This document shows, one piece after another, positions 1 to 64,000 of a stretch of DNA of 64,000 nucleotides. Made by a program: the position numbers and the translations under genes. This DNA is from Blastococcus sp. HT6-4 (lineage in GTDB: Bacteria > Actinomycetota > Actinomycetes > Mycobacteriales > Geodermatophilaceae). The stretch is taken from assembly GCF_039679125.1 (NCBI RefSeq), contig NZ_CP155551.1, forward strand, positions 3,348,001 through 3,412,000, read 5' to 3'. Under the pieces are notes generated by a model that saw nothing but the letters and a program-made list of their open reading frames with translations, did no database searches and was not told the origin of the DNA. The stretch's first letter is position 1. The number at the start of each line of letters is the position of its first letter.

Positions 1-1114
1 CGCCGACGACCAGGCGGAGGTCGGTGACCGACCGCCCGTACGTGGCCGCCTGCGTCACCGGTCGCGGGCGCCCCGCGGGATCGGCGAGCGTGCAGGTGTA
101 CGGCGCGTGCGTGTGGCCGCCCACGATCGCATCGACGGCCGGCGAGACATCGGCGTTCAGCCGGCCGGCCGGGGTTCCGGCGAGGTCCCCGGCGCACGTG
201 TCCGGCCGCACGCCCTCCGACTGCACGCCGCCCTCGTGCGCGAGGAGGACGATGGCCTCCACCCCGCGGTCCTGCAGCTCGGCGGCGTACCGGTTCGCCG
301 CCGCTGCCGGGGGTTCGATCGTCAGGCCGTCGACCGCGGAGGCACGGACGTAGTCGAGCGTCTCCCGGGTGACGACGCCGATGATCCCGATCCTCGTGCC
401 GCCGGTGGTGGACACCACCGCGTACGGGGGGAGCACCGGGTCCCCCGTGGCCGTGTCCCGGACGTTGGCCGCGAGGTACCCGAAGCTCGAGCCGGAGAAG
501 GTCGTGCCCTCGCTGTCGCGGAAGCAGCCGTCCGTCCCCGGGTCGACGCCGTCGCAGGCCTCGACGTCGTCGGAGAACTGCCCGTCCGTCGCACCGGACA
601 GGCGGAACAACTCGTCCTTGCCGAAGTCGAACTCGTGGTTGCCGACGGCGGAGAAGTCCAGGCCGAGAGCATCGAGGACCTCGATGGTCGGCTCGTCCTG
701 GTAGTGCGCGGAGGCGAACGTGGAGGCGCCCACCAGGTCGCCCGCGGCGAGCGTGAGGGAATCCTGCTCGTTCCCGCCGAAGTCCGCGCGCCGGTCCGCC
801 AACGCCCTCGCCAGGTGCGCGGCTCCCCCGGCGAGCTGGGGACCGTCGTCCGGCGTGCCCGGGACCCCGTCCTCCCCCGGCCCCGGCTCCCCCGTCTCGA
901 GGAGACCGTCCCGTCCCACGGGTGCGTCCAGGCGACCGTGGAAGTCGTTGATGGCCAGCACCTGGACCTCGGTCTCGGTGACCGGGAGGTCGATCCCGCC
1001 CCGTTCCCCGGTGGCGGCGTCGGCCGACGGAGCCGTCGAGCCCTCGCACGCCGTCAGTGCCAGCGACAGCGACAGCGCGACGACGATCGCCGCGTCTCGA
1101 CGGCACGGCAGCAC
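1..1114 (-). CDS. 5'-nucleotidase/metallophosphatase lipoprotein (3' end cut by window edge)
   Basis: Secreted metallophosphoesterase of the 5'-nucleotidase/2',3'-cyclic phosphodiesterase family, expected to hydrolyse nucleotides outside the membrane. A GTG start with AGGAGG four bases upstream begins a lipoprotein signal peptide ending in the lipobox LTAC (Cys23). After a low-complexity stretch comes the family's first metal motif, AINDFHGRLDAP, then GNHEFDFG (metal-binding Asn/His) and GGHTHAPYTC. The frame stays open through the left edge, so only about 371 residues are seen; the rest of the catalytic domain and the C-terminal nucleotide-binding domain should lie outside. Head-to-tail with mnmA on the same strand but separated by about 85 bases. 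Family is clear from the motifs; exact substrate is not. Confidence 0.85.
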   Translation of the reverse strand, partial: MLPCRRDAAIVVALSLSLALTACEGSTAPSADAATGERGGIDLPVTETEVQVLAINDFHGRLDAPVGRDGLLETGEPGPGEDGVPGTPDDGPQLAGGAAHLARALADRRADFGGNEQDSLTLAAGDLVGASTFASAHYQDEPTIEVLDALGLDFSAVGNHEFDFGKDELFRLSGATDGQFSDDVEACDGVDPGTDGCFRDSEGTTFSGSSFGYLAANVRDTATGDPVLPPYAVVSTTGGTRIGIIGVVTRETLDYVRASAVDGLTIEPPAAAANRYAAELQDRGVEAIVLLAHEGGVQSEGVRPDTCAGDLAGTPAGRLNADVSPAVDAIVGGHTHAPYTCTLADPAGRPRPVTQAATYGRSVTDLRLVVG

Positions 1115-1200
1115 ACGGCCTCCTCGGTGACGCGGAACGGTTGATCAACATCACCAGCCCGACGGGACATCCGCCACTCGAGCCGCCCGCGCGACCGTCG

Positions 1201-2274
1201 TCAGCCGGCGTGCACCACCCGGCCCTGGCCCAGCACCCGATCACCGCGCTCGGCGTCGGGCGCGTACAGCACCGCCGACTGACCCGCGGCGACGCCGCGC
1301 TCCTCGGCCGCGAGCACGATCCGCAACCCGCCGTCCCCGGCTCCGGACACCGTGCAGGCCACCGGCCTCCCGTGCGCCCGCAACTGGACCTCGGCGTCGA
1401 TCGGCAGCGCCGGCGGCGCACCGGTCCACGTCGGCGGTCCGGTGCGCACCTCGGCGATCCCCGCCTGGTCCGCGGTGCCGATCGTCACCGTGCGGCTGAC
1501 CGGCTCGATGCTCAGGACGTACCGCGGCCGCTGGTCGCCGACGCTGACGCCCAGCCCGCGCCGCTGACCGACCGTGAAGCCGTAGGTGCCGTCGTGCTCG
1601 CCGACGGTGGCCCCGGTGGCCGCGTCGACCAGCGGCCCGGGCCGGCTGCCCAGCGTGCGGGCCAGGAAGCCGCGGGTGTCGCCGTCGGGGATGAAGCAGA
1701 TGTCGTGGGAGTCGGCCTTGGTGGCCACCGCGAACCCGCGCTGGGCCGCGATCTCGCGGACGCGGTCCTTGGTCATGCCGCCGAGCGGGAACCGGGCCGC
1801 CGCGAGCTGCTCGGGGGTCAGCACCCCGAGCACGTAGGACTGGTCCTTGGCGGCGTCCACCGACCGGCGCAGCTCGCCGTCGGCGAGCCGGGCGTGGTGC
1901 CCGGTGACCACGGCGTCGAAGCCCAGGGCCCGGGCCCGGTCGAGCACCGCGGTGAACTTGATCTTCTCGTTGCAGCGCAGGCACGGGTTCGGCGTCCGCC
2001 CCGCGGCGTACTCGGCCACGAAGTCGTCGACGACGTCCTCGCGGAAGCGGTCGGCGAGGTCCCAGACGTAGAAGGGGATGCCGAGCTCGTCGGCCACCCG
2101 CCGGGCGTCGTGGGCGTCCTCGACGCTGCAGCACCCCCGGGCGCCGCTGCGCAGGGTCTGCCGGTCCGGCGACAGCGCCAGGTGCACGCCGGTGACGTCG
2201 TGCCCCGCGTCCACCGCGAGCGCCGCGGCGACGGCGGAGTCCACTCCCCCGCTCATCGCGGCCAGCACCTTCAT
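1201..2274 (-). CDS. mnmA: tRNA-specific 2-thiouridylase MnmA
   Basis: Installs the 2-thio group on wobble U34 of tRNA Lys/Glu/Gln, using ATP and sulfur relayed from a cysteine desulfurase. The 357-residue protein has the PP-loop ATP pyrophosphatase motif MSGGVDSAV (residues 7-15), the first catalytic-cysteine region NPCLRCNEK and the second [11 protein letters not shown], all in family order, and normal length. The ATG at 2274 ([10 protein letters not shown]) is chosen because the upstream in-frame extension is encoded by a repeated intergenic element and is not conserved-looking. The gene directly upstream on the same strand is the cysteine desulfurase, the expected sulfur donor; the same pair occurs in M. 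tuberculosis (Rv3024c/Rv3025c). Confidence 0.96.
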
Positions 2275-2303
2275 CGCGCTCCTCGCTCGGCTCCGCGGTC
2301 GCG

Positions 2304-2337
2304 CCGCTCCTCGCTCGCAGACCTCGCTGCGAGGCTC
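2304..2337. repeat. Intergenic repeat copy 1 (CCGCTCCTCGCTCGC core)
   Basis: Between the cysteine desulfurase and mnmA. The core CCGCTCCTCGCTCGC, a short variable spacer, then CTCGCTGCGA-G-GCTC matches a second copy at 22030-22064 (CTCGCTGCGA-T-GCTC). Further GCTCCTCGCTCG and CTCGCT units surround it (2278-2341). It looks like a small dispersed extragenic element rather than coding sequence. Confidence 0.6.
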
Positions 2338-2350
2338 GCTCCCTGTCGCC

Positions 2351-3556
2351 TCACCGACGTCCCATCCCGGCCCGGCGGGCACGCTCCACCACGGGTGCGA
2401 TCACCGTGAGCAGGGCGTCGACGTCGGCGTCGGTGCTCGTGTGCCCGAGGCTGAACCGCAGCGAGCTGCGCGCCCGGTCGGGGTCGGCGCCGACCGCCAG
2501 CAGCACGTGGCTCGGCCGGGCCACCCCGGCGCTGCACGCCGATCCGGTCGAGCACTCGATCCCGCGGGCGTCGAGCAGCATGAGCAGGGCATCACCCTCG
2601 GCGCCGGGGAAGGACAGGTGCGCGTTGCCGGGCAGCCGGCCCGGGCCGGAGCGCACCACGTCGTCCAGGGGCGCGCCGTTGAGCTGCGCGTCGGGCACCT
2701 GCCCGACGACGCCCGCGACCAGCCGGTTGCGCAGCCGGGTCAGCTCGGCCGCCCGCTCCACCCGGCCCTCGACCGCGGTGGCCGCCGCGACGGCCAACCC
2801 GACGATCGCGGCGACGTCGAGGGTGCCGGACCGGACGTCGCGCTCCTGTCCGCCGCCGTGCAGCAACGGGGTGCACTCGGCGTCCCGGCGCAGCAGCAGC
2901 ACGCCGGCGCCCATGGGTCCACCGAGCTTGTGCCCGGTCATGGTCAGGGCGTCGGCGCCGGTGGCGCCGAAGTCGACCAGGACGTGCCCCACCGCCTGCA
3001 CCGCGTCGGTGTGCAGGGGCACGCCCACGTCGTGCGCGGTGGCGGCGAGGGCGGCGATGTCGCTGACCGTGCCGATCTCGTTGTTGGCCCACATGACGCT
3101 CGCGACCGCGACGTCGGTGCCGTCGCCGAGCGCCTCCGCGAGCGCGCGGGGTGTGACCCGGCCGGAGGGCTCGACCGGCAGCCAGGTGACCTCGGCGCCC
3201 TCGTGCTTGGCCAGCCACTCCACGCTGTCGAGGACTGCGTGGTGCTCGGCCGGGCTCACCACGATCCGGCGACGGCGGGAGTCGGCCGCGCGCCGGGCCC
3301 AGAACAGCCCCTTGACGGCGAGGTTGTCGCTCTCGGTACCGCCGCCGGTGAACAGCACCTCCGACGGCCGGGCACCCAGCGCCTCGGCCACCCGCTCGCG
3401 GGCCTGCTCGGCGGCGCGGCGGGCGGCCCGGCCGCTGGCGTGCAGCGACGAGGCGTTGCCGACCCGGCCGAGCTGCTCGGTCATCGCGGCCAGCACCTCG
3501 GGCAGCATCGGCGTGGTCGCCGCGTGGTCGAGGTAGACCGGTTCCGAGTCGCTCAT
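2351..3556 (-). CDS. Cysteine desulfurase (IscS/NifS type)
   Basis: PLP enzyme that converts cysteine to alanine and a protein persulfide, supplying sulfur to MnmA and possibly Fe-S assembly. The 401-residue protein starts YLDHAATTP and contains the PLP-lysine motif [12 protein letters not shown] and the persulfide cysteine loop [11 protein letters not shown], both class I IscS/NifS signatures. The ATG start overlaps the stop of the upstream MFS gene as ATGA, implying translational coupling; mnmA follows 76 bases downstream. No scaffold or regulator genes are next to it, so the tRNA thiolation role is the best-supported one. Equivalent to M. tuberculosis Rv3025c by motif and context. Confidence 0.95.
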
Positions 3557-5012
3557 GACGGGCTCAGGGTAGTCGCGCGGCCGGCGGGGGCCGCCGTCAC
3601 CGGGACACCGGCACCCGCACGGGGGGCGATCGCGGCCCCGGCCAGCGCCACGACGGTGAGCACGGCCACCCCGGCCAGCACCGCGCCCGACAGCGGCAGT
3701 GCGCCGGCCACCGAGACGGCCACGAGCACCCCGACGACGCCGACGAGCAGCGCGGACCCGGTCACGTCGGCGATCTGGAAGGCCGCCGAGTCCGCGCCGC
3801 GGCGGTGCTCCGGCGACTGGTCGAGCAGCAGCACGCCGAGGCTCGGCATCCCGAGCCCCATGCCGAGACCGGCCACCGCCCAGGTGAGGTAGGCCGGCCA
3901 GCCGCCGATGCCGGGCACCGCGATCAGCGCCGTCCCCGCCAGCCCGGCGGCGAGCAGCAGGAAGCCCGTGCGCAGCACCGCCACCCGCGGCCACCCGGGG
4001 CGGCGGCCCTGCAGCTGGGAGGCGATCGCCCAGCCCAGCGCCGCGGTGGTGAGCGGCACCCCGGCCGCGGCCGCCGGATACCCGTGCAGGGCGGTCAGGG
4101 CCAGCGGCAGCAGCGCGTCCATGCCGAAGAAGGCGCCGGCGAGCAGCCCCGGGCACCCACGACCGCCGGCAGCCCGCGGCGCGCCGTCGCCACCCCCGGC
4201 GGCAGCAGGGGCCGCAGCCCGGTGACCAGTGCGGCCACCCCCACCACGGCGAGCCCGGCCGCCAGTAGGTCCAGCCGTTGACCGGCGTACTGCAGCAGCA
4301 CGATGCCCGCGCCGGCGAGCAGCGCCCACCAGCGCCGCCCCGGGGCGGGCGCCACCCCGGCCTCGGGGACGGCGAGGCCCCGGACCGCGGGCAGCACGAG
4401 GGCGAGACCGACGAGGATGAGCGGGAGGAGCCCGAGGAACACCAACCGCCAGGTCAGGTGCGTGGTGAGCAGCCCGGCGACGACCGGACCGATCAGGGCC
4501 GGCAGCACCCAGGCGGCCGAGATGGCACCGAACAGCCGGGGACGCAGCGCGGCCGCGTAGGCCTGCCCGGCCACCACGTAGAGCGAGACGGCGATGATCC
4601 CGCCGCCCACGCCCTGCACCGCCCGCGCGGCCACGAACACCGCCATGGACGTCGCGAGGCCGGCGGCGAGGAGCCCGGCGGCGAAGACCGCGACGCCGGC
4701 GAGCAGGGCGGTGCGCGGGCCCCGGCGGTCGCCCAGGTCGCCGCCGAGGACCATGCCGACGACGGAGGCGACGAGATAGGCGCTGAACGGCCACGCGTAC
4801 CAGGCCAGGCCGTCCAGCTCGGTGACGGCGGTGGGCATGGCCGTCGCCACCGCCATCGCCTCGAACGCCACGAAAGTGACCAGCATCAGCAGGCCGGCAG
4901 TGGTGAGCCGGTGCGCGCGGTCGAAGACCGACGGCGCCGCGCGGGTGTCCACGAACCCCCCAACAGTCGTCGCCGGCCACGGCTTCCCGCGGCCGGCGAC
5001 GACGGTGCTCAC
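3553..5012 (-). pseudogene. MFS transporter with a one-base frameshift
   Basis: Major facilitator drug/solute transporter. The N-terminal part (5012 to about 4150, about 287 residues) contains the motif A-like GDLGDRRGPR and several membrane helices. The remainder (about 4146 to 3553) continues in another frame with [19 protein letters not shown] and the last transmembrane helices. Restoring one G in the minus-strand run CCCGGGG (plus strand 4147-4150) gives [19 protein letters not shown] and a normal protein of about 485 residues. It starts at a GTG overlapping the stop of the upstream membrane protein (GTGA) and ends as ATGA on the cysteine desulfurase. It is either a recent natural inactivation or a sequencing/assembly error; codon use elsewhere is intact, which favours error or a very recent event. 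Confidence 0.8.
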
Positions 5013-5701
5013 ACCCGGCCGGCGGGCACGTGCCCGGTGGCGGCGAGCGGGGTGCCGGCCGGCGCCCCGGCGCCCGGGACGGCCGCGCGGGACACGGCGA
5101 CGGCGACGAGGACCAACCCGACCGAGGCCACGAGGAGGCCCGCCACCTCACCGGCCTTGACCGAGAACTCGCTGGCCATGAACCCGCCGATGCCGAGTAC
5201 CCAGGCGGCCAGCGCGAGCACCGGCAGCCGGCCGGCGGCCCCGCTCCGCCAGGCACCGGCCGCCAGGACCACGGGCGCCACCAGCAGTGCGGGCAGTGCG
5301 AGGACCAGTGGCACGAAGCCCGGGCCGATGTCCGCCGCGAGGACATCGGCCGCCGGCGCCGCCGGGACGGCAGGATCGGTCAGCCGGTACATCTGCAGGT
5401 TGAACGCCCCCCGGCCGGCCGCCAGCCAGATCCCACCGAGAGCCAGCAGGACCAGACCGGTGCGGACGGTGCCGGCCCCCCGGCCGGGCAGCGGCCGGCG
5501 CGCCGCCACGACCGCCGCGGTCACCAGCAGGGCACCCGCGACGACGAACAAGCCGGCCGACAGCGCCTGCGCCGGGCGGGCTCCGGCGACCGCGGCCAGC
5601 CGCGGCCCCCACTCCATCCCCATGTCGGGGAGCACGGCTTGGCCGGCGGTCCAGGCGGCGCCGGCGAGGAAGAGCAGGACGGGCAGCGGGGAACGCTTCA
5701 T
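5009..5701 (-). CDS. Hypothetical multi-pass membrane protein
   Basis: A 230-residue hydrophobic protein that I do not recognise as a named family. It has about six predicted transmembrane stretches, the first at residues 5-22, with an extracellular-looking segment FNLQMYRLTDPAVPAAPAADV in the middle. The ATG at 5701 is preceded by a good Shine-Dalgarno (GGAGGAC, nine bases away). It is the first gene of the coupled set leading into the MFS transporter, cysteine desulfurase and mnmA, and is divergent from the histidine kinase. The coupling with the transporter suggests a membrane-related function, but none can be assigned. Confidence 0.75.
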   Translation of the reverse strand: MKRSPLPVLLFLAGAAWTAGQAVLPDMGMEWGPRLAAVAGARPAQALSAGLFVVAGALLVTAAVVAARRPLPGRGAGTVRTGLVLLALGGIWLAAGRGAFNLQMYRLTDPAVPAAPAADVLAADIGPGFVPLVLALPALLVAPVVLAAGAWRSGAAGRLPVLALAAWVLGIGGFMASEFSVKAGEVAGLLVASVGLVLVAVAVSRAAVPGAGAPAGTPLAATGHVPAGRV

Positions 5702-5786
5702 GGCGGATGTCCTCCGGGTCGTGCGGATCGGTGCGGCGATCGTCGGCGCCGCGACCGGTCCCCGCCCTGGAGCCGGCTGCCCGATC

Positions 5787-5806
5787 GGCTGCAGCGCACT
5801 GCAGCC
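5787..5806. promoter_or_regulatory. 20-nt palindrome in divergent promoter region
   Basis: GGCTGCAG-CGCA-CTGCAGCC, a perfect 8+8 inverted repeat in the 160-base gap between the membrane protein (minus) and the histidine kinase (plus). Its position suits an operator for either or both transcripts. No bound regulator can be named; the response regulator encoded just downstream is an obvious candidate by proximity only. Confidence 0.5.
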
Positions 5807-5861
5807 CCCGACGGCAGCCCGCGCCCTCCCGGGAGACCGTGCCGGGTGCCACAGTGAGCCG

Positions 5862-7220
5862 GTGCCCGGCGTCGGCCTCCTGATCGGTGGCGTCCTCGTC
5901 ACCTGGGTGGCGTCCGGCCTGGCCGCCGTCTGCCTGACCCCACGCAACGCCGCCGCCCGCTCGCTGCTGGCCGCAGGGCTGCTGCTGGCTGCGAGCACCG
6001 GCGCCGAGTCGGTCGCCCGCGAGGTGGCCACCCCGGTCGGCTTCGCCCTCTGGCGCACGGCCGGCTGGATCACCTTCCTGGGAGCGGTGGCCGCCATCGT
6101 GCTGACCCTGACCCGGTTGCCCGACGGCGTCGCCGACTCGGTGTGGCACGTCCGGCTCGGCCGGACGCTGGCCGTCCTCGCCGTCGCGGCGCCGGTGCTC
6201 GAACTCGTCGGCGCCGCGACGCTGGCCGTCGATGCCGACTCCCCCGCCCGGGAGAACCCGGTCGCCCTGGCCGGGCTCGAGCCCCTCGGGACCGCCGGGA
6301 CCGTCGTCCGCGCCACCGAACCGGCCTGGGTGCTCCTCGGGATCGTGCTGCTGCTCCTGCGGTGGCGCAACGGCAGCGCCCAGCGGCGCCGGGAGCTCAG
6401 CTGGGCGCTGGGCAGCATCGGCCTGCTCGCGGTCCTGCTGGCGCTGATCGTCGTGGTGGAGGTGGCCGGGGCGCCCGTCCCACCGGAACCGGTGTTCGTG
6501 CCGCTGTTCCTGCTCGCCCTGGCCCTCTTCCCGGTGGCCCTGCTCATCGGCATCACCCGGCGGGTGCGAAGCCTGGAGGCCCGGCTGGTCGAGTCGCGCG
6601 AGCGACTGGTCACCGCGGAGGACGCCGCACGTCGCGCGCTGGAGCGCGACCTCCACGACGGCGTGCAGCAGCAACTGGTCGCCGCGCTGTCCCTCACGGC
6701 GCTGGCCGCACGGCACCTGGAACGCAGCCCCGAGGTGGCCGGGGCCACCGTCAGCGAGGTCGGCGAACGGGTGCGCGGGGCGATGACGGAGCTGCGCGAG
6801 CTGGTCCGCGGCATCCGTCCCCCCGTGCTCCAGGATGCCGGGCTGGTACCCGCGATCGAGAGCCGGCTGAGCTCGCTGCCGGCTGCGGTGGAGCTGCACA
6901 CCGACCCCGACGCCGCCGCACGCCGGCCGGCCGCGGTGGAGGCGGCCGCGTACTTCGTCGTCACCGAGGCCGTGACCAACGCCCTGAAGCACGCGCCGGG
7001 AAGCCGGGTCGCCGTCCGGATCACCGGGGTCGGCGGCCGCCTGGAGACGGTCGTGGCCGACGACGGTCCGGGGCCGGGACCCGGTACGTCCGCCGGTGGC
7101 GGCCTGCGTGGCCTGCAGGACCGGGTCGAGTCGCTCCGCGGCAGCTTCTCGGTGACCGGCGCCCCGGGCACGGGCACCGTCGTCCGGGCGACGTTCCCCG
7201 ACTCCGGGGGGCCGCGGTGA
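5862..7220 (+). CDS. Two-component sensor histidine kinase (HisKA_3 family)
   Basis: Membrane sensor kinase, 452 residues. The N-terminal half holds about six to seven transmembrane helices (VGLLIGGVLVTWVASGLAAV onward) and acts as the input domain. A coiled linker leads to the dimerisation/phospho-acceptor motif ALERDLHDGVQQQL (NarL-partner HisKA_3 type). The ATPase domain follows, with EAVTNALKHAPGSR (N box) and ADDGPGPGPG...GGLRGLQDRV (G boxes). The GTG at 5862 is the first usable start in frame and lacks a convincing Shine-Dalgarno, so a leaderless or short-leader mRNA is possible. Its stop overlaps the response regulator start (GTGA). The signal is unknown; the input domain is not a recognised ligand-binding module. 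Confidence 0.9.
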   Translation: MPGVGLLIGGVLVTWVASGLAAVCLTPRNAAARSLLAAGLLLAASTGAESVAREVATPVGFALWRTAGWITFLGAVAAIVLTLTRLPDGVADSVWHVRLGRTLAVLAVAAPVLELVGAATLAVDADSPARENPVALAGLEPLGTAGTVVRATEPAWVLLGIVLLLLRWRNGSAQRRRELSWALGSIGLLAVLLALIVVVEVAGAPVPPEPVFVPLFLLALALFPVALLIGITRRVRSLEARLVESRERLVTAEDAARRALERDLHDGVQQQLVAALSLTALAARHLERSPEVAGATVSEVGERVRGAMTELRELVRGIRPPVLQDAGLVPAIESRLSSLPAAVELHTDPDAAARRPAAVEAAAYFVVTEAVTNALKHAPGSRVAVRITGVGGRLETVVADDGPGPGPGTSAGGGLRGLQDRVESLRGSFSVTGAPGTGTVVRATFPDSGGPR

Positions 7221-7891
7221 GCCTGCGGCTCGTCCTCGCCGACGACAACTACCTGGTGCGGGAGGGCGTGCGGCGGCTGCTCGACGAGGGGGACGAGGTC
7301 ACGACGGTCGGCACGGCCGCCAGCGCGCCCGAGCTGCTGCTGCGTGTCCGGGAGCTGCTCCCCGACGTCGTGCTGACCGACATCCGCATGCCCCCGACGT
7401 TCACGACCGACGGCATCACCGCCGCGCTGCGGCTGCGCGCCGAGCACCCGGGCGTAGGGGTGGTCGTGCTCTCCCAGCACGCCGATGCCTCGTACGCGTC
7501 CGCGCTGTTCGGGCAGGGCACCGCTGGGCTGGCCTACCTGCTCAAGGACCGGGTCGGCGACCGGGACGAGCTCATCCGGGCCCTGGAGGCCGTCCACACC
7601 GGCGGCTCCGTGGTGGACCCGCAGGTCGTCGATGCCCTGCTGGCCGCGGGCCGGCGGACCGCCCGCTCCCCCGTGCGGGACCTCTCCGCCCGTGAGATCG
7701 ACGTCCTGCGCGGCATGGCGGAGGGACGCACGAACGGCGCCATCGCCGCGGCCCTCCACGTGTCGGAATCCGCCGTGAGCAAGCACGTGGCATCGATCTT
7801 CGCCAAGCTCGGGCTGCACGGCTCACCCGACACCGACCGGCGGGTCCGCGCGGTGCTCACCTGGGTGGAGCACCGGGCGGATCCCCCCTGA
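7217..7891 (+). CDS. LuxR/NarL-family response regulator
   Basis: DNA-binding partner of the kinase just upstream. The 224-residue protein has a receiver domain with acidic pair D9/D10, phospho-acceptor Asp55 ([10 protein letters not shown]) and Lys in LLKDRV, and a C-terminal LuxR helix-turn-helix [20 protein letters not shown]...[17 protein letters not shown]. Start GTG overlaps the kinase stop, so the two are co-translated. The gene ends a few bases before a strong terminator. Targets are unknown; autoregulation of its own divergent promoter is a plausible default. Confidence 0.93.
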
Positions 7892-7896
7892 GATGC

Positions 7897-7932
7897 GTCG
7901 AGCGCCGGCCCCCGGAGGGGCCGGCGCTCGAC
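7897..7932. terminator. Bidirectional intrinsic terminator
   Basis: Perfect 16-bp GC-rich stem (GTCGAGCGCCGGCCC and its complement) with a 4-base loop, six bases after the response regulator stop and 20 bases beyond the etfA stop. It serves both convergent operons. No U-tract, as is usual in high-GC actinobacteria. Confidence 0.85.
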
Positions 7933-7951
7933 GGCTGGGTGGTGCGGCCCG

Positions 7952-8914
7952 CTACTTGCGGGCGTTGATCTGCTCGGTGGCAGCAGGGACGACCGTGTTC
8001 AGGTCGCCGATGACACCGAAGTCGGCCAGCTCGAAGATCGGCGCCTCGGGGTCCTTGTTGATGGCCACGATCGTCTTCGAGGTCTGCATGCCGGCGCGGT
8101 GCTGGATCGCGCCGGAGATGCCGACGGCGACGTACAGCTGCGGCGAGACGGTCTTGCCGGTCTGCCCCACCTGGAAGCTGTGCGGGTAGAAGCCGGAGTC
8201 GACCGCGGCGCGCGAGGCACCCACGGCGGCGCCGAGCGAGTCGGCCAGGCCCTCGATGACCGAGAAGTTCTCGGCGCTGGCGACGCCGCGACCGCCGGAG
8301 ACGACGATCGAGGCCTCGGTCAGCTCGGGGCGGTTGCTCTTCTGCTCGACGACCCGCTCGACGACCCGGACCTGCTTGGCCTGGTCGCTGACCGAGACGG
8401 CGACGGCCTGCTCGGCGCCCGCGGCCGGGGCCGGCTCGGGGGCGACCGAGTTGCCGCGCAGGGTGTAGATCGGGGTGCCGACGGTGACCTGCGAGTGCAC
8501 GATCGTCGCCCCGGCGAACGCGACCTGGGTCGCGGTGCCGTCGGCGGCGATCTCGGTGACGTCGGTGAGGAAGCCGCTGCCGGTCTTGATGGCCAGGCGG
8601 GCGGCGATCTCCTTGCCCTCCGGCGAGGAGGGGATGACGACGGCGGCGGGCGACTTCTCGCTCACCAGCTGCGCCAGCACCTCGGCCTTGGGGGCCACCA
8701 GGTAGGCGTCGACGTCCTCGGACTCGGCGACGTAGACGGTCGCGGCGCCGTACTCCGCGAGGGTGTCCTTCACGCCGGCGGCCGTGCCGGGCGCGCCGAG
8801 GACGACGGCCGACGGCTCACCGAGCGCACGCGCCGCGGTCAGGGCTTCCAGGGTGGTCTTGCGGACTCCGCCGCCGGCCGGGTCGAGCTCGGCCAGGACC
8901 AGGACCTCTGCCAT
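7952..8914 (-). CDS. etfA: Electron transfer flavoprotein subunit alpha
   Basis: FAD-binding subunit of ETF, which takes electrons from acyl-CoA dehydrogenases and passes them to an ETF-quinone oxidoreductase. The 320-residue protein has the alpha-subunit C-terminal FAD-binding signature: [50 protein letters not shown] and [21 protein letters not shown]. It lies 34 bases downstream of etfB on the same strand, the usual etfB-etfA order, with a Shine-Dalgarno (GAGGAG) in the gap. This matches M. tuberculosis Rv3028c in family and in being near mnmA and iscS. Confidence 0.97.
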
Positions 8915-8948
8915 GGGGTGTTCTCCTCTTCCTTCGATCCGGGCCGGG

Positions 8949-9728
8949 TCAGACGATCTTCTGGCTGGCGAGGAAGTCGACGAACTTCTGCGCGCCGTCG
9001 CCCTCGTCGGTCACCTTGACGCCCTCGCCCTTCGGCGGGCGGCCGGCGAAGTCGAGCACCTTGCTGGTGGCGCTCGCCAGACCCACGCTGCCGGCGTCGA
9101 CGCCGAGGTCGGCCAGCGACTTGGTCTCGACCGGCTTCTTCTTCGCGGCCATGATCCCCTTGAACGAGGGGTAGCGCGGCTCGTTGATCGTGTCCCAGGT
9201 CGAGATGATCGCCGGCAGCGGCGCCTCGAGGGCCCAGAAGCCGCCGTCGGTCTGCCGCTCGACCTTCGCCGTGCCGCCCTCGATGGTGACCTTGCGGGCA
9301 CCGGACAGCTGCGGGAGGCCGAGGCGCTCGGCGATCAGGGCGGGCATGACCGACAGCTGCGCGTCGGTGGCCTCCGCGCCGCAGAGCACGAGGTCGTACT
9401 CCATCTGGCCCAGCGCCGCGGCGATGACCGCCGAGGTCTGCACCGCGCACGAGCCGTGGATGGCGTCGTCGACGACGTGCACGGCCTTGTCGGCGCCCAT
9501 GGACAGCGCCTTGCGGATGGCGTCGGTGGCGGAGTCGGGGCCCACGGTCAGGACGGTGACCTCGCCGCCCTGCGCCTCCTTGATGGTGAGCGCCTCCTCG
9601 ATGGCGTACTCGTCCATCTCGTTGATCACGTTGTCGGCGGACGCACGGGCGACGGTGTTGTCGGCCGGGTCCAGCTTGCGCTCACTTCCCGAGTCCGGGA
9701 CCTGCTTGACAAGAACGACGATGTTCAT
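8949..9728 (-). CDS. etfB: Electron transfer flavoprotein subunit beta
   Basis: AMP-binding partner of EtfA. The 259-residue protein begins MNIVVLVKQVPDSGSERKL and contains NEMDEYAIEEAL, the ETF-beta loop LCGAEATDAQLSVMPALIAERLGLPQ and the EPRYPSFKGIMAAKKKP motif. It is the first gene of the etfBA operon. A palindromic site GCTACT-GGGC-GGTAAC lies 70-85 bases upstream. The same site type precedes ccr, the hydroxyacyl-CoA dehydrogenase and ecm in this window, so ETF expression may be co-regulated with acyl-CoA metabolism. Confidence 0.97.
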   Translation of the reverse strand: MNIVVLVKQVPDSGSERKLDPADNTVARASADNVINEMDEYAIEEALTIKEAQGGEVTVLTVGPDSATDAIRKALSMGADKAVHVVDDAIHGSCAVQTSAVIAAALGQMEYDLVLCGAEATDAQLSVMPALIAERLGLPQLSGARKVTIEGGTAKVERQTDGGFWALEAPLPAIISTWDTINEPRYPSFKGIMAAKKKPVETKSLADLGVDAGSVGLASATSKVLDFAGRPPKGEGVKVTDEGDGAQKFVDFLASQKIV

Positions 9729-9797
9729 CGCGCTGAACCTTCCTCAGGACGCGTTCAGGATGCGGGCACGAAGACCCGCCTGGCTCCGATCATGGAG

Positions 9798-9813
9798 GCT
9801 ACTGGGCGGTAAC
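9798..9813. promoter_or_regulatory. GSTACC-N4-GGTARC palindrome, etfB site
   Basis: GCTACT-GGGC-GGTAAC, one mismatch from a perfect palindrome, 70-85 bases upstream of the etfB start. Related sites lie upstream of ccr (43565), the hydroxyacyl-CoA dehydrogenase (49842) and ecm (58011). Confidence 0.55.
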
Positions 9814-9845
9814 GCCGATGCGAGCCGAGGGGCAGGTGAGGCACG

Positions 9846-10970
9846 TCACGCCCGGCTCCAGCGGGACGCCGTCCACTCCCCCGCCGCGGCGAAGTGCCGC
9901 AGCGTCTCGGTGTGCGGGGCCAGGTCGAGCCCCTGCGCCGCCACCCACTCGTCGGAGTAGTACGTGCGGGCGTACCGCTCGCCGCCGTCGCACAGCAGCG
10001 TGACCACGCTGCCGCGCCGGCCCGCGGCGAGCATCTCGGCCACCAGGCCGAAGGCCCCCCACAGGTTCGTGCCCGTCGATCCGCCGGCCCGGCGGCCGGT
10101 CACCCGCTCGAGGTGCCGCATCGCGGCCAGCGAGGCGGCGTCGGGCACCCCGATCATCCGGTCGACGATCGTGGGCACGAACGACGGCTCCACCCGCGGG
10201 CGGCCGATGCCCTCGATCCGCGACGGCGTCCCGGTCGTCCGGCCGGCGTCCCCGGACGCGTAGCCGGGGAGAAAGGCCGAGTTCTCCGGATCCACGACCG
10301 CCAGCCGGGTGGGGTGCCGGCGGTAGCGGATGTAGCGGCCGATGGTGGCGCTCGTGCCGCCCGTGCCGGCACCCACGACGACCCACTCCGGGACCGGGTG
10401 CCGCTCCGCCGCGAGCTGCTCGAAGACGGACTCGGCGATGTTGTTGTTCCCGCGCCAGTCGGTGGCCCGCTCGGCGTAGGTGAACTGGTCGAGGTAGTGC
10501 CCGCCGCACTCGGCCGCCAGCCGGCGGGCCTCCTCGTACATGTCCGGCGCGTGGTCCACGAAGTGGCACACGCCCCCGTGGAACTCGATCAGCGCGATCT
10601 TCTCCGGGCTGGTCGACCGCGGCATGACCGCGACGAACGGCAGGCCGAGCATCCGCGCGAAGTAGGCCTCGCTGACCGCCGTCGACCCGCTGGAGGACTC
10701 GACGACCGTGCTGCCCTCGGTGATCTGCCCGGAGCACAACCCGTAGAGGAACAGCGACCGGGCCAGCCGGTGCTTGAGGCTGCCGGTCGGATGCGTCGAC
10801 TCGTCCTTGAGGTAGAGGTCGATGCCCCACTCCGGCGGGAGCGGGTAGACCAGCAGGTGGGTGTCGGCGCTGCGCCGGGCGTCGGCCTCGACCGCGGCCA
10901 CGGCCCGGTCGACCCACGCCCGTCCGGCCGGGTCCGAGCGGTCGACGTCGGCGGGGTCGGAGGGAGTCAC
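9846..10970 (-). CDS. cds1: Cds1-type L-cysteine desulfhydrase (PLP-dependent)
   Basis: Fold-type II PLP enzyme related to cysteine synthase. M. tuberculosis Cds1 degrades cysteine to sulfide, pyruvate and ammonia, and this protein carries the same signature segments: [37 protein letters not shown] (PLP Lys), [52 protein letters not shown] and [11 protein letters not shown]. The GTG at 10970 (VTPSDPADV) is taken because the alternative GTG at 11024 only adds a low-complexity, Gly/Ala-rich leader. Length 374, slightly longer than Cds1. It faces the same way as etfBA and sits next to the RGCVC micro-protein gene. The substrate is inferred from strong motif identity, not proven. Confidence 0.88.
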
Positions 10971-11028
10971 CCGCGCATGATCGCGCACCGGGGAACCGGC
11001 GCCCCCCGGTGCGCCGTGCCCCACGCCG

Positions 11029-11196
11029 TCATGCCCGTGGGCAGACGCACCCTCGGGTGGTGGCGTGCCCCGCGCTGGCCCGGCAGTACCGCAGCGAGAT
11101 CCGGTCGTGCGCGTCCAGCGCGTGCGGGCAGGCCGGGCAGGCGCCCTCCGCGACGCTCTGCACGTGGCGGGCGGGGCGGGGCGGGGCGGAGATCAT
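11029..11196 (-). CDS. RGCVC-family small cysteine-rich protein
   Basis: A 55-residue protein whose second half reads [22 protein letters not shown] followed by TRGCVC. The CxxC...HD.IS.RYC...RGCxC pattern is the actinobacterial RGCVC family of unknown function; the paired cysteines and His suggest one bound zinc or a redox pair. The ATG at 11196 is used; an upstream GTG extension is Pro/Gly-rich and unlikely. It lies just upstream of cds1 on the same strand, 58 bases before its chosen start, so the two may be co-transcribed. Confidence 0.7.
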
Positions 11197-11252
11197 GGGA
11201 CGACCTGACTGAGCCGGGGTGACCGGCGCGCGGTGACGTGCTCCCGGTCCCG

Positions 11253-11273
11253 GCACCGGCAGAGAGCCGGTGC
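11253..11273. terminator. Intrinsic terminator of the ABC operon
   Basis: GCACCGGC-AGAGA-GCCGGTGC, a perfect 8-bp stem with a 5-base loop, 28 bases past the stop of the ABC ATPase gene on the minus strand. Confidence 0.65.
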
Positions 11274-11300
11274 GCGAGGTGGACCAGGACGACCCCGACG

Positions 11301-12416
11301 CTACGCCCCGGCCCGCCCGGCGCCCTCCGGCTCGACCGGGGCGACCAGCACCGGGCGGTCGGCAGGGGTCACCGTGACGGTGGCCCCGGGGGTCAGCGAC
11401 TGGCTCTCGGCGCTGGCGACGTCGACGCGCGCCTCCACCGCGCCGGGCAGCGCGACCAGCACGCGGGTGACGGCACCGGAGAACGTGCGGGTCACCACCC
11501 GCCCGTCACCTGCCGGGTCGGCCCGCACGACCAGGGACTCGGGCCGCACCAGCGCCACCACCGGGCCGGGGGACGGCGCCGCGCCGGCGAGGGGCCGGCG
11601 GGTGCCGAGCAGGTGCACCTCTCCCCCCGCGAGCGTGGCCGGCAGCCGGTTCATCGTGCCCACGAACTCGGCGACGAAGGCGGTGGCCGGGCGCTCGTAC
11701 AACTCGTCGGGCGAGGCCACCTGCTCGAGCCGGCCGGACCGCATGACCCCCACCCGGTCGGCGACCGACAGCGCCTCCGCCTGGTCGTGCGTGACGAACA
11801 CGGTCGTGATGCCCAGCTCCAGCTGGATGCGGCGGATCTCCTCGCGCAGCTGCACCCGCACCTGCGCGTCGAGCGCGGAGAGCGGCTCGTCGAGGAGGAG
11901 CACCTGCGGCGACACGGCCAGCGCCCGGGCCAGCGCGACCCGCTGCTGCTGCCCCCCGGAGAGCTGGTGGGGGTAGCGGGTGGCGCGGTCGGCGAGCCCC
12001 ACCAGCTCCAGCAGCTCCGCCGCCCGGGCGGTCTGCTCCGACTTCGCGCGCCGCCGGACCCGCAGCCCGAACGCGACGTTCTCGGCCACCGTCAGGTTGG
12101 GGAACAGGCTGTAGGCCTGGAACACCATGCCCATGTCGCGCTTGCTGGCCGGCACCCCGGTGACGTCCCGGCCCCCGACGAGCACCCGCCCGGAGTCGGG
12201 CTGGGCGAAGCCGGCGATCGCCCGCAGCGCCGTCGTCTTGCCGCAGCCCGAGGGCCCCAGCAGGGCGAGGAACTCGCCCCCGACGATGTCGAGGTCCAGG
12301 CCGTCGAGCGCGACGACGGAGCCGTAACGACGGGTCAGCCCGTCCAGCCGGATGGGCACCCCGGGGCGCTCCCGGAGGCCGGTCGGCCCGGGCACCCGCG
12401 CGGAGACGGCGGTCAT
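11301..12416 (-). CDS. ABC importer ATPase, Fe3+/spermidine-putrescine type
   Basis: ATP-hydrolysing subunit of the importer encoded by the next three genes. Of 371 residues, the first 240 or so form the nucleotide-binding domain: Walker A GPSGCGKTT, Q-loop MVFQAYSLFPNLTV, signature LSGGQQQR, Walker B VLLLDEPLSALD and the H-loop VFVTHDQAEAL. The C-terminal 110 residues form a TOBE-like regulatory domain (ALVRPESLVVRAD). This is the PotA/FbpC/CysA layout. The start overlaps the permease stop as ATGA, so all subunits are translationally coupled. Substrate cannot be fixed from the ATPase alone. Confidence 0.93.
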   Translation of the reverse strand: MTAVSARVPGPTGLRERPGVPIRLDGLTRRYGSVVALDGLDLDIVGGEFLALLGPSGCGKTTALRAIAGFAQPDSGRVLVGGRDVTGVPASKRDMGMVFQAYSLFPNLTVAENVAFGLRVRRRAKSEQTARAAELLELVGLADRATRYPHQLSGGQQQRVALARALAVSPQVLLLDEPLSALDAQVRVQLREEIRRIQLELGITTVFVTHDQAEALSVADRVGVMRSGRLEQVASPDELYERPATAFVAEFVGTMNRLPATLAGGEVHLLGTRRPLAGAAPSPGPVVALVRPESLVVRADPAGDGRVVTRTFSGAVTRVLVALPGAVEARVDVASAESQSLTPGATVTVTPADRPVLVAPVEPEGAGRAGA

Positions 12417-13306
12417 GAGCTCTCCTTCGTGCCGCGCCGGCGGTCCAGCGCGGAGATCATCAGCAGCAGCACCCAGGTGACGACCAGCGACAGCACGGAG
12501 ACCGCCACCGACAGCTGGGGCTGGGAGCCCGAGATGCGGACGATCCACGTCGGGAAGGTCTCGAAGCCCAGGATCGCGGCGATCGTGTACTCGCCGAGGA
12601 CCAGGGCGAGGGTCAGGAACGAGGCGTTGAGCACCGAGGTGCGCAACGCCGGCAGCACCACCGAGACCAGCACCCGCGGCCACGAGGCCCCGAGGTTGCG
12701 AGCGGCCTCGGTGAGCGTGCGCAACCCGGCCCCGCGCACGCCGGCGTCGAGGGCCCGGTAGACGAACGGCAGGGCGAGGACGACGTAGACGAAGACGAGG
12801 ATCCACGGCAGCGCGGGCTCCTGGAGCGCGAAGAACGCCTCGGCCAGCGCCGTCCCGTAGAAGTGCTCCGGCGCCCAGGCCAGCACGCTGCGCACCCCGA
12901 CGACGAGGGCGATCGGGGGCAGCACGAGCGGCATGAGGGTGAGCAGCTCGACCGTCGTGCGCAGCCGTGGCAGCCGCAGCTCGACCAGCACGACGGTCGG
13001 CACCATGAGCAGCAGGACCAGGACGACGGTGAGGGCGCCGAGGGCCAGCGACCGCGTGAACGCCTCCGCGAAGCCCTCGGCGCCGGGGATGCCGGCGTAG
13101 ACCCGGCCGCTGAACCCGCCGCGCCCGCGGTCGCGCACGGTGAACCACACCGACGCCGCGATCGGCACCAGGAAGTACAGGCCCAGGACGGCGAGGACGG
13201 CGTACCGCCAGGCCCCCGCCCCGCGGCGGCCGCGGCGACCGCGGCGCTGCGGCGTCTCCGGTTCGACGCCGCCGGCACCGGCGACGTTCTCGGCGAGCAG
13301 GGTCAT
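12413..13306 (-). CDS. ABC importer permease, second subunit
   Basis: Integral membrane permease, 297 residues with about six transmembrane helices, preceded by a basic N-terminus (RRGRRGRRG). The cytoplasmic coupling motif EAARNLGASWPRVLVSVVLPALR is the EAA loop that docks to the ATPase, characteristic of the PotC/FbpB class. ATGA overlaps join it to both neighbours. It pairs with the permease at 13303-14154 to form a heterodimeric channel. Confidence 0.92.
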   Translation of the reverse strand: MTLLAENVAGAGGVEPETPQRRGRRGRRGAGAWRYAVLAVLGLYFLVPIAASVWFTVRDRGRGGFSGRVYAGIPGAEGFAEAFTRSLALGALTVVLVLLLMVPTVVLVELRLPRLRTTVELLTLMPLVLPPIALVVGVRSVLAWAPEHFYGTALAEAFFALQEPALPWILVFVYVVLALPFVYRALDAGVRGAGLRTLTEAARNLGASWPRVLVSVVLPALRTSVLNASFLTLALVLGEYTIAAILGFETFPTWIVRISGSQPQLSVAVSVLSLVVTWVLLLMISALDRRRGTKESS

Positions 13307-14154
13307 GTCAGCCACCGCTGGGTCCGGCGCTGCACCCAGGCGTAGAAGACCATCACCAGGCCGATGAGCACGACCATGCCCAGCGCCAGGGCCTTGCCCA
13401 CGTTCTCCGACCCGACGACGACGTTGCTCGACAGGGCGTCGGCGATCTGCAGGGTGACCAGCGGGATGCTGCTGCCGACGAGCGCCCGGGCCGTGGCGTA
13501 CGCCGCGAAGGCCGACGCGAACAGCAGCATCGTGGCGCCGAGGACCGGCGGCAGGAGCACCGGGCCGCCCACGTAGCGCCAGTACTGCCAGCCGGTGGCG
13601 CCCAGGTTGTCCGCCGCCTCGCGCCACTGCGGCCGCAGCGCCTCCAGTGCCGGGATGATCGTCAGCACCATGAGCGGGATCAGGAAGTACAGGTAGACCA
13701 GCGCCAGGCCGGTCATGGAGTACAGCGAGAAGCCGCCCAGCCCGAGGCCGAGGGTGTCGGTGAGCAGCGCGGTCACCACCCCGGCGTTGCCACCGATCGT
13801 GGCGATGAAGGCGAAGGCGAGCGGGATGCCGCCGAAGTTGGCCAGGACGCCGGAGGCGGTGAGCACCAGCCGGCGCAGCAGCCGGCCGCGGCGGGCCCGG
13901 AGCACGGCGATCGCCAGGGCCAGGCCCAGCGCCGCGCCGATGACCGCGGTGATCAGCGACAGCTGCAGGCTCCCGACGTAGGCCCGCCGGTAGGCGCCGT
14001 CGGTGATCGCCTCGACCGAGGCCGTGGACCAGGTCTCCTCGAAGGTGACCGGGTCGGTCGCCCGGAACGCCTCCACGGCGAGCACGCCGATCGGGAGGAC
14101 CAGGAACACGGCGATGTAGAGCAGGAAGGGCAGCGCCCCCAGGACGACGAGCAC
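13303..14154 (-). CDS. ABC importer permease, first subunit
   Basis: Integral membrane permease, 283 residues as annotated, about six helices, with EAA loop EAADNLGATGWQYWRYVGGPVLLPP. Start choice is uncertain. From the GTG at 14154 the protein begins directly in a helix (MLVVLGALPFLLYIAVF). In the same frame, a CTG at 14217 overlaps the stop of the solute-binding gene as CTGA and would add a basic leader STAPTHGVAPVPRRRGRRGR typical of this family. No ATG, GTG or TTG lies between. All other junctions in this operon are ATGA, so CTGA initiation is a real possibility. Confidence 0.9.
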   Translation of the reverse strand: MLVVLGALPFLLYIAVFLVLPIGVLAVEAFRATDPVTFEETWSTASVEAITDGAYRRAYVGSLQLSLITAVIGAALGLALAIAVLRARRGRLLRRLVLTASGVLANFGGIPLAFAFIATIGGNAGVVTALLTDTLGLGLGGFSLYSMTGLALVYLYFLIPLMVLTIIPALEALRPQWREAADNLGATGWQYWRYVGGPVLLPPVLGATMLLFASAFAAYATARALVGSSIPLVTLQIADALSSNVVVGSENVGKALALGMVVLIGLVMVFYAWVQRRTQRWLT

Positions 14155-14213
14155 GCGGCCGCGCCGGCCCCTGCGACGAGGGACCGGCGCGACTCCGTGG
14201 GTTGGTGCGGTAC

Positions 14214-15365
14214 TCAGCCGGACATCTCCGCGTTCCAGCGCTCGGCGACGACCGCCTGCGCCGCGGTCTGTTGCTCCTCGGTCGGGAACTTCGCCGTCCC
14301 CTGGACCTCGGGCAGCGCGGCCAGCGCGTCGGCGTCGGCCGTGCCGGCCTCCTCCATCGCAGGCAGCCGGACCGGCCGGGCGCCGCCGTTCAGCCAGATG
14401 TTCTGTCCCTCATCGCTGTAGAGGAACTCCTGCCACAGCCGGGCCGCGGCCGGGTGCGGCGCGAACTTGCTGATCGCCTGGCTGTAGTAGCTGCCGAACA
14501 GGCCGTCGGAGGGCACGGCCACCTCCCACTCGACGCCCTGGTCGGCGAGGGTCTCGGTGAGCCCGGCGTTGAGGTAGTCCCAGTCGATCGAGATCGGCGT
14601 CTCGCCGCTCTGGATGGTGGCCGGGGTGATCTCGACGGGATTGAAGTTGCCGACGTCCTTGATCCGGCCGAAGAAGTCGATCCCCGGGCCGATCTCGTCC
14701 AGGCTGCCGCCGTTGGCCAGGGACGCCGCCCAGACCCCGCTGAAGGCCGCCGCCGCCTGGGTCGGGTTGCCGTTGAGGGCCACCTGACCGGCGTACTGCG
14801 GGTCGAGCAGATCGGCGAACGTCGTCGGGCACTCGTCGACGACCGAGGCGTTGCAGCCGATGGAGATGTAGCCGCCGTAGTCGTTGTACCAGTGGCCCTC
14901 GGGGTCCTTCTGGTCCTCGGGGATCTCACCCCAGGTCTGCACCTGGTACGGCGCCGTGAGGCCCTGCGCCTGCGCCTGGCGGGCGAACGCGGTGCCGAGG
15001 TCCAGCACGTCGGGCGCGCGGTCCTGGCCCTTCTGGCTCTCGACGGCGTTGAGCTCGTCCTGGCTGGAACCGTCGGGGCTGGCGCTGTTGATCTCGATGT
15101 CGTACTTCTCGCTGAAGGTCTCGAGCATCTCGCCGTAGTTGGCCCAGTCCGGGGGCAGCGCGATCACGTTGAGCTCGCCCTCGGCCTGCGCGGCCTCGAC
15201 GAGGGCGTCCATGCCGCCGAAGTCCTCCACCGAGGTCGCGGTCGCGGCGTCGCTGCCGTCGCCCCCGCCCGAGCCGGAGCCGGCGTCGCCGCCGGAGCCG
15301 CAGGCGGTCAGGGTCAGCCCAGCGGTGACCACCGCGATCGTGGTCCGCAGGGTGCTTCGTCGCAC
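14214..15365 (-). CDS. ABC importer solute-binding lipoprotein
   Basis: Extracellular substrate-binding protein, 383 residues. GTG start with AGGAGG four bases upstream; signal peptide with lipobox LTAC (Cys22), then a Gly/Ser/Asp-rich linker and a type II binding-protein fold (GELNVIALPPDWANYGEMLETFSEKYDIEINSASP). It belongs to the Fe3+/polyamine/2-aminoethylphosphonate group of binding proteins. The ligand cannot be decided: no iron-binding Tyr pair is obvious and no catabolic gene is adjacent. First gene of the four-gene importer operon, preceded by a dense array of palindromes and direct repeats. Confidence 0.9.
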   Translation of the reverse strand: MRRSTLRTTIAVVTAGLTLTACGSGGDAGSGSGGGDGSDAATATSVEDFGGMDALVEAAQAEGELNVIALPPDWANYGEMLETFSEKYDIEINSASPDGSSQDELNAVESQKGQDRAPDVLDLGTAFARQAQAQGLTAPYQVQTWGEIPEDQKDPEGHWYNDYGGYISIGCNASVVDECPTTFADLLDPQYAGQVALNGNPTQAAAAFSGVWAASLANGGSLDEIGPGIDFFGRIKDVGNFNPVEITPATIQSGETPISIDWDYLNAGLTETLADQGVEWEVAVPSDGLFGSYYSQAISKFAPHPAAARLWQEFLYSDEGQNIWLNGGARPVRLPAMEEAGTADADALAALPEVQGTAKFPTEEQQTAAQAVVAERWNAEMSG

Positions 15366-15393
15366 GTGTCCTCCTGGTGTGGTGCCGCGCCGC

Positions 15394-15418
15394 GACCGGT
15401 GCCCCGTTGGCACCGGTC
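15394..15418 (-). promoter_or_regulatory. Hairpin in the leader of the ABC operon
   Basis: GACCGGTGCC-CCGTT-GGCACCGGTC, a perfect 10-bp inverted repeat 29 bases upstream of the solute-binding protein start. It could be an operator, an attenuator hairpin, or the terminator of the upstream crotonase gene on the same strand. Confidence 0.5.
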
Positions 15419-15444
15419 GGGCGGCCTCCGGGATTGTCGCCGAT

Positions 15445-15469
15445 GCGGTACCGCTTTGTGCAGTACTGC
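15445..15469. promoter_or_regulatory. Paired palindromes upstream of the ABC operon
   Basis: GCGGTACCGC-TTTGT-GCAGTACTGC: two related 10-bp perfect palindromes (GCRGTACYGC) with centres 15 bases apart, 80-105 bases before the solute-binding gene. They look like twin operator half-sites for a dimeric repressor. Confidence 0.5.
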
Positions 15470-15472
15470 CAG

Positions 15473-15492
15473 GTGACCGTTACGTGACCGTT
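15473..15492. repeat. Tandem direct repeat GTGACCGTT, 11-bp period
   Basis: GTGACCGTT at 15473-15481 and again at 15484-15492, one helical turn apart, immediately beside the paired palindromes; a partial GGACCGTT follows at 15500. The arrangement suits a response-regulator or AraC-type activator site for the ABC operon. Confidence 0.45.
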
Positions 15493-15511
15493 GGACCACG
15501 GACCGTTCGGT

Positions 15512-16297
15512 TCAGCGGCCGGTGAACGTGGCCTTGCCGGGGCCGCTCTCCAGGAACGAGCGCATGCCGGTGGCCTGGTCCTCGGTGTCGAAGAGCCCGG
15601 CGAACAGCTCGGTCTCGAGCGCCAGGCCCTCGTCGAGGCTGCGGTCCAGCCCCCCGTCGATCGCCCGCTTCGCGGCCGCGAGCGCCAGGGGCGGGCCCGC
15701 GGCGAGCTTCCGGGCCATCGCCAGCGCCGTCTCGTAGACCTCGGCGTCGGGGACGACGGCGTCGGCGAGCCCCATCTCCCGGGCCTCCTCCGCGCCGACG
15801 TGCCGGCCGGTGAAGACCAGGTCCTTGGCCCGGGCCGGGCCGACCAGGCGGGCCAGCCGCTGGGTGCCGCCCGCGCCGGGGATGATGCCGAGCAGGATCT
15901 CGGGCTGGCCGATCTTCGCGGAGGCGCCGAGCACCCGGAAGTCGGCGCACAGCGCCAGCTCGTAGCCGCCGCCCAGGGCGTAGCCGGTGATCGCGGCGAT
16001 GACCGGCTTCGGGATGTGGGCGACCGTCCGGAACGACTCCTGCAGCTCCCGGCCCCACGCGGTCATGCCCCCGGCATCCAGCTGGGACATGGCCTTGATG
16101 TCGGCGCCGGCGGCGAACACCCGCTCCCCGCCGTAGATCACCACGGCCCGGACGTCGTCGCGCTCGCCAGCCTCCAGCGCGGCGGCCCGCACCTCCAGGT
16201 GCAGCTGCTCGTCGATCGCGTTCATCTTCGGGCGGTCGAGCCGGATGGTGCCGACTCCGTCCTCGACCTGCAGGGTCACGAACTCGGGCTCGGCCAT
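15512..16297 (-). CDS. Enoyl-CoA hydratase (canonical crotonase)
   Basis: Hydrates 2-enoyl-CoA to 3-hydroxyacyl-CoA in beta-oxidation and in the crotonyl-CoA/hydroxybutyryl-CoA interconversion. The 261-residue protein has the oxyanion-hole region [26 protein letters not shown] with the first catalytic Glu, and [25 protein letters not shown] with the second. Both glutamates of active hydratases are present, unlike the second crotonase in this window (54404). It stands alone on the minus strand between the VOC gene and the ABC importer, so its pathway is inferred; together with ccr and the hydroxyacyl-CoA dehydrogenase it could complete the route to ethylmalonyl-CoA. Confidence 0.93.
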
Positions 16298-16380
16298 GGT
16301 GCGGTTCCTCCAGGTGCGGACGACGTCGTCCAGGGCACCCTAGCCAGGGGCCGGTCCCCGGCAGCCCGGATCCGTCCCCG

Positions 16381-16731
16381 TCAGGGGTGGCCCAGGACGT
16401 TGAGCACGTTGCCGTCGGGATCGCGGACGAAGAAGCGGCGCACCCCCCAGGGCTCGTCCGTCAGGGGGTGCACGATCTCCGCGCCGGAGGCGACGGCGGC
16501 GGCATGGGCGGCGTCGACGTCGTCGACCTCCACGGACACCACCGGGACGACCGGGGCTGTCGCGTCGTGGGACACGAGGCTGATCTGGCGGCTCCCCGTG
16601 GCCGGGTCGGCGAGGGTCACGATCCACCCGTGGTCCATCACCGGTTCCAGCCCGAGCACGTCGCCGTAGAACCGGCGCGCCGCGTCGAGGTCGGCGCTCG
16701 TGAGATCGGGGACCACCCGGAGGACTGCCAT
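16381..16731 (-). CDS. VOC-superfamily (glyoxalase/bleomycin-resistance-like) protein
   Basis: A 116-residue single-repeat vicinal-oxygen-chelate protein: LDAARRFYGDVLGLEPVMDHGW at the N-terminus, central PVVSVEVDDVDAAHAAAVASGAEIV, and C-terminal PWGVRRFFVRDPDGNVLNVLGHP. Such proteins act as glyoxalases, dioxygenases or antibiotic-binding proteins; single-domain members normally dimerise. The typical C-terminal metal Glu is replaced (VLNVLG), so metal binding is doubtful. No neighbour points to a substrate. Confidence 0.85.
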   Translation of the reverse strand: MAVLRVVPDLTSADLDAARRFYGDVLGLEPVMDHGWIVTLADPATGSRQISLVSHDATAPVVPVVSVEVDDVDAAHAAAVASGAEIVHPLTDEPWGVRRFFVRDPDGNVLNVLGHP

Positions 16732-16759
16732 GCCGGCATGCTCGCAGCCCCGGGAAGGG

Positions 16760-17566
16760 TCAGCCGGCCCGGCGGGCGGTGAACCGACCGTCGGTCCGCG
16801 TCAGCGACAGCGACAGCCCGAAGGTCTCCGAGAGCACCTCGGCGGTGAGCACGTCGTCGGCCGCCCCGGCCGCGACGATCCCGCCCTCACGCAGGAGCAG
16901 GGCGTGGGTGTAGCCGGGCGGGATCTCCTCGACGTGGTGGGTGACCAGCACCTGGGCGGGCGCGTAGTGGTACCTCGCGAGATCCGACAGCCGGGCGACC
17001 AGGTCCTCGCGGCCGGCCAGGTCCAGGCCCGCGCCGGGCTCGTCGAGCAGCAGCAGCTCCGGGTCGGGCATCAGCGCGCGGGCGATCTGCGTCCGCTTCC
17101 GCTCGCCCTCGCTGAGAGTGCCGAACGGCCGGTTGGCGAACGGGGCAACCCCCCACTGCTCCATGAGCACCGCCGCCCGCGTCAGGTCGTGGACGTCGTA
17201 CTGCTCCCGCCACCGGCCGACCACGGCGTAGCCGGCGGACACGACGATGTCGCCGGTGCGCTCGGCCGGCTCGATGCGCTGGGCCAGCGAGGCGCTGGTG
17301 AGGCCGATCCGCGGCCGCAGCTCGAAGACGTCGACGGCGCCGAGTGTCTCGCCGAGCAGCCGCACCTCGCCGCGGGTGGGGTGCAGCTGCGCCGCGGCGA
17401 GCTGCAGCAGCGTGGTCTTGCCCGCCCCGTTCGGACCGAGCACCACCCAGCGCTGGTCCTCCTCGACCACCCAGTCGACGCCCTTGAGCAGGTGGTTCTG
17501 CCCCCGGACGACGTCGACTCCGGCCATCCGTACGACCGCCCCCTCGGGGGCGTCAGGGTTCGACAC
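16760..17566 (-). CDS. Solo ABC-type ATPase
   Basis: A 268-residue ATP-binding protein with Walker A LGPNGAGKTTLL, signature LSEGERKRTQIARAL, Walker B LLLLDEPGAGLD and H-loop LVTHHVEEIPPGYTHALLL. The IPPG motif and LSEGE signature place it in the ModF/YlmA-like group rather than in a typical importer. There is no permease or binding-protein gene beside it. The GTG at 17566 is preferred; TTG at 17578 and ATG at 17527 are alternatives. It is divergent from glgX with about 70 bases between starts. Confidence 0.85.
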   Translation of the reverse strand: MSNPDAPEGAVVRMAGVDVVRGQNHLLKGVDWVVEEDQRWVVLGPNGAGKTTLLQLAAAQLHPTRGEVRLLGETLGAVDVFELRPRIGLTSASLAQRIEPAERTGDIVVSAGYAVVGRWREQYDVHDLTRAAVLMEQWGVAPFANRPFGTLSEGERKRTQIARALMPDPELLLLDEPGAGLDLAGREDLVARLSDLARYHYAPAQVLVTHHVEEIPPGYTHALLLREGGIVAAGAADDVLTAEVLSETFGLSLSLTRTDGRFTARRAG

Positions 17567-17636
17567 GCCCCCATCCAACCAACCCCGCCGGTCGTCGGTG
17601 CGCCCCCTCCGGTCGCGGAGACGGCACGATCACCGG

Positions 17637-19787
<2,151 letters not shown>

Positions 19788-19819
19788 GGCATCTGCTGTC
19801 CCCTCGGAAGATCATCGTC

Positions 19820-20059
19820 ATGGGTGGCAGGAACCTCACCAACCGTCCGGACCCGCCATCCGACTCCGACAAGGAGTTGAGGAGCGAGAACGCGGGCCTG
19901 CTCGCACATGGCGTAGCGGACCAGCTACGAGCCGTACCGACATGTCCGACTCAGGTGAGCCCGTACGGACACGAGGAACGCAGGGCTCGATTCGTGGCCG
20001 ATGCAGTAGAAGCCTCTTCAGCCTCGATGGGCGAGGACGTCAGGACGGCCCCATGCTGA
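19820..20059 (+). CDS. Possible small ORF in the atypical region
   Basis: A 79-codon ORF (MGGRNLTNRPDPPSDSDKEL...) in lower-GC sequence between glgX and the membrane-anchored hypothetical gene, overlapping the start of the latter by seven bases. No recognised motif, no strong Shine-Dalgarno, and the composition looks degenerate. It may be a remnant or simply non-coding leader of the next gene. Confidence 0.2.
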   Translation: MGGRNLTNRPDPPSDSDKELRSENAGLLAHGVADQLRAVPTCPTQVSPYGHEERRARFVADAVEASSASMGEDVRTAPC

Positions 20060-20574
20060 ATGAGCAACTTCAGAGCCCCCCTGCACCTCAGGGTGGCCGG
20101 CGGTTCACATTGCGCAGCCTGACGGCGGTCGCCGCCTCGATAGGGGGAGCATGGGTCGCCTTCGTAGCAATGGTGGCCAGCCTCAATACGATCACGAGCT
20201 CGCCAGAAGCCTTCCGCAACGGTGAAGTCATCGAGTTCGCCAACCACTATTTCGACACGGCGGTAGGGGAACCAGGTCGCGCTCGCGCCGAGCTGACCAC
20301 GCGGGGGTTTCAAGACCTACGCCAGACCCAGGAACCGGGCTACACCGAACATTGGGCAAGCATTTCAGACGTGGACCTCCTCTCCGTGGGCCCAGCAGAG
20401 GTCGGCAACAACTGGTTCGACATGCACTACGAGATCATCTACCGAAGCGGTCTTCGCGAGGACATACGAAGCAGATGGCACATGACTTGCGCTGACCTCT
20501 TCAGGACCTATGCCCCATATTACGAGTGCGCGCGCGACGATCTGCGCCTGGACGACTTGGCGCGAGTTGATTAG
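20053..20574 (+). CDS. Membrane-anchored hypothetical protein with atypical codon use
   Basis: A 173-residue protein: short cytoplasmic N-terminus, one transmembrane helix (about residues 19-42, LTAVAASIGGAWVAFVAMVASL) and an extracytoplasmic domain. The domain order (FANHYFDTAVGEPGRARAEL, EHWASISDVDLLSVGP, NWFDMHYEIIYRSG) resembles NTF2/SnoaL-like folds seen behind single anchors in actinobacteria, but this is structural guesswork. The ATG at 20053 has AGGA eight bases upstream; an ATG at 19942 would add a disordered leader. Many codons end in A or T (AAT, CTT, CCA, GAA, ATA, AGA), unlike every neighbour, indicating recent acquisition. Confidence 0.7.
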   Translation: MLNEQLQSPPAPQGGRRFTLRSLTAVAASIGGAWVAFVAMVASLNTITSSPEAFRNGEVIEFANHYFDTAVGEPGRARAELTTRGFQDLRQTQEPGYTEHWASISDVDLLSVGPAEVGNNWFDMHYEIIYRSGLREDIRSRWHMTCADLFRTYAPYYECARDDLRLDDLARVD

Positions 20575-20840
20575 CCGCTGAGGCCTAGCGACCGATCAGT
20601 CGTCAGGTCGGGATCTGCACCCCGGCCCTGGAGAGTCGAGTCGGGCGGCGACGATCCGCGGCGACAGGGCGCCTGCCCTCGTTCTCGAGGGAGTATGAGT
20701 CGGCCACGACACGTTCACTCGTCGTGCCGTTGGCTATCGGTACAGCCCATGCATGACGCCACGTCGGCCGAAGGACGGACACAGGTGCAACGACATCTTG
20801 CCCGCACCCCGCCCATCGCGTCCGACCCTCACGGCGAAGT
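20575..20840. other. Non-coding lower-GC stretch
   Basis: Between the atypical hypothetical gene and the FHA gene. I find no convincing gene, tRNA, attachment site or repeat. A 94-codon minus-strand ORF (20603-20887) has no start signal or recognisable motif. Composition resembles the adjacent atypical gene, so this is probably flank of the same acquired segment. Confidence 0.5.
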
Positions 20841-20882
20841 GCGCTGAGGCCGAGTCCGCACGCTCTGACGGGGCCTCGGCGC
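20841..20882 (-). terminator. Probable terminator of the FHA gene
   Basis: GCGCTGAGGCC and GGCCTCGGCGC form an 11-bp stem with one mismatch and a 20-base loop, 15 bases downstream of the FHA gene stop on the minus strand. Confidence 0.5.
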
Positions 20883-20896
20883 TTCACCTGCGGCGC

Positions 20897-21847
20897 CTAC
20901 TCCTGCGGCTGCTCGAAGGTGATGACCGTCCAGCCGAGCAGCAGGCGGTCGCCGTCGGAGAGCGGGTGGGCCACGCCCGGCTCCAGCTGGGTCCACTCGG
21001 TGGCCTCGGGGCCGGCGACGTGGGTGCCGTTGAGCGAGCCCAGGTCGACCAGCGAGACCTCGCGGCCCGAGCGGGTCAGCGCGGCGTGCGCCGAGGAGAG
21101 CACGTTCTGGGTGTCGGCGATCGGCACGGCGCGGGCGGAGCCGCTGCTCACCATCTCGTGGTTGTCGGGGCGCCGGCCGAGCACGAGGTCCTCGTCCACG
21201 GTGACGACCATGCCGTCGTCGAACCGCAGGATCGGCGCAGCCGCGTCCGAGTCCGGCCGCCAGAACGCCGTCTGCTCGCCGGAGTCCGGTCGTGCCGCGG
21301 CGGCCGCGCCACGACTCCCGCCGAAGCCGGCGTCGGTGCCGGCCGAGAACGGCGACTGCACGGGGGCGGCCGCCACCGCGGTCGCGGGAGCGGTACCGGC
21401 CAGGTGCAGCGTCGCGCCGGCCCCGGGGACGGTGCCCTCGACGAGGTCGTAGCTGATCCCCGGCGGGGTGCCCGGCGCCGACTGGCCGGGGCCGACGTAG
21501 AGGGACTGCCCCAGGGAGAAGCCGGCGGCCAGCGTGCCGCCCTCCACCGACGAGCCGGAGACCGGTACGCCGTCGACGGCCGGCTGCCCCTTGCCCGCCC
21601 ACAGCGCGACGCCGTTGCCGGCGTCACCGGTGAGCACGAGGGCGAAGGAGGCGCTGCCGGAGGCGAGGGAGCTCACCTGGCCGGCCACGGCGGCCAGGAC
21701 GTGGTCGGCACCGGGACCCGACACACCCAGGCAGGCGTGCAGGGCCGACACGAGGGCGGGCGAGCCGGGTGCGTCGACCCACAGCAGGCCGCCGCCACGG
21801 CGGGCGACGACGGCATCTCCGGGGAGGACTTCACAACGGTCGGGCAT
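20897..21847 (-). CDS. FHA-domain protein
   Basis: A 316-residue protein with a C-terminal forkhead-associated domain, a phosphothreonine-binding module used in Ser/Thr kinase signalling. Key FHA segments: ILRFDDGMVVTVDEDLVLGRRPD, NVLSSAHAAL, VSLVDLGSLNGTHVAG and GDRLLLGWTVITFEQ. The usual S-R-x-H is S-S-A-H here, so phosphopeptide affinity may differ. The N-terminal 200 residues (DAVVARRGGGLLWVD...) form an uncharacterised globular region followed by an Ala/Pro/Ser-rich linker. ATG at 21847 is chosen over upstream in-frame starts. No kinase or phosphatase gene is adjacent. Confidence 0.85.
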   Translation of the reverse strand: MPDRCEVLPGDAVVARRGGGLLWVDAPGSPALVSALHACLGVSGPGADHVLAAVAGQVSSLASGSASFALVLTGDAGNGVALWAGKGQPAVDGVPVSGSSVEGGTLAAGFSLGQSLYVGPGQSAPGTPPGISYDLVEGTVPGAGATLHLAGTAPATAVAAAPVQSPFSAGTDAGFGGSRGAAAAARPDSGEQTAFWRPDSDAAAPILRFDDGMVVTVDEDLVLGRRPDNHEMVSSGSARAVPIADTQNVLSSAHAALTRSGREVSLVDLGSLNGTHVAGPEATEWTQLEPGVAHPLSDGDRLLLGWTVITFEQPQE

Positions 21848-21992
21848 GGCGTCCAGCCTAGTGATGCGCGACGGGTCTGGCTGGGCGCGGCCCACCGCCA
21901 CGCCGGGGCGTCACGAGGTCACAGGAGGTCACTGGGACCGGCGTGGCCCGAGTGGCCCCTGAGTTGCGCTCGCACCGCCCTCGACACGCTCC

Positions 21993-22006
21993 TCAGGCCG
22001 AGCTCA
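21993..22006. repeat. 14-nt direct repeat, upstream copy
   Basis: TCAGGCCGAGCTCA, identical to 22077-22090, where it forms the last codons and stop of glgP on the minus strand. The two copies bracket an 70-base segment holding the CTCGCTCG-type intergenic repeat, suggesting a local duplication or insertion at the glgP 3' end. Confidence 0.6.
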
Positions 22007-22029
22007 TGGGCCTGCCTCCGCGCCCCGGT

Positions 22030-22064
22030 CCGCTCCTCGCTCGCTGGCGCTCGCTGCGATGCTC
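22030..22064. repeat. Intergenic repeat copy 2 (CCGCTCCTCGCTCGC core)
   Basis: Matches the element at 2304-2337: CCGCTCCTCGCTCGC, five-base spacer, CTCGCTGCGA-T-GCTC. Found just downstream of glgP, within the segment flanked by the 14-nt direct repeat. Confidence 0.6.
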
Positions 22065-22076
22065 CCGCGGCTGTCG

Positions 22077-24626
22077 TCAGGCCGAGCTCACCACGCCGAG
22101 CTCCGCCGGGTCGGCCAGGTACTCCGAGTACGGCAGGACGCGCACCGTGTAGCCGAAGGCACCCGTCCGCTCCAGGGGCACGGTGGCCGTGAACCAGTGC
22201 CGCGACCCGTCGGTGTGCTCGTGGCTCATCGGCACGGTGGTCACCTCGTGCAGCCCGTCGGCGTCGTCGACCCGGCCGTAGGCGGCCTGGACCTCGACGT
22301 CGGAGGGCTCGAGCCCGGGCAGCTCGACCTCGGCGCGCAGGGCGAGGGTCGAGCCGATCTCCGGGGTGTCCTTCGCGCCGGTCGCCTCGACGTGCGCGAC
22401 GCGGACGTCGTGCCAGTGGTGCAGCAGGTGCGACCGCCACGAGGCCTCGCTGCGCGCCGGGGCGTAGCCGTCGGCCGCCATGGCCCGGGCCGATCCGGCG
22501 GCCGGCACGTACAGGGCGCGCACGTAGTCGCGGACCATCCGGGTGGCCAGCACCTTGGGGCCGGTCTCCCGCAGGGTGTGCCGCACCATCTCGACCCAGC
22601 GGGTGGGGAGGCCCTCGTGGTCGGTCCCGTAGAACCGGGGCACCACCTGGGTCTCGAGCAGTTCGTAGATCGCCCGCGCCTCGACCTCGTCGCGACGGTC
22701 GGGGTCGGCCACGCCGTCGGCGGTGGGGATGGCCCAGCCGTTCTGGCCGTCGAACCACTCGTCCCACCAGCCGTCGCGGATGGAGAGGTTCAGCCCGCCG
22801 TTGAGCGCCGCCTTCATGCCGGAGGTGCCGCAGGCCTCGAGCGGCCGCAGCGGGTTGTTCAGCCAGACGTCGCAGCCCCAGTAGAGGTAGCGGGCCATGC
22901 CGATGTCGTAGCCGGGCAGGAACGCGATCCGGTGGCGGATCTCCGGGTCGTCGGCGAACTCGACCATCTGCTGGATCAGCCCCTTGCCGCCGTCGTCGGC
23001 CGGGTGGCTCTTGCCCGCGATGATCAGCTGGACCGGCCGCTCCGGGTCCAGCAGCAGCGCCTTGAGCCGCGCCGGGTCGCGCAGCATGAGCGTCAGCCGC
23101 TTGTAGGAGGGCACCCGGCGGGCGAAGCCGATGGTGAGCACGTCGGGGTCGAAGGCGGTGTCGGTCCAGCCCACCTCCGCCTCGGCGGCCCCGCGGGAGA
23201 GGGCGGTCTCCCGGATCCGGCGCCGCACCTCGTCGACCAGGCGGGCGCGCAGCATGCGGCGGGTGCTCCAGAGGTCCGCCGCCGGGATCCGGTCCACGCC
23301 GTCGAAGTGGACCGGGCCGTCGACCGCGACCGGGTCACCCTGGCTCGACGTCTGGGTGCCCATCTCGACCAGCTCGCGCGCGGTCCAGGTGGGTGCGTGC
23401 ACCCCGTTGGTGATCGAGCCGATGGGCACGTCGCCCTCGTCGAAGCCCGGCCACAGGTCGTTGAACATGCCGCGGCTGACGTGCCCGTGGAGCTCGCTGA
23501 CGCCGTTGGCCCGCTGGCCCAGGCGCAGGCCCATGTGCGCCATGTTGAACTTCGCCGGGTCGTCCTCGGCGCCGAGCGGCAGCAGCTGGTCCAGCGGGAC
23601 GCCGAAGCCGGCGAAGTAGCGCTCGATGAGTGCCTTCGGGAACCGGTCGATGCCCGCGGGCACGGGCGTGTGCGTGGTGAAGACCGTGCCGGCGCGGACG
23701 GCCTGCAGCGCCTCCGGGAACGTCAGCCCGTGGGCCTCGGTCAGCTCCCGGATGCGCTCCACGCCCTGGAACCCGGCGTGGCCCTCGTTGGCGTGGAAGA
23801 CCTCCGGCTGGGGCGTGCCGGTGCGCGAGCAGTAGGCCCGCAGCGCCCGCACGCCGCCGATGCCCAGCAGCATCTCCTGACGGAGGCGGTGGTCCTCGTC
23901 GCCGCCGTAGAGCCGGTCGGTGACCCCGCGTTCGGCCGGGGCGTTCTCCTCGATGTCGCTGTCGAGCAGCAGGAGCGAGACCCGACCCACCTGGGCGCGC
24001 CAGACGTGCGCGTGCAGGGTGCGCCCCTCGGGCAGCGGCACGGTGATGACGACGGCGGAGCCGTCGGCCTCGCGCAGCAACTTGATCGGCAGGCCGTGCG
24101 GGTCCAGCGACGGGTAGTGCTCCAGCTGCCAGCCGTCGGCCGACAGCCCCTGGCTGAAGTACCCTGCCCGGTACAGCAGGCCGACCCCCACGAGCGGCAC
24201 CCCGAGGTCCGAGGCGGCTTTCAGGTGGTCGCCGGCCAGGATGCCGAGCCCACCGGAGTACTGCGGCAGCACCTCGGTGATGCCGAACTCGGCGGAGAAG
24301 TAGGCGATCGTCGCCGGCGCCTCGGCGCCCAGCGACTGGTACCAGCGAGGGGTCGCCAGGTACTCGTTCAGGTCGTCGACCGCGTCGGTCAGCTGGCGGA
24401 CGAACCGGCGGTCCTTGGCCAGCGCGGCCAGCCGCTCGGCCGACACCTCCCCGAGCGCGCGGACGGGGTCACCGCCGCAGCGCTGCCAGAGGTCGGGGTC
24501 GAGGGCCTCGAAGAGGTCCCGGGTCTCCGCGTGCCAGGACCAGCGGAGGTTCATCACCAACTGGGACAGGGGCAGGAGCGGCTCCGGCAGAGCCGCACGG
24601 ACGGTGAACCGACGGAGAGCACGCAT
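22077..24626 (-). CDS. glgP: Alpha-glucan (maltodextrin/glycogen) phosphorylase GlgP
   Basis: Phosphorolyses alpha-1,4-glucan to glucose-1-phosphate with a PLP cofactor. The 849-residue protein is the long actinobacterial/archaeal type (DUF3417 N-terminus, ALPEPLLPLSQLVMNLRWSWH). Conserved blocks: IAYFSAEFGITEVLPQYSGGLGILAGDHLK, HANEGHAGFQ, HTPVPAGIDRF, FARRVPSYKR, and the active-site segment PLRPLEACGTSGMKAALNGG with the PLP/phosphate region. It is divergent from the glgE operon across a 160-base gap, as in M. tuberculosis (Rv1328c beside glgE/glgB). It ends in a duplicated 14-nt motif. Confidence 0.95.
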   Translation of the reverse strand: MRALRRFTVRAALPEPLLPLSQLVMNLRWSWHAETRDLFEALDPDLWQRCGGDPVRALGEVSAERLAALAKDRRFVRQLTDAVDDLNEYLATPRWYQSLGAEAPATIAYFSAEFGITEVLPQYSGGLGILAGDHLKAASDLGVPLVGVGLLYRAGYFSQGLSADGWQLEHYPSLDPHGLPIKLLREADGSAVVITVPLPEGRTLHAHVWRAQVGRVSLLLLDSDIEENAPAERGVTDRLYGGDEDHRLRQEMLLGIGGVRALRAYCSRTGTPQPEVFHANEGHAGFQGVERIRELTEAHGLTFPEALQAVRAGTVFTTHTPVPAGIDRFPKALIERYFAGFGVPLDQLLPLGAEDDPAKFNMAHMGLRLGQRANGVSELHGHVSRGMFNDLWPGFDEGDVPIGSITNGVHAPTWTARELVEMGTQTSSQGDPVAVDGPVHFDGVDRIPAADLWSTRRMLRARLVDEVRRRIRETALSRGAAEAEVGWTDTAFDPDVLTIGFARRVPSYKRLTLMLRDPARLKALLLDPERPVQLIIAGKSHPADDGGKGLIQQMVEFADDPEIRHRIAFLPGYDIGMARYLYWGCDVWLNNPLRPLEACGTSGMKAALNGGLNLSIRDGWWDEWFDGQNGWAIPTADGVADPDRRDEVEARAIYELLETQVVPRFYGTDHEGLPTRWVEMVRHTLRETGPKVLATRMVRDYVRALYVPAAGSARAMAADGYAPARSEASWRSHLLHHWHDVRVAHVEATGAKDTPEIGSTLALRAEVELPGLEPSDVEVQAAYGRVDDADGLHEVTTVPMSHEHTDGSRHWFTATVPLERTGAFGYTVRVLPYSEYLADPAELGVVSSA

Positions 24627-24786
24627 CGGTCGAGACTAACCAGAGCCGGGCCCGGCGGCAGGCTCGTGCGCGCCCGCCGCCGCGGGTCTCGCCGCGTCGC
24701 CCCGGGGCAGCCCCAACGGGTGAGGCGGCCGGGGTCGGACGGCAGCCGAGATGCTCGTGGGGCGGCACCTCGATAGCGTGGCCGGG

Positions 24787-26820
24787 ATGAATGGCCGCGC
24801 TGACCTCCGCCTCGGCATCACCGATGTCGCCCCTGTCGTGTCCTGCGGGTCCTTCTCGGCCCGCGCCGTGATCGGCGAGCACCTGCCGATCACCGCCACC
24901 GTCTTCCGCGAGGGCCACGACGCCGTCGCGGCGAACGTCGTCTGGACCCCGCCCGGCGAGGACGACTCGACCGCCCCCTTCCTGCGCATGGCGAAGCTGC
25001 CCCCGGAGCCCGACCGCTGGATCGCCGGCGTCGTGCCCGACCGGGAGGGCCGCTGGACCTTCTGCGTCGAGGCGTGGAGCGACCCGCTGGCCACGTGGAA
25101 GCACGCCGTCGAGGTCAAGGTCGAGGCCGGCCAGGGGCCCGACGAGCTCGCCAACGACCTGGAGGATGGCGCGCGCCTGCTCGACCGCGTCGCCGCCGGG
25201 GCCGACGGCGAGTGGCGGGACCGCGTCGCCGCCGCCGCCGGTTCGCTGCGCGACACCTCGCAGGAGCTGACCGTGCGCATCGCCCCCGCGCTCGCGGCCG
25301 GCCTGCAGCGGTACCTGTACGAGCACCCGGTGCGCGAGCTGGTCACCCGGTCGCCGCACTACGAGGTGTGGGTCGACCGGCGCGAGGCGCTCTACGGCTC
25401 CTGGTACGAGTTCTTCCCGCGGTCCGAGGGCCCCGTCGTCGGCGGGCAGCCCACCCACGGCACCTTCACCACGGCCGCCGACCGGCTGCCGGCGATCGCG
25501 GACATGGGCTTCGACGTGGTCTACCTGCCGCCGATCCACCCGATCGGCAAGGTCAACCGCAAGGGCCCGAACTCCAGCCAGTTCCCCGGCGGCAACCCTT
25601 CCGACGTCGGGCCGGACGACGTGGGCTCCCCCTGGGCGATCGGCAGCGCCGAGGGCGGCCACGACGCGGTGCACCCGCAGCTGGGCACCATGGACGACTT
25701 CAAGGCCTTCGTCGCCCGCACCCGGGAGCTGGGCATGGAGGTGGCCCTCGACTTCGCGCTCCAGGCCGCCCCCGACCACCCGTGGGTCGAGGAGCACCCG
25801 GAGTGGTTCACCACCAAGCCCGACGGGACGATCGCCTACGCGGAGAACCCGCCGAAGAAGTACCAGGACATCTACCCGATCAACTTCGACAACGACCCCG
25901 AGGGCATCTACGCCGAGTGCCTGCGGGTCGTCCGGGTGTGGATGGAGGCCGGCGTCCGGATCTTCCGCGTCGACAACCCGCACACCAAGCCGCTGAACTT
26001 CTGGCACTGGCTGATCTGGGAGGTCAAGAAGACCGACCCCGACGTGCTGTTCCTCGCCGAGGCCTTCACCCGGCCGGCGATGATGCACCAGCTGGCGCGC
26101 ATCGGCTTCACGCAGTCCTACACGTACTTCACGTGGCGCACCGGGCGCGAGGAGCTGGAGGAGTACGGCCGGGAACTGGCCGCCAACAGCCACTACATGC
26201 GGCCGAACTTCTTCGTGAACACCCCGGACATCCTGCACGAGTCGCTGCAGTTCGGCGGCCCGCCGATGTTCAAGATCCGCGCCGTGCTGGCCGCGATGAT
26301 GAGCCCGACGTGGGGTGTCTACTCCGGGTTCGAGCTCTTCGAGCACGTGGCCGTGAAGCCGGGCAGCGAGGAGTACCTGGACAGCGAGAAGTACAAGCTG
26401 CGCCCGCGCGACTGGGCCGGAGCCGAGGCCTCGGGGCGGAGCCTGGCGCCGTACCTGCGCCGGCTCAACGAGGTGCGACGGGCCCACCCGGCGCTGCAGC
26501 AGCTGCGCACGCTGCGGTTCCACCAGGTGGACAACCCGAACCTGCTCTGCTTCACCAAGACCGACCCCGGCTCGAACGACGCCGTCCTCGTCGTCGTCAA
26601 CCTGTCCAGCCGGGACACCCAGATCGGGACGACGGCGCTGGACCTGCCGTCCCTCGGTCTGGACTGGCACGAGCGCTTCGCGGTCACCGACGAGCTCACC
26701 GGCGCCCACTACGACTGGGGCCAGTTCAACTACGTGGAGCTCGATCCCTACCGGGAGCCGGCGCACGTCTTCGCGGTCACCTTCCCGCGGCCCGTGCAGT
26801 TCCCCCCGCCGGTCGACTGA
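24787..26820 (+). CDS. glgE: Alpha-1,4-glucan:maltose-1-phosphate maltosyltransferase GlgE
   Basis: GH13_3 enzyme that adds maltosyl units from maltose-1-phosphate to growing alpha-glucan. The 677-residue protein has the GlgE N-terminal domain, then [49 protein letters not shown], the nucleophile motif [22 protein letters not shown], acid [22 protein letters not shown] and [19 protein letters not shown]. These are the specific GlgE signatures. ATG at 24787 chosen. First gene of the plus-strand cluster glgE-treS-mak-glgB. In mycobacteria GlgE loss is lethal through accumulation of maltose-1-phosphate. Confidence 0.97.
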
Positions 26821-26870
26821 CCGGTCCTCCCCCGACCGCACCCTCCGACCCGAACGAGGCATTGGCGTCG

Positions 26871-28687
<1,817 letters not shown>

Positions 28688-28691
<4 letters not shown>

Positions 28692-30070
28692 GCGCCGCAC
28701 CGCGAAGTGCCCTGACCGACCTGTTCCGCGAGTGGATCCCCCAGCAGCGGTGGTTCGGCGGCAAGGGCAGGGAGTGGGCGGGCGTCACCGAAGAGGGGTT
28801 CTTCCTCGACCGCGGCAACCCGGTGCTCTCGGTGCACCGGGTGCGCATCGAGTACGCCGACGGCGCCCGCGAGACCTACCTCGTCCCGCTGTCCTGGCGC
28901 GACCACCCCGCCGAGGAGCTGGAGTCGGCGCTCGTCGGGGCGGTGGCCAACGACGGGCAGGAGACCTTCGCCTACGACGCGATGCGGGACCGCGACTCCA
29001 CCACCCCCTGGCTGATCCACCTGGCCCAGGGCTCGTCGGTGGGCCCGATGCACTTCTCCCCCGCCGCCGAGGGCGACATCCCGGACGGCCTGCCCGGCGA
29101 CATCGTCTCCACCGAGCAGAGCAACACCTCCCTGGTCTACGGCCAGGAAGCGATCTTCAAGCTGTTCCGCCGGCTGGAGCCGGGCCTGAACCCCGACGTC
29201 GAGATCCACGGCGCGCTGCGCAGCACGGACAATCCGCACATCGCCGGGCTGCTGGGTCACGTCGAGATCGACGACCGCGACGGGGGTGAGCCGGCCACCG
29301 TCGCCATGCTGCAGACCTTCGTGCCCAACGCCAGCGACGGCTGGCGCCTCGCCACGGCCAGCGTCCGCGACCTCTACGCCGAGGGCGACCTGCACGCCGA
29401 CGAGGTCGGCGGCGACTTCGCCGCCGACAGCGAGCGGCTCGGCGCGGCGACGGCCTCCGTGCACGCCGACATGGCGCGGGTGCTGCCCACGGAGGAGGCG
29501 GCGCCGGAGTGGTTCGCCACCGTGGCGCGGCAGATGACCGAGCGGCTGCAGGCGGCGATCGAGGTCGTCCCGCAGCTGCAGGAGCACGCCGACGCCCTCC
29601 GCGAGGTGTACGCGGCCGTGGCCGGCAGCAGCGAGCAGGTCGTCCGCCAGCGGGTGCACGGTGACCTCCACCTGGGCCAGGTGCTCCGCACGGTCAGCGG
29701 CTGGATCATCCTCGACTTCGAGGGTGAGCCCGCCCGCCCGCTCGCCGCCCGCCGGGAGCTCGACAGCCCGCTGCGCGACGTCGCCGGGATGCTGCGCAGC
29801 TTCGACTACGCCGCCCGGCACATGCTCGTCGAGCAGCCGGAGGACTCGCAGCGCGAGTACCGCGCACAGGAGTGGGCGGCCCGCAACCGGGCGGCCTTCT
29901 GCGCCGGCTACTCCCACGCGAGCGGCCTCGACCCGTGCGGGGAGTCACCACTCCTTCGGGCGTTCGAGGCCGACAAGGCGGTTTACGAATGCGTCTACGA
30001 GGCGAGGAACCGTCCGAACTGGCTGATGATCCCGCTGCAGTCGCTCTCCCGGCTCGTCGGCCGGGACTGA
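28688..30070 (+). CDS. mak: Maltokinase Mak/Pep2
   Basis: Phosphorylates maltose with ATP to maltose-1-phosphate, the GlgE donor. The 460-residue protein is an aminoglycoside-phosphotransferase-like kinase: N-terminal cap [39 protein letters not shown] (ATP lysine), catalytic [15 protein letters not shown] (the Brenner HGDLHxxQ motif) and [17 protein letters not shown] (metal Asp). Coupled to treS by ATGA overlap and followed after 64 bases by glgB. In many actinobacteria TreS and Mak are fused or form a complex; here they are separate genes. Confidence 0.96.
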
Positions 30071-30134
30071 GCACCGACCGAGGCCATCCAACCGAGCGCC
30101 CAGAGACCGAGAGACGGACGAGGACGGCGAGACG

Positions 30135-32999
30135 ATGACGACCGACGACCGAGGCGAGAGCCCCGTGGCCGACAAGGACGATCTCCAGCGCGCCGTGGAC
30201 GAGAAGGTGTCCCAGGCCGAAGCGGCCGCCGGCGGGCCGGTGGTGAACGCCGAACCGGCGAAGAAGACCACCCGCCGCACCGCCAAGAAGGCCCCCGCCA
30301 GCTCCGACGGCGAGGCCGCCGAGAAGCCGGCCAAGAAGGCCGCGGCTGCGAAGAAGGCCGCCCCGGCCAAGAAGGCGGCGCCGGCGAAGAAGGCTGCCGC
30401 ACCGGGCACGAAGGCGACCGCGGCCAAGCGGTCGACGGCGAAGAAGGTGGCGGCCGAGCCGACGGCGACCGAGGCCACCCCCGAACCGGGGAGCGAGGAG
30501 ACCGAGGTCACCGCCAACCCCGTCGTGGCCCCGGCACCGATCGCCGAGCCCGGCAACCCCTCCGGCGCGCCGGCGCCCCAGCCGGAGGCACCGAGCCCCG
30601 ACCCGGCCCAGCCCAGCACGCCGCAGGCCCCGGACGGCGGCGCCGGTGACCGGTCGGCCGGTGCGGCCGAGCCGGCGGCCCCGGTCGCGGCCGGTGGCCT
30701 GGCGGCGTCCCCCGGCGAGGGCGACGCGGCCACCGGGCCGGAGGTCGAGGAGTTCAGCGAGGAGGACCTGCGGGCGATCGTCGAGGGCTGGTCCACCGAC
30801 CCGCACCGCATCCTCGGCGCCCACCGCACCGCGGAGGGCTGGGCGGTCCGCACCCTGCGCCCGGACGCGATCGCCGTCGCCGTCATCGACGAGGACGGCA
30901 GCCGCTACGAGGCCACCCGGCTGCACGACGGCGGGATCCACGCCGCGAGCCTCCCCCGCCAGCCGGGGGACTACCGCATCGAGGTCGGGTACCCCGACGG
31001 CGAGGGCGGCACCACCACCTACACCGTCGACGACCCGTTCCGCTGGCTGCCCACGCTGGGCCCGGTGGACGAGCACCTCATCCGCGAGGGGCGTCACGAG
31101 CGGCTCTGGGAGGTCCTGGGCGCCCACGTCCGGCGGTACGAGACGCCCGGCGGGACGATCGAGGGCGTCTCCTTCGCCGTCTGGGCGCCGAGCGCCCGCG
31201 GCGTCAAGGTGACCGGCGACTTCGACTACTGGGAGGCCCGCGCCTACCCGATGCGGCTGCTGGGTTCCTCCGGCGTCTGGGAGATCTTCGTGCCCGGCGT
31301 GAAGGTCGGCACCCGCTACCGGTACCACGTGCTCGGCGCCGACGGCACCTGGCGCGAGAAGGCCGACCCGCTCGCCTTCGAGACCGAGGTGCCGCCGCTG
31401 AACGCCTCGGTCGTCACCGAGTCCACCTACGAGTGGCGAGACGACGACTGGCTGGCCACCCGCGCCGAGGCCGGCTGGCACCAGCGGCCGATGAGCGTCT
31501 ACGAGGTGCACGCCGGCTCGTGGCGCCAGGGCCTGTCCTACCGCGAGATGGCCGACGAGCTGGTCGACTACGTCCGGGACGCCGGGTTCACCCACATCGA
31601 GTTCATGCCGCTGGCCGAGCACCCCTTCGGCGGCTCGTGGGGCTACCAGGTCACCTCGTACTACGCGCCCACGTCCCGCTTCGGCACCCCCGACGACCTC
31701 CGCTACCTGATCGACCGCGCCCACCAGGCCGGCATCGGCATCATCGTCGACTGGGTGCCCGCGCACTTCCCGAAGGACGAGTGGGCGCTGGCCCGGTTCG
31801 ACGGCACCTCGCTCTACGAGCACGGCGACCCGCGCCGGGGCGAGCAGTTGGACTGGGGCACGTACGTGTTCGACTTCGGCCGCTCGGAGGTCCGCAACTT
31901 CCTGGTCGCGAACGCCCTGTACTGGGCCAAGGAGTTCCACATCGACGGCATCCGCGTGGACGCGGTCGCCTCGATGCTCTACCTGGACTACTCCCGCAGC
32001 GAGTGGCTGCCCAACAAGTACGGCGGCCGGGAGAACCTCGAGGCGGTCGCGTTCCTGCAGGAGTTCAACGCCACGGTCTACCGCGAGGTCCCCGGGATCA
32101 TGACGATCGCCGAGGAGTCCACCGCCTGGCCGGGGGTGACCCGCCCGACGCACCTCGGCGGCCTGGGGTTCGGCTTCAAGTGGAACATGGGCTGGATGCA
32201 CGACTCGCTGTCCTACGTGGAGCGGGAGCCGATCTACCGCAGCTACCACCACGGCCAGCTCACGTTCTCGATGCACTACGCGTACAGCGAGAACTACGTG
32301 CTGCCGATCAGCCACGACGAGGTCGTCTACGGCAAGGGCTCGATGCTCGGCAAGATGCCGGGCGACCGGTGGCAGCAGCTGGCCAACCTGCGGGCCTACC
32401 TCGGCTACATGTGGGCGCACCCCGGCAAGCAGCTGCTGTTCATGGGCTCGGAGTTCGCCCAGGACTCCGAGTGGGCGGAGAGCCGGTCGCTGGACTGGTG
32501 GCACCTGGACGACCCCGCCCACCGCGGCGTGCTCCAGCTGGTCAGCGACCTCAACGGCCGCTACAAGGAGCTCGACGCGCTCTGGTCGCTCGACGTCGAC
32601 GCCGCCGGGTTCCAGTGGATCGACGCCAACGACGCGTCGGGCAACGTCCTCTCGTTCCTGCGGTTCGGCGCCGCGCCGGCGGCCGGGACCGCCCTCGAGG
32701 GCGTGGTCTCCGGTGCGGATGACGACGACGCCGCTGACGAGCCGGCCCCCGCGGAGGGCTCGGTGCTGGCCTGCGTCGTCAACTTCTCCGGCGCCCCGCA
32801 CCACGAGTACCGCATCGGCCTGCCCCGAGGCGGGCAGTGGCGGGAGGTGCTCAACACCGACGCCGAGGGGTACGGCGGGTCCGGCGTCGGCAACTACGGC
32901 GGAGTCGAGGCCGTGGCCGAACCCTGGCACGGGCAGCCGTACTCGGCGACCATCTCCGCTCCCCCGCTCGGCACCGTCTGGTTCGAGCACCAGGGCTGA
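30135..32999 (+). CDS. glgB: Glycogen branching enzyme GlgB with histone-like N-terminal extension
   Basis: Makes alpha-1,6 branches in the glucan built by GlgE. The enzymatic part (from about residue 207, [15 protein letters not shown]) has two N-terminal beta domains, including CBM48 [23 protein letters not shown], and the GH13 barrel: [23 protein letters not shown], nucleophile [20 protein letters not shown], acid [16 protein letters not shown] and [23 protein letters not shown]. It is preceded by about 206 extra residues: Lys/Ala-rich 41-106 with repeated PAKKAA units, then a Pro/Ala/Glu linker (107-204). Total 954 residues against about 730-750 normally. The C-terminal domain also carries an acidic insert ([15 protein letters not shown]). 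The frame and GC-rich codons are continuous, so the extension appears to be translated. Confidence 0.95.
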
Positions 33000-33010
33000 T
33001 CGGACGGGAG

Positions 33011-33042
33011 ACCCGGCGCGCCGCCGTCGCGGCGCGCCGGGT
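33011..33042 (+). terminator. Strong intrinsic terminator after glgB
   Basis: ACCCGGCGCGCCGC-CGTC-GCGGCGCGCCGGGT: perfect 14-bp stem, 4-base loop, 11 bases past the glgB stop. It closes the glgE-treS-mak-glgB transcript. Confidence 0.85.
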
Positions 33043-33128
33043 GCGGGGGCACCGCGCAGCACCGGGCATGCTGGACCGGCCCTCCGGCACGGGAGGGCGC
33101 CCGCCCGTGCACGTGGAGGACCACCGGG

Positions 33129-34523
33129 ATGAGACAGCTGCCGCACCGCGCCGCCCCCGTGGCCGTCGCCGTACTGCTGCTCGCCGGCTGTGCCACCGAC
33201 GTCGTCCGCGGGGAGGCGTCACCGCTCGCCGGCGCGCCGGTCGACGTCACGGCCGAGGAGTTCCCGATCACCGGGGTCGGCGACGCCCCGATCGACCAGT
33301 TCGCCCGCAACGCGCTGGCCGACCTCGAGCAGTTCTGGACGCAGGCCTATCCCGAGTACTTCGGCGAGCAGTACACCCCGCTGGCCGGTGGCTACTTCTC
33401 GGTCGACTCGTCCGACCTCGACGAGAGCCTCTACCCCGATAGCGGGATCGGGTGCGACGGGTCGTACACCGCACCCGAGGACGTGGCCGGCAACGCCTTC
33501 TACGACCCGGTCTGCGACGTCATCGCCTACGACCGGGAGATGCTGCAGGAGCTGTCCGACGACTACGGCCGGTTCCTGGTCCCGGTGGTCATGGCGCACG
33601 AGTTCGGCCACGCCATGCAGGGCCGCTTCGGGTTCGCCGAGTCCGGCCGCAGCATCCAGGACGAGACGCAGGCCGACTGCCTGGCCGGCGCCTGGACGCG
33701 CTGGGTCGCCGACGGCGGGGCCCAGCACCTGTCCTTGCGCGAGCCGGAGCTCGACGACGTGGTGCGCGGTTTCCTGCTGCTGCGTGACGACGTCGGCAGC
33801 GACCCGGACGACAGCGAGGCGCACGGGTCCTACTTCGACCGGGTGTCGGCGTTCTACGACGGGTTCGACACCGGGCTGGCCACCTGCCGGGACGCGTTCG
33901 GCGTGGACCGGCTGTTCACCGCCGCGGAGTTCACCGAGCCCGACTTCATCAACCAGGGCAACGCCGAGTTCGACGACATCGTCGAGTGGGTGGGCGCGAC
34001 GTTGCCCGCCTTCTTCGGCGAGGTCTTCCCCGTCGCGTCCGGCGCGGAGTTCCGGGCACCGGCGATCGAGGGGTTCCAGGTCCGGGCCCCCGACTGCGAC
34101 GGCCTCGACGACCGCGATCTCGGGTACTGCCCGGCCGAGCGCACCGTCTACATCGACGAGGCCGACCTCGCCGTCCCCGCCTACGACGAGATCGGCGATT
34201 TCGCGCTGGCCACGGCGATGGCGCTGCCCTACGCCCTGGCGGTCCGGGAGCAGGCGGGCCTGTCGGTGGACGACGGCGAGGCCACCCGATCGGCCGTGTG
34301 CCTGACCGGGTGGTACCAGGCCCAGTGGTACACCAACTCCTTCGCCGACCTGCTCCCCGCCGAGATCAGTCCCGGCGACATCGACGAGGCCGTGCAGTTC
34401 CTCCTGCAGTACGGCGTCGACGACCAGGTGTTCCCGAACGTCGACGCCTCCGGCTTCGAGCTGGTGGGCGCCTTCCGCACCGGCTTCCTCGACGGTGGCG
34501 AGGCCTGCGGGCTGGACCGCTGA
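33129..34523 (+). CDS. Neutral zinc metallopeptidase lipoprotein
   Basis: A 464-residue secreted protein with lipobox LLAGC (Cys21). It belongs to the putative neutral zinc metallopeptidase group (YpfJ-like): GCDGSYTAPEDVAGNAFYDPVCDVIAYD, then the zinc site VVMAHEFGHAMQGRFGF (HEFGH at 157-161), and DETQADCLAGAWTRWVADGG with the third ligand and accessory cysteine. The C-terminal half has no clear fold beyond paired cysteines (CDGLDDRDLGYC). The substrate is unknown; cell-surface protein turnover is the likely role. It converges on the ybbN-like gene with 7 bases between the two stops. Confidence 0.88.
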   Translation: MRQLPHRAAPVAVAVLLLAGCATDVVRGEASPLAGAPVDVTAEEFPITGVGDAPIDQFARNALADLEQFWTQAYPEYFGEQYTPLAGGYFSVDSSDLDESLYPDSGIGCDGSYTAPEDVAGNAFYDPVCDVIAYDREMLQELSDDYGRFLVPVVMAHEFGHAMQGRFGFAESGRSIQDETQADCLAGAWTRWVADGGAQHLSLREPELDDVVRGFLLLRDDVGSDPDDSEAHGSYFDRVSAFYDGFDTGLATCRDAFGVDRLFTAAEFTEPDFINQGNAEFDDIVEWVGATLPAFFGEVFPVASGAEFRAPAIEGFQVRAPDCDGLDDRDLGYCPAERTVYIDEADLAVPAYDEIGDFALATAMALPYALAVREQAGLSVDDGEATRSAVCLTGWYQAQWYTNSFADLLPAEISPGDIDEAVQFLLQYGVDDQVFPNVDASGFELVGAFRTGFLDGGEACGLDR

Positions 34524-34530
34524 GGCGGGG

Positions 34531-35496
34531 TCAGAAGAGCGCGGCGGTGAGCTGACGCCGGGCCTGGGCCACCCGCGGGTCCTGGTCGCCGACGACCGAG
34601 AACAGCTCGACGAGGTGCTTGCGGGCCGCGTCGCGCTCCTCCCCCGCCGTCCGCCGCACCACGTCGAGCAGCCGGTCGAAGGCCTCCTCGATGTTGCCGG
34701 TCCCCAGCAGGAAGTCGGCGGCGCGGGTCTGCGCGACCACGTCGCCAGGTGTGGCGTCGGCCGCGGCGAGGGCCTCGGGGCCGGCCTCCTCCGCGCGCCG
34801 GAACAGCTGCACCTGCCGCAGCGCGATGGCGGCGTCGGGGTGGTCGGGCTCCTCGGCCAGGATCGCCTGGTAGGCGGCCTCGGCGGCAGCCAGGTCACCG
34901 CGCTCGAGGGCGGCCTCCGCGGCGTCGAGCCGGGGGTCGTCGTCCTCGGCCTGCGGGGCCGCTCCCCCGGGAACCGCCCCGCCGGTGGTCGCGCTCACCA
35001 GCTCGGTGACGAACTGGCGGGCCTGCTCCTCGGGGATGGCACCGGTGAACTCGGCGACCAGCTGCCCCTGCCAGACGGCCTTGACCGCGGGGATGCCCTG
35101 CACCCGCAGGCCCTGGGCCAGGTTCGGGTTGGCCTCGACGTCGACCTTCGCCAGGACCCAGGAACCGGCACCCTCGACCGCCAGGGCCTCGAGCACCGGG
35201 GAGAGCTGCTTGCAGGGCCCGCACCACTCGGCCCACAGGTCCAGCACGACCGGGACCTGGAAGGAGCGGTCCAGCACCTCGGCCTGGAAGGTGGCCTCGG
35301 TGACGTCCACGACGGCGCTGCCGGGGGCACCGGCCGGGGCGGCGGCGCTCGGGGGCGGGGCGGCTGCGGCGCGAGCGGCGGCCTCGTTGCGCGCCTGGAG
35401 GGCGGCGAGGTCGACGGCACCGGCCATCGCAGCGGCTGCCTGGGCCTGCTGGGCCTGCGCGCGCGGGTCGGGGCGTCCGGGTCGGGTCGGCTGCAT
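34531..35496 (-). CDS. YbbN/CnoX-like thioredoxin-TPR co-chaperone
   Basis: A 321-residue cytoplasmic protein: an Ala/Gln-rich N-terminus, a thioredoxin domain (VPVVLDLWAEWCGPCKQLSPVLEALA, active-site CGPC intact) and C-terminal tetratricopeptide-like helices (RLDAAEAALERGDLAAAEAAYQAILAEEPDHPDA). This is the YbbN/CnoX architecture; E. coli CnoX lacks the first cysteine, but here both are present, so redox activity is possible. It corresponds to M. tuberculosis Rv1324, which also lies near glgB. ATG at 35496 chosen; the longer ORF upstream is non-conserved. Confidence 0.88.
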   Translation of the reverse strand: MQPTRPGRPDPRAQAQQAQAAAAMAGAVDLAALQARNEAAARAAAAPPPSAAAPAGAPGSAVVDVTEATFQAEVLDRSFQVPVVLDLWAEWCGPCKQLSPVLEALAVEGAGSWVLAKVDVEANPNLAQGLRVQGIPAVKAVWQGQLVAEFTGAIPEEQARQFVTELVSATTGGAVPGGAAPQAEDDDPRLDAAEAALERGDLAAAEAAYQAILAEEPDHPDAAIALRQVQLFRRAEEAGPEALAAADATPGDVVAQTRAADFLLGTGNIEEAFDRLLDVVRRTAGEERDAARKHLVELFSVVGDQDPRVAQARRQLTAALF

Positions 35497-35539
35497 GCGG
35501 ACATGATCCCAGAGGTGGCCCGCCCCGCGAGGGCGGGCC

Positions 35540-35725
35540 TCAGCCCTCCGCCCAGACCCCCAGCTCGTTGGCGCCGGGGTCGCGGAAGTCGAACCGCCGT
35601 CCGCGGGGGAGGTCCGCGGAGAAGAGCAGGACCAGCGCACCGCCCGTGCCGGCCGGCTCGCCGAGCGCGATGCCGCCCGGCTCGGGGCCGGTCCCGCCGC
35701 GGGGACGGCTCCCGGCCAGCCTCAC
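35540..35725 (-). pseudogene. Possible VOC-domain C-terminal remnant
   Basis: A 61-codon ORF with a GTG start. Its last 30 residues, GGALVLLFSADLPRGRRFDFRDPGANELGVWAEG, end like glyoxalase/VOC proteins (RFxDPxGNxxGLW). The N-terminal half of the fold is missing and the upstream sequence in frame is Arg/Ala-rich without VOC similarity. It is most simply a decayed fragment, on the same strand and downstream of icmA. Confidence 0.35.
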
Positions 35726-35786
35726 AGCCAGCGCAGGACGGGAACGAGCCCTGGCCGCGGTCGGAGCGCGGAGCGCGACAGTGTGC

Positions 35787-37466
35787 TCAGAAACGGGCCT
35801 GCTCGGTGTAGCCGCCCCACTCGCCGCGCAGCGCGTCGCAGATCTCGCCGAGGGTGGCCTCCGCGCGGACGGCGTCGAGCATCGCCGGCACCATGTTCTC
35901 CTCGGTGCGCGCGACCTCGACCATCCGCTGCACGGCCGCCCGCGCGGCGTCGTCGTCCCGGGCCCGGCGGCGCTCGGCGAGCTCGGCGTTCTGATCGGTC
36001 TCCACCTGGTGGCTCACCCGCAGGATCTCCAGCTTGTCGTCGGCGTCGACCGAGCCGACCAGCGTGTTGACCCCGACGACCTTCTTGTCGCCCTTCTCCA
36101 GCGCCCGCTGGTAGACGAACGCCGCCTCGGCGATCTCGCCGGTGAAGTACCCGTCCTCGATGCCGCGGAGGATGCCGGAGGTCATCGTGCCGTCGGCGCT
36201 CATGTCCTTGATCCGGGCGAAGATCTCCTCGGCCTGGCGCTCGATCTCGTCGGTGAGCGCCTCCACGTACCAGGAGCCGCCCAGCGGGTCGGCCACGTTC
36301 AGCACCCCGGTCTCCTCGGCGATGACCTGCTGGGTGCGCAGCGCGATCTGCGCGGCCTTCGCACTGGGCAGCGCCAGGACCTCGTCGAGGGCGTTGGTGT
36401 GCAGGCTCTGCGTCCCGCCGAGCACCGCCGCCAGCGCCTCGACCGCCGTCCGGACGATGTTGTTGTCCGGCTGCTGCGCGGTGAGCGACACCCCCGCCGT
36501 CTGGGTGTGGAAGCGCAGCTGCTGGGCCTTCTCGGTGGTCGCGCCGTAGACGTCGCGCAGCCAGCGGGCCCAGATGCGGCGCGCGGCGCGGAACTTCGCG
36601 ATCTCCTCGAAGAAGTCGACGTGCGCGTCGAAGAAGAACGACAGCCCGGGCGCGAACTGCTCGATGTCGAGCCCCCGGTCGAGGCCCAGCTCCACGTAGG
36701 CGAACCCGTCGGCCAGCGTGTACGCCAGCTCCTGCGCCGCGGTCGAGCCGGCCTCGCGGATGTGGTATCCGGAGACGCTGATCGGCTTGTAGGCGGGGAT
36801 GTTCGCCGCGCAGTACTCCATGAGGTCGCCGATCAGGCGCAGGTGGGGCTCGGGCGGGAACAGCCACTCCTTCTGCGCGATGTACTCCTTGAAGATGTCG
36901 GTCTGCAGCGTGCCGTTGAGCTTCCCGATGTCGGCGCCCTGGCGCTCGGCGGCCACCAGGTACATGCAGAACACCGGGACGGCGGGGCCGCTAATCGTCA
37001 TCGACGTCGTCGTCGCCTCGAGGTCGATGCCGTCGAAGAGCACGTCCATGTCGACGGCGGAGTCGACGGCCACGCCGCAGTGACCCACCTCGCCCAGCGC
37101 CCGCGGGTCGTCGGAGTCCCGGCCCATGAGCGTGGGCATGTCGAACGCGACGCTCAGCCCGCCGCCGCCCTCGGCCAGGATCATCTTGTAGCGCTCGTTG
37201 GTCTGCCTGGCGTTGCCGAAGCCCGCGAACTGGCGGATCGTCCAGGCCCGTCCGCGGTAACCGGTGGCGTGCAGGCCCCGGGTGAAGGGGAACTCGCCCG
37301 GGTAGCCGATCCGCTCGAAGTTCTCGACCGCCGACTCGTCGGCCGGGCCGTACACGGGGTCGACCTCCACGCCGGAGAGCGTGGTGAAGTCGGCGTCGCG
37401 CACCCGCCCCCCGGCGAGCGCCGTGTCGTACCGCTGCTGCCACCGCTGCCGGGCGTCCTGGGTCAT
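35787..37466 (-). CDS. icmA: Isobutyryl-CoA mutase large subunit IcmA
   Basis: Adenosylcobalamin-dependent acyl-CoA mutase catalytic subunit, interconverting isobutyryl-CoA and n-butyryl-CoA. The 559-residue protein has the mutase TIM barrel (AFDMPTLMGRDSDDPRALGEVG, FPPEPHLRLIGDLMEYC, SGYHIREAGSTAAQELAYTLADG, QQPDNNIVRTAVEALAAVLGGTQSLHTNALDE) but no cobalamin domain. Specificity residues are Phe80 (TIRQFAGF) and Gln198 (YIAQKEW), the pair reported for Streptomyces IcmA, where methylmalonyl-CoA mutase has Tyr and Arg. The B12-binding partner IcmB is not in this window. It lies 39 bases downstream of a MarR gene; a GGACGTCC palindrome is 12-19 bases before the ATG, where a Shine-Dalgarno would be. 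Confidence 0.87.
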   Translation of the reverse strand: MTQDARQRWQQRYDTALAGGRVRDADFTTLSGVEVDPVYGPADESAVENFERIGYPGEFPFTRGLHATGYRGRAWTIRQFAGFGNARQTNERYKMILAEGGGGLSVAFDMPTLMGRDSDDPRALGEVGHCGVAVDSAVDMDVLFDGIDLEATTTSMTISGPAVPVFCMYLVAAERQGADIGKLNGTLQTDIFKEYIAQKEWLFPPEPHLRLIGDLMEYCAANIPAYKPISVSGYHIREAGSTAAQELAYTLADGFAYVELGLDRGLDIEQFAPGLSFFFDAHVDFFEEIAKFRAARRIWARWLRDVYGATTEKAQQLRFHTQTAGVSLTAQQPDNNIVRTAVEALAAVLGGTQSLHTNALDEVLALPSAKAAQIALRTQQVIAEETGVLNVADPLGGSWYVEALTDEIERQAEEIFARIKDMSADGTMTSGILRGIEDGYFTGEIAEAAFVYQRALEKGDKKVVGVNTLVGSVDADDKLEILRVSHQVETDQNAELAERRRARDDDAARAAVQRMVEVARTEENMVPAMLDAVRAEATLGEICDALRGEWGGYTEQARF

Positions 37467-37476
37467 GACCAGATGC

Positions 37477-37488
37477 TAGGACGTCCAA
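37477..37488. promoter_or_regulatory. TAGGACGTCCAA palindrome at the icmA start
   Basis: A 12-bp near-palindrome with perfect core GGACGTCC (37479-37486) in the 39-base MarR-icmA gap. On the minus strand a TAGCAT -10-like box overlaps it 11 bases before the ATG, so icmA may have its own nearly leaderless promoter with this as operator. The upstream MarR protein is the natural candidate repressor. Confidence 0.45.
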
Positions 37489-37505
37489 CTATCCTGTGTC
37501 GACCG

Positions 37506-38024
37506 TCACCCGGACCTTTCCTCGGCGACGTCGCCGGCGCCCAGCCTGACCTTCCGCAGCGTGTCGAACACCTGGTCGCAGTCGGCCTCGGAGAGGTCGG
37601 CGAGACCGAAGTCCAGGGCCGTGAGCGCCGTCGTCGCCTGCTCCACCACGGCACGCCCGCGCTCGGTGATCGCCGCCAGCACCCCGCGGCCGTCGGCCGG
37701 GTTGGGCCGCCGGCCCACGTAACCGGCCGCGACCAGCCGGTCGATCGCGTTCGTGACGCTGGTCGGGTGCACCATCAGCCGGCTGCCGATGACCTTCAGC
37801 GGCAGTTCACCGCTCCGGCTGAAGGTGAGCAGCACGAGCACCTCGTACCGGGCGAAGGTGAGGCGGTGCGGCTTGAGCACCTCGTCGAAGCGGGCGAGCA
37901 GGATCTGCTGCACCCGGAAGACCGACGTCGCCGCGCGCATGGCCGACGCCGGCCCGAAGCGCTGCTCCCACGTCTCCCCTGCCCGCTCGATCGGGTCGTA
38001 GGGCAGCCCCAGCGGTCGGACCAT
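37506..38024 (-). CDS. MarR-family transcriptional regulator
   Basis: A 172-residue winged-helix regulator: RAATSVFRVQQILLARFDEVLKPHRLTFARYEVLVLLTFSRSGELPLKVIGSRLMVHPTSVTNAIDRLVAAGYVGRRPNPADGRGVLAAITERG is a full MarR domain with the recognition helix at HPTSVTNAIDRL and the wing at PADGRGVLA. ATG at 38024 is chosen over a GTG nine bases earlier. It sits directly upstream of icmA on the same strand, so it probably controls branched or short acyl-CoA mutase expression in response to a CoA thioester or carboxylate; the ligand is inferred. Confidence 0.9.
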   Translation of the reverse strand: MVRPLGLPYDPIERAGETWEQRFGPASAMRAATSVFRVQQILLARFDEVLKPHRLTFARYEVLVLLTFSRSGELPLKVIGSRLMVHPTSVTNAIDRLVAAGYVGRRPNPADGRGVLAAITERGRAVVEQATTALTALDFGLADLSEADCDQVFDTLRKVRLGAGDVAEERSG

Positions 38025-38064
38025 GGGCGGCACGGTACCGGGGCGGCCCCGACCGGCCGCGGGT

Positions 38065-38111
38065 GTCGACGTGCCGTGGGGTGGCGGACCCGGACCCCAC
38101 GGCAGGTCGAC
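38065..38111. repeat. 47-nt palindromic element, left copy (DUF559 flank)
   Basis: Arms GTCGACGTGCCGTGGGGT and ACCCCACGGCAGGTCGAC pair over 18 bp with one mismatch around an 11-base loop. A homologous element with the same arm length, loop length, GTCGAC ends and CGTGG/CCACG core lies at 39049-39095 on the other side of the DUF559 gene. It is not next to a stop codon, so a plain terminator does not explain it. Confidence 0.75.
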
Positions 38112-38170
38112 GGCCGCGCCGCCTGTGGACAGCCGCCCCGGGGGCTGCTGCCGTCGGCCACGCTGACGCC

Positions 38171-39046
38171 GTGGGTCCCCAGCCGCGCCGGCCTCCGGAG
38201 CTGCACCGGCGCGTCTTCCGGGGCAGCGCGGTCGTCCGGTCAGGCCGGCTCACCGAGAACGAACTCCGCAGCTCGGCCTGGCGCCGGCTGCACCGCGACG
38301 TCTACGTGTGCGCCACCGTGCCGGTCACGCACCGGGTACGCGCCATGGGCGCCGCCCTCGCGGTGCGCCGCTCGGCGATCAGTGGTCGCAGCGCCGCCGT
38401 GCTCTGGGGCGTGGATGCCGCCGGTGCGGGCGACGACGTCGAACTCACCGTCCCGCCCGGAGCCGGGGTCAGCACGTTGCCCGGTGTCCGCGTGCGGCGG
38501 CGTGCGCTCGACCCCGCACAGGTGCTGAGGCGCTCCGGAGTCCCGGTGACCAGCGCAGCGCTGACCGCGCTCGACCTGGCGGGGAGGCTCCCGGGATCCG
38601 ACGGCACCGCACTGGTGGACCGACTGGTGCGCTCGGGCGCGACCGATCTCGCCGCGGTGCGTGCACTGGCGTCGACCGCGCGCGGCCCGTGGTCCGCGCG
38701 AGCCCGCCGAGCTGTCGCCCGGGCCGACGGCCTGGCCGAGTCACCGCAGGAGACGCGCCTGCGACTGCTGCTGCGGGACTCGGTGGTGCCCGACCCCGTC
38801 GCCCAGCACGTCGTCCGGGATGCCGACGGCCGGTTCGTGGCGCGCGTCGACTTCGCATGGCCCGACCACCGGATCGCGCTCGAGTACGAGGGCACGTGGC
38901 ACGGCGAGCGTCAGCAGGTCGGGAAGGACCGGGCACGGCTCAACCGGCTGACCGGGTGCGGGTGGCGGGTCGTCTTCGTGACGGCGGCGGACCTGCGTGA
39001 CCCCGCACGGCTACTGCTCCGGCTGGCAGCCGAACTGGGCAGCTGA
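38171..39046 (+). CDS. DUF559/AbiEi-like endonuclease-domain protein
   Basis: A 291-residue protein of the large actinobacterial DUF559 family. The N-terminal part resembles the AbiEi winged-helix/antitoxin-like region (FRGSAVVRSGRLTENELRSSAWRRLHRDVYV). The C-terminal part is a Vsr-like PD-(D/E)xK nuclease: DADGRFVARVDFAWPDHRIALEYEGTWHG supplies the Asp and Glu, and QVGKDRARLNRLTGCGWRVVFVTAADL the basic residue and final strand. GTG at 38171 is chosen; the longer ORF runs through the left hairpin. The gene is bracketed by two homologous 47-nt palindromes, the right one two bases after its stop. Function is unknown; defence, toxin-antitoxin or selfish mobility are all possible. Confidence 0.82.
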   Translation: MGPQPRRPPELHRRVFRGSAVVRSGRLTENELRSSAWRRLHRDVYVCATVPVTHRVRAMGAALAVRRSAISGRSAAVLWGVDAAGAGDDVELTVPPGAGVSTLPGVRVRRRALDPAQVLRRSGVPVTSAALTALDLAGRLPGSDGTALVDRLVRSGATDLAAVRALASTARGPWSARARRAVARADGLAESPQETRLRLLLRDSVVPDPVAQHVVRDADGRFVARVDFAWPDHRIALEYEGTWHGERQQVGKDRARLNRLTGCGWRVVFVTAADLRDPARLLLRLAAELGS

Positions 39047-39048
39047 CT

Positions 39049-39095
39049 GTCGACTCGTCGTGGTGTCGAGGACCGGAACACCACGACAGGTCGAC
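39049..39095. repeat. 47-nt palindromic element, right copy (DUF559 flank)
   Basis: Arms GTCGACTCGTCGTGGTGT and ACACCACGACAGGTCGAC pair over 18 positions with two mismatches around an 11-base loop. It begins two bases after the DUF559 stop and also lies downstream of the convergent oxidoreductase gene, so it could act as a bidirectional terminator. Its sequence similarity to the left copy at 38065-38111 is the unusual point. Confidence 0.75.
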
Positions 39096-39122
39096 GACGG
39101 CGCGCACGACAGGCGGAGGGCG

Positions 39123-40580
39123 TCAGCGCAGGGGCGGGACCTCGCGGACGCCGAAGACCTCCCGCAGCGCCACCTGCGCGGCGTTGTCCCCGCAGGCGCC
39201 GTGCACCGCCGGCCCCGGCGGCGTGGCGGCCGACGCCAGGTACACGCCCTTCACCGGCGTCTTGTAGGTGTTCCAGCGCGGCACCGGCCGGGCCAGCATC
39301 TGCCGCAGGGTGGCCTGGCCGTTGGAGATGTCACCGCCGAGGTAGCTGGGGTTCCACTGCTCCATCGCGACGGCGTTCTTCGTGCACCGCTCGACGACCG
39401 TGTCCCGGAACCCGGGCGCGAACCGCTCGATCTGGTTCTCGATGGCCTCGGTCATGTCTACCTCCGACCCGTGCGGCACGTGGGCGTAGGCCCAGAGGAT
39501 GTGGCCACCCTCCGGGGCCCGGGTGGGATCGGGCACGGTCGGCTGCACCGCGAGCACGTAGGGGCGGTCGGTGATCCGGCCGCGGTTGGGGGCGTGCTCC
39601 CCTGCGATCGTCTCCTCCAGGTCGCCGGCCACGTGGATGGTCCCGGCCCGCCGGACGTCGGGGTTCGCCCACGGCACCGGCTCGGACAGGATCCAGTCGA
39701 TCTTGAACACGCCCGCGCCGTGCCGGTACCGGGAGACCCAGCGGCGGTAGCCCTCGTGCACCCGGTCCCCCGCCATCGCGACGAACGCCCGGGGCGTGGT
39801 GTCCAGCAGCACCGCCGGCACGCCGTCGAACTCCCGCAGGTCGGTGACCTCGTGCCCGGTCACCACCTCGCCCCCCTGCTCCTCCAGGGCGGCGACCATC
39901 GCGTCGGCGAGCTGCTGGGACCCGCCCTCGATCAGCGGCCACCCGACGTGGTGGGACAGCATCGCGAGGATCATCCCCAGGGCAGAGGTCAGGGGCTGGC
40001 TCAGGTCGAGCATCCCGTGGGCCGCGGCGCCGGCCAGCAGGGCGCGGGCCTCCTCGGTGTCGAAGCGCCGTCGCGCCAGCCAGCCCACGTTGGGCAGCCC
40101 GTTGAGCCCGAACTGGGCGATCTGCGGCACGCTGCGCGTCGGCAGGCGGCGCAGCCGGCTGGTCAGGAAGAAGTCGACGACGTCGGCGCCCCGGTCGGTC
40201 AGCGGCCCGAACAGCCGCCGGTAGGAGTCCGCGTCGCGCCCGAGGCCCACCGCCGTCTCCTCCAGCGACCGCAGCGAGAGCGCCGCCCGCCCGCCGTCGA
40301 GCGGATGGGCGAAATTGATCTCCGGGTGCACGAACCGCACACCGCGGCGCTCGGGGTCGAACTCGCGGAAGAACGGCGCCGCGGCCGCCATCGGCTGCAC
40401 GATCGAGCACACGTCGTGGTGGTAGCCCGGGCGCATCAGCTCCTCGGTGCGCAGCCCGCCGCCGGCGCGGTCGGCCGCCTCCACCACCTGCACGCGCAGC
40501 CCGGCGGCGGACAGCCGCAGGGCGGCCGCCAGCCCGTTGGGCCCCGCTCCGACGACGACGGCGTCCGCCTTGCCGTTCAC
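39123..40580 (-). CDS. FAD-dependent oxidoreductase, phytoene-desaturase-like (PYROXD2 group)
   Basis: A 485-residue flavoprotein: N-terminal Rossmann FAD site DAVVVGAGPNGLAAALRLSAAGLRVQVVEAADRAGGGLRTEE and C-terminal amine-oxidase/CrtI-type motif KTPVKGVYLASAATPPGPAVHGACGDNAA. Sequence style fits the NAD(P)/FAD oxidoreductase group related to CrtI but not true carotenoid desaturases; no crt genes are nearby. The substrate is unknown. It converges with the DUF559 gene and is followed upstream, across 61 bases, by meaB on the same strand, so possible co-transcription with meaB-thiolase cannot be excluded. Confidence 0.87.
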   Translation of the reverse strand: MNGKADAVVVGAGPNGLAAALRLSAAGLRVQVVEAADRAGGGLRTEELMRPGYHHDVCSIVQPMAAAAPFFREFDPERRGVRFVHPEINFAHPLDGGRAALSLRSLEETAVGLGRDADSYRRLFGPLTDRGADVVDFFLTSRLRRLPTRSVPQIAQFGLNGLPNVGWLARRRFDTEEARALLAGAAAHGMLDLSQPLTSALGMILAMLSHHVGWPLIEGGSQQLADAMVAALEEQGGEVVTGHEVTDLREFDGVPAVLLDTTPRAFVAMAGDRVHEGYRRWVSRYRHGAGVFKIDWILSEPVPWANPDVRRAGTIHVAGDLEETIAGEHAPNRGRITDRPYVLAVQPTVPDPTRAPEGGHILWAYAHVPHGSEVDMTEAIENQIERFAPGFRDTVVERCTKNAVAMEQWNPSYLGGDISNGQATLRQMLARPVPRWNTYKTPVKGVYLASAATPPGPAVHGACGDNAAQVALREVFGVREVPPLR

Positions 40581-40641
40581 TGCCGTAGTCCGTTCACCGG
40601 TCCATCCTGGCCGGACGGCGCCCGACCTGCGCGTCCAACGA

Positions 40642-41673
40642 CTACAGCCGGCCGAGCAGCTCGTCGGCGGCCCGGTAGGGGTCGGTCCCGCCGCTCACGA
40701 CCTGGTCGGCGAGCGTCCCCAGTGCCGCGGAGCCGTGCACGTCGCCCATCCGCTCCCGCAGCGTGGCCAGTGCGATCGCCTCGATCTCCCGCGCGGCCCG
40801 CTCGCTGCGCCGACGGTGCCCCTCACCGGAGGACTCCAGCCACTGGCGGTGCTCCTCGATCTTCGCCAGCACCTCCTCGACGCCGTTGTCGGTGTCGCGC
40901 GCGGCGACGGTGCGGCAGATCGGCGGCCGCCAGTGCCCCGCCTCGGAGTGCCGGCCGCCGAGGGAGAGCATGTAGCGCAGGTCCCGGACGGTCTGGTCCG
41001 CGCCGTCCCGGTCGGCCTTGTTGACGACGAAGACGTCGGCGACCTCGAGGATGCCCGCCTTGGCGGCCTGGATCCCGTCACCCATGCCCGGGGCCACCAG
41101 CACCAGCGTGGTGTCGGCCAGGGAGGCGATCTCCAGCTCCGACTGGCCGACGCCGACGGTCTCGATCAGCACGACGTCGCACCCGGCGGCGTCCAGCACC
41201 CGCAGCGCCTGCGGCGTCGCCCAGGAGAGGCCCCCGAGGTGGCCGCGCGAGGCCATGGACCGGATGAAGACGCCGCTGTCGCCCGCGTGGTCCTGCATCC
41301 GCACCCGGTCACCGAGCAGGGCGCCGCCGGAGAACGGGGACGACGGGTCGACCGCGAGCACCCCGACCCGCTTGCCGGCCTGCCGCAGCGCGCGGACCAG
41401 CGCGGTGGTCGACGTGGACTTGCCCACCCCGGGCGAACCGGTCAGGCCGATCACCTGGGCCTGCCCGGTGTGCGGGGCCAGCGCGGCCGCCACCTCGCGC
41501 AGCGCGGGACTGGCGTCCTCGACCAGCGAGATCAGCCGCGCCACCGAACGGGCGTCTCCCTCACGGGCACCGGCCACGAGGGTGGGCACGTCGGTCGCAC
41601 GCCGTCCCCGCCGCCCGGTCGGGGCGGCAGGGACGGGGCTCTGGACTGCGGTCCCCTCCGGGGACCCGGTCAC
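40642..41673 (-). CDS. meaB: Mutase-associated GTPase chaperone MeaB
   Basis: G3E-family GTPase that loads and protects adenosylcobalamin in acyl-CoA mutases. The 343-residue protein has the P-loop [18 protein letters not shown], switch region [33 protein letters not shown] and base-recognition NKADRDGA. It starts at a GTG overlapping the thiolase stop (GTGA), so it is coupled to that gene. Both icmA and ecm in this window encode clients that would need it; which is served is not decidable. The same thiolase/meaB/epimerase neighbourhood exists in Streptomyces (SCO5398-SCO5400). Confidence 0.95.
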
Positions 41674-42860
41674 GCCGGGGCGGGAACGTGCAGGATCAGC
41701 GCGTCACCCTGGCCACCGCCACCGCACAGCGCCGCGGCGCCGACGCCGCCACCCCGGCGGCGCAGCTCGAGCGCGACGTCGAGCACGACGCGGGCACCGC
41801 TCATGCCGATCGGGTGGCCCAGCGCGATGGCGCCGCCGTTCGGGTTGACCTTCTCCGGGTCGATACCGAGCTCGCGGGTGGAGACGATGCCGACGGCGGC
41901 GAAGGCCTCGTTGAGCTCGACGACGTCGAGGTCCTTGGGGTCGATGCCCTCGCGCGCGCAGGCCTTCTTGATGGCCCCCGACGGCTGGCTCTGCAGGGTG
42001 GCGTCCGGACCGGCCACGACGCCGTGCGCGCCGATCTCGGCGATCGGGGTGATGCCCAGCTCGGCCGCCTTCTCGGCGCTCATGACGACGACCGCGCAGG
42101 CGCCGTCGGAGATCTGCGAGGCGGTGCCCGCGGTGATCGTGCCGTCCTTGGCGAACGCCGGCTTCAGCTTGGCCAGGCTCGCCGCGGTGGTGTCGGGCCG
42201 GATGCCCTCGTCCTCGGTGAACTCGATCGGGTCGCCCTTGCGCTGCGGGATGAGCACCGGCGTCACCGCCTCGGCGAAGATGCCGTCCTTGGCGGCGCGC
42301 GCCGCCTTCTGGTGGCTGGCGGCGGCGAACTCGTCCTGCTCCTCGCGGGTCAGCTCGTAGCGGGAGTTGGCCTTCTCGGTCAGCTCGCCCATCGCCACCT
42401 GGTCGAAGGTGTCCGACAGACCGTCGTGCGCCATGGAGTCGACGAGCTTGGTGTCGCCGTACTTGGTGCCGGTGCGCGAGTTGGCGAGCAGGTGCGGCGC
42501 CTGGGTCATCGACTCCATGCCACCCGCGACGACGACGTCGTACTCCCCGGCGCGGATCAGCTGGTCGGCCATCGCGATCGCGCTGAGGCCGGAGAGGCAG
42601 ACCTTGTTGATGGTCAGCGAGGGCACCGACATCGGGATGCCGCCGGCGACCGCGGCCGGGCGGGCCGGGTTCTGACCGGCCCCGGCCTGGATGACCTGGC
42701 CCATGATCACGTAGTCGACCTGGTCGCCCGAGATGCCGGCCCGCTCGAGGGCGGCCTTGATGGCCACGCCACCGAGGTCGGCCGCGGAGAAGTCCTTGAG
42801 CGAGCCGAGGAGCCGCCCCATCGGGGTACGGGCGCCGCTGACGATGACCGAGCGGGACAT
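41670..42860 (-). CDS. Acetyl-CoA C-acetyltransferase (thiolase)
   Basis: Condenses or cleaves acetoacetyl-CoA, the entry to hydroxybutyryl-CoA and the ethylmalonyl-CoA pathway, or the last step of beta-oxidation. The 396-residue protein has the nucleophilic Cys motif [36 protein letters not shown], the His motif [19 protein letters not shown] and the second Cys [16 protein letters not shown] start with GGAGG eight bases upstream. Counterpart of M. tuberculosis FadA4 (Rv1323), also next to the epimerase gene. It is divergent from the epimerase across a gap with a perfect 16-bp palindrome. Confidence 0.95.
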
Positions 42861-42981
42861 GCTGCCTCCAAGGGCGGGCCGCCGCCGTTGGCGGCCACGT
42901 TGTCGGGACGCACCGCGTCGGCGTTCCGGCGCGGCGTCGGGCCTTCCGGGAAGGATAGGACGGCACCCCGACGCGCGGCAG

Positions 42982-42997
42982 GGCCACAGCTGTGGCC
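42982..42997. promoter_or_regulatory. 16-bp perfect palindrome between thiolase and epimerase genes
   Basis: GGCCACAGCTGTGGCC lies in the 200-base divergent gap, 65 bases before the epimerase start and 122 before the thiolase start. A perfect palindrome of this length suggests a dimeric repressor operator controlling both genes. A second small palindrome AGACGTCT (43045-43052) sits nine bases before the epimerase ATG. Confidence 0.5.
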
Positions 42998-43061
42998 GCC
43001 GTCACGCATGGGGGGTGAGGCGCACCACACACGCCTGTCGTCTCAGACGTCTTGCGGCATC

Positions 43062-43547
43062 ATGCCCCGCGTGACCACCAACGACGCCGATCACGCCAGC
43101 GCTCCCGCAGGCCTGCCCGCGGGCCTGTTCACGACCATCGACCACGTGGGCATCGCGGTGCCCGACCTCGACGAGGCGATCGCCTTCTACGCGCAGGCGT
43201 TCGGCGTGCAGTCGGTGCACGAGGAGACCAACGAGGAGCAGGGCGTCCGGGAGGCGATGCTCGCCGTCGGCAACGGCGACACCCGCATCCAGCTACTCGC
43301 CCCGCTCACCCCCGAGTCGACGATCGCGAAGTTCATCGGGCGCTCCGGCCCCGGCCTTCAGCAGCTGGCCTTCCGGGTCGAGGACGTCGACGCGGTCAGC
43401 GCGACGCTGCGCGACCGGGGCCTGCGCCTGCTCTACGACGTGCCCAAGCGCGGCACCGCCGGCAGCCGGGTGAACTTCGTCCACCCGAAGGACGCCGGCG
43501 GCGTCCTCGTCGAGCTCGTCGAGCCCGCGGCGACCGCCACGCACTGA
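43062..43547 (+). CDS. mce: Methylmalonyl-CoA/ethylmalonyl-CoA epimerase
   Basis: VOC-fold metalloenzyme that swaps the stereo-configuration of methylmalonyl-CoA (and ethylmalonyl-CoA). The 161-residue protein matches the family: FTTIDHVGIAVPDLDEAIAFYAQAFGV (metal His), GNGDTRIQLLAPLTPES (Gln ligand), GPGLQQLAFRVEDVDAV (metal region) and FVHPKDAGGVLVELVEPA (Glu). ATG at 43062 is preferred; an in-frame GTG is at 43071. Upstream of ccr on the same strand with 117 bases between, and divergent from the thiolase. It corresponds to M. tuberculosis Rv1322A. Confidence 0.93.
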   Translation: MPRVTTNDADHASAPAGLPAGLFTTIDHVGIAVPDLDEAIAFYAQAFGVQSVHEETNEEQGVREAMLAVGNGDTRIQLLAPLTPESTIAKFIGRSGPGLQQLAFRVEDVDAVSATLRDRGLRLLYDVPKRGTAGSRVNFVHPKDAGGVLVELVEPAATATH

Positions 43548-43564
43548 CCGGCGCCACCCATCCG

Positions 43565-43580
43565 GTTACCCGTCGGTAAC
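43565..43580. promoter_or_regulatory. GTTACC-N4-GGTAAC palindrome, ccr site
   Basis: GTTACC-CGTC-GGTAAC, a perfect 6+6 inverted repeat 85-100 bases upstream of the ccr start. Same motif class as at etfB (9798), the hydroxyacyl-CoA dehydrogenase (49842) and ecm (58011). Confidence 0.6.
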
Positions 43581-43664
43581 ATCGCACCGCCAGCACCGCC
43601 CGCACCGCCCCGCACTGCCCTCCGAGCCTGGCCAACGACGGCCACCGATGACCCGGGAGTACGC

Positions 43665-44996
43665 GTGAACGAGATCAGGGATGCCATCCTCGCCGGCCAG
43701 CTGGACGCACTGGGAGGCCTGGCAGTGCCGGAGTCCTACCGCGCCGTGCTGGTGCGCAAGGACGAGCAGGACATGTTCGAGGGGCTGCCCACCAGGGAGA
43801 AGGACCCGCGCAAGTCGCTGCACGTCGAGGAGGTGGCGACGCCGGAGCTCGCCCCGGGCGAGGCGATCGTCGCCGTCATGGCGTCGTCGGTGAACTACAA
43901 CACCGTCTGGACGTCGATCTTCGAGCCGGTCTCGACCTTCGGCTTCCTGGAGCGCTACGGCCGCGTCTCCGAGCTGACCAAGCGGCACGACCTCCCCTAC
44001 CACGTGGTCGGCTCCGACCTCGCCGGCGTCGTCCTGCGGGTGGGCCCCGGCGTCAACAAGTGGAAGCCGGGCGACGAGGTCGTCGCGCACTGCCTCTCGG
44101 TGGAGCTCGAGGACCCGGCCGGCCACGACGACACGATGATGGACCCGCAGCAGCGGATCTGGGGCTTCGAGACCAACTTCGGCGGCCTCGCGGAGCTGGC
44201 CCTCGTCAAGAGCAACCAGCTCATGCCCAAGCCGGCCCACCTGTCCTGGGAGGAGGCGGCCAGCCCCGGGCTGGTCAACTCCACCGCCTACCGCCAGCTG
44301 GTGAGCCGCAACGGCGCCAACATGAAGCAGGGCGACACCGTGCTCATCTGGGGCGCCTCGGGCGGGCTGGGCTCCTACGCCACCCAGATGGCGCTCAACG
44401 GCGGCGCGATCCCGGTGTGCGTCGTGAGCAGCCCGGAGAAGGCCGAGATCGTGCGCCGGATGGGCGCCGAGCTGATCATCGACCGCTCCGCCGAGGGCTA
44501 CAAGTTCTGGAAGGACGAGCACACCCAGGACCCCAAGGAGTGGCAGCGCCTGGGCAAGAAGATCCGTGAGCTGACCGGGGGCGAGGACGTCGACATCGTC
44601 TTCGAGCACCCGGGCCGGGAGACCTTCGGCGCCAGCGTGTACGTGGCCAAGAAGGGCGGCACGATCGTCACCTGCGCCTCGACCACCGGCTACATGCACC
44701 AGTACGACAACCGCTACCTCTGGATGAACCTGAAGAACATCCTCAGCTCCCACTTCGCCAACTACAAGGAGGCGTGGGAGGCCAACCGGCTCATCGACAA
44801 GGGGCTGATCCACCCGACGCTGTCCAAGGTGTACCCGATGGAGGAGGTCGGCCAGGCCGCGCTCGACGTCCACCGCAACGCGCACCAGGGCAAGGTCGGC
44901 GTGCTCACCCTCGCCCCCGAGGAGGGGCTCGGCGTCACCGACGCCGCGAAGCGCGAGAAGCACCTCGAGGCGATCAACCGCTTCCGCGGCGTCTGA
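43665..44996 (+). CDS. ccr: Crotonyl-CoA carboxylase/reductase
   Basis: Key enzyme of the ethylmalonyl-CoA pathway: reductive carboxylation of crotonyl-CoA to ethylmalonyl-CoA with NADPH and CO2. The 443-residue MDR-family protein has the long Ccr form (FEGLPTREKDPRKSLHVEEV, YHVVGSDLAGVVLRVGPGVNKWKPGDEVV, WGASGGLGSYATQMALNGG). The four CO2-pocket residues known from Kitasatospora Ecr (Asn81, Phe170, Glu171, His365) are present here as Asn79, Phe168, Glu169 and His363, so it should carboxylate rather than only reduce. GTG start. A palindromic site lies 85-100 bases upstream and two strong terminators follow. Confidence 0.96.
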   Translation: MNEIRDAILAGQLDALGGLAVPESYRAVLVRKDEQDMFEGLPTREKDPRKSLHVEEVATPELAPGEAIVAVMASSVNYNTVWTSIFEPVSTFGFLERYGRVSELTKRHDLPYHVVGSDLAGVVLRVGPGVNKWKPGDEVVAHCLSVELEDPAGHDDTMMDPQQRIWGFETNFGGLAELALVKSNQLMPKPAHLSWEEAASPGLVNSTAYRQLVSRNGANMKQGDTVLIWGASGGLGSYATQMALNGGAIPVCVVSSPEKAEIVRRMGAELIIDRSAEGYKFWKDEHTQDPKEWQRLGKKIRELTGGEDVDIVFEHPGRETFGASVYVAKKGGTIVTCASTTGYMHQYDNRYLWMNLKNILSSHFANYKEAWEANRLIDKGLIHPTLSKVYPMEEVGQAALDVHRNAHQGKVGVLTLAPEEGLGVTDAAKREKHLEAINRFRGV

Positions 44997-45001
44997 GCGA
45001 C

Positions 45002-45063
45002 GACCCGGTCCACGACGACCGGGTCACCGGGGGGCCGGACCGCGCCGCGGTCCGGCCCCCCGG
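45002..45063 (+). terminator. Double terminator after ccr
   Basis: Two hairpins in series: GACCCGGTC-CACGAC-GACCGGGTC (45002-45025), then a near-complete palindrome CCGGGGGGCCGGACCGCG...CGCGGTCCGGCCCCCCGG (45027-45063). They begin 5 bases past the ccr stop and isolate it from the DivIVA-like gene. Confidence 0.85.
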
Positions 45064-45162
45064 GCACGCCGCCCGGCGTGTCGCCCGGTGCGTCCGGGAC
45101 ACCTGTGGTTCGACTCCCCCGGCAACGGTGACGAGCCCTTCCCCTTCTGCGAGGATGAACGC

Positions 45163-46344
45163 ATGACCGACCCCCGCCGCGATCTGCCGATGCACGAGGC
45201 GCAGCACTCGTTCGACGTCGTCCTGCGGGGTTACGACCGCAGCCAGGTCGCCGACACGATCGAACGCCTCGAGGACGACTTCCGGATCGCCCTGGCCGAC
45301 CGCGACGCCGCCGTCGCCCGCTCGGCCGACCTGGCCGGCCAGCTGTCCGCGCTGCACGGGGAGATCGAGTCGCTGCGCCGCAAGGCCGCCAACGCCTCGG
45401 CCCCCACGTTCGAGAACATCAGCGAGCGCATCCAGCACATGCTGCAGCTGGCCGAGGAGGAGGCCGGGGAGATCCGCCACGCCGCCGAGGCCGACGCCGT
45501 CGCCGTGCGCGAGCAGACGGCCGCCGAGGAGCGGGCGCTGCTCGAGCGGCACGCCGCGGGCCAGGCCGAGGTCGAGCGGATGATCGCCGAGGCGCGGCAG
45601 AGCGCCGAGCAGATCGCCCAGAAGGCGCAGATCCGCGCCGACGAACTGGTCGCCAAGGCCCAGGAGCGGGTCGCCCGCCTCGACGCCGAGTCCCAGGCCC
45701 GGCGCACGAAGGTCGAGGAGGACTTCGAGATCGCGCAGCGGGCACGCCGCGCCGAGGCCGCCCAGGCCGAGGAGGAGCGCGAGCGCGTCTCCACGCAGGC
45801 CGCCCGGCAGCGGATCGCCGCCGCCGAGCAGCACGCCGCCCAGCTGGTCGCCGAGGCGGAGGCCCGCGCCGAGGCGATCCGCGACGTCCGCGACGAGCTG
45901 ACCAGCCGGCTCGTCCAGGCCCGCCGGCTGCTGGACAGCCTTCCCGACCTCAGCGACCAGGCCCAGCAGTCCCGGGACGACGCCGAGTCCGAGCGTCGCC
46001 GGCCGGCGGCCCAGGCCCCCGCGACGCAGGCTCCCGCGGCACAGACCCCCAGGCCTTCGGCCACCCAGTCCCCGGCTCCGGTCCCCGGGCCGCAGACCGG
46101 CCAGCAGCCGGCGGTCCAGGCTCCCCGGGGTCAGGGCGAGGGCGAGGCCGCCGCGGCCCGTCAGCCCCACCGCCCGGAGCCGGTGACCGCCACGTTCCCG
46201 GCCGCCGCCCCGCAGCGCACCGGCGAGCCCACCACGCGCCAGCTGCCGCTGCCGCCGAGGCCGACCGCCACGGGCCCGACCACAGGAACCCAGCCGGCCG
46301 CCGTCCCGGCGATCGAGGAGCCCGCGGGCCAGGGGCGCTCCTGA
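45163..46344 (+). CDS. DivIVA-domain coiled-coil protein (Scy/FilP-like context)
   Basis: A 393-residue protein: N-terminal DivIVA-type membrane-curvature motif HSFDVVLRGYDRSQVADTIERLEDDF, a long alpha-helical coiled coil (about residues 35-300, rich in Ala/Glu/Arg/Gln) and a disordered Pro/Ala/Gln tail. Such proteins scaffold polar growth or cell division. In Streptomyces the polarisome coiled-coil genes scy and filp (SCO5397, SCO5396) sit beside the methylmalonyl-CoA epimerase and thiolase genes, the same setting as here, which supports a cytoskeletal/polarity role. ATG at 45163. Its stop forms CTGA with the sortase frame. Confidence 0.85.
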   Translation: MTDPRRDLPMHEAQHSFDVVLRGYDRSQVADTIERLEDDFRIALADRDAAVARSADLAGQLSALHGEIESLRRKAANASAPTFENISERIQHMLQLAEEEAGEIRHAAEADAVAVREQTAAEERALLERHAAGQAEVERMIAEARQSAEQIAQKAQIRADELVAKAQERVARLDAESQARRTKVEEDFEIAQRARRAEAAQAEEERERVSTQAARQRIAAAEQHAAQLVAEAEARAEAIRDVRDELTSRLVQARRLLDSLPDLSDQAQQSRDDAESERRRPAAQAPATQAPAAQTPRPSATQSPAPVPGPQTGQQPAVQAPRGQGEGEAAAARQPHRPEPVTATFPAAAPQRTGEPTTRQLPLPPRPTATGPTTGTQPAAVPAIEEPAGQGRS

Positions 46345-46427
46345 CCTCCCCGCACCGCCCGGCGACAGCCCGCGTCCCCACGGACCCCCCGGTCCGCTCG
46401 GCACGCGGGCTGTCGGCTGTTCTGGCC

Positions 46428-47666
46428 GTGGTCCTGGCGCTGCTGATCGGCGGCCTGGCCGCACCCGCCCGGGCAGCCACCGACGACCCCGCGCCCGGGT
46501 CGCTGCGCGTGGCGCACCTCTCCCCCGACACCCCGGCGGTCGACGTCTCGCTGGCCCCGGCAGCGGCGCCCGGCACGGTGCTCACCGATCCCGGGCCCAC
46601 CCTGGTCGCGGGGCTGCGCTACGGCGGTCTCAGCCACTACCGGGAGCTCCCCGCCGGCGCGTACGCGGTGAGCATCCGTGCGGCCGGTGCGCCGCCGGGC
46701 ACACCGCCGGTGTTGTCGCGGCGCGTCGACGTCCCGCCCGGCCAGGCGCGCACGGTGCTGATCGGTGGCGCGTTCGCCGAGCTGTCCCTCGCCCCGGTGG
46801 ACGACGACCTGGGCGCCCCGCCGCCCGGTGCCGCACGGGTGCGGGTGGTCGCCGCCACCACGGACGGCCTGGACGTCGCGCTGACCGGCGGCCCGGAGCT
46901 CGCCACCGACCTCGGCGCCCCCGGTGTCGGCCCCTACGTCACCGTGCCCGGCGGCCGGTACCTCGCGCGGGCCGACGGTGCCGGTGACACCGCGGTGGAG
47001 CTGCCGGCCGGCTCGGTGGTCACGCTGCTCGCCCTGGACCGGCCGGCAGGTGGCGTCGAGCTGCGCGCGGTCGTCGACGCGACCGGCCCGGCCGTGCGCC
47101 CCGTCGGCGGGGTGGCGGCCGGAGGCGGCTCCCGCCCGGCGGGCGGGTGGCTGCGGGGCGTCCGCTCCGCGCTGGGCACGGCGCCTGCCCACGTCGCCGA
47201 AGCGGCCACGTGGACGGAGCCGGTGGCGGTGCCGGTGCCGGTGCGGGTGCGGGTACCCGCCGCGGGGATCGACGCCGCGGTCACCGGCGCGGGCCTGGAC
47301 GCCGCCGGCGCGCTCGTGCCCCCGGCGGATCCGGCGCTCGCCGGCTGGTTCACCGCCGGTCCCCGCCCGGGCGCGGCCGGCCCCGCGGTGCTCACCGGGC
47401 ACGTGGACTGGGCCGGGCGCCCCGGCGCCCTGGCGGGGCTCGCCGACGCCGTACCCGGCGACGAGGTGCTCGTGGACCGGGCGGACGGCAGCGTGGCGCG
47501 GTTCCGGGTGACCGGGGTCGCGCAGCACCGCAAGGCGGCCTTCCCCGGCACCGCGGTCTACGCGCCGACGCCCGGAGCCGAGCTGCGGCTGATCACCTGC
47601 GGTGGGCCGTTCGACCGGGGCGACTACCGCGACAACGTCGTCGTCTCGGCGCGGCTCGTCGGCTGA
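46428..47666 (+). CDS. Class F sortase with N-terminal DUF4397 domain
   Basis: Secreted or membrane-anchored transpeptidase-like protein. After a signal peptide (VLALLIGGLAAPARA) comes a DUF4397 domain (LRVAHLSPDTPAVDVSLAP...GGLSHYRELPAGAYAVSIR), then a class F sortase: PVRVRVPAAGIDAAV, PGPAVLTGHVDWAGR-type segment TGHVDW (catalytic His), LRLITCGGPF (catalytic Cys) and DYRDNVVVSARL (Arg). The GTG at 46428 leaves a short signal peptide without a basic N-region. In frame upstream, a CTG at 46341 overlaps the DivIVA stop (CTGA) and supplies a longer leader with Arg residues; no ATG/GTG/TTG lies between. Confidence 0.85.
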   Translation: MVLALLIGGLAAPARAATDDPAPGSLRVAHLSPDTPAVDVSLAPAAAPGTVLTDPGPTLVAGLRYGGLSHYRELPAGAYAVSIRAAGAPPGTPPVLSRRVDVPPGQARTVLIGGAFAELSLAPVDDDLGAPPPGAARVRVVAATTDGLDVALTGGPELATDLGAPGVGPYVTVPGGRYLARADGAGDTAVELPAGSVVTLLALDRPAGGVELRAVVDATGPAVRPVGGVAAGGGSRPAGGWLRGVRSALGTAPAHVAEAATWTEPVAVPVPVRVRVPAAGIDAAVTGAGLDAAGALVPPADPALAGWFTAGPRPGAAGPAVLTGHVDWAGRPGALAGLADAVPGDEVLVDRADGSVARFRVTGVAQHRKAAFPGTAVYAPTPGAELRLITCGGPFDRGDYRDNVVVSARLVG

Positions 47667-47684
47667 GTCCGGTCCCCGCCGGCC

Positions 47685-47990
47685 CTACCGGCGCCGGGTG
47701 CGCGAGCGCCAGCAGGCGGTGTGCCAGTGCCGGCGCCGGTCGGCGGCCGACTCGACGTCCCAGGGATCGAGGTCGGAGTCCCGCACGTAGGCCGGCCAGG
47801 TGACCACGTGCGGCGTCCCCGGGCGGATCTCCTGGTCGCAGCCGGGGCAGCGGTAGGTCTTGGCGGTCGAGCTGCCGGTGACCGGCCGGACCACCCAGTC
47901 GCCGTCACCGGACTCCTCGACGGCGTCGACGGTCCGGGCCGGCTCCCGACGCGCAGGTCGGGAGCCGGCCCGGGGACGGCGACGGGGCAC
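47685..47990 (-). CDS. Conserved actinobacterial protein with zinc-ribbon-like cysteines
   Basis: A 101-residue protein with core YRCPGCDQEIRPGTPHVVTWP and RRHWHTACWRSRTRRR: CxxC plus His/Cys make a probable single zinc site. Similar small proteins in streptomycetes are often labelled ATP/GTP-binding without evidence. The GTG at 47990 is 3 bases after the upstream dehydrogenase stop, but the first 20 codons form a perfect 17-bp hairpin (47934-47973). Initiation might instead occur downstream, for example at the GTG in DWVVRPVTG. It converges with the sortase gene. Confidence 0.7.
   Translation of the reverse strand: MPRRRPRAGSRPARREPARTVDAVEESGDGDWVVRPVTGSSTAKTYRCPGCDQEIRPGTPHVVTWPAYVRDSDLDPWDVESAADRRRHWHTACWRSRTRRR
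47934..47973 (-). terminator. 17-bp perfect hairpin after the dehydrogenase gene, inside the next reading frame
   Basis: CCGGGCCGGCTCCCGAC-GCGCAG-GTCGGGAGCCGGCCCGG, 21 bases downstream of the hydroxyacyl-CoA dehydrogenase stop. It looks like a strong terminator but lies within the annotated start region of the zinc-ribbon-like gene, so it either ends the dehydrogenase mRNA or acts as a translational attenuator. Confidence 0.65.
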
Positions 47991-47993
47991 GCG

Positions 47994-49775
47994 TCAGCGG
48001 CTGGCGTAGTCCCGGAACCCGCGACCGGTCTTGCGGCCCAGGTAGCCGGCGGTCACCAGGTGCTCGAGCAGCGGCGCCGGGGCGAAACCGGGCTCCCGGA
48101 ACTCGGTGTAGAGCTCCCGCTCGATGGCGAGCGAGACGTCCAGACCCACGACGTCCAGGAGCTCGAAGGGACCCATCGGGTAGCCGCAGCCGACCTTCAT
48201 GGCGGCGTCGATGTCGTCGGCGGTGGCGTAGTGCGCCTCCAGCATCTTCACCGCGTCGTTCAGGTACGGGAAGAGCAGCGCGTTGACGATGAAGCCGGCA
48301 CGGTCGGTGCAGGAGACCGCGTGCTTCTTCAGCTTCGCCGAGACCGCGTGCACCGTGGCGGCGACGTCGGGCGCCGTGGAGATGGTCGAGACGACCTCCA
48401 CCAGCTTCATGACCTGCGCCGGGTTGAAGAAGTGCATGCCCACGACGTCGGCCGGGCGGCCGCTGGCCTTGGCGCACTCGATGACCGGGAGGCTGGAGGT
48501 GGTGGTGGCGAGCACCGCGCCGGCCTTGGCGATCTCGCCGAGGTTGGCGAACAGCGCCTCCTTGACCGGCAGCGACTCGATCACGGCCTCGATGATCAGG
48601 TCGCGGTCGGCGAGGTCGTCCAGCGAGTCGGTGCCGGTGACCCGGGCGAGGATCTCGTCGCGGGCGGCCTCCTCGAGCCGGCCGCGGACGACCTGCTTGT
48701 CGAGCGACTTGGCCAGCGCCTTGCGCACGGCCTCGACCTTCTCCGCCGACCGCGCGACGAAGACGACGTCGTAGCCGCCCTTGGCGACGACCTCGATGAT
48801 GCCGGTGGCCATCGTCCCGGAGCCCACGACGCCCACGGTCTGCACCGGGCGGGCGCCCTCCGCGGCCCCACCCGGGACCGGGGTGCTCGCGTCGGGGACG
48901 ACCTCGGCGGAGCCCGGCTCGGCGTAGGTGTAGAAGCCGCGGCCGACCTTCCGGCCGAGCAGCCCGGCGGTCATCATCTGCTTGATGACCGGGCTGGGCG
49001 CGTGCAGCCGGTTGCGCGACTGCTTGTACATCGTGTCGAGGATCTCGTAGGCGGTGTCGATGCCGATGAGGTCCATCAGGGCCAACGGGCCCATCGGGAG
49101 GCCGCAGCCGAGCCGCATGCCCGCGTCGATGTCCTCGCGGCTGGCGTAGCGGTTCTCGTACATGGAGACCGCGTGGTTGAGGTAGCCGAACAGCAGGGCG
49201 TTGGCGATGAAGCCGGCCTTGTCGCCGATCGTCACGTCGACCTTGCCCAGGCGGTCGGCGAGGGCCTCGACGTCCTCGACCACCGACGGCTCGGTGACGA
49301 CGGTGCGCACCACCTCGACCAGCTTCATGACCGGCGCCGGGTTGAAGAAGTGCATCCCGATGACCTTGCTCGGCCGGCCGGTGACCACCGACAGCTCGGT
49401 GACCGACAGGCTCGAGGTGTTGGTCGCCAGGATGGTGTCCGGCGGGCAGATCTTGTCGAGCTTGGCGAAGACGTCGGCCTTGAGCTCCATCCGCTCCGGG
49501 ATGGCCTCGATGACCAGCTCGGCGTCGCCCAGGTCCTCCAGCGAGGTGGAGAAGCGGACGCGCTCGAAGATCGCGTCCCGGTCGGCCGGGTCGAGCTTGC
49601 CGCGCGCCACGGCGCGGTCGGTGGACTGCTCCAGGTGCCCTCGCCCGCGGGCCAGCGCCTCGTCGTTCACCTCCACGGCGGTGACCGACAGGCCCGCCCG
49701 TGCGAGTACCTCGGTGATGCCCGCACCCATGGTGCCGAGCCCCACGACGCCGACCTCGTTCAGTTCTCTGGCCAC
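47994..49775 (-). CDS. Fused (tandem) 3-hydroxyacyl-CoA dehydrogenase
   Basis: Oxidises/reduces 3-hydroxybutyryl-type CoA esters. The 593-residue protein is two complete dehydrogenase units in tandem, each with a Rossmann and a C-terminal helical domain. Unit 1: VGVVGLGTMGAGITEVLARAG, NTSSLSV, GMHFFNPAPVMKLVEVV, DKAGFIANALLFGYLNHAV. Unit 2: VGVVGSGTMATGIIEVVAKGG, TTSSLPV, GMHFFNPAQVMKLVEVV, DRAGFIVNALLFPYLNDAV. Unit 2 has GxGxxA in place of GxGxxG and Thr for Asn before TSSL, hinting at altered cofactor use. GTG start with GGAGGAG eight bases upstream. A GSTACC-N4-GGTARC site lies 67-82 bases upstream. Confidence 0.94.
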   Translation of the reverse strand: MARELNEVGVVGLGTMGAGITEVLARAGLSVTAVEVNDEALARGRGHLEQSTDRAVARGKLDPADRDAIFERVRFSTSLEDLGDAELVIEAIPERMELKADVFAKLDKICPPDTILATNTSSLSVTELSVVTGRPSKVIGMHFFNPAPVMKLVEVVRTVVTEPSVVEDVEALADRLGKVDVTIGDKAGFIANALLFGYLNHAVSMYENRYASREDIDAGMRLGCGLPMGPLALMDLIGIDTAYEILDTMYKQSRNRLHAPSPVIKQMMTAGLLGRKVGRGFYTYAEPGSAEVVPDASTPVPGGAAEGARPVQTVGVVGSGTMATGIIEVVAKGGYDVVFVARSAEKVEAVRKALAKSLDKQVVRGRLEEAARDEILARVTGTDSLDDLADRDLIIEAVIESLPVKEALFANLGEIAKAGAVLATTTSSLPVIECAKASGRPADVVGMHFFNPAQVMKLVEVVSTISTAPDVAATVHAVSAKLKKHAVSCTDRAGFIVNALLFPYLNDAVKMLEAHYATADDIDAAMKVGCGYPMGPFELLDVVGLDVSLAIERELYTEFREPGFAPAPLLEHLVTAGYLGRKTGRGFRDYASR

Positions 49776-49841
49776 GTTGCCATCTCCTCCCACCGCCGGT
49801 GATCGCGGGCAGTCTCTCACCCGCCGTTCCCGGGCCCGGGG

Positions 49842-49857
49842 GCTACCCAGGGGTAAC
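49842..49857. promoter_or_regulatory. GSTACC-N4-GGTARC palindrome, dehydrogenase site
   Basis: GCTACC-CAGG-GGTAAC, 67-82 bases upstream of the 3-hydroxyacyl-CoA dehydrogenase start and just after the nucS stop. It belongs with the sites at 9798, 43565 and 58011. Confidence 0.6.
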
Positions 49858-49861
49858 GGAG

Positions 49862-50533
49862 CTAGAAGAGCCGCTGCGACGGGTCGTCGGTGCCCTTCAG
49901 GACGGCGTAGTCGACGGTGACGCAGTCGATGCCGCGGTCGGTGGCCAGCACGCGCGCCTGGGGCTTGATCTCCTGGGCGGCGAAGACCCCGCGCACCGGG
50001 GACAGCAGCGGATCGCGGTTGAGCAGCTCGAGGTACCGGGTCAGCTGCTCGACGCCGTCGATCTCGCCGCGACGCTTGATCTCCACGGCGACGACCCGGC
50101 CGTCGGCGTCGCGGCACAGGAGGTCCACCGGCCCGATCGCCGTCGGGTACTCCCGGCGGACCAGCGACCAGCCGGCGCCGAAGGTCTCCACGTGCAGGGC
50201 CAGCAGCCGCTGCAGCTCCGCCTCGACGCCGTCCTTCTGCAGCCCGGGGTCGACGCCGAGCTCCTGGGCGTGGTCGTGCAGCACCTCGTCGATCGTGATG
50301 ATCAGCTGCTCGCCGGCCTTGTTGGTGACCGTCCAGGTGCCCGCGCCGTCGGTCAGCTCCTCGGCGAGGCTGCACGGCGGGCTCATCCAGTTCAGCGGCT
50401 TGTAGGCCCGGTCGTCGGCGTGCACGGACACCGAGCCGTCGGCCTTCACCAGCAGGAGGCGGGGCGCCATCGGCAGGTGGGCGGTGAGTCGACCGATGTA
50501 GTCGACGGAGCAGCGGGCGAGGACCAGGCGCAC
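49862..50533 (-). CDS. nucS: Mismatch-specific endonuclease NucS (EndoMS)
   Basis: Cuts both strands at mismatches and underlies the MutS/MutL-independent mismatch repair of actinobacteria. The 223-residue protein has the N-terminal DNA-binding half ([47 protein letters not shown]) and the PD-(D/E)xK nuclease half ([40 protein letters not shown], catalytic Asp, Glu, Lys and Gln). The C-terminus ends QRLF, resembling a beta-clamp-binding tail. The GTG at 50533 gives a length close to mycobacterial NucS (Rv1321, 226 residues); a GTG at 50560 would add nine residues. Confidence 0.95.
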
Positions 50534-50634
50534 GGGCGACGACGGTACCGGTCCCGCCACGGAGCCGACCGCCCCGCCGGTTGCGGAAACGGCGGGACCG
50601 GAAATCGTGGTGCTGGTCCCCGGATCCGCCCAGA

Positions 50635-51864
50635 ATGGACGGCGTGCCTGCTGCTGGGGGAACCACCACGGCGAGCGCCGGCGGGCTCGCCGGCGACTGG
50701 GTGCACTGGCTGCTCGACGCGGCCCGCACGCGGCTCGGCATGGAGATCGCCTGGGTGTCCCTCTTCACGGAGGGCAGCCAGCGGATCACCTCGGCCACCG
50801 GCGAGCTCGATGCCATGAACGTGCAGGAAGGGATGACCGCGCCCCTGGAGGGCTCCTACTGCGTGCGGGTGCTCAGCGGGCAGCTGCCGCCCGTGGTCAC
50901 CGGCGCCCGTCGCGATCCGCGGACGCGGGACCTGCCGATCACCGGTGACCTGGGCATCGGCTCCTACGTCGGCGCCCCGCTCCGCGGCGTGGACCAGCGC
51001 CCGGTCGGGATGCTGTGCTGCGTGAGCCGGGACCCGGGCACGCACCTGGACGCCGACGCGGTGCGCACGGTCGAGCTGCTGGCCGACCTGATCAGCGACC
51101 ACCTGCAGCACCCGCGCCCGGCATCCGCGCGGGACCTCGCCGCCCGCCGCGAGCGGGTGCGCACCTTCCTGGCGCAGGGCGCCGTCGAGGTCGTCCTGCA
51201 GCCGGTGGTCGACATGGTGACCGGCGCGGTCGCCGGCCACGAGGCCCTCAGCCGCTTTCCCGGGTGGGGTGGGGACGGGCCGGCGGAGCTGTTCGGCGAG
51301 GCGGCCGCCATCGGCATCGGCGTCGAGCTGGAGGAGGCGGCGGCCCGGGCCGCGCTCCGAGCCGCCGGCCGGCTGCCCGGCGGGCTGAGCCTGGCGGTGA
51401 ACCTCTCGGCCGACGCGCTGCTCTGCCCCACCGTCGTCGACCTGCTGCTGGCGCACGCGGGCTGCCCGCTGTGCGTGGAGATCACCGAGCACAGCCCGGT
51501 CGACGACTACGAGGCCGTCGTCGCGGTCACGCGGCGGCTGCGCCGCGCCGGCGTCGCCGTCAGCGTGGACGACGCCGGCGCCGGCTACGCCAGCCTGCGG
51601 CACATCCTGCGGCTGAACCCCGACGTGATCAAACTCGACATCGGGCTGGTGATGGGGCTGCAGGCCGATCGCGCCCGCCAGGCGATGACGTCGGCGATGG
51701 TGGCGTTCGCCGGGGAGACCGGCGCCCGGCTGATCGCCGAGGGCGTGGAGGAGGCCGCGGAGCGGGACACCCTGGTCGCCCGCGGCGTCCGGTACGGGCA
51801 GGGATACCTGTTCGGCCGGCCCCGCCCCGCCGGCGACGTCCTGGCCGACCTCGTCATCCACTGA
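50635..51864 (+). CDS. GAF-EAL cyclic-di-GMP phosphodiesterase
   Basis: A 409-residue cytoplasmic signalling protein. The N-terminal GAF-like domain ([22 protein letters not shown]...[12 protein letters not shown]...[11 protein letters not shown]) senses a small ligand or redox state. The C-terminal EAL domain has the catalytic set in modified form: [70 protein letters not shown] and GYLFGRP. The metal and base residues (Glu, Asn, Glu, Asp-Asp, Lys, Glu) are retained, so activity is likely. No GGDEF domain. ATG at 50635 or GTG at 50644 as start. Divergent from nucS. Confidence 0.9.
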
Positions 51865-51871
51865 CGGCACC

Positions 51872-51898
51872 GGAACCTTTCGCGCCGCCGGCACCGTC
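51872..51898 (+). promoter_or_regulatory. ECF-sigma-type promoter for the lipoprotein gene
   Basis: GGAACC (51872-51877), 17-base spacer, CGTC (51895-51898): the -35/-10 pattern of extracytoplasmic-function sigma factors. The -10 lies nine bases before the ATG of the lipoprotein, predicting a leaderless or near-leaderless transcript. It fits a cell-envelope gene, but the match is by eye. Confidence 0.45.
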
Positions 51899-51906
51899 AT
51901 ACCCGT

Positions 51907-52827
51907 ATGACGACCCTTCGACTGCGCGCCGTCGCCGCCGCGGTGCTGGCCCTGCTCCTGGGGGCCTGCGCCGCCCGTCCCGCGGACGACGCCTCCCCCG
52001 CCGGGCCCTCGCCGTCGACACCGCAGACCGCCGATCCGGCGACGGTCGTCCTCCAGGTGAGCGAGGTCGGTGGGTTCACCACCCCCGCCCTGCTGGCCGG
52101 CCGCGTGCCGACCGTGACCGTGTACGCCGACGGCCGGGTGCTCACCGACGGCCCGGTGGTGGCCATGTGGCCCGCCCCGGCGCTGCCCAACCTGCAGGTC
52201 CACCGGCTCGACGACGGAGGCGTGCGGGAGCTGGTGGACCGGGCGCTCGCCGCGGGGGTCGCGGAGGACACCGACCTCGGCAGCCCGCCGGTCGCCGACG
52301 CGACCAGCACCCGGTTCACCGTCCGCACGGGGGGCGAGACGGTCACCCGGGAGGTCTACGCCCTGGGCATCGCCGGCGCGGGCCCGGAGGAGCGTCCGGG
52401 AGAGGGTCCGGGGCCGGCCGACGGGCTGGGACTCACCGAGGAGCAGCTGGCCGCGCGGGAACGGTTGTCCGAGCTCGTCGACGCGCTGCGCGACCCGGCC
52501 CAGGTGCTGGGGGCCGACCGGGTCACCGGCCCCGAGCCCTACGTGGCCGACGCGGTGGCGGCGCTGGTCTCCCCCTACCCCGAGCCCGGGCCCGAGCCGG
52601 CCCAGCCCGAACAGCCGTGGCCCGGCCCGCCGCTGCCAGGGGAGCCGATCGGGCCGGGGATCACGTGCGTCACGGCCACCGGCGACGACGCGGCCGCCGT
52701 CCTCGAGGCCGCGGCGTCGGCCTCGTCCGCGACCCCGTGGACGTCGGACGACGGCACCCGGTGGTCGGTGGTGCTCCGGCCGCTGCTGCCGCACGAGTCC
52801 GGCTGCGCCGACCTGCTTCAGGGGTGA
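51907..52827 (+). CDS. Secreted lipoprotein of unknown function
   Basis: A 306-residue protein with a clear signal peptide and lipobox LLGAC (Cys21), then a disordered Ser/Pro linker. The body contains VVLQVSEVGGFTTP, PTVTVYADGRVLTDGP and FTVRTGGETVTREVYALGI, a beta-rich layout seen in several actinobacterial lipoproteins without known role. A Pro/Glu-rich stretch (SPYPEPGPEPAQPEQPWPG) precedes a final domain with two cysteines (GITCVTAT, HESGCADLL) that could form a disulfide. There is no Shine-Dalgarno; an ECF-like promoter ends just before the start codon. Confidence 0.82.
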   Translation: MTTLRLRAVAAAVLALLLGACAARPADDASPAGPSPSTPQTADPATVVLQVSEVGGFTTPALLAGRVPTVTVYADGRVLTDGPVVAMWPAPALPNLQVHRLDDGGVRELVDRALAAGVAEDTDLGSPPVADATSTRFTVRTGGETVTREVYALGIAGAGPEERPGEGPGPADGLGLTEEQLAARERLSELVDALRDPAQVLGADRVTGPEPYVADAVAALVSPYPEPGPEPAQPEQPWPGPPLPGEPIGPGITCVTATGDDAAAVLEAAASASSATPWTSDDGTRWSVVLRPLLPHESGCADLLQG

Positions 52828-52829
52828 CG

Positions 52830-52864
52830 GGCGGGCCCGGATCCCCGTGGGATCCGGGCCCGCC
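52830..52864. terminator. Bidirectional terminator
   Basis: GGCGGGCCCGGATCC-CCGTG-GGATCCGGGCCCGCC: perfect 15-bp stem, 5-base loop, 3 bases after the lipoprotein stop and 5 before the symporter stop on the other strand. Confidence 0.88.
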
Positions 52865-52868
52865 GCGC

Positions 52869-54215
52869 TCAGGCGGGGACGGACGCCTCGAGGTCGGCAT
52901 CGACACCGCCGCGCTCGTCGGCCCGGGCCAGCGGCTCGGTGCCGGCGACCCCCCGGAACCGGTCCAGGTCGAGGATCCCCTCGCGCCGGGCCACGATGGT
53001 CGGCACGAGCGCCTGGCCGGCGACGTTGACCGCGGTACGGCCCATGTCGAGGATCGGGTCGACCGCCAGGAGCAGGCCGACGCCGGCCAGCGGCAGGCCC
53101 AGGGTGGACAGCGTCAGGGTCAGCATGACCACGGCGCCGGTGACCCCGGCGGTGGCCGCCGACCCGACCACGGAGACGAGCACGATCAGCAGGTAGTCGG
53201 TGATCGACAGGTCCACGTCGAAGAACCCGGCCACGAAGATCGCCGCCAGCGCCGGGTAGATCGCGGCGCAGCCGTCCATCTTCGTCGTCGCCCCGAGCGG
53301 GACGGCGAACGAGGCGTAGGACCGCGGGACGCCGAGGTTCTGCTCGGTGACCCGCTCGGTCACCGGCAGCGTGCCGATCGACGAGCGCGACACGAAGGCG
53401 AGCTGGATGGCCGGCCACGCGCCGGCGAACCAGCGCAGCGGCGACAGGCCGTGCAGCCGCAGGAGGACGGGGTAGACCACGAACAGCACGAGCGCCAGCC
53501 CCGCGTAGACGGCACCGGCGAAGATGCCCAGCGAGCCCAGGGACTCCCAGCCGTAGCTGGCGACGGCGTTGCCGATCAGGCCGACCGTGCCGATCGGCGC
53601 CAGGAGGATGACCCACCAGAGCACCTTCTGGACGATCGCCAGGGCCGAGCGGACGAAGCCCAGGAACGGCTCGGCCGCCTCCCCCACCTTGAGCGCGGCG
53701 ATGCCGATGGCGGCCGAGATCACGATCAGCTGCAGCACGTTGAACGAGAGCGCGCCCTCCGCGGAGCCCTGGAGGCCGAGGATGTTGCCGGGCACCAGGC
53801 CGGTGAGGAAGTCCCACCACCCACCGGTCCGCTCGGGGGCCGCAGCGCTCGCGGCGTCGACCGAGCTGTTCCGGCCCGGGTCGGTGAGCAGGCCCAGGCC
53901 GATGCCGATCGAGACCGCGATCAGGGCGGTGATCGCGAACCAGAGCAGCGTCTGGCCGGCGAGCCGGGCGGCGTTGGCCACCTGCCCGAGGTTGGCGATG
54001 CTGACGATGACCGCCGTGACGATCAGCGGTGGCACCAGCGCCTTGAGCAGGGTGACGAAGGTGGAGCCGACGGTCTGCAGGGTGCTGGTCAGCCAGTTCG
54101 GCTCGTCCGGGCCGACGGGGCCCATGTCGAGGGCGACGAGCCCGAGGGCGACGCCGAGGACGAGGCCGATGAGGACCTGGGCCGCGAACGGGACGCGGCG
54201 GAGACGTGCGAGCAC
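52869..54215 (-). CDS. Dicarboxylate/amino-acid:cation symporter (DAACS family)
   Basis: Membrane secondary transporter of the DctA/GltP family, 448 residues and eight helices plus two re-entrant loops. Signature loops are present in slightly diverged form: AFVSRSSIGTLPVTERV (HP1, SSSATLP-like), GATTKMDGCAAIYPALAAIF (TM7, NMDGT-like), VTGAVVMLTLTLSTLGLP (HP2) and VDPILDMGRTAVNVAGQ (TM8, substrate Asp/Arg and cation Asn). Substrate is probably C4-dicarboxylate or glutamate, coupled to Na+ or H+. It would suit an organism running the ethylmalonyl-CoA pathway, but it is not in an operon with those genes. Confidence 0.92.
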   Translation of the reverse strand: MLARLRRVPFAAQVLIGLVLGVALGLVALDMGPVGPDEPNWLTSTLQTVGSTFVTLLKALVPPLIVTAVIVSIANLGQVANAARLAGQTLLWFAITALIAVSIGIGLGLLTDPGRNSSVDAASAAAPERTGGWWDFLTGLVPGNILGLQGSAEGALSFNVLQLIVISAAIGIAALKVGEAAEPFLGFVRSALAIVQKVLWWVILLAPIGTVGLIGNAVASYGWESLGSLGIFAGAVYAGLALVLFVVYPVLLRLHGLSPLRWFAGAWPAIQLAFVSRSSIGTLPVTERVTEQNLGVPRSYASFAVPLGATTKMDGCAAIYPALAAIFVAGFFDVDLSITDYLLIVLVSVVGSAATAGVTGAVVMLTLTLSTLGLPLAGVGLLLAVDPILDMGRTAVNVAGQALVPTIVARREGILDLDRFRGVAGTEPLARADERGGVDADLEASVPA

Positions 54216-54403
54216 AGGAGTGCCTTTCGGGGGACGTGCGGAGAGGGACGGCGGGAGCGGCCGGCGTCAACAGCCGGCGGTCGTCAGCCGTCCGAAGTCC
54301 ACGTCACGACGTCGCGTGAGCCCCCACAGGTTCTGCACGGCAGGTCTCAATGCCGCACGGGCGCCCCACCATCCCGCGTGTGCGCGGAGTCACCCGAAGG
54401 GGT

Positions 54404-55177
54404 TCAGTCCGGCCAGACCGGACGGCGCTTCTCGAGGAACGAGGCCATGCCCTCGCGGGCGCCGGGCAGCTGGCTGGCCGCGGCCATGACCTCGATCGCG
54501 GTCGTGTAGGCGTCGCGCTCGGGCCGGTCCAGCTGGGCGTACATCGTCTGCTTGCCCCACGCCTTGCTGGCCCGCGAGCCGCGGGTCGCCCGGCCCATCA
54601 GCTCGTCGACGGCGGTGTCCAGGTCGGCGTCGGGCACCACCCGGTTCACCAGCCCCCAGTCCAGCGCGGTCGCGGCGTCGATGACGTCGCCGGTCAGCGC
54701 CAGCTCCATCGCGCGCTTGCGGCCGACGTTGCGGGCGATCGCGACCATCGGCGTGTGGCAGAACCAGCCGCCCTTGCCGCCCGGGGCGGCGAACCCGGCC
54801 GACTCCGCCGCGACGGCCAGGTCGCAGGAGGCGACCAGCTGGCAGCCGGCGGCCGTGGCCAGCGCGTGCACGCGCGCCATGACGACCTGGGGCACGTCCT
54901 GGACGGTCTGCATCAGCTCGGTGCACAGCCGCAGCAGGCTGCGGACCTCGGGCAGGGCGGCGCCGGCCACGTCGGCGAAGTCGTGCCCGGCGCTGAACAC
55001 CGGCCCCTCGGCCGCCAGCACGATGCCCGCGGCGTCGCTCTCCCCCGCCTCGGTCACGGCCGCGAGCAACTGGGTGAGGTGCTCGCGGGAGAGCGCATTG
55101 CGTCTCGCCGCGCGCGTCATCGTGATGCGGACGACGTCGCCGTCGCGCTCGACCCGGGGTGCGCCGTCGTCAGCCAT
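54404..55177 (-). CDS. Crotonase-family protein, ECHDC3-like, lacking catalytic glutamates
   Basis: A 257-residue crotonase-fold protein: oxyanion region PVFSAGHDFADVAGA, HALATAAGCQLVASCDLAVAAESAGFAAPGGKGGWFCHTPMVAIAR and GLVNRVVPDADLDTAVDELM. The positions of both hydratase glutamates are changed (AGCQL in place of GGxEL; APGGKGG in place of QPEIxxG). The ATAAGCQLVASCDLA and WFCHTP segments match the ECHDC3-type subgroup. It may act as an isomerase, thioesterase-like or non-enoyl crotonase. ATG at 55177. Divergent from the DUF2071 gene. Confidence 0.88.
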   Translation of the reverse strand: MADDGAPRVERDGDVVRITMTRAARRNALSREHLTQLLAAVTEAGESDAAGIVLAAEGPVFSAGHDFADVAGAALPEVRSLLRLCTELMQTVQDVPQVVMARVHALATAAGCQLVASCDLAVAAESAGFAAPGGKGGWFCHTPMVAIARNVGRKRAMELALTGDVIDAATALDWGLVNRVVPDADLDTAVDELMGRATRGSRASKAWGKQTMYAQLDRPERDAYTTAIEVMAAASQLPGAREGMASFLEKRRPVWPD

Positions 55178-55248
55178 GCCCCGACCCCACCATGCGCGGG
55201 CCGCGGTCGGCAACGACGAACGTGCCCGGAGAGGGGGACGCTGGGCCG

Positions 55249-56043
55249 GTGGCCGATCCCGAACCGCTCAGCCCGACCGCCCCGCGACCGGCGGGGCGCA
55301 CCGTGTTCACCCAGGGCTGGCGCGACGTCGCGTTCCTGCACTGGGCGGTGGACCCGGCGCGCGTCGCCCCCCTGCTGCCGGCCGGCACCCGCCCGGACGT
55401 CGTCGACGGCGCCACGTACGTCGGGCTCATCCCGTTCCGCATGCAGCGGATCGGGCTGCTCGGGACGCCGGGGATCCCCTACCTCGGCTCGTTCGCCGAG
55501 ACCAACGTCCGCCTCTACTCGGTCGACGCGCAGGGGCGCAGGGGCGTCGTCTTCCGGTCGCTGGACGCCGAACGCCTGGTTCCCGTGCTCGCCGCGCGCT
55601 GGGCGGCACGGCTGCCGTACGCCTGGTCGCGCATGCGGATCGAGCGCGCCGGCGACCGCTGGACCTACAGCTGCCGCCGGCGCTGGCCCGGCCCCGCGGG
55701 TGCCCGCAGCAGGCTGACCGTCCAGGTGGGCGGTCCGCTGGCCGAGCCCGACCCCCTGGCCCTGTTCCTGACCGCCCGGTGGGGGCTGCACCGGGCCGGA
55801 CGTCGCGGTGCCGCCTACTGGCGCAACGAGCACCCGGCCTGGCCGCTGCACCGGGCGGAGCTGGTCGACCTGGACGACTCGCTCCTGCCCGCAGCCGGCC
55901 TGGGGGACCTCCCGGGCCCGCCCGACAGCGTCCTGTTCTCCCCGGGCGTCGACGTCCGCTTCGGCCCCGTGGTCAGGCCCGGGCGGGAACCTTCCCGTCC
56001 AGGTCGTGAGCCTCGCGGACCACGTCGACTACCTCGCCCATGA
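55249..56043 (+). CDS. DUF2071 (YqjF-like) protein
   Basis: A 264-residue protein of the DUF2071 family: TQGWRDVAFLHWAVDPARVAPLLPAGTRPDVVDGATYVGLIPFRMQRI, PYLGSFAETNVRLYSVDAQGRRGVVFRSLDAERL and the C-terminal VDLDDSLLPAAGLGDLPGPPDSVLFSPGVDVRFGP. Function is unknown for the family; the fold is acetoacetate-decarboxylase-like, which suggests a small-molecule ligand. GTG start with GAGGGGGA upstream. The last 24 or so residues (Arg/Pro/Gly-rich) are antisense to the 3' end of ecm: the two convergent genes overlap by 71 bases. Confidence 0.88.
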   Translation: MADPEPLSPTAPRPAGRTVFTQGWRDVAFLHWAVDPARVAPLLPAGTRPDVVDGATYVGLIPFRMQRIGLLGTPGIPYLGSFAETNVRLYSVDAQGRRGVVFRSLDAERLVPVLAARWAARLPYAWSRMRIERAGDRWTYSCRRRWPGPAGARSRLTVQVGGPLAEPDPLALFLTARWGLHRAGRRGAAYWRNEHPAWPLHRAELVDLDDSLLPAAGLGDLPGPPDSVLFSPGVDVRFGPVVRPGREPSRPGREPRGPRRLPRP

Positions 56044-57991
56044 TGTCGTTGAGCCCGAAGTCCTTGGGCGTGAACACCCGGGCGACCCCCTGGTCGCGCA
56101 GCCGCCGGGCGTCGCTGTCGGGGATGATGCCGCCGACGACGACCGGGACGTCGTCGAGGCCCGCCTCCTTCAGCCCCTGCAGGACCGCCGGGACCACCTG
56201 CAGGTGCGAGCCGGAGAGCACCGACAGGCCCACGACGTGCACGTCCTCCTCGACGGCGGCGGAGACGATCTGCGCCGGCGTGAGCCGGATGCCCTGGTAG
56301 ACGACCTCGAACCCGGCGTCCCGGGCGCGCACCGCGATCTGCTCGGCGCCGTTCGAGTGCCCGTCCAGGCCGGGCTTGCCCACCAGGAACCGCAGCCGCC
56401 CGCCGATCTCCTCACCCGTGGCGCGCACCCGCTCCCGGACGTCGGTGAGCGACTGGTTCGCTTCGCCGCCACCGGCCGCCGCGGCGACGCCGGTCGGTGC
56501 CCGGTACTCGCCGAACACCTCACGCAGCACCCCGGCCCACTCCCCCGTCGTCACGCCGGCGCGGGCGCAGTCGAGGGTGGCGGCCATGAGGTTCTCGGTC
56601 GTGCCGGCGACCTCCCGCAGCCGCTGCAGCGCGCGCTCGACCGTCTCCGGGTCCCGCCCGGCCCGCCACTCGCGCACCGCGTCCTGCGCGGCGGCCTCCA
56701 CGGCCGGGTCCACGACCATGATCGCGGTGTCGAGGTCGGCGGTCAGCGGGTTGGGCTCGGTGGTGTCGAACTTGTTGACGCCGACGACGACGTCCTCACC
56801 GCTCTCCATCCGGCGCCGGCGCTCGGCCAGGGAGCCGACCAGCTGGCCCTTCATGTAGCCGGACTCGACGGCGGTGACCGCGCCGCCCATCTCCTGCACC
56901 CGCGCGATCTCCGCGCGCGCGCCCTCGACGAGCTCGGCCACCTTCTGCTCGACGACCACCGAGCCGGTGAACAGGTCGTCGTACTCGAGCAGGTCGGTCT
57001 CGTAGGCGAGCACCTGCTGCAGGCGCAGCGACCACTGCTGGTCCCACGGCCGGGGCAGGCCGAGGGCCTCGTTCCAGGCCGGCAGCTGCACCGCCCGGGC
57101 CCGGGCGTCCTTGGAGAGGGTGACCGCGAGCATCTCCAGCACGATGCGCTGGACGTTGTTCTCCGGCTGGGCCTCGGTGAGCCCGAGGGAGTTGACCTGG
57201 ACGCCGTAGCGGAAGCGCCGGTGCTTGGGGTCCTCGACGCCGTAGCGCTCCTTCGTCAGCTCGTCCCAGAGCTGGGTGAAGGCGCGCATCTTGCACATCT
57301 CCTCGACGAAGCGGACGCCCGCGTTGACGAAGAAGGAGATGCGGGCGACGACCTCGCCGAAGCGCTCCTCGGGCACCTGGCCGGAGTCGCGGACGGAGTC
57401 CAGGACGGCGATGGCGGTGCTCATCGCGTAGGCGATCTCCTGCACCGGCGTCGCGCCGGCCTCCTGCAGGTGGTAGCTGCAGATGTTGATCGGGTTCCAC
57501 TTCGGCATGGTCGTCACCGTGTAGGCGACCATGTCGGTGATCAGCCGCATCGACGGGCCGGGCGGGAAGACGTAGGTCCCGCGCGACAGGTACTCCTTGA
57601 TGATGTCGTTCTGCGTGGTCCCCGCGAGCTTCGTGACGTCGTGTCCGTGCTCCTCGGCGACCGCCTGGTAGAGCGCCAGCAGCCACATCGCCGTCGCGTT
57701 GATGGTCATCGACGTGTTCATCTCGTCCAGCGGGATGCCGTCGAAGAGCGCCCGCATGTCACCGATGTGCGTGACCGGGACGCCGACCTTCCCGACCTCG
57801 CCGACGGCGAGCTCGTCGTCGGGGTCGTAGCCGGTCTGCGTGGGCAGGTCGAAGGCGACCGAGAGACCGGTCTGGCCCTTCGCGAGGTTTCGCCGGTAGA
57901 GGGCGTTGGACTCGGCCGGCGAGGAGTGGCCGGCGTAGGTGCGCATGACCCAGGGGCGGTCGCGCTCCTTCGGCGCTGAAGGGAACGGCAT
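55973..57991 (-). CDS. ecm: Ethylmalonyl-CoA mutase (MeaA-type)
   Basis: Adenosylcobalamin-dependent mutase converting (2R)-ethylmalonyl-CoA to methylsuccinyl-CoA, the step after Ccr and the epimerase. The 672-residue single-chain protein has the diagnostic MeaA/Ecm segments WVMRTYAGHSSPAESNALYRRN and LAKGQTGLSVAFDLPTQTGYDPDDELAVGEVGKVGVPV, and FPPGPSMRLITDMVAY. Its C-terminal B12 domain has base-off residues GLDGHSNGAEQIA (DxHxxG), GLSVLSGSH and VVVGGIIPD. ATG at 57991 chosen over upstream in-frame sequence that runs through a 24-bp palindrome. MeaB and the PduO-type adenosyltransferase in this window supply its cofactor. The 3' end overlaps the DUF2071 gene. Confidence 0.95.
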   Translation of the reverse strand: MPFPSAPKERDRPWVMRTYAGHSSPAESNALYRRNLAKGQTGLSVAFDLPTQTGYDPDDELAVGEVGKVGVPVTHIGDMRALFDGIPLDEMNTSMTINATAMWLLALYQAVAEEHGHDVTKLAGTTQNDIIKEYLSRGTYVFPPGPSMRLITDMVAYTVTTMPKWNPINICSYHLQEAGATPVQEIAYAMSTAIAVLDSVRDSGQVPEERFGEVVARISFFVNAGVRFVEEMCKMRAFTQLWDELTKERYGVEDPKHRRFRYGVQVNSLGLTEAQPENNVQRIVLEMLAVTLSKDARARAVQLPAWNEALGLPRPWDQQWSLRLQQVLAYETDLLEYDDLFTGSVVVEQKVAELVEGARAEIARVQEMGGAVTAVESGYMKGQLVGSLAERRRRMESGEDVVVGVNKFDTTEPNPLTADLDTAIMVVDPAVEAAAQDAVREWRAGRDPETVERALQRLREVAGTTENLMAATLDCARAGVTTGEWAGVLREVFGEYRAPTGVAAAAGGGEANQSLTDVRERVRATGEEIGGRLRFLVGKPGLDGHSNGAEQIAVRARDAGFEVVYQGIRLTPAQIVSAAVEEDVHVVGLSVLSGSHLQVVPAVLQGLKEAGLDDVPVVVGGIIPDSDARRLRDQGVARVFTPKDFGLNDIMGEVVDVVREAHDLDGKVPARA

Positions 57992-58006
57992 ACCGGCGGA
58001 GTGTAG

Positions 58007-58030
58007 GGCTGCTACCGGCCGGTAGCAGCC
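58007..58030. promoter_or_regulatory. 24-bp perfect palindrome at ecm promoter
   Basis: Two complementary 12-base halves centred on GCTACC-GGCC-GGTAGC (58011-58026), 16-39 bases upstream of the ecm ATG. The core is the same GSTACC-N4-GGTARC class found at etfB, ccr and the hydroxyacyl-CoA dehydrogenase. Its closeness to the start implies repression. Confidence 0.65.
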
Positions 58031-58085
58031 CCGCCCTGGCGACGTGAGCGGTGGCACACTCGATCGGGTCGGAGGGAGAGGTGGC

Positions 58086-58412
58086 ATGCCGGTCGGCACG
58101 GGCAGCCTGAGCTACGTGGTGGGCCCGCTGGTCGCCGTCGTGGTGGTCGCGCTGCTGGTCCTGTTCACGCGGTGGGCCTTCGGCGGCGGCGGGGAGCGCC
58201 GGCCTCCGTCGCCCGCCGACGACGGGCTGCTGGTCCGGGTCGCCACCCTGACCCGGCGCGACTCGGCCCTGGCGCTGCGGGCGGTGCTCTCCGACGCCGG
58301 CATCCGGTCCACCGTGCGCTCGCCGGCGGCCCACCGGGCCGAGGTGCTCGTCTTCCCCGAGGACGCCCCGAGGGCCTCGGCGCTGGCGGCGTCGTTCACC
58401 GGCCGGGCTTGA
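58086..58412 (+). CDS. Small membrane-anchored protein, DUF2007-like domain
   Basis: A 108-residue protein: N-terminal transmembrane helix (YVVGPLVAVVVVALLVLFTRWAF), a basic/Pro linker, and a small domain VRVATLTRRDSALALRAVLSDAGIRSTVRSPAAHRAEVLVFPEDAPRASAL. The two-layer pattern (a domain that reads ..A..L...GI.......V.V...D..RA..L) resembles DUF2007 putative signal-transducing proteins. ATG at 58086. Its stop is one base from the murA stop on the other strand. Function unknown. Confidence 0.7.
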   Translation: MPVGTGSLSYVVGPLVAVVVVALLVLFTRWAFGGGGERRPPSPADDGLLVRVATLTRRDSALALRAVLSDAGIRSTVRSPAAHRAEVLVFPEDAPRASALAASFTGRA

Positions 58413-58413
58413 G

Positions 58414-59694
58414 TCAGCCGGGCCGCTGGGTGCGCCGGACCTGCGCGCCCAGGCCGCACAGCTGGTCGACGAAGTCGGGGTAGCCGCGGTCGACGTGGTG
58501 GACGTCCTGCACCTCGGTCACCCCGTCGGAGCACAGCCCGGCGAGGACCAGCCCGGCACCGGCGCGGATGTCGGTGGCCACCACGGGCGCGCTGGAGAAC
58601 CGTTCCCGCCCCCGCACGACGGCGTGGTGGCCGTCGATGCGGACGTCGGCGCCCAGCCGCACCAGCTCGTTGACGAACATGAACCGGCCCTCGAAGACGT
58701 TCTCGGTGATCAGGGCCGTGCCGGTGGAGACGGCGGCCAGCGCCACGGCCATCGGCTGCAGGTCGGTCGGGAAGCCGGGGAACGGCAGGGTGACGACGTC
58801 GACGCAGCGCGGCCGGTCCTCCATCGCCACGCGGATGCCCCCGGGCAGCGGCTCGACGGTGGCCCCGGCGTCGGCGAGCTTGTCCAGGGCGACGGTCAGG
58901 TGCTCGGCGACGCCGCGTTCGATGACGACGTCCCCGCGGGTCATGACCGCGCCGATCGCCCACGTCCCCGCCACGATCCGGTCGGGCACCGTCGTGTACG
59001 CCACCGGCTCCAGGGAGTCGACGCCCTCCACGGTGATCGTGGAGGTGCCGGCGCCGTCGATGCGGGCGCCCATCTCGCACAGCATCCGGCAGAGGTCGAC
59101 GATCTCCGGCTCCCGGGCGGCGTTGTCGACCACGGTCGTGCCCTGCGCCAGCACCGCCGCCATGACCAGGTTCTCGGTCGCCCCGACGGACGGGAAGTCC
59201 AGCCAGATCGACGTCCCGGTGAGCCGGGGCGCGGTGGCCACGAGGAACCCGTGCTCGCTGATGATCGTGGCCCCGAGCCGCTCCAGGCCCGAGATGTGCA
59301 TGTCCAGCCCGCGGGACCCGATCGCGTCACCGCCGGGCAGGGCGACCCGTGCGCTGCCGCAGCGGGCGACCAGCGGCCCCAGCACGCTGATCGACGCGCG
59401 CATCCGGCGCACGAGGTCGTAGTCGGTCTCCGTGGACGGGTTCTCCGGGACGTCGATGACCAGCCGGCCGCCGCCACCGCCACCGGGCGTGCGGTCGTAG
59501 GACACCGCGCAGCCCAGCCGGCGGAGCACCTCGCTCATGATCGCGACGTCGAGGATGTCGGGGACCTCGTCGATGGTCGTCCGTCCGGTGGCGAGCAGCG
59601 CCGCCGCCATGAGCTTCAGGGCACTGTTCTTCGCGCCGGTGACCCGCACCCGGCCCGAGAGCCTCGCTCCCCCGGTGACCTCGAAGCACTCCAC
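58414..59694 (-). CDS. murA: UDP-N-acetylglucosamine 1-carboxyvinyltransferase MurA (Asp active site)
   Basis: First committed step of peptidoglycan synthesis: enolpyruvyl transfer from PEP to UDP-GlcNAc. The 426-residue protein has Lys22-Asn23 (TGAKNSALK), [18 protein letters not shown], the active-site loop [32 protein letters not shown] and [15 protein letters not shown]. The catalytic loop residue is Asp123 where E. coli has Cys115; the same change in M. tuberculosis MurA (Asp117) gives intrinsic fosfomycin resistance. GTG start. Counterpart of Rv1315, with the adenosyltransferase divergent from it as Rv1314c is. Confidence 0.96.
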
Positions 59695-59764
59695 CGGTCC
59701 ACCCTACGGTGCCCGGCGGGCGCACCGGCGCCGCTGCGGCGGAGCGCCGCCTAGGCTTCGGCGC

Positions 59765-60376
59765 ATGACCGTCCGGCTCACCCGCATCTACACCAAGACC
59801 GGCGACGCCGGCCAGACGCACCTGGGCGACATGAGCCGGGTGTCGAAGACCGATCCCCGGCTGGTCGCCTACGCCGACGTGGACGAGGCCAACACCGCGA
59901 TCGGCGTCGCCCTGGCGGTGGGAACGGCCGGGACGGAGGTCGCCGAGCTGCTGCGCAGCATCCAGAACGACCTGTTCGACGTCGGCGCCGACCTCTGCAC
60001 GCCGATCACCACGCACCCGGAGTTCCCGCCGCTGCGGGTGACCGCGGCCTACACCGAGCGGCTCGAGGCGGCCTGCGACGGCTTCAACGAGACGCTGCCC
60101 GCGCTGACCAGCTTCATCCTGCCCGGCGGCACCCCGCTGGCGGCCCTGCTGCACCAGGCCCGGGTGGTCGCCCGCCGGGCCGAGCGCAGCGTCTGGGCGC
60201 TGCTGGAGACCGACGCCGAGCGCACGAACCCGGAGACCGCGCGCTACCTCAACCGGCTCTCGGACCTGCTGTTCATCCTGTCCCGGGTCGCCAACCCCGA
60301 CGGGGACATCCTGTGGGAGCCCGGTGCGCACAGCGGTGTGCACGCCCAGCGGGCGGCCCGGGGGCCGAAGGGCTGA
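59765..60376 (+). CDS. Cob(I)alamin adenosyltransferase, PduO type
   Basis: Makes adenosylcobalamin from ATP and cob(I)alamin. The 203-residue protein has the PduO signatures RIYTKTGDAGQTHLGDMSRVSKTDPRLVAYADVDEANTAIGVA (ATP site), TSFILPGGTPLAALLHQARVVARRAERSV (catalytic Arg region) and ETARYLNRLSDLLFILSRVAN. It provides the cofactor for IcmA and Ecm encoded in this window. ATG at 59765; divergent from murA with 70 bases between starts, as in M. tuberculosis (Rv1314c/murA). Confidence 0.95.
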   Translation: MTVRLTRIYTKTGDAGQTHLGDMSRVSKTDPRLVAYADVDEANTAIGVALAVGTAGTEVAELLRSIQNDLFDVGADLCTPITTHPEFPPLRVTAAYTERLEAACDGFNETLPALTSFILPGGTPLAALLHQARVVARRAERSVWALLETDAERTNPETARYLNRLSDLLFILSRVANPDGDILWEPGAHSGVHAQRAARGPKG

Positions 60377-60400
60377 CGGCGGCCCCGCGGAGGGCCCTCG

Positions 60401-60802
60401 TCAGTGCACCGGCGGCGCCGACTCCACCCAGGAGAGGAAGCCGGTCAGCGTCGAGGGCTCCATCGCCAGCTCCCGGGGCCCCGCGGCGGTGCTGCAGGCC
60501 AGCACGACGACGTCCTCGGGCAGCGCGGGGTCCTCCCGCCCGGCGGGCCGCTGCGACAGGACGCGGAACTCCGACCGGGACAGCCGCTGCTGGGGGCGGA
60601 CCGACAGCGACAGCGCGCGGTACCAGAGCAGCGCGTCGCCGCCGTACCAGCCGACGCCGACCGACCAGCGCGGCGCACCCTCGGTGCGCAGCCACATGGT
60701 GACCGCGCCGAGGCCGGAGAGCAGGAAACGGCGGCGGAGCAGGAAGACCACGACGACCAGGAGCAGCAGGACGCCGGCCAGGATCAGCAGGACGGTGGTC
60801 AT
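60401..60802 (-). CDS. DUF2550 membrane protein
   Basis: A 133-residue protein with one N-terminal transmembrane helix (VLLILAGVLLLLVVVVFLLRRRFLL) and a cytoplasmic domain (GAPRWSVGVGWYGGDALLWYRALSLSVRPQQRLSRSEFRVLSQR). This is the DUF2550 family that follows atpC in actinobacteria (Rv1312 in M. tuberculosis); function unknown. ATG at 60802 is used, with a GTG one codon earlier. It is 31 bases downstream of atpC and converges on the adenosyltransferase gene. Confidence 0.88.
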   Translation of the reverse strand: MTTVLLILAGVLLLLVVVVFLLRRRFLLSGLGAVTMWLRTEGAPRWSVGVGWYGGDALLWYRALSLSVRPQQRLSRSEFRVLSQRPAGREDPALPEDVVVLACSTAAGPRELAMEPSTLTGFLSWVESAPPVH

Positions 60803-60833
60803 CACGCGCGCTCGCCCGCCGGTCGTCGGTGGA

Positions 60834-61220
60834 TCAGGCGGACTCGCCCGCCGCCCTCAACCGTGACTGCGCACGACGGGCGGCGGCCAGCGCCTCGGGG
60901 CTGTCCTCGTCCCCGGCGCGGCGGAGCGCCTCGCGGGCGCGCTCGACGTCGATCTCGGAGGCGATCTCGGCGGTCTCCGCGAGGATGGAGACCCCGCGCT
61001 CGGTGACCGACAGGAAGCCCCCGTGGGCGGCCACCACCAGGTCCTCGCCGGACTCGGTGCGGATGGTCACCACCCCGCCGTCGGCCAGCTGGCCCAGCAG
61101 TGGTGCGTGGCCGGGCAGGACACCGAGTTCACCCTCGGTGGTGCGGGCGATGACGCTCGTGGCCTCGCCGGACCAGATCTTGCGCTCGACGGCCACCAAC
61201 TCGACCTGCAGGGTCGCCAC
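60834..61220 (-). CDS. atpC: ATP synthase subunit epsilon
   Basis: Central-stalk subunit that inhibits ATP hydrolysis and couples rotation. The 128-residue protein has the beta-sandwich ([50 protein letters not shown]) and a helical tail ([31 protein letters not shown]). GTG start with GAGGAG four bases upstream. Normally directly after atpD, but here it is 541 bases away, behind hairpins and a small ORF, so it probably has its own promoter or depends on read-through. Confidence 0.94.
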
Positions 61221-61238
61221 GACACTCCTCGGGGTCCG

Positions 61239-61294
61239 CCCCTCCACCGGGTGGAGGGGTGCGGTGCGTACGGGTACGCCGGCCCGGGGCCGGC
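61239..61294. terminator. Two hairpins upstream of atpC
   Basis: CCCCTCCA-CCGGG-TGGAGGGG (61239-61259) and GCCGGCC-CGG-GGCCGGC (61278-61294). They lie between the small ORF and atpC on the minus strand, 19 bases or more before the atpC start, and could terminate upstream transcripts or attenuate atpC. Confidence 0.55.
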
Positions 61295-61386
61295 GACGGA
61301 TGCGCCCACTCTAGCGGCGTGTCGCATCCGCCCTGCCCAGGGTTCCGCCCTGCGCCTCGCGGACGGTGGGGGGACCCGGGCCTGCG

Positions 61387-61671
61387 TCAGGCGGCGCGAC
61401 GGTAGAGCAGGGTCCAGCGCCCGACCCGCACCCACGGGTGCCGGACGCAGGTGCGCGGCGCCCAGCCCTCGGTGTGGAAGGTCGCCTCGGGCGCCTCGAC
61501 CGGCGCGTACGGCGGCCAGGTCCAGTCACCGGTCTCCCGGCCCGTGAACCGAACAACCGCGATGTCCTGCTCCACGACGCCCCTCGTCCCGGCGCCCGGT
61601 CCTCGGGCGCGCTCGTACACGATGGTCGGCAGATCACCCGCGACGGCGCAGGGCGTCGGCACGGAATTCAC
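61387..61671 (-). CDS. Hypothetical protein between atpD and atpC
   Basis: A 94-residue Trp/Arg-rich ORF (RETGDWTWPPYAPVEAPEATF, HTEGWAPRTCVRHPWVRVGRWTLLYRRAA) with GC-rich third positions, same strand as the atp genes. I do not recognise it. No clear Shine-Dalgarno precedes the GTG at 61671. It is isolated by hairpins on both sides, so it may be an independent small gene inserted into the atp operon. It could be spurious: the gap has no other coding candidate, but conservation is untested. Confidence 0.4.
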   Translation of the reverse strand: MNSVPTPCAVAGDLPTIVYERARGPGAGTRGVVEQDIAVVRFTGRETGDWTWPPYAPVEAPEATFHTEGWAPRTCVRHPWVRVGRWTLLYRRAA

Positions 61672-61690
61672 CCCGTCGGGCGACGCGCGG

Positions 61691-61753
61691 CGGCCGGGCC
61701 CCCGTACGGGGACCCGGCCGTCGTGAGGTGCCGGTGGCCCCCGCAGGGGGGCC
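61691..61753 (-). terminator. Double terminator after atpD
   Basis: GGCCCCC-GCAG-GGGGGCC (61736-61753) begins nine bases beyond the atpD stop. It is followed by a larger hairpin with outer arms CGGCCGGG/CCCGGCCG and inner palindrome CCCCGTACGGGG (61691-61720). Together they should end the main atp transcript before atpC. Confidence 0.7.
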
Positions 61754-61761
61754 TCCGCCTG

Positions 61762-64000
<2,239 letters not shown>

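Follow-up and report, generated by a model that had tools for sequence, protein, structure and literature searches.

A putative REPtron-like unit in Blastococcus: an AbiEi–Vsr-like nuclease gene bracketed by two homologous palindromes

The window analyzed here, a stretch of 64,000 nucleotides from the genome of Blastococcus sp. HT6-4 (NZ_CP155551.1, positions 3,348,001 to 3,412,000), carries a nuclease gene standing between two palindromes that resemble each other, and this arrangement raises the question what ties an enzyme to the repeats on both of its sides. A preliminary description had claimed two homologous palindromes with 11-nt loops, enclosing a gene for an AbiEi-like protein with a Vsr-like PD-(D/E)xK nuclease domain, and it had proposed a REP/RAYT-like, possibly mobile, unit, with a plain family of terminators as the alternative. 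Both palindromes were recovered at these places (Table 1) by a repeat search of the window, in which they form a 56-nt direct repeat of 79% identity, and their four-arm score of 72 lies above 60, the highest value reached both among 311 control window pairs and among 98 control ORFs. Folded as DNA, the left and the right copy reach z-scores of −6.2 and −3.3 against shuffles, respectively, and 1 of 200 shuffles of the right palindrome folds equally well. The left palindrome is placed between two divergent starts, that of the MarR gene on the minus strand and that of the nuclease gene on the plus strand, with 59 nt from the end of its core to the nuclease start codon, a GTG set by comparison with relatives; the right palindrome follows the stop codon (TGA, 39044–39046) after 2 nt. 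The genome-wide search that the preliminary description had called for returned the consensus CGTGGNGT-N8-14-ACNCCACG at three places in 4.30 Mb, namely the pair of the window and one solo palindrome, and the reversed-pattern control returned one place. A relaxed pattern, consisting of one mismatch-tolerant arm of the window palindrome, stayed at background (75/83 versus 86/74 in the control), and an NCBIfam search of the region gave no match. A sub-threshold Rfam match of the right palindrome to a viral miRNA (E 0.054, 23.1 bits versus a gathering score of 91) was rejected as a chance result expected for a good hairpin.

Table 1. Features of the nuclease locus; coordinates are positions in the window.
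Feature	Position	Strand	Remarks
MarR-family regulator gene (context)	37506..38033	-	divergent from nuclease gene; site marker in 22 of 23 genus genomes
Left palindrome	38058..38118		core 38065-38111; 25-nt arms 38058-38082/38094-38118, 88% complementary; 11-nt loop
CCTGTGGAC box	38122..38130	+	common to most of the family
CACGCT, -10-like hexamer	38159..38164	+	6 nt before GTG start; read by eye
Nuclease gene	38171..39046	+	291 aa; AbiEi fold plus Vsr-like nuclease
Right palindrome	39049..39095		18-nt arms 39049-39066/39078-39095, 89% complementary; 11-nt loop
FAD-dependent oxidoreductase gene (context)	39123..40580	-	convergent with nuclease gene

The AlphaFold2 model of the nuclease (mean pLDDT 96.0, pTM 0.90) splits cleanly into two parts. 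In structure comparison, residues 6–186, a winged helix with a second domain, resemble 6y8q, an AbiEi antitoxin (171 residues aligned, Z 10.8, rmsd 4.8), and residues 191–291 resemble I-Bth0305I, a homing endonuclease, in its catalytic domain (3r3p; Z 10.3, rmsd 2.3, 92 residues), which bears out the domain assignment made from the sequence. The second part also resembles 3hrl (Z 9.6) and Vsr itself (1vsr; Z 7.6, a value that alone means little, being below 8), and a sequence profile of the nuclease part agrees with the fold (3hrl, E 1.7e-5; 3r3p, E 4.7e-4). Foldseek ranked Rv2827c (1zel) first (E 4.4e-4, 253 columns, rmsd 10.1) and 3r3p next (E 7.5e-3); in pairwise structure comparison Rv2827c matched residues 1–204 (VIA Z 7.5, rmsd 5.2). 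PADLOC reported AbiEi matches for the window nuclease. At an E value of 0.01, Pfam matched DUF559 in 59, MTES_1575 in 56 and AbiEi_1 in 13 of 64 family members, the window nuclease itself scoring under the Pfam cut-offs. The catalytic residues are invariant in these 64 members, and the invariant columns include E194, Q212, D227, E238, H244, D253, and W265. The gene is under purifying selection yet diverges faster than its neighbors: dN/dS is 0.12–0.25 in 12 of 12 same-site pairs, and in ten other genomes with an intact copy at the window site the nuclease is 53–63% identical to that of the window and MarR 83–89%. As a separate observation on the model, the middle domain (residues 51–199) also appears similar to MenT-type nucleotidyltransferase folds (8an5, Z 9.4, 136 aligned), a likeness that implies no activity.

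On the promoter side, 88 of 109 family loci carry a CTGTGGA motif at a distance of 20–54 nt upstream of the estimated start, and none of 753 control windows does. Hexamers of the form CANNNT, similar to the -10-like hexamer of the window, were seen by eye in many of 40 upstream regions viewed, and the succession CTGTGGA-N-CANNNT-N-GTG occurs once in the window, at the nuclease gene (expected 0.06); a scan for the sigma-70 consensus found nothing. The sequence suggests a leaderless nuclease transcript. With a -10-like hexamer 6 nt before the GTG and a leaderless message, the left palindrome would therefore act as DNA and not as RNA of the nuclease gene. The CCTGTGGAC box resembles a reversed actinobacterial DnaA box, a likeness that stays a lead because its outer bases are not conserved. 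The box is reversed (GTTGTCCACAG) in two loci (L059 and L064).

Does the pairing of gene and palindromes recur? Relatives of the nuclease were found in 54 of 60 genomes, and the 110 best-scoring loci among the matches listed (30 + 80) were taken, 109 of which could be scored over the 5′ and 3′ arms of the left and of the right palindrome, 14 nt each, a score >60, the maximum of the controls, counting as a pass. A matching pair of left and right palindromes was present at 75 of the 109 loci from Blastococcus and its relatives, compared with 0 of 98 ORFs anchored at start and stop and 0 of 311 window pairs, and thus palindromes do flank other DUF559-family genes, as the preliminary description had asked to be checked; no pair above control level was found at the remaining 34. 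By kinship, pairs occur at 53 of 74 loci from the genus, at 21 of 29 from the rest of its family and at one of six from beyond the family. A simple alignment of flank to flank points the same way, though less strongly, with 64 of 108 loci exceeding the 99th percentile for pairs taken across loci. Among nucleases of the D/D′ type, 16 of 17 have paired palindromes, the 17th being not analyzable. In named actinobacterial records, scored with wider windows, 10 of 15 loci reach 71–84 versus 46–58 for the controls, for which the tenth passing locus, from Jiangella, left no room; the others that pass come from Klenkia, Actinorugispora, Mycolicibacterium, Mycobacterium sp., Nocardioides, and metagenome-assembled genomes, and the five at 52–59 include a second Klenkia and a Geodermatophilus locus. 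With wider windows, one of the six loci from other families passes (L065, score 61).

Several individual loci of the family are worth recording in their own right. L065 (genome G045) carries two palindromes with 21–23-nt arms and nearly identical T-rich loops of 16 nt, and is low in the narrow pair score. The genome of the window harbors a further unit with long GATCA-type palindromes (L106; G000:C1:1559400-1563100), and several relatives with this type have a right copy that starts at the stop codon, TGA (TGATCA). The same genome has another, distant AbiEi-DUF559-like unit with GGCATAGGAAGC-type palindromes (L307; G000:C1, about 671.0–672.3 kb), at whose site other species carry different lineages.

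Palindrome type and protein lineage were compared for 73 loci with a good pair, restricted to units at different sites. Arm similarity rises with protein identity (Spearman 0.20; 0 of 500 permutations as high), and the relation is a threshold effect: arms are shared by 43% of 67 different-site pairs at 60–70% protein identity, by 6.7% at 50–60% and by 0.6–3.0% in the bins below 50%. Within 42 D-type palindromes, 97 double-sided changes were counted versus 41 in shuffled and at most 22 in slid arrangements; the D-type core was selected by pattern, and the evidence for covariation therefore comes from the outer and inner pairs. Left-right identity is 86% in the arms and 56% in the loop centers, a contrast that is biased because matching arms had been the criterion for selecting both the loci and the arm positions. 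Several loci, among them L063, L129, and L130, have four identical arms and different loops. On the protein tree, the unit of the window clusters (support 90) with units from another site whose palindromes are likewise of the GTCGAC/GTCGGC type. Taken by domain, the correlation of arm similarity with protein similarity is 0.14 for the winged helix, 0.21 for the middle domain and 0.20 for the nuclease, values too weak to single out a palindrome-reading domain. Palindromes thus bracket most of the examined family members, and the type of the palindrome goes with the lineage of the protein.

How the units have behaved in genomes was followed at orthologous sites. The MarR gene marks the window site in 22 of 23 genomes of the genus, and 13 of these sites hold a nuclease (two of them broken, in G019 and G006), one holds a truncated remnant (G018), and eight are without one. 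Among the latter, G021 has lost the gene and retains the two palindromes, separated by about 30 nt, G016 and G022 show simply a gene-free gap of 71–77 bp, G017 has a gap of about 190 bp, and G001, G009, G013, and G020 carry another open frame, NlpC/P60-like by eye. Clean insertion boundaries could not be drawn at the MarR site from the gaps of G016 and G022, because these are too diverged. At a second site (around L049), compared in 23 genomes, a first lineage is present in four genomes, a related lineage of opposite orientation in nine, and a third, distant lineage in eight, with a matching palindrome pair in 6 of 6 inspected (12-nt arms, 62–72 of 72; no separate control); G016 retains a collapsed remnant, and G013 is gene-free with a single palindrome that is, by eye, of the first lineage's type. 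Alleles without the unit, which the preliminary description had proposed to look for, thus exist at both sites. For 16 units, a tree with some weak forks requires three or more switches of orientation, and sister proteins at the L091/L101 site stand in opposite orientations too; because units of opposite orientation are diverged, they may have arisen either by inversion in place or through a second unit that took over the site.

On a tree of 113 proteins with 11 site labels, 12 changes of site were counted versus a minimum of 10 and a shuffled mean of 61; movement between sites is therefore rare, and the units are mostly inherited in place. The mobility suggested in the preliminary description is accordingly to be read as rare rather than active, and the addiction-type system that it had also raised gained no evidence for or against. 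Recent transposition, which would put similar units into dissimilar flanks, was not clearly apparent among the best 45 pairs of an all-against-all comparison, and the analysis turned up no insertion that had clean junctions or a duplicated target. No sign of carriage by known vehicles appeared in plasmids (5 records, <35% identity), in the phage collection (none), or in viral contigs (none).

Palindromes also occur apart from nuclease genes. The exact D core (GAACTCGTGG..CCACGAGTTC) is present in 17 of 23 Blastococcus genomes at 0–6 copies per genome, the reversed control giving 0, and BLAST detects further diverged D copies, uncounted, beyond the exact-core matches. Five of six close D pairs bracket a nuclease. 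The sixth (L186; G000:C1:144086 and 145687) consists of two identical palindromes separated by 1.6 kb in which no nuclease was matched; their left flanks are identical too, and a local duplication is the probable origin. The outer arms of 13 solo palindromes agree better with the unit of their own genome (8.8/10) than with those of others (7.1/10; 1 of 5000 permutations), and 10 of the 13 rank the own-genome unit first or tied first. Genomes with a D nuclease (9) contain 4.0 exact D palindromes on average versus 1.6 in those without (14) (p 0.004); for solos only the values are 2.8 versus 1.6 (p 0.024). Species are not independent, and their relatedness inflates these results, that on the outer arms included; D-type solos are common in genomes without a D nuclease too (six in G000, five in G002). 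The window's own type is found within three mismatches at 24 places, many of them not palindromes, in 15 of 23 genomes (control 3), and solo palindromes of this type comprise one in its own genome (3480818–3480865) and one each in G012, G015, G016, and G018. Mycobacterium sp. URHD0025 has three copies of its cognate palindrome, two around the nuclease and one alone. Solos and right copies often lie at gene ends, and one solo (L188) lies behind a tRNA; orthologues of this solo site offered no clean pair with and without the palindrome, and contained different palindrome types, an unremarkable hairpin, another gene or nothing. Observed across Blastococcus species (L229–L251), a gap behind a tRNA 3′ end shows different palindrome types, a recurrent GGCCCTCCTCC hairpin, another gene or nothing, and the G015 copy in it resembles the palindrome of that genome's own nuclease at L042.

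Considering these results together, we favor, with a probability of about 0.6, the reading that palindrome, gene and palindrome form a REPtron-like palindrome-nuclease unit whose enzyme, the AbiEi–Vsr fusion, would recognize its own palindromes; recognition, cleavage, and transposition are steps that we infer. The most likely link between protein and palindrome would be that the former recognizes and cleaves the latter. The nuclease might recognize its own palindrome as a symmetric duplex or as an extruded hairpin and nick or cut there, and repair might then copy the palindrome, and occasionally the whole unit, to other sites. Joining of the two palindromes would delete the gene and leave a solo copy, and we propose that the cassette could re-join in either orientation because the palindrome is self-complementary. 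The CTGTGGA box and the -10 hexamer, situated inward of the left palindrome, would drive a leaderless transcript, and most units would now be static and vertically inherited, like domesticated RAYTs. DUF559/AbiEi fusion genes would thereby gain a concrete candidate substrate, their own flanking palindromes, and palindromic repeats of high-GC Gram-positives might originate from such units; dozens of protein-palindrome pairs with different sequences would offer a data set for rules of DNA recognition.

A more far-reaching version, tentative and on balance doubtful, is that the units represent a new class of prokaryotic mobile elements unrelated to known transposons. A homing-type nuclease would here use one palindrome as its target, as its own two ends and as its non-autonomous offspring; it would cut solo palindromes, copy the unit into them in either orientation on account of the self-complementary ends, and collapse to a solo palindrome like an LTR element, with a lineage-specific password palindrome whose copies across the genome are dragged along in concert.

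If nothing were mobile, the palindromes could be operators, bound both by the AbiEi-type protein for control of its own gene, possibly with looping, and solos would be regulated sites or relics; arms would then covary with the protein because both palindromes are its binding sites. AbiEi proteins are known autoregulators, and this background together with the fold matches, the rarity of jumps, the perfect arms around different loops in L063, L129, and L130 and the position of the left copy just upstream of the presumed promoter speaks for such control. We nevertheless hold it to be unlikely, as the right copy lies at the stop codon, remote from any promoter that the gene may have, the left copy stops about 50 nt short of the start and leaves the -10 region free, and opposite orientations at one site as well as palindrome types common to different sites would be unexplained unless units move. 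Quite improbable appears a nuclease of the defense or toxin type that attacks foreign DNA at palindromes, its flanking copies serving as decoy, self-mark or control switch: the PADLOC AbiEi matches, the fast divergence under purifying selection and the loss and decay at orthologous sites would suit it, but no AbiEii partner toxin was found among the window neighbors scanned, no relatives were found in the phage collection or viral contigs, and solo copies in the host genome would themselves be targets. That the palindromes are terminators or structural hairpins bracketing the gene by accident and kept as RNA elements is highly improbable despite their strong folding and the right copies and solos that often lie at gene ends, one of them behind a tRNA, since the left copy of the window is flanked by start codons pointing away from each other, a place at which transcripts are not expected to stop, no T run follows 38118 or 39095, a terminator scan (loops of 3–8 nt only) found 0, and four arms shared between left and right that track the protein lineage are not expected of terminators; the terminator family that the preliminary description had set as its alternative, with repeats at random gene ends, no link to DUF559 genes and no empty sites, is thus not what was found, the gene-end position of solos being the part that does agree with it.

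Several known systems share parts of this anatomy. I-Bth0305I has the Vsr-like catalytic fold with the conserved acidic residues, but the gene described here is intergenic, is fused to an AbiEi domain and has intact palindromes on both sides. As to the hallmark of homing endonuclease genes, the interruption of their own site, the palindromes are intact on both sides, and one gene-free allele has a single palindrome. The AbiEi protein of the AbiE type IV system (6y8q) shares the fold of residues 6–186, whereas the present protein is fused to a nuclease, and no AbiEii toxin was found among the three window neighbors scanned (MarR, FAD oxidoreductase, and methylmalonyl-CoA mutase). Rv2827c, matched by Foldseek, superposes poorly overall and covers the AbiEi part, not the nuclease. 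A Vsr-like protein of Caulobacter shares the DUF559/Vsr-like nuclease domain, but the parts of its report drawn on here mention no AbiEi domain, and the word stem 'palindrom' is absent from the main text (PMC12907096). Open-licence papers in PubMed Central gave no earlier description of a palindrome-bracketed AbiEi-DUF559 unit, one elsewhere being possible, and none that joins DUF559 with an inverted repeat.

The closest likeness is to the REPtron, i.e., a RAYT (TnpA_REP) with its REPs (PMC2817692; PMC8266576). According to the sections of these papers considered here, the RAYT pattern comprises one gene, two cognate palindromes, co-evolution and solo copies, with a fast-evolving protein whose orthologues stay in place and with palindromicity kept (Nunvar 2010; PMC2817692), and one survey describes another group of REPs as apparently without a transposase of their own (PMC3733652). 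To the extent covered by these sources, the units share with the REPtron the single gene between two palindromes that covary with the protein, the dispersed solos, the kept palindromicity and the gene at orthologous positions that evolves faster than its neighbors. They differ in having few exact copies per genome (0–6 for the exact D core, diverged copies uncounted, versus >100 REPtron palindromes), long near-perfect palindromes and a conserved CTGTGGA box. A check for tags, restricted to the window copies, found no GTAG at 38050–38120 or 39040–39100, and CGTC inside the right arm. Above all, the enzyme is an AbiEi–Vsr PD-(D/E)XK nuclease and that of the REPtron an HUH tyrosine transposase. 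To our knowledge, the HUH RAYTs are so far the one enzyme family with which REP palindromes have been associated. The Y1_Tnp domain (PF01797) was matched in 0 of 23 Blastococcus genomes (5 of 14 in the control set), and with an unrelated enzyme and no such match the unit is therefore named REPtron-like and not REPtron; the REP/RAYT-like reading of the preliminary description holds as an analogy, through the recurring pairing, the covariation, the solos and the unit-free alleles, and is not supported as membership in REP/RAYT. A REP-like anatomy built around a non-homologous nuclease, in genomes without a RAYT match, would amount to convergent evolution of a partnership between palindrome and nuclease.
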